From the NCBI GenBank assembly GCA_947446575.1, contig CANFHC010000033.1, positions 1 through 32,671 of the forward strand: 32,671 bases of DNA. The letters are read 5' to 3'. This document shows positions 1 to 32,671 of this stretch, piece by piece. The notes under the pieces were generated by a model. The model was not told the origin of the DNA and made no database searches. It saw only the letters and a program-made list of their open reading frames with translations. The position numbers and the translations under genes are program-made. This DNA comes from Bacteriovoracaceae bacterium. Its GTDB lineage: Bacteria > Bdellovibrionota > Bacteriovoracia > Bacteriovoracales > Bacteriovoracaceae. The stretch's first letter is position 1, and every line of letters begins with the position of its first letter.

Positions 1-438
1 CGCCTTGATATTGGTGAAAATTATTTTGTCGCCGATCAGATGAGACAGATGGGGGTTCCTTATGTAGTCATTTTTAACAATGAAGGAACAAGTGGACACG
101 CAACCGTTCAGGCAGTGGCCGGACATCTTGGAAAAGTTTGGTGCGTGATTGGGAATGTGAGCGAAAGAAACGGATTAATACAGAATCTTTATAGCTTCAG
201 AAGAAAAATAGACCCCAAGGGAACTGACATTAGATTTTTTCCAGAAAATGTTTCAGAGAAAAACTTAAAAACGCTGAAGGCCATCGAAAGTTTACTGATC
301 AATTTAAATGCACCAGGAGCTGAGCTTGATGGTTCACTTAAGCAAGAAGATTTAATGTCTGCAAGTGAGGCCCTTGAAGTTTTGAGCGCGGCCGGAATTG
401 TTATCGAAAATTCACCAACGATTAAAGCAATTCTTTAA
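1..438 (+). CDS. C-terminal part of an unidentified protein (5' end outside window)
   Basis: The reading frame is open from base 1, so the first methionine at 40 is probably internal and the gene starts upstream of the window. About 145 residues are visible. They look like a soluble alpha/beta protein: a strand-like stretch (PYVVIFNNEG), a Gly-rich turn with a helix (GTSGHATVQAVAGHLGK), another strand (VWCVIGNVSE), then mostly helix to the end. I do not recognise the family and see no catalytic signature, so no function is assigned. The next gene starts 78 bp downstream with its own promoter-like sequence, so this is probably the last gene of its transcript. I see no clear terminator hairpin after it. 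Confidence 0.7.
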   Translation, partial: RLDIGENYFVADQMRQMGVPYVVIFNNEGTSGHATVQAVAGHLGKVWCVIGNVSERNGLIQNLYSFRRKIDPKGTDIRFFPENVSEKNLKTLKAIESLLINLNAPGAELDGSLKQEDLMSASEALEVLSAAGIVIENSPTIKAIL

Positions 439-501
439 TATTGATGATTAAGTTTCGCGGCTGTAAAAAATACAATTTTCCCACCTCTAAATCGGATTGA
501 A

Positions 502-516
502 TGCTATATTCTCTCC
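502..516 (+). promoter_or_regulatory. Extended -10 promoter directly abutting a start codon
   Basis: TGC TATATT at 502-510 matches an extended -10 element, and only six bases (ctctcc) separate it from the ATG at 517. The expected transcription start coincides with the A of that ATG and no Shine-Dalgarno is present, which fits a leaderless mRNA. No convincing -35 is seen, as is usual for extended -10 promoters. Confidence 0.4.
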
Positions 517-2007
517 ATGAAAAAAATCATATTCCCTTTTGTGCTAAATTTAGTTTTTTTTACCTTTTGCATGAGTGCGAATGCTAAAACTATTTGCTCG
601 ATGACATTTAATTCATCCGATGAAAGAGAAGTTTTTAATAAAAACCTCAGTCCCATCGGTTACGAACATATTGAGCTCGTACCTGAAAATAGGGATCCTG
701 CCTGGTTTAGCAAGGCCTGTGCTAAAACAAAAACTTGTGACATTTTAGTGATCTCAGGTCACTTTGGGGGTCTTTTTTTTGGTGAAAAATCTTCTGCAAC
801 TATATCTCTTAATGAATTAATTAATGCCCGAGAAAAATCTCTTTGTCCGAATATTTTGGATAAACCCAAATCAGTTTTTCTGATGGGCTGTAATACACTT
901 TCTTCTAAAACTCAAGATCATCGAAGTGTAGATGACTACCTTCATATTTTAGTGGGGGATGGCTTTCCTCTAAATTTAGCTGAAGATGTCGCGGCATCAC
1001 GTTATTTAAATTTTGGGCAGAGTATGTCCAGTTTTATGACCTCTATTTTTATGTATTCCCCAATGATCGTAGGCTTTGAAAGTACCGGGCCTCTTGGTGC
1101 AGCGGCAGCACCGAGATTAGAAAGTGCTTTTAAGATGACTTCTTCTAAAGATCAGAATATTACTGGTCTTTCTGAGGCAGCACTCTTGAGTGCTTTTAAG
1201 GACACTAATTTAAAAGTGGTAAGGCCAGTTCAAAAAAATGAGGATGTCCTTACTAGGAATGCTCTCTCTGAAATAGAAGCACTTTCAACAAAAGCGTGGA
1301 TGTCAATTTTATCACCACAAAACATGACACAATTTTATGATTTCATTATTAAGAATAAGAAAAATATATTTTTAACAAAAGTTTTAGCGAAAAATGCAGA
1401 TGTATCAAAAAATGTTTTAGAAAAAATGATCGGTATTTTTCAAATGGCCTCTGGATTAAGTCATATTCAAGTCAATGTTTTAGATTTCCTTAAAATACAA
1501 AACTTAATTAATCAGTATGAATATGAAGATTCATTGTCATCAATCAGCTCTAATATTTTTGATCGATCATTAGATTATATAGCAGCTGATCAGCTATGCT
1601 CGATTCTAAAGGATCACCAGGAGCTCAATCTTTTAAATAAACTAAACAATTTGCAAAAAAGAAATCTTGCCAAGAGTGCTTATGCGACTTTCATCAACAA
1701 GTGCGCAGGGGGGTCTGAGAATAAGAAATCAGATTCAAAAGCACTTAGATGCCTGCTCAATCAGGAAACTTATGACTGGGCATGTTTAACCGAAAATTCA
1801 AAGTCTTTGGATGTAGATTCATGTGTGATGGCCAAAGATAGAAATGCGGATCCTGAAAATGCAGACGATATGATGTGGTATTGCTATTCAAAAATGTTAG
1901 AGAATAAAAATTTAAACCGTCCGACTTGTCTCGAGCTAACTCATCATTTTTCACTTTTAGGTAATCAAATTAAAATGAACTGGAACTGCTTGAATAAAAT
2001 ATTCTAA
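517..2007 (+). CDS. Secreted protein with caspase/CHAT-like His-Cys signature
   Basis: The protein has 496 residues. Residues 1-23 form a signal peptide (MKK, a Phe/Leu-rich core, then SANA before KTIC), so it is exported. Residues 74-130 show the clan CD peptidase pattern: a hydrophobic strand ending in His (DILVISGHFGG, His82), then a second hydrophobic strand ending in Cys (SVFLMGCNTLS, Cys125). Cys-Asn-Thr after a hydrophobic strand is typical of CHAT domains, and the later MIVGFESTGPLG stretch sits where CHAT proteins have a conserved strand and turn. From about residue 230 the protein is helical and unrecognised, and its last 100 residues hold many cysteines, suggesting periplasmic disulfides. 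No Shine-Dalgarno precedes the ATG. The family call rests on motifs only, so peptidase activity is an inference. Confidence 0.55.
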   Translation: MKKIIFPFVLNLVFFTFCMSANAKTICSMTFNSSDEREVFNKNLSPIGYEHIELVPENRDPAWFSKACAKTKTCDILVISGHFGGLFFGEKSSATISLNELINAREKSLCPNILDKPKSVFLMGCNTLSSKTQDHRSVDDYLHILVGDGFPLNLAEDVAASRYLNFGQSMSSFMTSIFMYSPMIVGFESTGPLGAAAAPRLESAFKMTSSKDQNITGLSEAALLSAFKDTNLKVVRPVQKNEDVLTRNALSEIEALSTKAWMSILSPQNMTQFYDFIIKNKKNIFLTKVLAKNADVSKNVLEKMIGIFQMASGLSHIQVNVLDFLKIQNLINQYEYEDSLSSISSNIFDRSLDYIAADQLCSILKDHQELNLLNKLNNLQKRNLAKSAYATFINKCAGGSENKKSDSKALRCLLNQETYDWACLTENSKSLDVDSCVMAKDRNADPENADDMMWYCYSKMLENKNLNRPTCLELTHHFSLLGNQIKMNWNCLNKIF

Positions 2008-2094
2008 ATTCGCTTAGTGAAGTTAGAACAATAAGATTGGCTGTCAATTTTAATTGTTATAAATAAAAGAAAAGAAAAATAAATTTAAAAGCTT

Positions 2095-3300
2095 TTGGAT
2101 GAGTACTTAAAATCATTCAATAGTTTAGGTGTTATCGTGTCTAATCAAAAAATATGTATTCATTGGCTTTTAGCCTTCATTTTAGCGAGTCTTTTTTTAT
2201 CCTTTAGCCATTTTGAATCGACAAGTAATGACTCTAAATACTACACGACCTTAGTTGTGAGATATAAAGATCAGAGCTGGCAGAACGTTCTAGCACCCAA
2301 ATGGGGAGTTAATTTTTGGAACTTTGATGAAAACTCATACATGCGAGATCAGTTACCCGGTCAAGTTCTTGCGGGAGTTGCCCTTGCCAATCTTGGTATT
2401 CCTGCAACTCAATCTCTGCATATATTAGGCATGGCGTATCAGATTCTCTCTATTTTACTTCTATCACTTATTTCTCAGCAATTTGTTTCCAAAGGCAAAA
2501 GTTCTGTCTTACTTTATTCCTTACTGCTTACTCCATTAGCTTTTTCCTATAATATTAGGGCAAATCATGAACTGGGAATTATGTTTTTTTCATTTTTGGC
2601 GCTCTATTCTGGAGTGATGCTTAATAAATCCAAATCTTGGATAATTTATTCAACATTTTCGTCGCTCGGACTTCTATGGATTAAAGGTCCATTTTTTATT
2701 TTTGGAACCATACTTCTAACCATCGGTTTTGTATTTTCTCCAAAAGAACGAAAAAAATATTCGTCATTGTTTCTTTCTATCTTTGTTTCAAACTTCTTTG
2801 TTTTACTATCAGCGCTTTTATTTGAATTGCTTTATCAATCAATAACTCATCAAAGCTTTTTTGCTACATTTTGGAAAATTCAATTTCAGCAAAGAGCTTT
2901 TAATGAAACTCAAAACCATTCATTTTTAATTCAAAAAATATTAAATTTTTATTATTACTTTTGGCATTATTTTACTTACGCCCTACCGGTGAGTCTGTTG
3001 ATTTTTATTCCAATACTTAAAAGAAAATCACCACAAGTCCTCATGGATTATTTAAAAACCCGAATATCATTATGCTTTTTTACTTCCGCGATGAGCTTTT
3101 GTTTGCTTTTTTCATTATCAAATAGAATAGCTGCTCGATATGTTTTTCCTGGTTATTATTTATTTGCTGCTTGGCTTATTTTAAGCTTCTACAATTTTTC
3201 TGAGACCTTTAAAAAGTTACATTTAAATATATTAAAGTTTGGCATTCATTTAGTGGTTCCTTTTCTGTGGCTTATTTGCTTCGTCTTGCATTTTTTATAA
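2095..3300 (+). CDS. Polytopic membrane protein, GT-C glycosyltransferase-like
   Basis: The protein has 401 residues and about ten hydrophobic segments, so it is an inner-membrane protein. The first segment (about residues 22-38) is followed by a long extracytoplasmic loop containing NDSKYY, in the place where GT-C enzymes (ArnT/PMT type, using polyprenyl-phosphate sugars) carry their acidic catalytic residue. The RANHELG motif further on also resembles that superfamily. No specific substrate can be named. The longest frame begins at TTG 2095 without a good ribosome site; GTG at 2137, preceded by AGG at 7-base spacing, is a reasonable alternative and would put the first helix close to the N terminus. 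It could instead be a lineage-specific membrane protein with no transferase activity. Confidence 0.45.
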   Translation: MDEYLKSFNSLGVIVSNQKICIHWLLAFILASLFLSFSHFESTSNDSKYYTTLVVRYKDQSWQNVLAPKWGVNFWNFDENSYMRDQLPGQVLAGVALANLGIPATQSLHILGMAYQILSILLLSLISQQFVSKGKSSVLLYSLLLTPLAFSYNIRANHELGIMFFSFLALYSGVMLNKSKSWIIYSTFSSLGLLWIKGPFFIFGTILLTIGFVFSPKERKKYSSLFLSIFVSNFFVLLSALLFELLYQSITHQSFFATFWKIQFQQRAFNETQNHSFLIQKILNFYYYFWHYFTYALPVSLLIFIPILKRKSPQVLMDYLKTRISLCFFTSAMSFCLLFSLSNRIAARYVFPGYYLFAAWLILSFYNFSETFKKLHLNILKFGIHLVVPFLWLICFVLHFL

Positions 3301-3504
3301 TTATTTTAGCTTCTGATAAAAAAAGGAGTAATGATTCCTCGGTTAGTTAGGTGTCCGCATTATTAAGTGGGAATTTTATTTAAAAAATTGAAACAAAAAT
3401 AATTTTAATATGTTATTATTTCTTATATTTTTTCTCTAATTTTTTTTGGTCAACATATTTTGCTATATCGAATTAAAAACATTAATCAAAAGAGTTTTAA
3501 AAGT

Positions 3505-4896
3505 ATGAAGATTTTATTTATTCTTATTTTTTCTTTTTATTATTCAATTCAAACTTTTGCTGGTGAATTACTTTTGCCTCAAGCAAAGAATTTAAATAAT
3601 TTGAAAAATAGCACTACTTTAAAATCTGGTGGCAACAATGTTGCTCCTAACGCTGAAGGCACTCCTGGAAGTATTTCGGCCAGTATTTTTTGGGCACAAA
3701 ATGCTAGTAATGCTCTTGATTCAAGAACAATTATTAGTTTGGATCAACTTGGTTGTAATTCACCCATACTGGCAGCGATTCCAGACAATCCAGATTATTT
3801 TTTTATTCGTTTGTTGCAAAATACTAATCCATCAGATGGCTGCTCTGGTAATACTTGGTCTATTGCTCTTGCTAAAATGGATTGGAATCAAAAAAAACTT
3901 TCATTAATAAAAAAGATTATTGTGCCTCCTTTGGTCCTTCCAGGGGGAAAATACACGGTGACGACTGCTTATGATCCTAGTGTTTTAAAATTTGATGGTA
4001 AACTTTGGGTAGCTTTTGAATGTCATGGAATAGGGTTTCAGGGTTCTGTTGGAACTTGTATGGGTCCATTGTCTAATACTTTTGAATTGGATCTGGCACA
4101 TTCTTATCTTCTAGTTCAAGGTAAATCGGTCACTCCAAACGATGCTTATGATTTTTCTGCTTCCGTTCCTAAACTCTTAAATCATCAGGGACACGCTTAT
4201 CTTTTTTGGAGTGTAGCACGTATTAGAAAATCTGATGGTGTATGGGCAGATGTCACAACTCGTGGAGTTGAGTTAAAGCTAGCTAATGATGGTTCACTTT
4301 GGCCGAAGAAATGGGCCCGAAGCAATGAGGCCATTCCTTCAAATCATCCACTAACAACCATCGTTTGGGGCCTCGAAAGCGATGAGCGCTCGAATCGTAT
4401 TGCTGATTCATTTCAATTTATAAGCGATGGCCAATATGTGTACGGCACTGGAGCTTTAGGGGGAGGCAATTGCCTTACTCCCACCGATAATTCACCAGGA
4501 TGTTACCGAATGGCAATTGCTAGAACAATCAATCCACTTAACTATCACGCCTTCAATAAAGAAAAAGTTTCGGAATCACTGTTGCCTGGCAATCCTCATG
4601 AGTACTCTCGTTTTATTTCAAAAGCTGATGGAAGTTTGTGGTTGGTTGGCGCTTTTCTTACTCCAAAAACTGCTAGTGATCGAACTATTCAAGCTGGATT
4701 TTTAGCGTTTCCAATTCCTAAAACACTCTCATGGTGCTCTTCAAGTCAAAAGGCCCCTGATTGGGGACAGAAAAATGGAAAGTGTCTTGCTTCATGTGGA
4801 GGAATTGGAGGAAAGGTTTCTTACAATGAGCCTTGCGTTCAACATGGCAAGGCCGATGTTGGCGTAGCTTATGATGTTCCTTTTTGTTGTAAATAA
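3505..4896 (+). CDS. Secreted propeller-like protein with Cys-rich C terminus
   Basis: I start it at ATG 3505 rather than the upstream TTG 3460, because that ATG begins a clean signal peptide (MKILFILIFSFYYS, cleavage near TFA-G). The mature protein is about 440 residues. Strands with Asp and Gly turns recur, and YDPSVLKFDGKLWVAFEC (residues 156-173) resembles blades of five-bladed propeller glycosidases (GH43/GH32 style). I cannot place catalytic acids, so enzymatic function is unproven. The last 50 residues carry six cysteines (KCLASCGG, a single C, and a terminal CCK), probably a disulfide-bonded module. The protein is exported to the periplasm or outside. No partner gene is evident. Confidence 0.55.
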   Translation: MKILFILIFSFYYSIQTFAGELLLPQAKNLNNLKNSTTLKSGGNNVAPNAEGTPGSISASIFWAQNASNALDSRTIISLDQLGCNSPILAAIPDNPDYFFIRLLQNTNPSDGCSGNTWSIALAKMDWNQKKLSLIKKIIVPPLVLPGGKYTVTTAYDPSVLKFDGKLWVAFECHGIGFQGSVGTCMGPLSNTFELDLAHSYLLVQGKSVTPNDAYDFSASVPKLLNHQGHAYLFWSVARIRKSDGVWADVTTRGVELKLANDGSLWPKKWARSNEAIPSNHPLTTIVWGLESDERSNRIADSFQFISDGQYVYGTGALGGGNCLTPTDNSPGCYRMAIARTINPLNYHAFNKEKVSESLLPGNPHEYSRFISKADGSLWLVGAFLTPKTASDRTIQAGFLAFPIPKTLSWCSSSQKAPDWGQKNGKCLASCGGIGGKVSYNEPCVQHGKADVGVAYDVPFCCK

Positions 4897-4917
4897 AGAA
4901 ATTTATCAGGAAAATCA

Positions 4918-5007
4918 ATGGGAGAATTCAGAAGTTTGTTTATTTTAGCTCTCTATGCCTCAAGTTATCTTAAAGCGCTAGGCACCATCGATTTTTGGCA
5001 TTATTAA
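4918..5007 (+). CDS. Possible 29-residue hydrophobic small ORF
   Basis: An ATG at 4918 follows AGGA at 6-base spacing and opens a 29-codon frame. It encodes a short amphipathic or hydrophobic segment (SLFILALYASSYLKALG) and ends at TAA 5005-5007. It lies 21 bp after the secreted-protein gene and could be co-transcribed with it. The stop codon touches the AAACT repeat. A frame this short can arise by chance; the ribosome site and a single membrane-like segment are the only support. Confidence 0.25.
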   Translation: MGEFRSLFILALYASSYLKALGTIDFWHY

Positions 5008-5035
5008 ACTAAACTAAACTAAACTAAACGAAACC
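5006..5035. repeat. Pentanucleotide tandem repeat (AAACT)4 plus two variant units
   Basis: Four perfect AAACT units at 5006-5025 are followed by AAACG and AAACC. The array lies between the 3' ends of convergent genes (stops at 4896 on + and 5070 on -), so slippage here would not change either main protein. It could alter 3' ends of transcripts or simply be tolerated. Confidence 0.85.
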
Positions 5036-5069
5036 TTACTTTAAAAATCTCTATTAATTCTAGTAGGCT

Positions 5070-6977
5070 TTACTCTTCAAGGCTTCCTTCTACTGCTGGA
5101 AAAAATTGTTGTTTTAATCCGATAGAGTGGCCTGCCGGGATAGGTTTACCAAGTTCATCAATTGAAAAAATTGTTTCAGGTAAATTAAGAGATTGGCAAA
5201 CTTTTTCCATCGTCGCAGGGACGAATGGATGGAGCATAATCATCAAATTCTTTAAAATGTAAAAGCATGTGTAAAGAGCATCAACACGTTCTTTTTCATC
5301 ATGACGATCATCGTGAGGTTTATATTGAACAAATAAACTATTGATCATTCGAGCGTAATTTTCAATCTGTCCCAAAAGTGTTATGTGGTCAGCTTTTTCC
5401 ATATTCTTCACATACATTTGAGCGATCTTCATCGTTTCTTTTTCCGCTTTCTCTAAAAGAACACCATTGGGAACAACTCCACCAAATTTAGAATGAACTG
5501 CTGCTATTGGTTTTTCAATGGCCGCGTTTAGTGGTCCCGCTAAGAATTTATTTCTTTCGTTGAATGTTTCAAAATCAAAGTTTGATTGTTTCTCTGCTAA
5601 ACTTAGTGTTGAAAGAAAATATCTCACCTGATCTGGGGCATAGCCCATATCTTCCGTTAGTTGATCTCCGCTATAAAAATTTCCACGCGATTTACTCATT
5701 TTTTCACCGTTAACCATCAAGTGAAAAACAGAGTAGACGTCAGTCATAGTGTAATTATCATTTACACCAATCCACATCGCTCCTTGCATAAGAACGTAGA
5801 AGTAAACGTTGTCTTGACCTAGGAATTGAAAAATTCTTGCTTCTGGATCTTTCCAAAAACGTTCCCATTCTTTTGGATCACGTCCCTGTTTAGCCAGTGC
5901 CACTTTTGTAAATGAAATGGGAGCAATTAGTGAATCAGGCCAGACGTATAAAGTTTTATCTTTCATCTCTGGATCAATATCTGCAGGCACGGGAATTCCC
6001 CATGTGACATCTCTCGTAATTGATCGGTGGGCCCACCCATCAAGGGCCACGCATACTATGCCCTTACTCTCCATCGCATTTTTGGAAGTTTGGTAGTCAG
6101 CAAGATTTTCAAATTGAACGACTACTTTTTTTCCGGGAGCATAACGAGATTTATGTTTTGGAAGTGAGGCGCGCATTTCTTTAAATACCGGCTCAGATGT
6201 ATTATCAAATTGAAACGCCGGTTGAACGGTTTCAAAAACTTCGTTAAAGACACCTTTGCGCCATTTATTTTGTTTTGATTTTATCCATTCAGTGAGTTGA
6301 TCCGAAACTTTCCACATGTCGAGCCAAAGATGATTTGTATCTCGTAATTCTGGTGTGGCATCTGACAATGATGACTTTGGATTTATTAGTTCTGAAGGAT
6401 CATATTGAGTTCCACAAACTTCACACGTATCACTGTAAGCAGTTTCATTCGTACAATTGGGATTAGGGCATTTTCCTGTGACGTTTCGGTCTTGCAAGAA
6501 TCGTTTTATTTTTGGATCAAACCACTGTTTAGTGGTTTTTTTCTCCAGCATTTTATTTTGCCAAAGTTTTCTCATAAATTCTTGAGAAGTCTCTTTATGA
6601 ATTGGATAACAATCTGGTTGAGATGTTCCCGAAAAAATATCGTATGAAATTCCATAGCGATTCGTTGTTTCAACTTGCTTTTCATGAATTTGATCAATGA
6701 ATTCGCGAACAGGCATTCCAGCTTTAATTGCCGCCACTTCAGAAGTTGAGCCATGATCATCATTTCCACTGACGAATAAAACGTTTTGCTTGCCAATGAG
6801 CATTCTCATGTAGCGTGCCATGATATCTGGAGGAACCATTGCTCCGGCCAGGTGCCCTAGATGAAGTGGCCCGTTGGCGTAAGGCATTCCACCTGTGACG
6901 ACAGCGGTTTTCGGTCGTTTTAGTAGTTCAAGAACTGATTTTACGTCTGTAGGGGGGGTGTATTGTGGTTTATTCAT
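5070..6977 (-). CDS. metG: Methionyl-tRNA synthetase
   Basis: This cytoplasmic class I aminoacyl-tRNA synthetase charges tRNA-Met. The 635-residue protein has the HIGH-type motif HLGH at residues 39-42 within PYANGPLHLGH, a zinc knuckle with Cys170, Cys175, Cys185 and Cys188, the SITRDVTWGIPVP core motif around residues 319-331, and KMSKS at 426-430. It ends after the anticodon-binding helices and lacks the C-terminal EMAPII-like tRNA-binding domain found in many bacterial enzymes. Two features are odd. About 60-70 extra residues lie between the zinc region and the ITRD motif (roughly 243-308). The usual YVWFDAPIGY block reads YVWPDSLIAPISF, keeping the Asp. It is preceded by a strong -10 box almost touching the ATG. 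Confidence 0.95.
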   Translation of the reverse strand: MNKPQYTPPTDVKSVLELLKRPKTAVVTGGMPYANGPLHLGHLAGAMVPPDIMARYMRMLIGKQNVLFVSGNDDHGSTSEVAAIKAGMPVREFIDQIHEKQVETTNRYGISYDIFSGTSQPDCYPIHKETSQEFMRKLWQNKMLEKKTTKQWFDPKIKRFLQDRNVTGKCPNPNCTNETAYSDTCEVCGTQYDPSELINPKSSLSDATPELRDTNHLWLDMWKVSDQLTEWIKSKQNKWRKGVFNEVFETVQPAFQFDNTSEPVFKEMRASLPKHKSRYAPGKKVVVQFENLADYQTSKNAMESKGIVCVALDGWAHRSITRDVTWGIPVPADIDPEMKDKTLYVWPDSLIAPISFTKVALAKQGRDPKEWERFWKDPEARIFQFLGQDNVYFYVLMQGAMWIGVNDNYTMTDVYSVFHLMVNGEKMSKSRGNFYSGDQLTEDMGYAPDQVRYFLSTLSLAEKQSNFDFETFNERNKFLAGPLNAAIEKPIAAVHSKFGGVVPNGVLLEKAEKETMKIAQMYVKNMEKADHITLLGQIENYARMINSLFVQYKPHDDRHDEKERVDALYTCFYILKNLMIMLHPFVPATMEKVCQSLNLPETIFSIDELGKPIPAGHSIGLKQQFFPAVEGSLEE

Positions 6978-7014
6978 AAGAGCTAATTATATCGCAAACC
7001 GAGCTCTTTATTAA
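6978..7014 (-). promoter_or_regulatory. metG promoter with flanking inverted repeat
   Basis: On the minus strand a perfect TATAAT (6991-6986) lies 17 bp from a -35-like TTAATA (7014-7009). Only eight bases separate the -10 from the ATG at 6977, so the leader is zero to two bases and no Shine-Dalgarno can be present. Seven-base arms AAGAGCT (6978-6984) and AGCTCTT (7002-7008) flank the -10 and could be an operator. Confidence 0.6.
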
Positions 7015-7020
7015 GAAAAA

Positions 7021-7047
7021 AAAGCCTGAAATGTTATTCAGGCTTTT
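7021..7047 (-). terminator. Rho-independent terminator of the desaturase gene
   Basis: AAAGCCTGAA (7021-7030) pairs perfectly with TTCAGGCTTT (7037-7046) around a 6-base loop. On the minus strand the stem is followed by a run of T. It lies 10 bp past the desaturase stop and separates that gene from metG. Confidence 0.85.
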
Positions 7048-7055
7048 TTTATTAA

Positions 7056-7982
7056 TTATGTCGTTTGAAATTTTTTACTTTGCATTTCCCTTTGTGCCTG
7101 AAGGATCAATTTTTCTGGAACCTTTTTTAAATCTTTTACCAATCCAACAACTGCTAAAGTTTTGATCAACCATTTGGTTGGATCGAAGTGGTACCAACGA
7201 ATTCCATTTCTATAATCAGTCGGAAAATAGTGGTGATAGTTATGGTAGCCTTCGCCGTAGCTAAAAAACGCCATGATATAACTGTCTCTTGCTGTATTAG
7301 AATCAGTATAAGGACGATTTCCTACTATATGGCATAATGAATTGATGAAAAATGTACAATGATGGACAACCACAACTCTTAGTACACCAGCTAGAGCAAG
7401 GCCTCCTAAAGCAGAGCCTAGAAAATATCCAATTACTGCAGGAAGAATAAATCCAACTGTTACAGCTATCGCCAAATAGTTTCTATGCTGCCACATAACT
7501 AATTTATCGTTTAATAAATCTTTTGGATAATGATCTACTTCAGCGTTTTGTTCTTTATAAAAAATCCATCCGATATGTGCCCAGAAAAATCCCTTGTTGA
7601 TATTGTAAGGATCTTTTTCATCATCAACATGCACATGGTGCACGCGGTGATCAGCGGCCCATTTTAGAGCTGAGTTTTGAAAAGCTGCGGCCCCAAAAAG
7701 GAGATAAATAAATTTAACAATACTACTTGATTTATAAGCTCGGTGAGCAAGCAGTCGGTGATAGCCGGCCGTAATAGAGATTCCTGTGATGAAATAAAAA
7801 GCAATTGCTAATGCAATTTGCGACCAAACAAATCCATGTCCTTTGAAGAATATAAATGAAAGTATCAAAGCAAGGACGGGTGTCGACGTAAGAAAAATTA
7901 TGTTAACCCAATCATATTGCTTTTTTGTTACTGCTTTAAAAACTGTCTGTGTTTGATGTGTTTCAAATGTTGTTGGTTTCAT
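7056..7982 (-). CDS. Membrane acyl-CoA/acyl-lipid desaturase (delta-9 type)
   Basis: This integral-membrane di-iron desaturase introduces a double bond into a saturated acyl chain and so tunes membrane fluidity. In 308 residues it has the three histidine boxes in the expected order: HRLLAH (75-80), HRVHH (112-116) and HNYHH (247-251), plus the extra His in NSLCHIVGNRPY (His218). Hydrophobic hairpins lie between the first two boxes and between the second and third. This is the bacterial stearoyl-CoA desaturase family; acyl-CoA versus acyl-lipid substrate cannot be decided. The ATG follows AGGAG at 9-base spacing. That ribosome site lies in the 3' arm of a perfect 11-bp hairpin, pointing to post-transcriptional or operator control. 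A good terminator follows the gene. Confidence 0.9.
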   Translation of the reverse strand: MKPTTFETHQTQTVFKAVTKKQYDWVNIIFLTSTPVLALILSFIFFKGHGFVWSQIALAIAFYFITGISITAGYHRLLAHRAYKSSSIVKFIYLLFGAAAFQNSALKWAADHRVHHVHVDDEKDPYNINKGFFWAHIGWIFYKEQNAEVDHYPKDLLNDKLVMWQHRNYLAIAVTVGFILPAVIGYFLGSALGGLALAGVLRVVVVHHCTFFINSLCHIVGNRPYTDSNTARDSYIMAFFSYGEGYHNYHHYFPTDYRNGIRWYHFDPTKWLIKTLAVVGLVKDLKKVPEKLILQAQREMQSKKFQTT

Positions 7983-7984
7983 TA

Positions 7985-8023
7985 GTGTGTTCTCCTGCTA
8001 CTAGGATAACGTGGAGAACACAC
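7985..8023 (-). promoter_or_regulatory. Perfect 11-bp hairpin sequestering the desaturase Shine-Dalgarno
   Basis: GTGTGTTCTCC (7985-7995) and GGAGAACACAC (8013-8023) are perfect inverted repeats 17 bp apart. In the minus-strand leader the 3' arm is the ribosome site itself (GGAG, nine bases before the ATG at 7982), so folding would block translation. As DNA, the same symmetry could be a repressor operator. Confidence 0.6.
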
Positions 8024-8037
8024 ACTAACTGTAAAAC

Positions 8038-8050
8038 ATTTGTCACAAAT
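8038..8050. promoter_or_regulatory. 13-bp palindrome between dapD and the desaturase gene
   Basis: ATTTGT-C-ACAAAT is a perfect 6+1+6 palindrome just upstream of the desaturase leader hairpin. The one-base centre is too tight for an RNA hairpin, so a protein-binding operator is more likely. Its regulator is unknown. Confidence 0.35.
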
Positions 8051-8055
8051 AGCTT

Positions 8056-8796
8056 TTAGCGAAGGAAGTCTTCAAGTACCAGTGAAGCTTCACTTTTTTC
8101 ATCTCTGTACTTGACGATGACTGCACATTGCAAAGTTATACCCATTTCGCGTGCCCAAAGATTTTCCGACTTTACTGGGCGGTTTCCAGGGACCACTATA
8201 GCGTTTTCAGGAATGGGCTCACCCTTTTCTAAAATACGGTTATTGACCAAGTCATACACAGGGATTCCTTTCGAGAGGATAACTCCCGGAGCAATTACAG
8301 CTCTTCTTTTGACTTGAATCCCTTCGACAATCAAGGCACCGGCACCAATAAAGCATTCATCTTCAATAATGACGGGAGCGGCCCCAATGGGTTCTAGGAC
8401 ACCTCCGATTTGTACGGCCGTTGATAAGTGAACCTTTTTTCCAATTTGCGCACACGAGCCAACGAGGACGTGTGAATCAACCATAGTGCCTTCGTCTATA
8501 TAAGCTCCAACATTGATATAACTTGGTGGCATGATGATGACACCTTTAGCGATGTAAGATCCTCTGCGAACTGATGTTCCGCCTGGAACAAGTCTTACTC
8601 CGCGATCAACTGTAAAAGTTTGTGGCATAAGGTTATGTTTATCGACAAAGCCGTTTTCTTCTTTTAAGACTCCAGCTTTAAAGGCTTCAAGGATTTGTGC
8701 TTTTACTTCTGTATTAGCAATCCATTTTCCATCTATGAAATTTGCGGAGCGAACTCGACCTGCTTCTAAATCATTAAGTGTTTTTTCCCAAGACAT
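8056..8796 (-). CDS. dapD: Tetrahydrodipicolinate N-succinyltransferase
   Basis: The enzyme transfers succinyl from succinyl-CoA to tetrahydrodipicolinate, the committed step of the succinylase branch of diaminopimelate/lysine synthesis. The 246-residue protein has a left-handed beta-helix made of hexapeptide repeats (about residues 75-190). Typical DapD stretches are VRRGSYIAKGV, INVGAYIDEGTMVD, GSCAQIGKKVHLS, GGVLEPIGAAPVIIED and CFIGAGALIVEG. I use the ATG at 8796, not the earlier one at 8817, because AAGGAG precedes 8796 at correct spacing and the start overlaps the dapA stop by one base (TAATG), which implies translational coupling. It is the last gene of the lysC-dapB-dapA-dapD operon. 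Confidence 0.93.
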   Translation of the reverse strand: MSWEKTLNDLEAGRVRSANFIDGKWIANTEVKAQILEAFKAGVLKEENGFVDKHNLMPQTFTVDRGVRLVPGGTSVRRGSYIAKGVIIMPPSYINVGAYIDEGTMVDSHVLVGSCAQIGKKVHLSTAVQIGGVLEPIGAAPVIIEDECFIGAGALIVEGIQVKRRAVIAPGVILSKGIPVYDLVNNRILEKGEPIPENAIVVPGNRPVKSENLWAREMGITLQCAVIVKYRDEKSEASLVLEDFLR

Positions 8797-9689
8797 TAGT
8801 AATTCTCCTTGAACCAAGTTTGTACTTTTTTATTGGCATCTAAGACTGGTGTATTGTCTGCTAGGTCGCGGTGATCAAGTGGAGATCTTAAAATATTAGT
8901 TTTAATTTTTCCCTGTGCGTGCATAAGATTTTTTACAGGTACAGGATTAGCGGCGATAAAAAGAGTGTCGCACGATTGACTCCAAAGAGTAGCTTCAACA
9001 CTTGATAATTTTCCTTCCAACGTTTTTACAACATAAGCTCGAGTTTCAAGAGGCCACGCGTTCGATGCAACAGAGACCAATCCTTTACAGCCAAAAGGAG
9101 CAAACTCTGGAACCATTCCATCGTCCCCGCTATAAACTCTTGCATTGGGAGCTGCTTGTGAGTATTTCTTGAAATCTTCAACTGAGCCTGAAGCTTCTTT
9201 GATGGCCCAAAAATTCTTGTGGTCTTTTAGGTTTTTAACAGCATTAAAATTCATTTTAACACCAGTTCTACCCGGAACGTTATAAAGCATACATGGTTTG
9301 CTAGCGAGGTCCATGATCGCTTTAAACCAATGAGTTTGTCCGTGCTCACCAGGTTTTGCGTAAAGTGGTGTAACAACTAAGTACGCATCTAGAGCAGTTA
9401 GCGTATTTAAATATTTTACGTATTCCAATGTCTCTTTTTGATTGAATCCACCTATACCCGTCATCACTGGAACTTTTAAATTTAGACTTAATCCAAACTC
9501 TAATATTTTTTTGCATTCATCTTTATTTAAATTAAGTGCTTCTCCAGTTGAACCTAATATAACAATTCCGTTAAGTGCAGCTTCTTGTTCGCGAAGAATT
9601 TTTTCAAACGATTCGTAGTCGACTGTTGAATCTGTGTTCATAGGAGTAACAATAGCTGTCCAAAGTGGTGTTGCGTTGATGTCTTTCAT
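8796..9689 (-). CDS. dapA: 4-hydroxy-tetrahydrodipicolinate synthase
   Basis: This enzyme condenses pyruvate with aspartate semialdehyde, the first step specific to the lysine/diaminopimelate branch. The 297-residue TIM-barrel protein shows the pyruvate-binding loop GSTGEA (46-51), YNVPGRTG (136-143, with catalytic Tyr136 and Arg141) and the Schiff-base lysine in WAIKEASG (Lys164). The frame is open upstream to 9773, but that extension overlaps dapB in another frame and would add 28 atypical residues. ATG 9689 has AGGA at suitable spacing, gives the normal family length and lies 13 bp after the dapB stop. It is feedback-controlled by lysine in many bacteria; the sequence alone does not tell whether that holds here. 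Confidence 0.95.
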   Translation of the reverse strand: MKDINATPLWTAIVTPMNTDSTVDYESFEKILREQEAALNGIVILGSTGEALNLNKDECKKILEFGLSLNLKVPVMTGIGGFNQKETLEYVKYLNTLTALDAYLVVTPLYAKPGEHGQTHWFKAIMDLASKPCMLYNVPGRTGVKMNFNAVKNLKDHKNFWAIKEASGSVEDFKKYSQAAPNARVYSGDDGMVPEFAPFGCKGLVSVASNAWPLETRAYVVKTLEGKLSSVEATLWSQSCDTLFIAANPVPVKNLMHAQGKIKTNILRSPLDHRDLADNTPVLDANKKVQTWFKENY

Positions 9690-9702
9690 TTGCTTATCCT
9701 TA

Positions 9703-10383
9703 TTAGGTTTGGGAAAATTCAGCTTGGACAACATCTTGGAACAGATGCAGTCCAGGGTCCAGAGTTTTATCATTTAATATTTTTTTAGCAGCAAAAAGTG
9801 CGCCTTCGGCAAAAATTTTTCTATCGAGCGCCTCGTGTTTTAAAGTGATTCTTTCATTATTTGTCGTCAATGTTAATTCGTGGATTCCTATCACGTCTCC
9901 AATTCGATCAGATGTAATAGTCATTTCATGTCCGGCCCAATTTTTCCAAGAGAGAGCTGTGCCAGATGGAGAGTCCAATTTTTTAGTGTGGTGAATCTCC
10001 ATCATTGAAAATTTATAATCAGAAAAAATTTTTCCAGCCTGACTCATAATCTTAATCATTTGCTGAACTATATTCATGCCGAGACTAAAGTTCGTTGCAT
10101 AAATCCATTTGATATTTTTATTCTTTAAATCGATATCGAAATCCGAAGGCCAACTCATTCCGGTGCTGCCAGTGACAACTGGAATTTTAGAGGCAACTAA
10201 TAGATCCATATAATGTTTAAAAACTTCACCTGATAAAAATGAAATCACGACATCATGGCCCCTAAGATTTTCAATTGTCGGTGTATTCGTAGAGTCAAAA
10301 ACGGTGTGGGGAATTTTAGCTTCTAGTAAAAGCTCTAAAACTTTACCTCCCGTTTTTCCTTTGCCTAGTAATGCTATTTTCAA
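9703..10383 (-). CDS. dapB: 4-hydroxy-tetrahydrodipicolinate reductase (short form)
   Basis: DapB reduces the DapA product with NAD(P)H to tetrahydrodipicolinate. The protein has 226 residues, shorter than the roughly 270 of the E. coli enzyme and like the short forms of some other phyla. It has the N-terminal Rossmann loop GKGKTGG (7-13), ATNFSLGMNI (96-105) and the catalytic/substrate motif EIHHTKKLDSPSGTAL (129-144), with His131, His132 and Lys135. The start codon is TTG at 10383, four bases after the lysC stop; a GGAAG lies at the end of lysC. No in-frame ATG sits nearby, so the TTG is probably genuine and translation is probably coupled to lysC. Confidence 0.93.
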   Translation of the reverse strand: MKIALLGKGKTGGKVLELLLEAKIPHTVFDSTNTPTIENLRGHDVVISFLSGEVFKHYMDLLVASKIPVVTGSTGMSWPSDFDIDLKNKNIKWIYATNFSLGMNIVQQMIKIMSQAGKIFSDYKFSMMEIHHTKKLDSPSGTALSWKNWAGHEMTITSDRIGDVIGIHELTLTTNNERITLKHEALDRKIFAEGALFAAKKILNDKTLDPGLHLFQDVVQAEFSQT

Positions 10384-10387
10384 AATG

Positions 10388-11755
10388 TTACTTCCCGATA
10401 AAAGTTTTATGAAGACGATTAATGACTTCTGGACCTTGCTCGTCAGCGATCATAAAACAGAAATTGTGTTTACTTGCACCCAAACAAATCATGCGTACGT
10501 TGATGTCACTAATTGAATCAAAGATTCTTTTAGCGAGTCCTGCCGTGTGATTAATATTATTTCCAATAAGAGAAACTAGTGCGAGATTATCTTCGACTAA
10601 AACTTCAGCGAATTCTTCAAGATCAGAAATTAAAGTTTTATTAAGTAGGGTAGAGTCATCGAGAGTTAACGAAACGCTAATTTCACTTGTTGTAATCGCA
10701 TCTATACTTACCTTATGGTCGTTGAAAACTTTAAATATTTGGTACAAAAATCCGTGGCTATAAAGCATCTCAGGTGTTGAGAGTGTCACCAAAATTTGTT
10801 TTTTTCTCAAGGCCATAGCTCGAACGAGGGGAGTGTTATCGACATCTTTTTTTACCCAAGTTCCACCTAATTCTGGATTAAAACTTGATCCTACAAAAAC
10901 AGGAATAGAGCTTCTAATGGCCGGCAATAGAGTTGCGGGGTGAAGAATTTTTGCTCCAAAAGTTGCGAGCTCACTAGCTTCTTTGAAAGAAATTTCAGAT
11001 ATGGCGCGAGCATCACTGCATAGTCTTGGATCAGTTGTGGCAATTCCTGCGACATCAGTCCAAATTTCTAAAATATCTGCACCTATTCCTTCAGCTAAAA
11101 TGGCCGCAGAGTAATCACTTCCACCGCGACCTAAAGTTGTCGTCATTCCGTCTTTGGTTTTTCCAATAAATCCTTGAGTGACGAATATAATATCTGAGTG
11201 TTTTAAAACCGAGAGGTGTTCAAGACACAAATTTTTAATTTCATTTGTCAGTGGACGCGCTTTTCCAAATTGATTATCAGTGATTAAAACATCGCGGGCA
11301 TCAAGCCATCTGGCATTAGATTCTTTTTTGGCTGCCCTTAAAACGACGTTCATCGCTTCCGTAAAAAGTAATGATGAAAGGCGCTCACCGATACTTTGAA
11401 TAGAATCGAGGGCCTTAAGTGAGCAGTCTTTTAATAAGTGAACTCCACGAGACATAGATTCAAGTTCTTCGAAAAGTTGGTTTAATGGATCAATTTTTTC
11501 GGGACTCATCTCTAAATCACGAGCAATCTTTAAATGTTTTACTTTTATTTTTGTCAAAATCAAAACGGCATTTTCCCAAGTACTTTTTTCAGCCGTCTTT
11601 GAAAGTTCAATTAAATCATTCGTCGTTCCAGAAGTTGCAGACACAACGATTAACTTTGCATTCTGCTTTAGGGCAACTTCGGCAGATCTTTTCATACAAT
11701 CGGCGTCACCCATCGACGTTCCGCCAAATTTTGAAACTATTACTTTTTCTTTCAT
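10388..11755 (-). CDS. lysC: Aspartate kinase, lysine-sensitive type
   Basis: LysC phosphorylates aspartate, opening the pathway to lysine, diaminopimelate, threonine and methionine. The 455-residue monofunctional protein starts with the KFGGTSMGD motif (9-17) and contains FVTQGFIGKTKDGMTTTLGR and GGSDYSAAILA, the kinase-domain signatures. Two ACT domains follow from about residue 305 (LVTLSTPEMLYSHGFL, then LVSLIGNNINHTAGLAKRIF), matching the E. coli LysC class in which lysine binds and inhibits. AGGA precedes the ATG. It is first in lysC-dapB-dapA-dapD and divergent from asd across about 94 bp, too short for a lysine riboswitch. Confidence 0.95.
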   Translation of the reverse strand: MKEKVIVSKFGGTSMGDADCMKRSAEVALKQNAKLIVVSATSGTTNDLIELSKTAEKSTWENAVLILTKIKVKHLKIARDLEMSPEKIDPLNQLFEELESMSRGVHLLKDCSLKALDSIQSIGERLSSLLFTEAMNVVLRAAKKESNARWLDARDVLITDNQFGKARPLTNEIKNLCLEHLSVLKHSDIIFVTQGFIGKTKDGMTTTLGRGGSDYSAAILAEGIGADILEIWTDVAGIATTDPRLCSDARAISEISFKEASELATFGAKILHPATLLPAIRSSIPVFVGSSFNPELGGTWVKKDVDNTPLVRAMALRKKQILVTLSTPEMLYSHGFLYQIFKVFNDHKVSIDAITTSEISVSLTLDDSTLLNKTLISDLEEFAEVLVEDNLALVSLIGNNINHTAGLAKRIFDSISDINVRMICLGASKHNFCFMIADEQGPEVINRLHKTFIGK

Positions 11756-11849
11756 ATTGAATCCTGATTAAAATAATCCGTTTTACAAAGCATTCTAAAA
11801 GAGAAAAAATAGCGTGGAAACAAATTTGCATCGGTTTTGGAGAAAAAAT

Positions 11850-12962
11850 ATGATGAAGTTAGGAATTGTTGGATGGCGTGGAATGGTAGGCCAGGTCTTG
11901 ATGGAGCGAATGACGGCGGAAGCTGACTTCAAACATTTCGAAACAACTTTTTTTTCCACCTCGCAAAAAGGTGAAACTAATCCCATAAAAGCTCCTAATT
12001 CGAATCCAGTTTTGCAAGATGCTTACGATATCTCAGCATTAAAGCAAATGGATGTAATTCTTACTTGTCAGGGTGGCGATTACACAAAAAAAGTGCACGC
12101 TGAACTTAAAGCTGCTGGCTTCAAAGGATTTTGGATCGATGCAGCTTCAACTCTTCGGATGGAAAAAGATGCAGTCATCATCTTGGATCCTGTGAATAAA
12201 AATGTCATAAAGACTGCACTTTTAAATAACCAAAAAGAGTTTATCGGTGGAAACTGTACCGTTTCTCTGATGATGCTCGCTATCGGAGGCCTTTTAGAAT
12301 CTGATTCTGTGGAATGGATCACTTCAATGACTTATCAAGCAGCTTCTGGTGCTGGTGCTCGCCACATGAATGAGCTTTTAAAACAAATGAAGTTCGTCAC
12401 AGATGCCGTGATGAGTGAGGGAGAAAATCTCTCAGATCAAATTTTGCAAGTTGAAAAAAATGTAAAAGTTCTTCTGGGGGATCCAAAATTCCCTAAAGAA
12501 AATTTCGGTTACCCCTTAGCCTTTAACTTACTTCCATGGATTGATTCCGAATTAGACAATGGTCAAAGTAAAGAAGAGTGGAAAGCATGTGCTGAGGCAA
12601 ATAAAATACTTCAATCAAAGACTTTGATCCCGATCGATGGAACATGTGTTCGAGTTTCAGCAATGAGATGCCACTCGCAAGCACTAACGATTAAACTAAA
12701 AAAAGATATCCCAATAGATGAAATTGAATCTATGATTCGCGAACATAATCAATGGGTAAAATTTATTCCCAATAATAAATCTAGTTCAATGGAGTTTTTA
12801 ACTCCAGAATACGCCAGCGGAAATTTAGAAATTCCAGTTGGTCGAGTTCGCAAAATGAATTTAGGGCCTACGTATTTAAATGCCTTTACCGTAGGTGATC
12901 AACTTTTATGGGGAGCTGCTGAACCTCTTAGAAGAATGTTACATATTTTATTAGAGCATTAA
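11850..12962 (+). CDS. asd: Aspartate-semialdehyde dehydrogenase
   Basis: Asd reduces aspartyl phosphate to aspartate semialdehyde, the substrate of DapA and of homoserine synthesis. The 370-residue protein is close to the 367 of the E. coli enzyme. It has the nucleotide loop GIVGWRGMVGQVL (5-17), catalytic Cys136 in GGNCTVSL, TYQAASGAGARHM (161-173) and catalytic His275 in AMRCHSQALT. I choose ATG 11850 over the upstream ATG 11814: GGAG stands seven bases before it and family members begin at this point. The divergent arrangement with lysC suggests shared control of the first two pathway enzymes. Confidence 0.95.
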   Translation: MMKLGIVGWRGMVGQVLMERMTAEADFKHFETTFFSTSQKGETNPIKAPNSNPVLQDAYDISALKQMDVILTCQGGDYTKKVHAELKAAGFKGFWIDAASTLRMEKDAVIILDPVNKNVIKTALLNNQKEFIGGNCTVSLMMLAIGGLLESDSVEWITSMTYQAASGAGARHMNELLKQMKFVTDAVMSEGENLSDQILQVEKNVKVLLGDPKFPKENFGYPLAFNLLPWIDSELDNGQSKEEWKACAEANKILQSKTLIPIDGTCVRVSAMRCHSQALTIKLKKDIPIDEIESMIREHNQWVKFIPNNKSSSMEFLTPEYASGNLEIPVGRVRKMNLGPTYLNAFTVGDQLLWGAAEPLRRMLHILLEH

Positions 12963-13051
12963 TTATTCCCGATTAAAGTACTTTCTTTCCGCGTAGAGAG
13001 ATTTTTGAATTTTCACTACAATAGAGATTGTGCAACCCTTGAGGATAAATA

Positions 13052-14554
13052 ATGAATTCTAAAATAATAGCGCCTTTAACACTTATCAGTTTTGCTCTTT
13101 TGAGTTCAAGTTGCTCGGTTTTTAAAAGCCGAGGCCCAGCTGGTGAGCGACAAACTCTTTTATCCCAAGTTTATGTTGATATTAGTAATGCTGATTTACT
13201 TATCGGATCAGACTCGGCTGCTTGTCAAAAGGCATTCGAAACATTGTATCAAAAACTTTTTAATATCGCCGGTTCATCTATTTATTTAGATTCAAATGAC
13301 ATCAAAGAAATCGATGAAGAGATTCAAAATTCTTTTGAAACAAGAATTGCTCTAAAAGATTCATTTAAAAAATTTAAACTCAACAATAGTGTTGATCAGG
13401 CCTGTTTAGCTGGCGCACAAGATGTTTTTAAAGCACTAAGATATGTCGAAGACTATCTAGTTGAACTGCGAGTTGAGAAGGCCAATGCAGCTCCAACGGA
13501 ATACGTAAGCCTAAAAGGTGATTTTCCTTATTTTCTTGTGAATCCAAAATACGCCATTGATTTTAAATCCTATGAAGACCTAAAATCTGGAGATGTTATT
13601 TTATCAAGAGGAAACGCATATTCCTCAGCTGCAATTGCAAGAATTGCTCAAAGTGATTATCAATTTTCGCATTTAAGTTTTGTCTATAAAAATCCAGAAA
13701 CCAAAGAGCTTTTTACTAGTGAAGCACATATTGAAATCGGATCTGTCACGGCTCCTATCATTGACCATATCAATGAAAAAAATGTCCGCTCAGTTGTGTT
13801 TAGATATAAAGACGAAGATATTGCCAATCAAGCTTCAAAAGCGATGTTTGATATGGTGAAAAAGCACCAAAATACCGGGAAAAACATTGAATACGATTTT
13901 TCGATGAACTACAAAGATGATTCGAAATTATTTTGTTCTGAAATTGTTTCTCGTGGCTTTAAAATGGCCATGCCTGATCAAGACTATGTTCCAAAGTTTA
14001 AATCTAAATTTACGAAAGGAATTATGCCTTTCTTAGAAACTATTGGTGTTCCAGTTAATGCTGACAACATCGGTACTGTCGATGTATTTGCTCCTGGAGA
14101 CATCCAGTTTGATCCTAATTTTGAATTAGTCGCCGAATGGAGAAATCCTAAAAAATTAGAAGAATCAAGATTAAAAGATTTTATTTTAACTAAAATGTTT
14201 GAACGCATGGATGTAGCTGGCTATCAAATTGATCCATCACTAAAAATGGATTTGCAAGCTAGGACGTACTGGCTTCTAAGACGAACTCCATTAGTTAAAA
14301 AATTCTTAGAAAAGAAATTCTCTCTCACAATGAATACCGCGCAGATGGAATTATTCATGGCCCTCGATAAAATCGGTGATGCCTTTTATAAAAATCTAGA
14401 ACTAAGATCCCTAGAATTTGATCATCCAATGACTCCAAAAGAAATTTATGGGGCCGTAGATGAATTCATTCAAAAAGATTTAGAGGCGTATAAGTCGTAT
14501 AAAAAAGGTGATAGTCAGACTAAACCATTATTTCACTTATTGTTTCATCCCTAG
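13052..14554 (+). CDS. Lipoprotein with permuted papain-like (C92/YiiX) domain
   Basis: A lipoprotein signal ends in LLSSSC, with Cys21 as the lipidated residue, so the 500-residue protein is membrane-anchored and periplasmic. Residues 170-310 match the circularly permuted papain-like YaeF/YiiX family (MEROPS C92): LKSGDVILSRG (177-187), His207 in FSHLSFV, Glu224 in TSEAHIEIG and nucleophile Cys295 in KLFCSEIVSRGF. Members are predicted amidases or peptidases acting on lipids, cell-wall peptides or protein adducts; the substrate here is unknown. The flanking N- and C-terminal regions are helical and unassigned. GAGGA precedes the ATG, and a -10-like TACAAT lies at 13017-13022. ribB follows 12 bp downstream. 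Confidence 0.8.
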   Translation: MNSKIIAPLTLISFALLSSSCSVFKSRGPAGERQTLLSQVYVDISNADLLIGSDSAACQKAFETLYQKLFNIAGSSIYLDSNDIKEIDEEIQNSFETRIALKDSFKKFKLNNSVDQACLAGAQDVFKALRYVEDYLVELRVEKANAAPTEYVSLKGDFPYFLVNPKYAIDFKSYEDLKSGDVILSRGNAYSSAAIARIAQSDYQFSHLSFVYKNPETKELFTSEAHIEIGSVTAPIIDHINEKNVRSVVFRYKDEDIANQASKAMFDMVKKHQNTGKNIEYDFSMNYKDDSKLFCSEIVSRGFKMAMPDQDYVPKFKSKFTKGIMPFLETIGVPVNADNIGTVDVFAPGDIQFDPNFELVAEWRNPKKLEESRLKDFILTKMFERMDVAGYQIDPSLKMDLQARTYWLLRRTPLVKKFLEKKFSLTMNTAQMELFMALDKIGDAFYKNLELRSLEFDHPMTPKEIYGAVDEFIQKDLEAYKSYKKGDSQTKPLFHLLFHP

Positions 14555-14566
14555 TATTATAATCCC
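14555..14566 (+). promoter_or_regulatory. -10-like sequence abutting the ribB start
   Basis: TATTAT (14555-14560), overlapping a perfect TATAAT (14558-14563), ends six bases before the ribB ATG. There is no Shine-Dalgarno. This permits a leaderless ribB transcript in addition to read-through from the lipoprotein gene. No -35 was identified. Confidence 0.3.
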
Positions 14567-15190
14567 ATGGAAAAATTCGCTCATATAACTGCTGCTTTAG
14601 AAGACTTAAAGCAAGGCCATTTGATTCTTGTGACTGATAGTCATGATCGTGAAGATGAGGCCGATCTTTTAATGGCAGCTGAATTTGCGACCACTGAAAA
14701 AATTAATTTTTTTCTTAATCATGCCAGAGGATTAATTACAAATCCTATAAGCTCTGCCATTTCAAAAAAATTGTCTCTTCCCTTAATGGTTCCTGAAAAT
14801 TCGGGATCTATGATGACGGCCTTTACGGTGAGTATCGACGCTATTGCGGGAACGCATACAGGGATTTCATCAAAAGATCGCTGCACGACAATTAAAAAAC
14901 TAAGTGATGTGGATGCTGGACCTCAAGATTTCGAGCGCCCAGGACACGTATTTCCGTTAATTGCTCATGATGGTGGCGTCTTAGTTCGACCCGGTCACAC
15001 AGAGGCAGCAATAGATTTAATGAATTTAGCTAGGCTTTATCCTGTCGCAATTTTATGTGAAACACTAAATGAAATAGGGGATGCTCTAAAAGGTGAAGAA
15101 CTCTCCGCTTTTGCCAATACTTTTAAAATTAAAATCATTTCTATCGAAGACTTAATAAACTATCGATTACTTCTTAGTAAAACTATTTAA
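14567..15190 (+). CDS. ribB: 3,4-dihydroxy-2-butanone 4-phosphate synthase
   Basis: RibB converts ribulose 5-phosphate to dihydroxybutanone phosphate plus formate, supplying the four-carbon unit of riboflavin. The 207-residue protein is a monofunctional RibB with no GTP cyclohydrolase II domain. Motifs are the acidic loop DREDEADL (27-34, usually DRENEGDL, keeping the R-E-x-E-x-D residues), AFTVSIDA, HTGISSKDR, RPGHVFPL (124-131), RPGHTEA (141-147) and Glu165 in LCETLNEIGD. No other riboflavin gene is near and no FMN riboswitch fits in the 12-bp gap upstream. The last 24 bases overlap the 3' end of the convergent cytochrome gene. Confidence 0.92.
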   Translation: MEKFAHITAALEDLKQGHLILVTDSHDREDEADLLMAAEFATTEKINFFLNHARGLITNPISSAISKKLSLPLMVPENSGSMMTAFTVSIDAIAGTHTGISSKDRCTTIKKLSDVDAGPQDFERPGHVFPLIAHDGGVLVRPGHTEAAIDLMNLARLYPVAILCETLNEIGDALKGEELSAFANTFKIKIISIEDLINYRLLLSKTI

Positions 15191-15535
15191 ATAAGCATGA
15201 AGTGCGGGAATATCTTTTTCTAAAAATGGAAGGGCCGGCATTAACCCAGATTTTCTCTTTGGAATGTATCCGGGTGGGTATGACTGATGAACAACTCTTG
15301 CAGTGATTAATTCAAGCGAAGACCAGGCGACATCGGGCCCAATACTTCCAGCATATCTTGGATCTGGGTTGTGACAAGCAATACAATTTGTCATGTAAAC
15401 TGATTTTCCTTTTTGCTCTAGTGCAGAAAGTGGTTTTTCATTTGTCTTTGTACAAGCAGAATTAAAGAATAAAACTGGGAGCAACAAAGTTGCTCCCAGA
15501 ATATATATTTTAAAATTTATTTTTTTAAAAATCAT
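15167..15535 (-). CDS. Lipoprotein cytochrome c, single haem
   Basis: The 122-residue precursor has a signal with lipobox-like FFNSAC, so Cys28 is probably lipidated and the protein tethered on the periplasmic side. The haem-binding motif CIACH (51-55) follows the usual class I helix, and Met99 in KSGLMPALPF is a plausible distal ligand, giving a small class I cytochrome c. It overlaps the upstream PuuD-type membrane gene by four bases (ATGA), so the two are translationally coupled and probably act together. In PuuD proteins a cytochrome c domain is fused to the C terminus of the membrane part; here it is a separate protein. A terminator-like hairpin lies inside its signal-peptide codons. Confidence 0.88.
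   Translation of the reverse strand: MIFKKINFKIYILGATLLLPVLFFNSACTKTNEKPLSALEQKGKSVYMTNCIACHNPDPRYAGSIGPDVAWSSLELITARVVHQSYPPGYIPKRKSGLMPALPFLEKDIPALHAYLNSFTKK
15475..15499 (-). other. Terminator-like perfect hairpin inside the cytochrome c coding region
   Basis: CTGGGAGCAAC (15475-15485) and GTTGCTCCCAG (15489-15499) form an 11-bp perfect stem with a 3-base loop. Read on the minus strand it covers codons 13-21 of the cytochrome gene and is followed by TTTTATTCTTT, the layout of an intrinsic terminator or attenuator. Confidence 0.6.
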
Positions 15536-16263
15536 TTAGTAAGAACCTCAATACCAACATAAAGAATTGCAGTTAAAACTAGACCAATGTGAGTTACACC
15601 CATGATTGATGTAATTTTAAGATTGTCTGTTTTACCTTTAATTGCGTTCAATTCTAGGGCACCTAAAACAAAGGCCACGAAAGCAAAAACTTTCCAGCCA
15701 TTATATTCAGGATTAACTTGCGAAGGAAGGTGAGAAGCAGCTCCCATCAAAAAAAGTAATGGAATTGAGAACAATGTATTATGTCTTGAAGCAAGTCCTG
15801 CTTTTCCTGCTGCTGCCGCTGCTTCTGGAAGAGCCGCTCCGCCGCCAGCGATTTGTTTAGCTGAAGCGATAACGATTTTTTGATTTGGCCAGATGATAAG
15901 CCAAACGTTTAAAAACATAACTGTTCCAAAAAGTGATCCAGTTGCGATGTAAACCCACCAAGATGATTTCATAACTTCGGCCATTCCACCAGCGCTATGA
16001 GTTTTTAGACCAATGATAAGAACGCCTGTTATAAAAGTTGCTAAAGCTCCGTATCTAAACCATGCCAATGCACGTGGAACTAAAGTTCTCACTGCAACAC
16101 CACGAGAAGATTTAATTTTTTCATCAGCGTCTAGTTCTTTAAACCATTCACCTTGAACAAAATTGAAGTAATAAAGCATTCCAATCCAAATGACGCCGAA
16201 AAAATAATGAAGAAAGCGTAAAAACATTTCTGAACCTTGCATAGAAAATAAAGCGAAATTCAT
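15532..16263 (-). CDS. PuuD/urate-oxidase-N-type membrane protein
   Basis: The 243-residue integral membrane protein matches the membrane part of PuuD (Urate_ox_N family). It has several long hydrophobic helices, His19 in FLRFLHYFFGVIWIG, the family-like LNVWLIIWPNQK stretch (118-129), His161 in SRHNTLF, His178 in GAASHLP and His225 in a late helix; these are candidate haem-b ligands. PuuD is described as a membrane urate-oxidising enzyme with a fused cytochrome c, but no purine genes occur here, so the substrate is unknown. The start is ATG 16263, preceded by GGAGG, not the upstream ATG 16293. The cytochrome gene overlaps its 3' end, and a divergent XRE-cupin regulator shares the 153-bp upstream region. 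Confidence 0.75.
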   Translation of the reverse strand: MNFALFSMQGSEMFLRFLHYFFGVIWIGMLYYFNFVQGEWFKELDADEKIKSSRGVAVRTLVPRALAWFRYGALATFITGVLIIGLKTHSAGGMAEVMKSSWWVYIATGSLFGTVMFLNVWLIIWPNQKIVIASAKQIAGGGAALPEAAAAAGKAGLASRHNTLFSIPLLFLMGAASHLPSQVNPEYNGWKVFAFVAFVLGALELNAIKGKTDNLKITSIMGVTHIGLVLTAILYVGIEVLTK

Positions 16264-16351
16264 AAGGCCTCCGTGAAAAATAATTAATAACAAAATAGAC
16301 TTAAGTTTAGGATAACAAAGAATATTTAAAAGTATCTATAAAATTAACAAA

Positions 16352-16380
16352 TTGCCAATATTTTGGCAGAATGATAATAT
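16352..16380 (+). promoter_or_regulatory. Promoter of the XRE-cupin regulator gene
   Basis: A -35-like TTGCCA (16352-16357) and -10-like TAATAT (16375-16380) are spaced by exactly 17 bp. The start codon lies 36 bp downstream with GAGG at 6-base spacing. The -35 lies inside a palindrome, which suggests autoregulation. Confidence 0.65.
16353..16368. promoter_or_regulatory. Candidate operator TGCCAA-TATT-TTGGCA
   Basis: A perfect 6+4+6 palindrome overlaps the -35 of the regulator gene. Its left half TGCCAATAT recurs at 16398-16406, just before the ribosome site. Such symmetry fits a dimeric XRE repressor binding its own promoter. Confidence 0.55.
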
Positions 16381-16416
16381 GCTAACAATTCTTTTCGTGC
16401 CAATATGAGGTTTTTC

Positions 16417-16992
16417 ATGTCTTTATCTGACTTTGATTCATTATCTAAAAACCTCGCTGAACGCCTTATAGATCTTAGAATGCGTCGCAATCTAACCCAG
16501 GCCGATGTCGCTAAAATCGCAGATGTTCCGAGATCTACAATTGCCAACTTAGAATCAGGCACTGGAAATCCTTCCCTTATAAATCTCGCTAAAATTGCCA
16601 GCAGTTTGGGCACCTCGATTGAAATGCTTTTAACTTCGCCTCAAGCGCTATGTAAAAAAATTCCAGCCGATCAAATTAAATCGGTGAGTCGCTCAGGTGG
16701 CGAAGTAACCGTTATAAAACTTTTACCTGACCCAGTTCCAGGCATGGAAATCGATAAAATTGAACTCAATGTCGGCGCACGTATGCGAGGAATTCCACAT
16801 GCGGCCGGCACCAAAGAATATCTGCATTGTTTGCAAGGTGAAATCGCCATAGTCGTAGCCGGTGAAACTTATCAAATATCTAAAGGTGATGTGTTAGCAT
16901 TTCCAGGGGAAATTCATCATTCTTATGAAAACATCGGCAAAGGAAAAGCTGTGGGTTTAAGTGTGGTGGCGATAGCACCGGTGGGTGTTTAA
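16417..16992 (+). CDS. XRE-family regulator with C-terminal cupin domain
   Basis: The 191-residue protein has an N-terminal helix-turn-helix of the Cro/C1 type (about residues 14-73; key stretch NLTQADVAKIADVPRSTIAN) and a C-terminal cupin barrel (about 115-187; KEYLHCLQGEIAIVVAGE, then GDVLAFPGEIHHSYEN). XRE-cupin proteins are one-component regulators whose cupin senses a small molecule. Candidate metal/ligand residues are His136 and His169-170. ATG 16417 is chosen because GAGG stands six bases before it. It is divergent from the PuuD-like/cytochrome operon, the most likely target besides its own promoter. A 13-bp hairpin follows. Confidence 0.87.
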   Translation: MSLSDFDSLSKNLAERLIDLRMRRNLTQADVAKIADVPRSTIANLESGTGNPSLINLAKIASSLGTSIEMLLTSPQALCKKIPADQIKSVSRSGGEVTVIKLLPDPVPGMEIDKIELNVGARMRGIPHAAGTKEYLHCLQGEIAIVVAGETYQISKGDVLAFPGEIHHSYENIGKGKAVGLSVVAIAPVGV

Positions 16993-17020
16993 AAGGGGTT
17001 AGAAATCTCTGCTACAGGTG

Positions 17021-17052
17021 CTCTACCCGATAACTAACATTATCGGGTAGAG
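17021..17052 (+). terminator. Strong hairpin between convergent genes, probable terminator
   Basis: CTCTACCCGATAA and TTATCGGGTAGAG form a perfect 13-bp stem with a 6-base loop. A T-run begins 10 bases after the stem (17063-17069), so it is an imperfect intrinsic terminator for the XRE-cupin gene on the plus strand. Confidence 0.55.
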
Positions 17053-17067
17053 ATTTATTGGCTTTTT

Positions 17068-17880
17068 TTAAGCACCCTTACGTAAATTTTTTTTGTGTTT
17101 ATCTAAGGCATAAATAATCTTGTCTTCAAATTCATTAAAATCAAATGGCTTAATAATATGATCACATACATTGTATTGAACTAACGTCATGATATCTTCC
17201 ACGTCATTTCGTCCAGTGATGACCATTATAAGGGATTCTGCTAAACGTTTATTTTCTTTTTTTGAACGTACGTAATCAATGAGATCAATACATGTTCCGT
17301 CATCTAAATTCCAATCTAATAAAAATATATCAAAATCTTTTTTATCAATATTTTTTTTAGCTTCTGCGATACTGCTGCAAGTTTGAAATCTTGTATGACC
17401 TAACTTATCCATATAATCGACCATGATTTCTAAAATATCTTTATTGTTATCAAGAATTAAGACTTCGTAATTTTCTGGTATAACCGAGCTTGATTTTTGT
17501 TCTAACAACTGGGTAAATGAATCCCCAAAATCTGCAGGACTAAAAGGCCTTGGAATTACCATCTCAACATTTAGAGCTGAATATTGAATCGGAATACGGG
17601 CATCTTTTTTATCAGTAACAAATACGATAGGAGTTTTTTTATACTTCGCACTTTTTCTAATTTTTTCAACTAAATCAACGATTGGATAATGATTGTAATT
17701 CCAATCTAAAATAAAACATTCGATATTTTCTGTTGATAAAGATGAAACAAATTCATCCATATTTTTTACAATGCTTAAATTGGTTTTAATTTTGAGGTTA
17801 TTAAAATGGGTAGAGAGCTCCCTTGCCTCTTCTTCAAGATTTAAAAGCATCATCGTCTTCATTGGTTCTACTTTTTTCAT
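17068..17880 (-). CDS. Two-receiver response regulator without output domain
   Basis: The protein consists of two CheY-like receiver domains and nothing else, so any output would come through partner proteins. The first (about residues 9-125) is degenerate: the acidic pair is replaced by N-L-E, Asp59 is kept in FILDWNYN, Thr89 is present, and the conserved Lys is Arg111 (PRPF). The second (about 138-258) keeps Asp144, the phosphoacceptor Asp189 in FLLDWNLDDG, Thr222 and Lys244 in IIKPF, and should be phosphorylatable. ATG 17880 is chosen since GGGGAG lies ten bases upstream, whereas ATG 17889 is almost on top of it. No histidine kinase is adjacent. Confidence 0.82.
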   Translation of the reverse strand: MKKVEPMKTMMLLNLEEEARELSTHFNNLKIKTNLSIVKNMDEFVSSLSTENIECFILDWNYNHYPIVDLVEKIRKSAKYKKTPIVFVTDKKDARIPIQYSALNVEMVIPRPFSPADFGDSFTQLLEQKSSSVIPENYEVLILDNNKDILEIMVDYMDKLGHTRFQTCSSIAEAKKNIDKKDFDIFLLDWNLDDGTCIDLIDYVRSKKENKRLAESLIMVITGRNDVEDIMTLVQYNVCDHIIKPFDFNEFEDKIIYALDKHKKNLRKGA

Positions 17881-17935
17881 AACAAGCATTCTCCCCTATC
17901 CTTTTTTGCCTATGTCTTAAAACAATTCTAAAGAT

Positions 17936-17950
17936 TACAATTAAACTAAG
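17936..17950 (+). promoter_or_regulatory. -10 box close to the recombinase start codon
   Basis: TACAAT at 17936-17941 ends nine bases before the ATG at 17951 and no ribosome site is present. The predicted leader is zero to three bases. No good -35 is seen. Confidence 0.35.
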
Positions 17951-18958
17951 ATGAATCTACCAGCCAAAAAATTATCTGCCAGTGATTTGCAGCTTCTGCA
18001 AAATAAGAATTCCTTCAATGCTGAGCTGGAATACGAATTTTTTCATAACTTCGAGTCCGCGCATACTAGAAAGTCCTATCGTATAGACATATCGCAATTT
18101 TTTGAGTTTCTTAGAGATAATTTTTCCTTAATTAATTCCTATAGCGACATAAAGAGAGTTCATTTAGTAGCTTTTCGTAATTGGTTAACAGATGCTAATC
18201 TCGCTCCCAAGAGTATTAACCGCAAGATGGCTGCGAATTCGAGTTTCTTTGATTTTTTAGTTGAAAAAAGTATTTTGCAATTTAATCCATGCACGTCCAT
18301 AAAACGACCAAGACAAGAAGTTGTGAAGCCAACAAATGATGTCAGTGATGAGCAAATTAGACACTTACTTGAAATGGTTGAATCCCTTCAGGGTCCAGGT
18401 CTTCTTCACCGCGCCGTTATTTACACACTTTTTACGACAGGTATTCGTAAAGCAGAACTCATTAATTTGCGACTAAAGAATTTTACGATGAAAGATGGAT
18501 TTCATATTATCGAAATTCGCGCCAAAGGTGGAAAACAATTAACTAAAGTTATTCATCCAAAATGTGCAGAAGTTATCAATGAATACCTAGGTTATTTAAA
18601 AAGTGAATCTAGTGAACTACATCCAGAAGATTGGATTTTTCGCCCATCAAAAAATCCGCTTGAGCCCGCTCACATTATAAAACCACTCAATCCAAAATCT
18701 GTAGACTATATTATTAAATCTTGGTGCCAAAAGGCCGGAATTGATCAAAGAATATCTCCCCACTCAGCAAGAGCTAGTTATATTGGATCGGCGCTGGAGA
18801 GTGGAATGGATTTGTATAAAGTATCTCGCGATGTGGGACATGCTTCGGTAAAAACCACAGAAGAATATAATAAGCGTCGTCAAAAGCTCTCAGAAAGCCC
18901 AGTCTTTGGATTAGGGTTTATGGGAAAACCTAAGCCTCCTAAAGATTCTAAAAGCTAA
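17951..18958 (+). CDS. Tyrosine recombinase (Xer/phage-integrase family)
   Basis: The 335-residue site-specific recombinase has an N-terminal core-binding (SAM-like) domain (about 25-120) and a C-terminal catalytic domain (about 130-315). The active-site set is complete: Arg166 in TTGIRKAEL, Lys192 in RAKGGK, His271 and Arg274 in PHSARAS (usual form HxLRH), His297 in VGHASVKTT and nucleophile Tyr306. Length and layout resemble XerC/XerD, but a single-copy dif-type role cannot be shown from sequence. No phage or integron genes and no att-like repeats flank it, so it looks like a resident recombinase. Confidence 0.88.
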   Translation: MNLPAKKLSASDLQLLQNKNSFNAELEYEFFHNFESAHTRKSYRIDISQFFEFLRDNFSLINSYSDIKRVHLVAFRNWLTDANLAPKSINRKMAANSSFFDFLVEKSILQFNPCTSIKRPRQEVVKPTNDVSDEQIRHLLEMVESLQGPGLLHRAVIYTLFTTGIRKAELINLRLKNFTMKDGFHIIEIRAKGGKQLTKVIHPKCAEVINEYLGYLKSESSELHPEDWIFRPSKNPLEPAHIIKPLNPKSVDYIIKSWCQKAGIDQRISPHSARASYIGSALESGMDLYKVSRDVGHASVKTTEEYNKRRQKLSESPVFGLGFMGKPKPPKDSKS

Positions 18959-19058
18959 AATTGCCCACAAATCATGGCAGGACCAAAGAGCCCTCTCGCC
19001 TAGTTACAGTTTTATTCTGATATAGCCGATTAGATTGGTACAATAATGTGAAGGTATG

Positions 19059-20891
19059 ATGAAACACCAATTACTCCTATTTACTTTGCTTTTAAATTTA
19101 AATTCTGCAATGGCAGATGAAACTAAATCTATTGACTCTAAAGCGGTTATCTACAACGAAGTTAAACAACAAAAAAGTGATACCGGCGGCAGTGCTGTTT
19201 TAGAAAAATTGTTAAAAGTTCAAGGTGTGGATGCGCAATATAAGGCCTGTACCGCGGCCGGAATTGGATTAGATAAAATCTCTAGTTGTATTTGGGATGG
19301 TGACGGTAATAATAATATCAATCCACTTGCTGCAGATATAAGAAAAAAAGTTCAAGACATGTACACTCAAGAATCTACTCAATCGCGCTCTCCTGCGAGT
19401 GGACCTTCAAAGTCTTCTGGCGATCTTACAATTAAATCAAAGCAACTCAATGTTGATTACATGAATGACCCAGCGGTTATTGAACTCTCCAAAGTTTTTC
19501 AAAAAAAATTAGAATCAGCTCTTGAGGGCGATGAAAAAGATGCCAAAGGAAAAAAATACATTTCAGTTGTTGATCACGCCAAATTTATAGAGCTCTATAA
19601 AACGGAATTAGGAAAAACAATCATCAATGCTTTTACTTCATATTGTATGGAAGCAGATATAAGTTTAAAATATGAAACTCAAAAACCTAATTGCAAGGAC
19701 GAAAAAGACCAACCAGTGTCTTGTCCTTTGTTCATTCTAGCGGAGCAAAAAAATAAAGCGGATAATATAGCTAAAAACATTGCCTCATTAAAAGCATCTG
19801 ACTTTAAAAGTTCTAGCGATAAAACATCTGATAAATCTGCGGGAATCTGGAATAGTTGCATTTCGTCTGTTGCTCAAGTTTGTTATACCAAAGAAGCAGA
19901 TTTTAGCCAAAAGTCTAAAGGGACGGCCAGCAGCAATCAAATCCAGACATCAATTACTCGCGCCTGCACTATCACTGATTACGTAAAATCAGCGAGAAAA
20001 AATTTAATTGCCGCAGAAGAACAAGTTAAATTTTATAATGGAATGCCTCAAACGGCATCTCTCGTTGTGGAAAACGCTAAGAGTGTCACTATTACAGATA
20101 AAAACTCAATCGATGCAGTGACAACTGTTACTTCAAAAGATGTCGAAGACTCTTATCAGAAAAAAAATAAAGAAACTCTAGAAAAAGAAATTTTAGATTG
20201 TACCGAAAATGGAGCGATTAAAAGCACTGATAAATGTAAAAGATTTATTAGTACTGACACTAAAGCAAAAAGTGAAGAATTGGCAGAGTTTGGAATTCGC
20301 CAATACGCTCAAGGTGAATCAATTGATAAACTCACAGATAAAACCACAAAGAATAAAGCAGATGTTGAAAAATACCTAGTCAATGAAGGATATGATCCCA
20401 AATTAGCACAAACCATGACTAGTGATCCTGCAAAATTAGACGAACTTAAAGATGAAATAAGAGAGCGTTATAAAAATGAGCGGAATGCCATTATTGCCAA
20501 TATGGCAGATAAAATAAAAAAATCAACTACTACAAAAGATGGAACGATTGATGCTACGGCGGATAAATCAAAGATGGACACCATTAGAGCTGAAATTTCT
20601 TCACGCTCTGCCGATTTAAAACAACTTGTGCATTTTAATAACGTTGTTTCTTCATACCTAGAAATTACGACGGATAACGGTAAAACTAAAAGAAACACAG
20701 CTTCCTTGTTTTCTGAATTAAAAAATGGTTCAAAAGATATTCAAGGGACTACTACTGATCAGATTGATGAGATTAAAAAGCAAAGTGGAAGTGCTGGTCT
20801 TAAAGAAGCTAAGTCAGATGGAAGTGATTCACATACTGATTTATCTGTGGAAACGCTTAATAAACTCTTGAAGTATTCTACCGAGAAATAA
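19059..20891 (+). CDS. Large secreted protein of unknown function
   Basis: A signal peptide (KHQLLLFTLLLNLNSAMA, cleaved before DET) directs this 610-residue protein out of the cytoplasm. The mature part is rich in Lys, Asp, Ser and Thr, mostly helical and probably partly coiled-coil, with scattered cysteines. A CIWDGDGNNNINP stretch near residue 80 resembles a DxDxN calcium-binding loop, but it is single and lacks a clear position-12 Glu. I do not recognise a family. ATG 19059 is preferred over 19056 because AAGG would be too close to the latter. A -10-like TACAAT lies at 19039-19044. Its last 14 bases overlap the convergent lipoprotein gene. Confidence 0.75.
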   Translation: MKHQLLLFTLLLNLNSAMADETKSIDSKAVIYNEVKQQKSDTGGSAVLEKLLKVQGVDAQYKACTAAGIGLDKISSCIWDGDGNNNINPLAADIRKKVQDMYTQESTQSRSPASGPSKSSGDLTIKSKQLNVDYMNDPAVIELSKVFQKKLESALEGDEKDAKGKKYISVVDHAKFIELYKTELGKTIINAFTSYCMEADISLKYETQKPNCKDEKDQPVSCPLFILAEQKNKADNIAKNIASLKASDFKSSSDKTSDKSAGIWNSCISSVAQVCYTKEADFSQKSKGTASSNQIQTSITRACTITDYVKSARKNLIAAEEQVKFYNGMPQTASLVVENAKSVTITDKNSIDAVTTVTSKDVEDSYQKKNKETLEKEILDCTENGAIKSTDKCKRFISTDTKAKSEELAEFGIRQYAQGESIDKLTDKTTKNKADVEKYLVNEGYDPKLAQTMTSDPAKLDELKDEIRERYKNERNAIIANMADKIKKSTTTKDGTIDATADKSKMDTIRAEISSRSADLKQLVHFNNVVSSYLEITTDNGKTKRNTASLFSELKNGSKDIQGTTTDQIDEIKKQSGSAGLKEAKSDGSDSHTDLSVETLNKLLKYSTEK

Positions 20892-21588
20892 ACGTCTGAG
20901 TATAATCCGAATATTTATTCACATCAAATTGGCTATTGCAAATTTTCTGATTGGAATAAGATTCATCCATTCCTAAAATTTGACCATTCTTATAATCAAT
21001 TTGGGTTCTCACCTTCAACTTTTCAGCACTATCAATTTTATAGGAATTATCAGTTTGCTTTTTGAAATATTGCAGAAAAAAGCCATCTAATCCTTCTCTA
21101 ATGAAGGTAATTTGTACTTTTGTTCCAGTTGTCACATCAGTAATGGTATTATTGATAACTTCATTGTTTTGAATCTTTGTACAAAGTTGAGATAAATATC
21201 CACTTGAATCAGTCTGAACTTTTTTTACAAACTTTAAATTTGGATCGATCGTAGAAGGAGTTTGATAGATGAGATTATTATTGTCATCATATTTCAAAGT
21301 TGCATTAATCTGATAAGTTTTAGTGGTATTTTGACAATCTATTTTTTTAGCTGAAAAAGTAAAATTAGTCCCTAGGAAATCTGAACCACGAAAATTTTTT
21401 GATTTAGACTGATACGCATAACAGATGCGAGTAGCGACATTACGCTCTCCTGTGGAAATTGGACCTTCAGTATTCAGGGCAGCTGTTGAGCTAAAAGTTG
21501 TTTCAACAGAACTCTTGCCTCCTCCACAACCAGAGAGGATAATGGCAGATGTAAAAGCGATGAATGTATAACGTAGAGTACATTTCAT
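20878..21588 (-). CDS. Small lipoprotein of unknown function
   Basis: The protein has 236 residues from ATG 21588. A short basic start, a hydrophobic core and the lipobox LSGCGGG show a lipoprotein. A Ser/Thr-rich linker follows, then what looks like a beta-rich domain with repeated Asp-Asn turns and several cysteines (RICYAYQ, KIDCQN, QLCTKI, KICNSQF) that may form two disulfides. No family is recognised. The upstream ATG 21606 has no ribosome site and would put a charged extension before the signal, so 21588 is preferred. It is divergent from the methyltransferase gene, with almost no intergenic space, and its 3' end overlaps the neighbouring secreted-protein gene by 14 bp. Confidence 0.7.
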   Translation of the reverse strand: MKCTLRYTFIAFTSAIILSGCGGGKSSVETTFSSTAALNTEGPISTGERNVATRICYAYQSKSKNFRGSDFLGTNFTFSAKKIDCQNTTKTYQINATLKYDDNNNLIYQTPSTIDPNLKFVKKVQTDSSGYLSQLCTKIQNNEVINNTITDVTTGTKVQITFIREGLDGFFLQYFKKQTDNSYKIDSAEKLKVRTQIDYKNGQILGMDESYSNQKICNSQFDVNKYSDYTQTFISR

Positions 21589-21604
21589 AACTTCATCTAT
21601 CGGC

Positions 21605-22387
21605 ATGAGGAAAAAAAATTTGATGAACTTTAAAGGAAATCTTGGAAATTATAAAATCATTAAGACTGAGGATAATACTGATACAATATACTCGGAATAC
21701 TTCGATGAAGCCTGTCATAATTTATCAGGCGCCTATGAAGAAACCCTTCATAATTATATTTTAGGATGTGCTATTCCCGATTACTTGAATCGGAATAGTA
21801 ATTGCTCTATTTTCGATGTTGGTTTTGGTGTGGGGGTTGGTCTGATGGCCCTTCTAGATCAATATACTAAAATGCCCAACTACACTTCAAAAATGCAATA
21901 CTACTCTATTGAGTTAGATGAAACTCTCCTCTTGTGGTCACTTAGAAATACTCTTCCTAATCTTAAATTAGAAAAAAAAATAATTCATGATCTCACCTTT
22001 TACGAAGGAGAATTCCAGAATATTGGAATCAAAATATTTTTAGGTGATGGCAGGATTACCATGCCTAAGGCCCAAAGCTTAGATCTACTCAGTCCACTAG
22101 ATGTTATTTTTCAAGACGCCTTTTCACCAAAGAAAAATCCAATGCTTTGGAGCGTGGAGTGGTTTAGTTTTTTAAAAAGTATTTCTCGGCAAGGTGTGCT
22201 TCTTTCGACCTATAGTTCATCAGTGAGTATTAGAAAATCATTGCTGAGCGCGGGATGGACCATCGAAAACGCTCGGGGATTTGCGATGAAGAAGTCTATG
22301 ACTAAAGCTAAGTTGACTGGAGTAAGCGCTCCTGAACTTATTGAGCAGCTGCAACGATCTCCCTCTCTTGAAATACGCGATAAATGA
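21605..22387 (+). CDS. MnmC-type (DUF752) SAM-dependent methyltransferase
   Basis: The 260-residue protein corresponds to the methyltransferase half of MnmC, which finishes 5-methylaminomethyl-2-thiouridine at the tRNA wobble position, and has no FAD-oxidase half. Visible features are the entry motif TIYSEYFDEACHN, SAM motif I FDVGFGVGVGL (70-80), YYSIELDE (99-106), the family hallmark DAFSPKKNPMLW (171-182), LLSTYSSSVSIRKSLLSAGW and a GFAMKKSMTKAKL tail. Stand-alone versions occur in other bacteria (MnmD-like). The start is uncertain: ATG 21605 has no ribosome site, while TTG 21620 or ATG 21623 follow GAGGA. All keep the domain intact. Confidence 0.82.
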   Translation: MRKKNLMNFKGNLGNYKIIKTEDNTDTIYSEYFDEACHNLSGAYEETLHNYILGCAIPDYLNRNSNCSIFDVGFGVGVGLMALLDQYTKMPNYTSKMQYYSIELDETLLLWSLRNTLPNLKLEKKIIHDLTFYEGEFQNIGIKIFLGDGRITMPKAQSLDLLSPLDVIFQDAFSPKKNPMLWSVEWFSFLKSISRQGVLLSTYSSSVSIRKSLLSAGWTIENARGFAMKKSMTKAKLTGVSAPELIEQLQRSPSLEIRDK

Positions 22388-22432
22388 ATTAACATAATAT
22401 TAATATGAGCAGATTTTTCATAAGGATTAAAA

Positions 22433-23776
22433 ATGGCCCAAGTCATATTAATTGAAGATAACAAAACATTAAATGATCTTATATCGATCAATCTTACGAC
22501 CTATCTGGGTGTAGATCTTATTCAAAGAAAGAATGCTCAAGAGACACTGAGCTTATTGGCCATACTCCCCAATATTGATTTAATCATTACAACTCTTAAA
22601 GTTGGTGACGAGCCAACATCAGAAATTTTAAGTCGTTATATAAATTCTAATAAGCTTGAAACTGGACTTATTGTTTTAGGCTCTGATGAAAAAGCTAATA
22701 ATGACTTTACTTTAAATATTTCAAACCCTCACGATTGGGAACAAGTTGTCCATGGATCCGCAAAGATTTTAGGAATTAATGAAAATGTACTCGCTCAAAA
22801 AGCCGTTCCTGATTATATAGCTGTTCCAGTTAGATATTTTTTGAACTTAGATAATGTAAACTGCGATGTTTTTATCCGTATTAAAAAATCGCCAACTGAA
22901 TATCAATTTGTAAAAAGAATCCATAATGGCGATACTTTTTCTAAAGAGTCTATCAAAAGATATATCGACCAAGGTCTAGAAAATTTTCATATCGCTCGTG
23001 ACTCTTATAAAAATTTTACTATCTTCCTTTCCAATCGTTTAGTCGAAAAGATTGAAGCTCCTAATTTAGAAGTCACTCAGAGAATTCAAATCATGGGAGA
23101 CTCTTACGACATTGCCGTAAAAGAAATAAGTCGTCTGGGGTTTAATAGTGAAACCATTCAGCTTACTGAGGCCATCATTCAAAATATGGTAAAGAACTTT
23201 GAAAAATCTCCAGAGATGTCTAATCTCTTACACAAAGTAATCAATTCAAAGACGGGTCTGCTGTATCAGCGATGTCATATGACTTCAGTTGTTGCCAGTG
23301 AAATGATTAAAAATTTAAAATTGGACGACAATATGGCTTATGAAAAAGTAGCTTACGCTTCTTTTTTCCACGATATTATGTTGGCCGACCGAGAAGAATT
23401 AACAAAAATAAATTCTTTCGATGAGCTAGAAAAGGCCAATTTAAATGAAGAAGATTGGGATATGGTTTTTAATCACGCAATGGAAGCCTCTATTCTATTA
23501 AGAAAGCACCCTGAAGCTCCTCCTGGAGCCGATGAAATCATTAAACACCATCATGGGGCAACAAACGGTAAAGGTTTCTCTAATTCTATTGAAAAGCTTC
23601 CAGATCTCTCAAAAATATTTATTATCGCTCATCATTTTGTTTTAGAACTCATTCGCTTTAAAGAATTAGGAGGAGAACCAAAACCCGTCACTGAAGAGCT
23701 ATATAAACGTTATCCATCTCCTGATGTGGCCGTAATAATAAAATCACTAGAACGAACGTTAAAAAAGAAAAAATGA
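22433..23776 (+). CDS. Receiver-like/HD-domain signalling protein, degenerate HD-GYP
   Basis: The 447-residue cytoplasmic protein has three parts. Residues 1-115 resemble a receiver (QVILIEDNKTLNDL), but the phosphoacceptor position reads Thr (DLIITTLK, Thr54), so phosphorylation is unlikely. Residues 125-210 are an unassigned alpha/beta domain. Residues 270-440 form an HD phosphohydrolase-like domain: His282, His313-Asp314 in FFHDIML, His348 and His372-374. The GYP signature is replaced by GKGFS (379-383), and the later conserved Asp by His (IIAHHF). Cyclic-di-GMP hydrolysis is therefore doubtful; binding or a different nucleotide is possible. AAGGA precedes the start. It overlaps the fabK start by four bases. 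Confidence 0.75.
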   Translation: MAQVILIEDNKTLNDLISINLTTYLGVDLIQRKNAQETLSLLAILPNIDLIITTLKVGDEPTSEILSRYINSNKLETGLIVLGSDEKANNDFTLNISNPHDWEQVVHGSAKILGINENVLAQKAVPDYIAVPVRYFLNLDNVNCDVFIRIKKSPTEYQFVKRIHNGDTFSKESIKRYIDQGLENFHIARDSYKNFTIFLSNRLVEKIEAPNLEVTQRIQIMGDSYDIAVKEISRLGFNSETIQLTEAIIQNMVKNFEKSPEMSNLLHKVINSKTGLLYQRCHMTSVVASEMIKNLKLDDNMAYEKVAYASFFHDIMLADREELTKINSFDELEKANLNEEDWDMVFNHAMEASILLRKHPEAPPGADEIIKHHHGATNGKGFSNSIEKLPDLSKIFIIAHHFVLELIRFKELGGEPKPVTEELYKRYPSPDVAVIIKSLERTLKKKK

Positions 23777-24723
23777 AAAATAAAATCACAAGTCTTTTTG
23801 GTATTGAATACCCCATAATCCAAGGGGGAATGGTTTGGGTCTCCGGTGGAAAATTGGCGGCTGCTGTCTCACGTGCTGGGGGCCTAGGCCTCATCGGTGC
23901 TGGCTCTATGCAACCAGAAGTACTTCACCGACAAATCGTTAAGGCCCAGGCCCTAACTTCAAGACCTATTGGAGTCAATGTTCCCTTGCTTTATGAAAAG
24001 GCCGGCGAGCAAATTGATACGGCCCTGGCCTTAGGAATTAAAATATTTTTTACTTCAGCAGGAAGTCCCAAAAAATTTACAAGTTATTTAAAAGATCAAG
24101 CTTGTACTGTTGTGCATGTGACGAGCTCTCCTGAATTAGCGATAAAATGTGAAGAGGCCGGAGTCGATGCCATTGTCGCTGAAGGATTCGAGGCCGGAGG
24201 CCATAATGGACGCGATGAGCTCACAACGTTCACTTTAATTCCACAAGTAAGAGATATAATAAAAATTCCCTTAATAGCGGCTGGAGGAATTGCTGATGGC
24301 CGCGGAATCCTTGCCGCACTATCTTTAGGGGCAGAAGGCGTGCAAATGGGAACTCGCTTTCTGATGACTCGCGAATCAAGCGCTCATCAAAGTTTTAAAG
24401 ATCTCCTCTTAAATGCTAATCCCGCTTCAACAAAAACTTTTATGAGGGCCACAACCCCTGTGCGTTTATTTGATAATAAATTTGCCCGCGAAATCGCTCA
24501 AATTGAACAATCTTTTCATGGTGAAAATTTAAAACAAAAATTATATGAGCACCTTGGAAAATTTCGGGCAAAAAATGGAATGCTAGAAGGTGATTTAGAC
24601 AACGGAGAGTTAGAAGTAGGTCAGGTGATCAGTCTAATTAAAAATATTCCAACTGTTGAGGAAGTTTTTAATGAGCTCATTGCTGATTATAAAAAAGGTA
24701 TTAGAAATTTACCTCAATTTTAA
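23773..24723 (+). CDS. fabK: FabK-type enoyl-ACP reductase (NPD-like flavoprotein)
   Basis: The 316-residue FMN-dependent TIM-barrel enzyme is predicted to reduce trans-2-enoyl-ACP in the last step of fatty acid elongation. It matches FabK along its length: YPIIQGGMVWVSGGKLA (13-29), GVNVPLL, IVAEGFEAGGHNG (134-146, with His144), IPLIAAGGIADGRG, GVQMGTRF and a C-terminal EVGQVISLIKNIPTVEEV region typical of FabK. The close alternative is a nitronate monooxygenase of the same superfamily; the C-terminal part favours FabK. Its ATG overlaps the stop of the HD-domain gene (ATGA), so the pair is translationally coupled. The stop lies 29 bp from the convergent htpX, and no hairpin terminator separates them. 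Confidence 0.78.
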   Translation: MKNKITSLFGIEYPIIQGGMVWVSGGKLAAAVSRAGGLGLIGAGSMQPEVLHRQIVKAQALTSRPIGVNVPLLYEKAGEQIDTALALGIKIFFTSAGSPKKFTSYLKDQACTVVHVTSSPELAIKCEEAGVDAIVAEGFEAGGHNGRDELTTFTLIPQVRDIIKIPLIAAGGIADGRGILAALSLGAEGVQMGTRFLMTRESSAHQSFKDLLLNANPASTKTFMRATTPVRLFDNKFAREIAQIEQSFHGENLKQKLYEHLGKFRAKNGMLEGDLDNGELEVGQVISLIKNIPTVEEVFNELIADYKKGIRNLPQF

Positions 24724-24751
24724 TCCTCCTTATAATCCTCTTTTTAATCTT

Positions 24752-25654
24752 CTACCTTATAATTCCTTTTTCTAAAACTGCAATTCGCTCAGCTATTGGT
24801 GGGTGTGTGGACATGAGTTTCATAAAACCCTCTTTAGATGAAATTTGCATAGATCGAAAATTCGGATCCGCCTCGACTGTCTTTGCTTCAAGAGCTGGAT
24901 GGGCACGAGATAATGCATGTAAAGCTGCAATCATTTTTTCTTTGCCGGCCAAATCAGCACCTCCACGATCTGCTCGGTATTCTCTATAGCGCGAAAACCA
25001 GGCAACAATTGGAGTTGCAAGGATTCCAAATAGTATATCTAAAACAAAAACTAAAAGCATTTGCACAAACGGATTTGGCCTGTCATTTCTGTCGTCATTG
25101 TTTCTCATCGCCTGAGTAATAAAAAAGGCAACGATGCGTGAGAAAAAAAGCACAAAAGCATTTACCACTCCTTGAACGAGCGCCATAGTCACCATGTCTC
25201 CGTTAGCGATATGGGCCACTTCGTGACCTAACACACCTTCAATCTCTTCGTCGCTCATTGAATTCATTAAACCCGATGAGACTGCCACTAGAGAATTATT
25301 TCTTGAAGGTCCCGTTGCAAATGCATTTAAGACATCGTCTTGATAAATACCGACTTCTGGCATTTCGGTTAGGCCTGCTCTGCGGGCCAATCGATGAACG
25401 GTATTAACTAATTTTTTATGTGGCCCAAGATCTGTCACAAGCTGCACACCCATCATCCATTTAGCCATCATTTTTGAAAGCATCAAACTAATGAGCGAGC
25501 CGGCCATCCCCCAAATAAAACACATAACTAACAAAGGTGTGTATTGTAGTCCCGCTCCAGCTAATACTCTTCCAATCCCGAGCACATTGATCAGGATTGA
25601 AACTCCTGCTACAACTAAAATATTAACACCAAAAAATAAAAATAATCTCTTCAT
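24752..25654 (-). CDS. htpX: Membrane zinc metalloprotease HtpX
   Basis: HtpX is an inner-membrane M48B protease that degrades damaged or misfolded membrane proteins. The 300-residue protein has two N-terminal helices (about 4-27 and 37-60), the zinc site HEVAH (144-148) in EGVLGHEVAHIANGD, two further hydrophobic segments (about 155-180 and 195-220), and YREYRADRGGADLAG, whose Glu supplies the third zinc ligand. Length and order are those of E. coli HtpX (293 residues). GGAG stands about 13 bases before the ATG, a long spacing. It is divergent from the potassium channel gene across 109 bp. Confidence 0.95.
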   Translation of the reverse strand: MKRLFLFFGVNILVVAGVSILINVLGIGRVLAGAGLQYTPLLVMCFIWGMAGSLISLMLSKMMAKWMMGVQLVTDLGPHKKLVNTVHRLARRAGLTEMPEVGIYQDDVLNAFATGPSRNNSLVAVSSGLMNSMSDEEIEGVLGHEVAHIANGDMVTMALVQGVVNAFVLFFSRIVAFFITQAMRNNDDRNDRPNPFVQMLLVFVLDILFGILATPIVAWFSRYREYRADRGGADLAGKEKMIAALHALSRAHPALEAKTVEADPNFRSMQISSKEGFMKLMSTHPPIAERIAVLEKGIIR

Positions 25655-25763
25655 AAAACTTTTTAATCTCCAAACATTTTTATGGCCTCATCTATTTTGA
25701 GGTCAAAGCTGAATCTGTCAATATATTGGTAAAGAAAAGTTTCTCAATTTCCGAAAAAACACC

Positions 25764-27065
25764 ATGATTAAAAAGCATTTAAACACACAAGAATTTCTAT
25801 GGGTTGCTATCATATTTTGGTCGGCAAGTTTTACAGCAATTGAAGCTCCTTTTAGTTTTGTTTTCAAAACTAAAATCCAAACTTGGCAATTAATTGTCGA
25901 CGCCATTATTTCAATTCTTTTCATTTTAGATTTAATTTATCATTTAAAAGAAGCAAAAAAGCATAAAGATAAAACTGATATCAATCTGAATCAAAAAAAA
26001 TGGCTTTTCCCATTAATGTTAACAGTAGACCTACTGGCGTGTATTCCTTTTGATCTTTTATCACATTATCTTGGTCATCAAGACCTCTTTACCGCGTTTC
26101 GATTGCTTCGAATGATTAGAATCATAAAAGTGTATTACTTGATTGAAAATATCACCATCGTTCCAAAAATTTTTAAAATGCAATCAATTGCTGTTGGTTG
26201 TTTAATGGTTGTCAATTGGATTGCTTGTGGATGGATCTTTATCTACCCCATGACTGCTGATACTGATGTGACTACTTACTACATTCGATCTTTCTATTGG
26301 GCGCTTACAACTCTTACGACTATTGGTTACGGTGATATTGTTCCTCACGATAATATTGGTCGCATATTTACCTGCTTCATTATGATTATTGGCGTTGGTA
26401 TGTACGGTATAGTTATTGGGAATATTTCCCGCATGCTTGCAAGTGCTGACCGTTACAAAGAGCAATCACGTGAAAAAATAAATGACCTCTTAATGTTTAT
26501 GAAACATTATAAAATACCTGATCGTTTGCAAAAAGCTGCAATTAATCACTACAGTCATCTCTATTCAAAGCGTTTAAGTGAAAATGATGAAAAAATTATT
26601 GCTGATCTCCCTCATGCGATTCAACATGAAATGCAAATTTACATGAAGATCAAATTAATCAGCAATATTCCTATTTTTCAAGAATGTCCTCACGATTGCT
26701 TAAAAGATGTTTCTACACATCTCGAGCAAATCTATTCATCTCCAGGGGACATGATAATTAATATTGGAGATCTGGGCGAAGAGATGTTTGTTATTGCTCA
26801 CGGAAATGTTGATGTAATTTTAGAAAGTGGCGAGCGAGTGGCCACTCTTCACGACGGACAAATATTTGGAGAAATTGCTCTCTTAAAAGAAATTAAAAGA
26901 ACGGCCAATATTCAGTCGTCAACTTATTGTGATCTATACAAACTAACTAAAAAAAGTTTTAATGAGATTGTTCAGCGCTATCCAATTCTTTTATCGAATA
27001 TTGAAAACACAACTCAAAGACGAAGTACGGATAAAACTCCAACAAGTTCATCGAATGGCAAATAA
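25764..27065 (+). CDS. Cyclic-nucleotide-gated potassium channel (SthK-like)
   Basis: The 433-residue channel has six membrane helices (about residues 10-220). The S4-like helix is FRLLRMIRIIKV (112-123) with regularly spaced Arg/Lys. The pore carries the K+ selectivity signature TTIGYGD (185-191). After S6 comes a CNG/HCN-type C-linker (about 225-305; LLMFMKHYKIPDRLQ and IADLPHAIQHEM) and a cyclic-nucleotide-binding domain (about 306-425). Its phosphate-binding cassette FGEIALL (368-374) with Arg379-Thr380 is intact, so cAMP or cGMP binding is expected. The layout is that of eukaryotic CNG/HCN channels and bacterial SthK, not the linker-less MloK1. No adenylate cyclase gene is nearby. No ribosome site is evident before the ATG. 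Confidence 0.9.
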   Translation: MIKKHLNTQEFLWVAIIFWSASFTAIEAPFSFVFKTKIQTWQLIVDAIISILFILDLIYHLKEAKKHKDKTDINLNQKKWLFPLMLTVDLLACIPFDLLSHYLGHQDLFTAFRLLRMIRIIKVYYLIENITIVPKIFKMQSIAVGCLMVVNWIACGWIFIYPMTADTDVTTYYIRSFYWALTTLTTIGYGDIVPHDNIGRIFTCFIMIIGVGMYGIVIGNISRMLASADRYKEQSREKINDLLMFMKHYKIPDRLQKAAINHYSHLYSKRLSENDEKIIADLPHAIQHEMQIYMKIKLISNIPIFQECPHDCLKDVSTHLEQIYSSPGDMIINIGDLGEEMFVIAHGNVDVILESGERVATLHDGQIFGEIALLKEIKRTANIQSSTYCDLYKLTKKSFNEIVQRYPILLSNIENTTQRRSTDKTPTSSSNGK

Positions 27066-27080
27066 GACTCTGCCATTCGA
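27051..27080. terminator. Hairpin at the convergent ends of the channel and kamA genes
   Basis: TCGAATGGCA (27051-27060) and TGCCATTCGA (27071-27080) form a perfect 10-bp stem with a 10-base loop that spans the channel stop codon. No clear T-run follows on either strand, so it may be a weak terminator or an mRNA 3'-end stabiliser serving both genes. Confidence 0.4.
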
Positions 27081-27089
27081 TAATATTAA

Positions 27090-28433
27090 TTAGAATCCAG
27101 CTTTCTTTTTAGCGTCTGCAATCATCGCTTCACGGGCCGACTTATCGGCCCAACGAGCTTGAGCAGCAACAGAAAGTTTTCGAATTGGATCGAAATAAAA
27201 GAAGACCTCACCTGGTTTTACATTCGGAGCTGTCCACACAGAGATACCATTTTCACGGTCATAGTATTCATACGAGGCCACATGGCGCTTTCCACCACCA
27301 CCTGGAGCATCACAAACGAATGTCGGCGTATTAAAGCCGGCTGTCGTTCCGCGCACAGCTTTTTCAAGTGCCTCACCAAAAGCAATTGACGTTCTAAAAT
27401 GCTCGCATCCTGGAACCATGTCATGCATGTAAACGTAGTATGGTTGGATGTTCATAAAACTAATCTGTTTAATTAAAAGCACCATTTCGTTAATTGTATC
27501 GTTTACGCCTTCTTGCAATACTGCTTGGTTTCTTACGATAATGCCTTCTGCAAAAAGGCGGTCCATGGCAAGTTTTGAAGCCATCGTGATTTCACGAGGT
27601 GAAGAAAAGTGAGTGTGTATCACAACTGATTTTCCCATCTCACGGGCCTTTTTATGAACGCCATTTAAAGCATTAAACCATTCATGATCTGAAGTAATTT
27701 TTTGAGGATAAATGGCAATCCCTTTCGTTGCAAAACGAAGTCGTCTTATATGAGGGATATTTAATAAATTCTCTCCAATAAAAGTAATTTGTTTTGCCGT
27801 CATCATAAAAGCGTCACCGCCGGAGATTACGACATCTTCAATCGTATCGTGCGCGCGAATATAATCGAAGGCCACATCCATCTTTGCTTGGTTAACTCCG
27901 TAAGTTTCTTTTTCTACGGCTTCAGTTGATCCACCAATTAAACGTGAGCGTGTACAATATGAACAATAAACCGGACAAATGGTAGTCGGTAAAAATAATA
28001 CTTTGTCATGATATCTATGAGTGATAGTCGGAACCGGAGAGTCAACATCTTCATGAAGAGAATCTGCTTCGTAGTATGGATGATCTGGAAGAAATTGAGA
28101 TCCAATTGGCAAGAATTGTTTTCTCATAGGGCAATTTACAGGATCGTTCCAGTCCATAAGAGCGAATATATATGGCGTGATTCTAATATTCATCGGAGTT
28201 TTATGTTGACCTGCTTGCATGTCTTGATAAAATTCATCCGTACAAAGAGCACCTAAAATGGTCTTGACTTGATCAACTTTTTTGATTGAATTTTTCATCT
28301 GCCACATGTGATCAGCAAATTCTTCACGTGTGACATCTTTCCATCCTGGAATATTTTTCCAGAACTCATCATCACGGAAATGTTTGTGAGCATGATCATC
28401 GAGAGTGAGTTTGAGTTTATTACTGTCTTCCAT
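27090..28433 (-). CDS. kamA: Lysine 2,3-aminomutase
   Basis: KamA is a radical-SAM, PLP-dependent enzyme converting L-alpha-lysine to L-beta-lysine. The 447-residue protein begins with the family entry region (DDEFWKNIPGWKDVTREEF, 21-39). It has the radical-SAM cluster Cys153-x3-Cys157-x2-Cys160, SGGDAFMM (204-211) and the PLP lysine Lys382 in DAPGGGGK. Asp338 and Asp375 occupy the positions known to bind the lysine side-chain amine in clostridial KamA; glutamate 2,3-aminomutases differ there, so lysine is the likely substrate. It is longer than the EF-P-modifying EpmB. No beta-lysine acetyltransferase (ablB) or lysine-fermentation gene is next to it. AAGGA precedes the ATG. Confidence 0.92.
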   Translation of the reverse strand: MEDSNKLKLTLDDHAHKHFRDDEFWKNIPGWKDVTREEFADHMWQMKNSIKKVDQVKTILGALCTDEFYQDMQAGQHKTPMNIRITPYIFALMDWNDPVNCPMRKQFLPIGSQFLPDHPYYEADSLHEDVDSPVPTITHRYHDKVLFLPTTICPVYCSYCTRSRLIGGSTEAVEKETYGVNQAKMDVAFDYIRAHDTIEDVVISGGDAFMMTAKQITFIGENLLNIPHIRRLRFATKGIAIYPQKITSDHEWFNALNGVHKKAREMGKSVVIHTHFSSPREITMASKLAMDRLFAEGIIVRNQAVLQEGVNDTINEMVLLIKQISFMNIQPYYVYMHDMVPGCEHFRTSIAFGEALEKAVRGTTAGFNTPTFVCDAPGGGGKRHVASYEYYDRENGISVWTAPNVKPGEVFFYFDPIRKLSVAAQARWADKSAREAMIADAKKKAGF

Positions 28434-28486
28434 AAACTTGTTTCCTTACGTTTATACTTTAGGCACTAAAATTTTTATTAATTTAA

Positions 28487-29101
28487 TTATGCCTTCTTTT
28501 TAAAAACTTTAAAGAGAAAGGGCGACACAAGCAAAAAGATCAAGAAAATGACGAAATAGTGGAAGTATGCTTTGATGTCGAAGTGGACAAATTGGGCCAG
28601 GTAATGGGTGATTCCAATAATACCACCTACCCAAAGGGCTGCTCCAGCGATATCAAAAAGCATAAAGCGCAAACCATTCATCTTACTAGTGCCGGCCACG
28701 AATGGAGCAAATGTTCTCACAAAGGCGATGAACTTACAAAAGAGGATGGTTTTCCCACCATGCTTGGTGTAGAAGCTTTGGGCCATTTCCATATGTTTTT
28801 CTTCTAAATATAATCTATGTATATTATCGCGTACTTTTATAGAGTATTTGCGACCTAAGAAATAACTAAAATGATCCCCTAAAACTGTGGCCAAAATCAG
28901 AGAAGGAATAAGTATTTTCAGCTCGATGTCCCCATTGGCCGAAATAAGACCTAGGGTAAATAGTAGTGAATCTCCTGGAAGAAAGAAGCCAAACAAGCCA
29001 GTTTCAGCAAACAAGATAAGCGAGAGTCCCCAATAACCAAAAAATTGGAAAAAAGCCAAAGGGTCGGTCGTAATATGAAGGATGGGTTCTAATATTTCCA
29101 T
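28487..29101 (-). CDS. DedA-family inner-membrane protein
   Basis: DedA proteins are inner-membrane transporters; several recycle undecaprenyl phosphate or flip phospholipids. The 204-residue protein has the family marks: FAETGLFGFFLPGDSLLF (31-48, acidic residue plus PGD in the first re-entrant loop), a GDHFSYFLGRKYS stretch (about 94-106), KHGGKTILFCKFIAFVRTFAPFVAG (with the RTFAPF and AG hallmarks) and a C-terminal helix ending in Lys residues. The common Arg in RFIPxVR is Lys here (CKFIAFVR). No good ribosome site precedes ATG 29101, so the exact start is uncertain. kamA follows 53 bp downstream and may be co-transcribed. Confidence 0.9.
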   Translation of the reverse strand: MEILEPILHITTDPLAFFQFFGYWGLSLILFAETGLFGFFLPGDSLLFTLGLISANGDIELKILIPSLILATVLGDHFSYFLGRKYSIKVRDNIHRLYLEEKHMEMAQSFYTKHGGKTILFCKFIAFVRTFAPFVAGTSKMNGLRFMLFDIAGAALWVGGIIGITHYLAQFVHFDIKAYFHYFVIFLIFLLVSPFLFKVFKKKA

Positions 29102-29133
29102 AATATAAGTGCAGTGGAGTGTATCAAATTTAT

Positions 29134-29147
29134 CTAGGGCAACCTAG
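29134..29147. other. Small GCAA-loop hairpin between dedA and the secreted-protein gene
   Basis: CTAGG-GCAA-CCTAG is a 5-bp stem closed by a GNRA tetraloop when read on the plus strand. It lies in the 139-bp divergent spacer, which otherwise contains no clear promoter boxes. Confidence 0.3.
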
Positions 29148-29240
29148 TAAAAAATTCACGGCACCAGCTTTTAATGGCGGCGCATTATTTATAGCTATAC
29201 CATAAGCACTACTAATCTAAAAAAAATCGAGAATACTTTT

Positions 29241-31238
29241 ATGAAAAATCTTTTTGTTCTTCTACTTTTATCCATGACTTTTGCTGCCCAAACAGCAGAG
29301 CACAGAAAATTAGAAGATTATCTTGATAGAAAAGAGATTCAGAAAAAAATTCGTGAAACAATTGCTGATCAAGATGTTAACTTTAACGTTGATTTAGGGA
29401 GTATTGATCTCATTGATGGGATCAATTTATCAAATGAATACCGTTATGGAGTGGAAGCTTCTTATATTAACAAATACTACACACGCATTGATAAATGGGA
29501 TTTAAAAGCAGCTGTCAATGTTGGTGAAGTGGTTAAAGATTTAGTTGATATTCCTTTTTCATTTTCAATCAATAAATCTTCTAGCTTTTTCTTCGTTCGT
29601 CAATTTCCTAAAAAATTAGATGCAATGAAAGCGATCCCCTACGCTCCTAATAAACTTCCACTAAACGCTAAACTTGCTCTTAAAAATTTAAGTCCAGGTG
29701 ATTTCGTAAGTATGCCGGCCAATCTGAGCGTGGCAGTGAGTGCAGGTTTCTCATCAGCATACATCTCACCTATTATCGTCAATGCTAATACTAGTTCTGC
29801 TTTTGTAATGAGCGGAGAGTTTACGATTCAAATTTTTAAAATGGATGAAAGTCATGTTCGTTTAAAATTAATTTCTAAAAGAGGAAGAGACACTTCTGGA
29901 AACATCGGAGTTGGTGCCTCTCTTAATGTTTTTGGAATCAGATTTATTGATAATCAAATTGACCGTCTTCTTGATCGCGATCTTATACAACTTGGAGTTG
30001 GTTATAATCCTGGCGCTCAATTTATTATCGACTACGTTTTTGATTTAAATGATAAAGATGCACAAGATGCTTATAACCAAATTATGAGTTCAACATTTAA
30101 GTTTAAAGATTTAATTGTTGCAGATATGGTAAATGGTTCTGATCTAAAAGATAAGCTGATTTCTTCTTATGAAAAAGCTGATTCCCTCTATGCTGAAGAC
30201 AGCAAACTTGAACCAAAAGATCGTCGCGTTCAAAGAATATTTAAAGGTTTTTCTAACTACAAAGGACACACTCGTCATATTAAATTAGCTTTTCTAGTTA
30301 CTAGCTATATAAATGATCGAACATTCACTGAGAGCAAAGTGACTTTTATTGATAAGAACGAAAAGAATTTAGAATTTTTCTATCCAACATATTCAAAATA
30401 TATCGAAAGCAAATTAGGAAAAAGTTTCTACGAGTTAAAAGATCAAAACTACCAAAATAATTTTGGACTTATTCCTAAATTTAACTCTGAAGATACAATC
30501 ACAAAAAATCCTGACCTAGGATTATCTTTTGAACGTAAAGACCGCTACTTTACAACGAACGAACAAAAATATGTAGAGAGGTTTATGATTGGTCAAATAC
30601 CTGCGAGAATAGCGGATAAAATCGATCTTTCTCAATGGAGAGATGGAGTTAAAAAATATGATTCACGCATATTCTTTCAATTGATTTTAAAATCTCAAGG
30701 TTTTGAATACCTAAAAGATTTAACGGCATCAGAGTTAAGATTAAAAATTGTTAAGTATGTTGAAGACAGAAGAAAACTTCATGTTATCGACAACACTGAT
30801 CCAATCGAGCAAGAAGAAAAAATAAGTGATCCAACAATAGAAAAACTTAAAAACTTTTTAATGCTGAATCGTTTTATAGAAAAAGAACGTCTACTTAGCC
30901 TTGCAGATAGTTTGGCAAAAGTTTTAAATAGTCCAAATTCTGAAGATAAACTAAGAAGACTTGTAGTCCTAAATGAGACAGGTATTTTTGATAAAATCGG
31001 AGTTGGTTTTTTAATCTCACTTCTTCCGCAGGAGAAATTAGAAGATCTTATTTATTTAAAACTTGAAATGATCGGAAAAGATTTAAAAGGAGTTTCAACA
31101 GAATTTGGAACGCTTAATTACCATGCTCTTTATAAAGAATTAACTGAAGTTCAAAGTAGACTTTCAAATCGTTCTTATGATCTGCGCCTATCTGATGAGG
31201 ACCGTAACATGGAAGATTTGAGCATCGATAAACTATAA
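29241..31238 (+). CDS. Large secreted protein of unknown function
   Basis: The 665-residue protein starts with a signal peptide (MKNLFVLLLLSMTFAAQTA, cleavage near residue 19). Residues 40-275 look beta-rich, with alternating polar/hydrophobic strands such as FSFSINKSSSFFFVRQF, LSVAVSAGFSSAYIS and GEFTIQIFKM, resembling an outer-membrane or surface-associated beta domain. Residues 280-665 become charged and helical (for example KDKLISSYEKADSLYAEDSK and ERLLSLADSLAKVL). No cysteines or enzymatic motifs stand out and I do not recognise a family. A weak GAG precedes the start. An insertion sequence sits about 20 bp past its stop, leaving the gene intact. Confidence 0.75.
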   Translation: MKNLFVLLLLSMTFAAQTAEHRKLEDYLDRKEIQKKIRETIADQDVNFNVDLGSIDLIDGINLSNEYRYGVEASYINKYYTRIDKWDLKAAVNVGEVVKDLVDIPFSFSINKSSSFFFVRQFPKKLDAMKAIPYAPNKLPLNAKLALKNLSPGDFVSMPANLSVAVSAGFSSAYISPIIVNANTSSAFVMSGEFTIQIFKMDESHVRLKLISKRGRDTSGNIGVGASLNVFGIRFIDNQIDRLLDRDLIQLGVGYNPGAQFIIDYVFDLNDKDAQDAYNQIMSSTFKFKDLIVADMVNGSDLKDKLISSYEKADSLYAEDSKLEPKDRRVQRIFKGFSNYKGHTRHIKLAFLVTSYINDRTFTESKVTFIDKNEKNLEFFYPTYSKYIESKLGKSFYELKDQNYQNNFGLIPKFNSEDTITKNPDLGLSFERKDRYFTTNEQKYVERFMIGQIPARIADKIDLSQWRDGVKKYDSRIFFQLILKSQGFEYLKDLTASELRLKIVKYVEDRRKLHVIDNTDPIEQEEKISDPTIEKLKNFLMLNRFIEKERLLSLADSLAKVLNSPNSEDKLRRLVVLNETGIFDKIGVGFLISLLPQEKLEDLIYLKLEMIGKDLKGVSTEFGTLNYHALYKELTEVQSRLSNRSYDLRLSDEDRNMEDLSIDKL

Positions 31239-31296
31239 TCCATGGGGTAAATACATTGGATTCTTGATCAAAAAAGTGCTGAATTAGCTAAAAAAA

Positions 31297-31362
31297 TGCT
31301 GCTCAAATGGTTATGATTTAACTAACGACTAAATCAATCAACACCAAAACCCAGGAGCAGCA
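31297..31362 (+). promoter_or_regulatory. Leader inverted repeat overlapping the transposase ribosome site
   Basis: TGCTGCTC (31297-31304) is complementary to GAGCAGCA (31355-31362), whose first bases belong to the AGGAG ribosome site (31353-31357). In a transcript entering from upstream, pairing would hide the site, a known way for insertion sequences to avoid activation by read-through. Confidence 0.35.
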
Positions 31363-31365
31363 CGG

Positions 31366-32637
31366 ATGATGCTACCAAGTTTTCTTAAGAATTTAATCCC
31401 TAATTTCAAAATTATTGACCTAAAAGAATGGAAAACGAAAGGCCGGATCGACATTTACCTGGAAAAGAAAAAAAATTCTCCAGAAAACACCTGTTGCCGC
31501 TGCGGTTCTAAGCTTCATGGCTCTCGCGGAAAACATCGTCTGATGCTTGAGCATATGCCTATTTTTAATTTCAAAGTTTATCTTCATCTCTGGCGTGAAA
31601 AAGGACACTGTAAAACCTGTAATAAAGCCCGTAGCGAAACCTTTGATTTTATCGCTGATGAGACACCTCACCTTACAAAAGAATACTCTTGGTGGCTCGG
31701 AAAGCTTTGTGAAATGAGTGCGGTTAAGAAAGTTTCTGAACTAACAGGAGTCGATAACATGACTCTTCATCGATTGGATTTTTCGAGACTCAAGAAATTA
31801 GTTCAGCACTACAAAATTCCAGATTTAAAACGCATCAGTGTTGATGAAGTTTATGGGCGCAGTAAAAAATATCACGCCAAAGAATCGCGGGATAAGCAAT
31901 TTTTCACAGTGATCTGTGATCTTGATTCGCGTCGAGTGGTTTGGGTTACTGAGAGTAGAGATAAAAAAGCCCTCGATGAATTTTTTAATATTTTAGGTAA
32001 GGAACGCTGTGAAAAAATAGAAGTAGTAGCGATGGATCAGCATGATCCCTACCGAGCTTCAGTGAGAGATAATTGTAAGAATGCTGATGTGGTGTGGGAT
32101 CGTTTTCATTTGGTACAGAGCTTTGAAAATGCCCTTAATGAAGAAAGAAAGGATCTACATTCTGATGCCCCAAAAGGCAGTGATTTAAAATATAGTGCCT
32201 GCGGGACGTTCAGGTTTTTGTTTTTAAAAAAGGCAAAAGATCGAACAAAAAGTGAAGCGAAACATATTGAACAAGTGGCCAAGGAAAATAAATTATTTTT
32301 CTATCTGGAACTCATAAAAGAAAAATTTATTCATATTTTTAACGAGCGAAATGAGATGGATGCTCTTTGGGAATTATCCGAATTAGAAGAATGGATAATG
32401 TCTTGCCAGTTCGAAAATCTAAAAAAATGGTTTAAACACTTCATGGATAATTGGAATACGATTAAAAATTATTTTGTTCATCGGGTAACTTCGTCGTTAT
32501 CGGAAGGACAAAACAACTCAATTAAAGCGTTAAAGAGAAGAGGATTTGGTTACAGAAATATGGCCTATTTTAAGCTTAAAATCTTGCAGGTCTGTGGATT
32601 TTTGAACTGTCGATACGTGGGGATTAATGATTATTAA
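31366..32637 (+). CDS. ISL3-family transposase
   Basis: This DDE transposase of 423 residues moves the surrounding insertion sequence. It has an N-terminal ISL3-type zinc finger (Cys43/44-x-Cys46 with Cys82-x2-Cys85), then a helix-turn-helix-like segment (about 115-145; VKKVSELTGVDNMTLHRL), and an RNase-H-like catalytic domain. Asp160 is in RISVDEVYG, Asp224 in VVAMDQHDPYR, and Glu380 in SSLSEGQNNSIKALKRRGFGYRN, the hallmark C-terminal block. WDRFHLVQ between the second Asp and the Glu is also typical. AGGAG stands eight bases before ATG 31366. No frameshift or internal stop is present. Confidence 0.93.
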   Translation: MMLPSFLKNLIPNFKIIDLKEWKTKGRIDIYLEKKKNSPENTCCRCGSKLHGSRGKHRLMLEHMPIFNFKVYLHLWREKGHCKTCNKARSETFDFIADETPHLTKEYSWWLGKLCEMSAVKKVSELTGVDNMTLHRLDFSRLKKLVQHYKIPDLKRISVDEVYGRSKKYHAKESRDKQFFTVICDLDSRRVVWVTESRDKKALDEFFNILGKERCEKIEVVAMDQHDPYRASVRDNCKNADVVWDRFHLVQSFENALNEERKDLHSDAPKGSDLKYSACGTFRFLFLKKAKDRTKSEAKHIEQVAKENKLFFYLELIKEKFIHIFNERNEMDALWELSELEEWIMSCQFENLKKWFKHFMDNWNTIKNYFVHRVTSSLSEGQNNSIKALKRRGFGYRNMAYFKLKILQVCGFLNCRYVGINDY

Positions 32638-32671
32638 ATTATAAATACTTGCACTTATTTGATGGAGACCC

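Follow-up and report, generated by a model that had tools for sequence, protein, structure and literature searches.

The signal-peptide codons of a cytochrome c gene from a Bacteriovoracaceae bacterium contain a perfect 11-bp hairpin followed by a T-rich tract. We propose that it is probably the intrinsic terminator of the upstream Urate_ox_N-type membrane protein gene, embedded in the cytochrome coding sequence and attenuating the cytochrome by partial read-through. The structure is conserved beyond the needs of coding, depends on the operon junction and has a terminator-like anatomy. Judged from sequence comparison, its best-supported function appears to be to attenuate the cytochrome with respect to the membrane protein.

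The hairpin and its gene neighborhood

The window is the whole stretch of DNA analyzed, 32,671 nucleotides of contig CANFHC010000033.1. The relevant features, all on the minus strand, are as follows.

15532..16263, minus strand: upstream membrane protein gene, 243 aa, with a partial Urate_ox_N match (PF06181, DUF989)
15532..15535, minus strand: ATGA overlap of the cytochrome start codon and the membrane-gene stop codon
15167..15535, minus strand: lipoprotein-type cytochrome c gene, 122 aa, CxxCH motif, PF00034
15489..15499, minus strand: hairpin 5' arm CTGGGAGCAAC, in codons 13-16 of the cytochrome gene; structure kept in 13/13 genus loci
15486..15488, minus strand: hairpin loop TTT; loop length 3-8 nt in relatives
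15475..15485, minus strand: hairpin 3' arm GTTGCTCCCAG
15464..15474, minus strand: T-rich tract TTTTATTCTTT, abutting the stem and also encoding the hydrophobic core

Read on the minus strand from 15499 to 15475, the hairpin is CTGGGAGCAAC-TTT-GTTGCTCCCAG, followed by TTTTATTCTTT. All 11 of the 11 stem positions are paired, seven of them as G-C pairs, around the 3-nt loop. The perfect stem, TTT loop and T-tail that the preliminary description had placed in codons 13-21 are thus borne out by the sequence, the hairpin occupying nt 37-61 of the cytochrome ORF (15535-15167, minus strand). The cytochrome ATG overlaps the TGA of the membrane gene as ATGA, and the hairpin begins 32 nt past this overlapping stop codon. 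It ranks first among the terminator-like sites in the 16 kb scanned, with a fold z-score of −5.4 against shuffles for the local 82 nt and −2.8 for 121 nt.

The cytochrome carries a lipoprotein-type signal peptide, and the match of the 243-aa protein to PF06181 is partial, covering positions 172-262 of the 295 in the profile. The membrane gene adjoins the cytochrome gene in nearly all loci, across the family and the phylum, and none of the 29 family genomes lacking a cytochrome match has the membrane gene. Close relatives among public genomes bear the names Bacteriovorax sp. and Bacteriovoracaceae, the latter a family of mostly predatory bacteria.

Three further observations concern the neighborhood. 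The 3' ends of the cytochrome gene (minus strand) and the convergent ribB (plus strand) share 24 bp at 15167-15190, and a like overlap is present in several genus relatives. Between the membrane gene and a divergent HTH-cupin regulator gene (16405-16992, plus strand), positions 16344-16420 hold a TTGCCAATATTTTGGCA palindrome and a TTGGCA-type repeat, possibly the operator of that regulator. A strong 13-bp terminator-like stem, CTCTACCCGATAA..TTATCGGGTAGAG, lies at 17021-17052 between the cupin regulator gene (plus strand) and a convergent response-regulator gene (minus strand).

Conservation of the structure and its dependence on the junction

The need for the stem beyond coding was assessed with a synonymous null, in which the same peptide was recoded 2000 times with codons sampled by local usage. 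None of the 2000 recodings of the cytochrome gene matched the observed stem and T-tail. The relatives agree with this: the hairpin is present in all 13 genus genomes that have the cytochrome gene, and each of the 13 loci exceeds its null (p≤0.0025). Across the family, 37 of the 45 genomes with the cytochrome gene reach p<0.02. These counts include genomes of the same genus, which are non-independent relatives, and they rest on ORFs and start codons assigned with simple rules. Outside the family, only 4 of 27 junctions pass and the remaining 23 are without a stem. The four (L132, L128, L172 and L130) have their own unrelated start-proximal stems (p≤0.004 each), for example CCGCCCAGGG..CCCTGGGCGG TTTTTAGTTT in L132, hinting at convergence. 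Within the family, the stems of different genera occupy the same place but are unrelated in sequence; therefore, the structure has been either kept or re-made several times.

The arms of the hairpin covary. Among the 13 genus loci, the covariation score was 0.284, compared to 0.19 for shuffled and at most 0.11 for slid partners, and two-sided changes occur at five stem pairs. The arms were aligned without the loop for this comparison, since MAFFT misplaced the 3' arm of some rows. In L006, Gly is replaced by Arg and Pro by Ser while the pair is retained as A-U, and in L013 the stem is read in a different codon phase. Such changes indicate that the RNA structure is kept while the peptide changes. 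It could be argued that a hydrophobic peptide of the LGA..LLP type is self-complementary at the RNA level by chance, and this peptide pattern does recur in close relatives. We regard such a coding by-product as extremely improbable: it is contradicted by the synonymous null, by the L006 substitutions, which alter both amino acids but not the pair, by the shifted phase in L013, and by the other genera, where unrelated peptides accompany unrelated stems. On this comparative evidence, the hairpin cannot be put down to chance or to the demands of the peptide. Selection on RNA structure, which the preliminary description had suggested from the Leu codons, is strongly supported by the synonymous null, the covariation and the recurrence across genera.

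The hairpin is also exceptional among start regions. In about 0.83 Mb of this genome, covering 745 ORFs, no other ORF has so strong a hairpin-plus-T-tail within its first 38 codons. Samples of three genomes (745, 366 and 403 ORFs) gave the same picture: each time, the start-proximal hairpin with a T-tail that was strongest, or the only one, came from this cytochrome family. A general feature of signal-peptide genes can be rejected, as only 7 of the 592 hydrophobic-start ORFs in the three genomes pass the threshold; when these ORFs were ranked, a member of the cytochrome family came first in each list. Two other genes of this genome, L052 and L061, also have hairpins, but these showed no conservation in the orthologues checked.

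The stem follows the junction and not the cytochrome protein. It is present in 46 of 51 junction copies, the other five falling short of the cut-off, and in none of the three cytochrome homologues located outside the junction (Fisher p 0.002, small numbers). These three stemless homologues, two in G122 and one in G104, are not situated 3' of a membrane gene. The two genes of G128 are separated by 80 nt, and there the stem occupies the gap, outside the coding sequence. The membrane gene of G122 stands alone, and past its stop codon come a 14-bp stem and TTTTCTT in the form of an ordinary terminator. One junction in G133 has a weak stem, and a strong terminator is found 3' of that cytochrome instead. 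Where cytochromes occur in tandem within an operon, a separate stem accompanies the second copy in 7/7 cases. As in an operon-internal terminator, the element sits between the two operon genes and depends on their junction, moving to the gap or behind the membrane gene.

Terminator-like anatomy, proposed mechanism and alternatives

In energy and in distance from the upstream stop codon, the hairpin resembles the post-stop terminators of the sampled genomes. The stem energy is −18.5 kcal/mol, this genome's post-stop terminators having a median of −15.1, and the stop-to-stem distance has a median of 20 nt, versus 20 nt for canonical terminators. The GC-rich stem and short loop of a Rho-independent terminator are present, as is a U-tract, TTTTATTCTTT, directly after the stem with 6 T in 8. 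This tract is interrupted (TTTTATTC), and therefore termination may be weak. Across the family, T after the stem is above the synonymous expectation (z 5.5), although hydrophobic codons account for most of the T-tail and a mild T excess also precedes the stem (z 3.1). The stem starts 17-54 nt from the start codon across copies and never within 17 nt, as is expected if initiation must stay unblocked. The alternative upstream pairing of a riboswitch or leader attenuator was not found: the longest upstream match to the 5' arm was no longer than in shuffles (13 loci). A terminator on the plus strand is not favored, the flank that would be its tail being A-rich there (T 0.57 upstream, minus strand). 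A DNA operator is likewise not favored, as the loop varies between 3 and 8 nt while the arms covary.

We propose the following mechanism. Because of the ATGA overlap, the first RNA without a ribosome close behind the polymerase would begin just past the stop/restart point, beyond the footprint of the initiating ribosome. In this ribosome-free gap, the emerging transcript could fold into the GC stem with its U-tract, and some of the polymerases would be released. As the double meaning of the terminator has been kept across genera, the cytochrome would probably be made only from transcripts that read through this stop signal, at a level below that of the membrane protein.

A related but doubtful possibility, which we put forward tentatively, is that the attenuator is gated by the ribosome, since the stem sits within the translated start of the gene under its control. 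A transcript would then escape termination only if a ribosome promptly resumed translation at the ATGA junction, and such a device would be met again at other junctions, making up a class of terminators dual-coded in N-terminal codons. A second candidate junction involves a gene for a dppB-like peptide-type ABC permease (L065:7200-8216, minus strand; loci L185-L196), situated directly 3' of a gene resembling its binding protein. Of its 13 genus copies, 6 have a stem at codon 11; these stems have diverged (synonymous-null p 0.001-0.008), and the tails are weaker in some copies. Cells commonly need more binding protein than permease, and a ratio-setting role for this stem would fit that need.

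Other roles for the conserved stem can be envisaged. The hairpin could stop 3'→5' exonucleases and stabilize the membrane-protein mRNA after cleavage in the cytochrome message, without terminating transcription. Such a processing barrier would fit a stable stem kept regardless of its sequence and close to the upstream stop codon. However, it needs no U-tract, yet T 3' of the stem exceeds the synonymous expectation, and the stem with TTTTCTT behind the stand-alone membrane gene resembles any terminator; we therefore consider this role unlikely. The hairpin might instead act on translation, by slowing early elongation, setting the coupling between the genes or pausing the ribosome for export. 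Its position within the coding sequence, always at least 17 nt from the start codon as if abutting the initiating ribosome, could be read in this way. Conversely, the distance to the start codon varies up to 54 nt, the stem is outside the coding sequence in G128, and the G122 stem comes after a gene that has no downstream partner, which makes a translational role quite unlikely. The export pause raised in the preliminary description is not supported, because signal-peptide homologues outside the operon have no such stem. With only about 9-12 residues made, the nascent chain on a ribosome halted at the hairpin would be too short, given the geometry of the ribosome, for the signal peptide to have emerged.

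The stem might also shield a convergent neighbor, here ribB, from antisense transcription. Convergent genes follow the cytochrome in most genus relatives, and no terminator was found 3' of the cytochrome gene here. Against this, the next gene is co-directional in 14 of the 31 family loci examined, in seven of which it is a tandem cytochrome with its own stem, and cytochromes outside the junction are stemless. Shielding is thus very improbable. Partial termination behind the membrane gene is the reading that we prefer.

Relation to known systems and significance

The proposed role resembles that of the ioTTSs of Methanococcus maripaludis, operon-internal partial terminators that set gene ratios (PMC10450193). 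In both cases, a terminator between two operon genes would lower the downstream gene and set subunit ratios. Unlike the present element, a bacterial-type stem dual-coded within the downstream coding sequence, the ioTTSs are intergenic and archaeal and have other terminator motifs. ORF-internal RNA 3' ends and premature termination are known in E. coli and Borrelia, and in Borrelia a significant intrinsic terminator score was obtained for 151 of the 994 ORF-internal ends (PMC7815308, PMC10319736). These are likewise terminator-like features inside coding sequence, but they come from 3'-end maps of single species, whereas here a single site in signal-peptide codons, known from sequence alone, is conserved family-wide. 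In the 5' terminator and attenuator families (PMC2965389), the expression of a gene is controlled by a terminator that precedes most of it, as proposed here; however, those terminators are located in leader regions ahead of the start codon and are often accompanied by a sensing structure, whereas this stem lies past the start codon.

The fusion of an 8-TM DUF989 domain to cytochrome c, as in the membrane urate oxidase PuuD (PMC4562309), is not found here. Membrane protein and cytochrome are encoded by separate genes with the terminator-like stem at their junction, and urate oxidation would be a putative activity of this pair. The same paper mentions shorter DUF989 proteins without the cytochrome, which the upstream gene product resembles. 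In a limited literature search, we came across neither a family-conserved terminator dual-coded in a signal peptide nor published termination data on Bacteriovorax. Operon-internal terminators are already known, and a family-wide one dual-coded in a signal peptide is, as far as we found, new.

Terminator finders that mask coding sequence would miss such dual-coded elements. Among natural relatives the stem may be retained, missing, relocated or duplicated, and these overlapping-gene operons therefore offer a clean system for testing the tuning of subunit ratios. If the ribosome-gated reading is true, initiation of cytochrome translation would decide whether the rest of the gene is transcribed. 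If the more general proposal of a terminator holds, terminator and signal peptide share codons in this family, and selection on the RNA would have carried amino-acid changes along with it.
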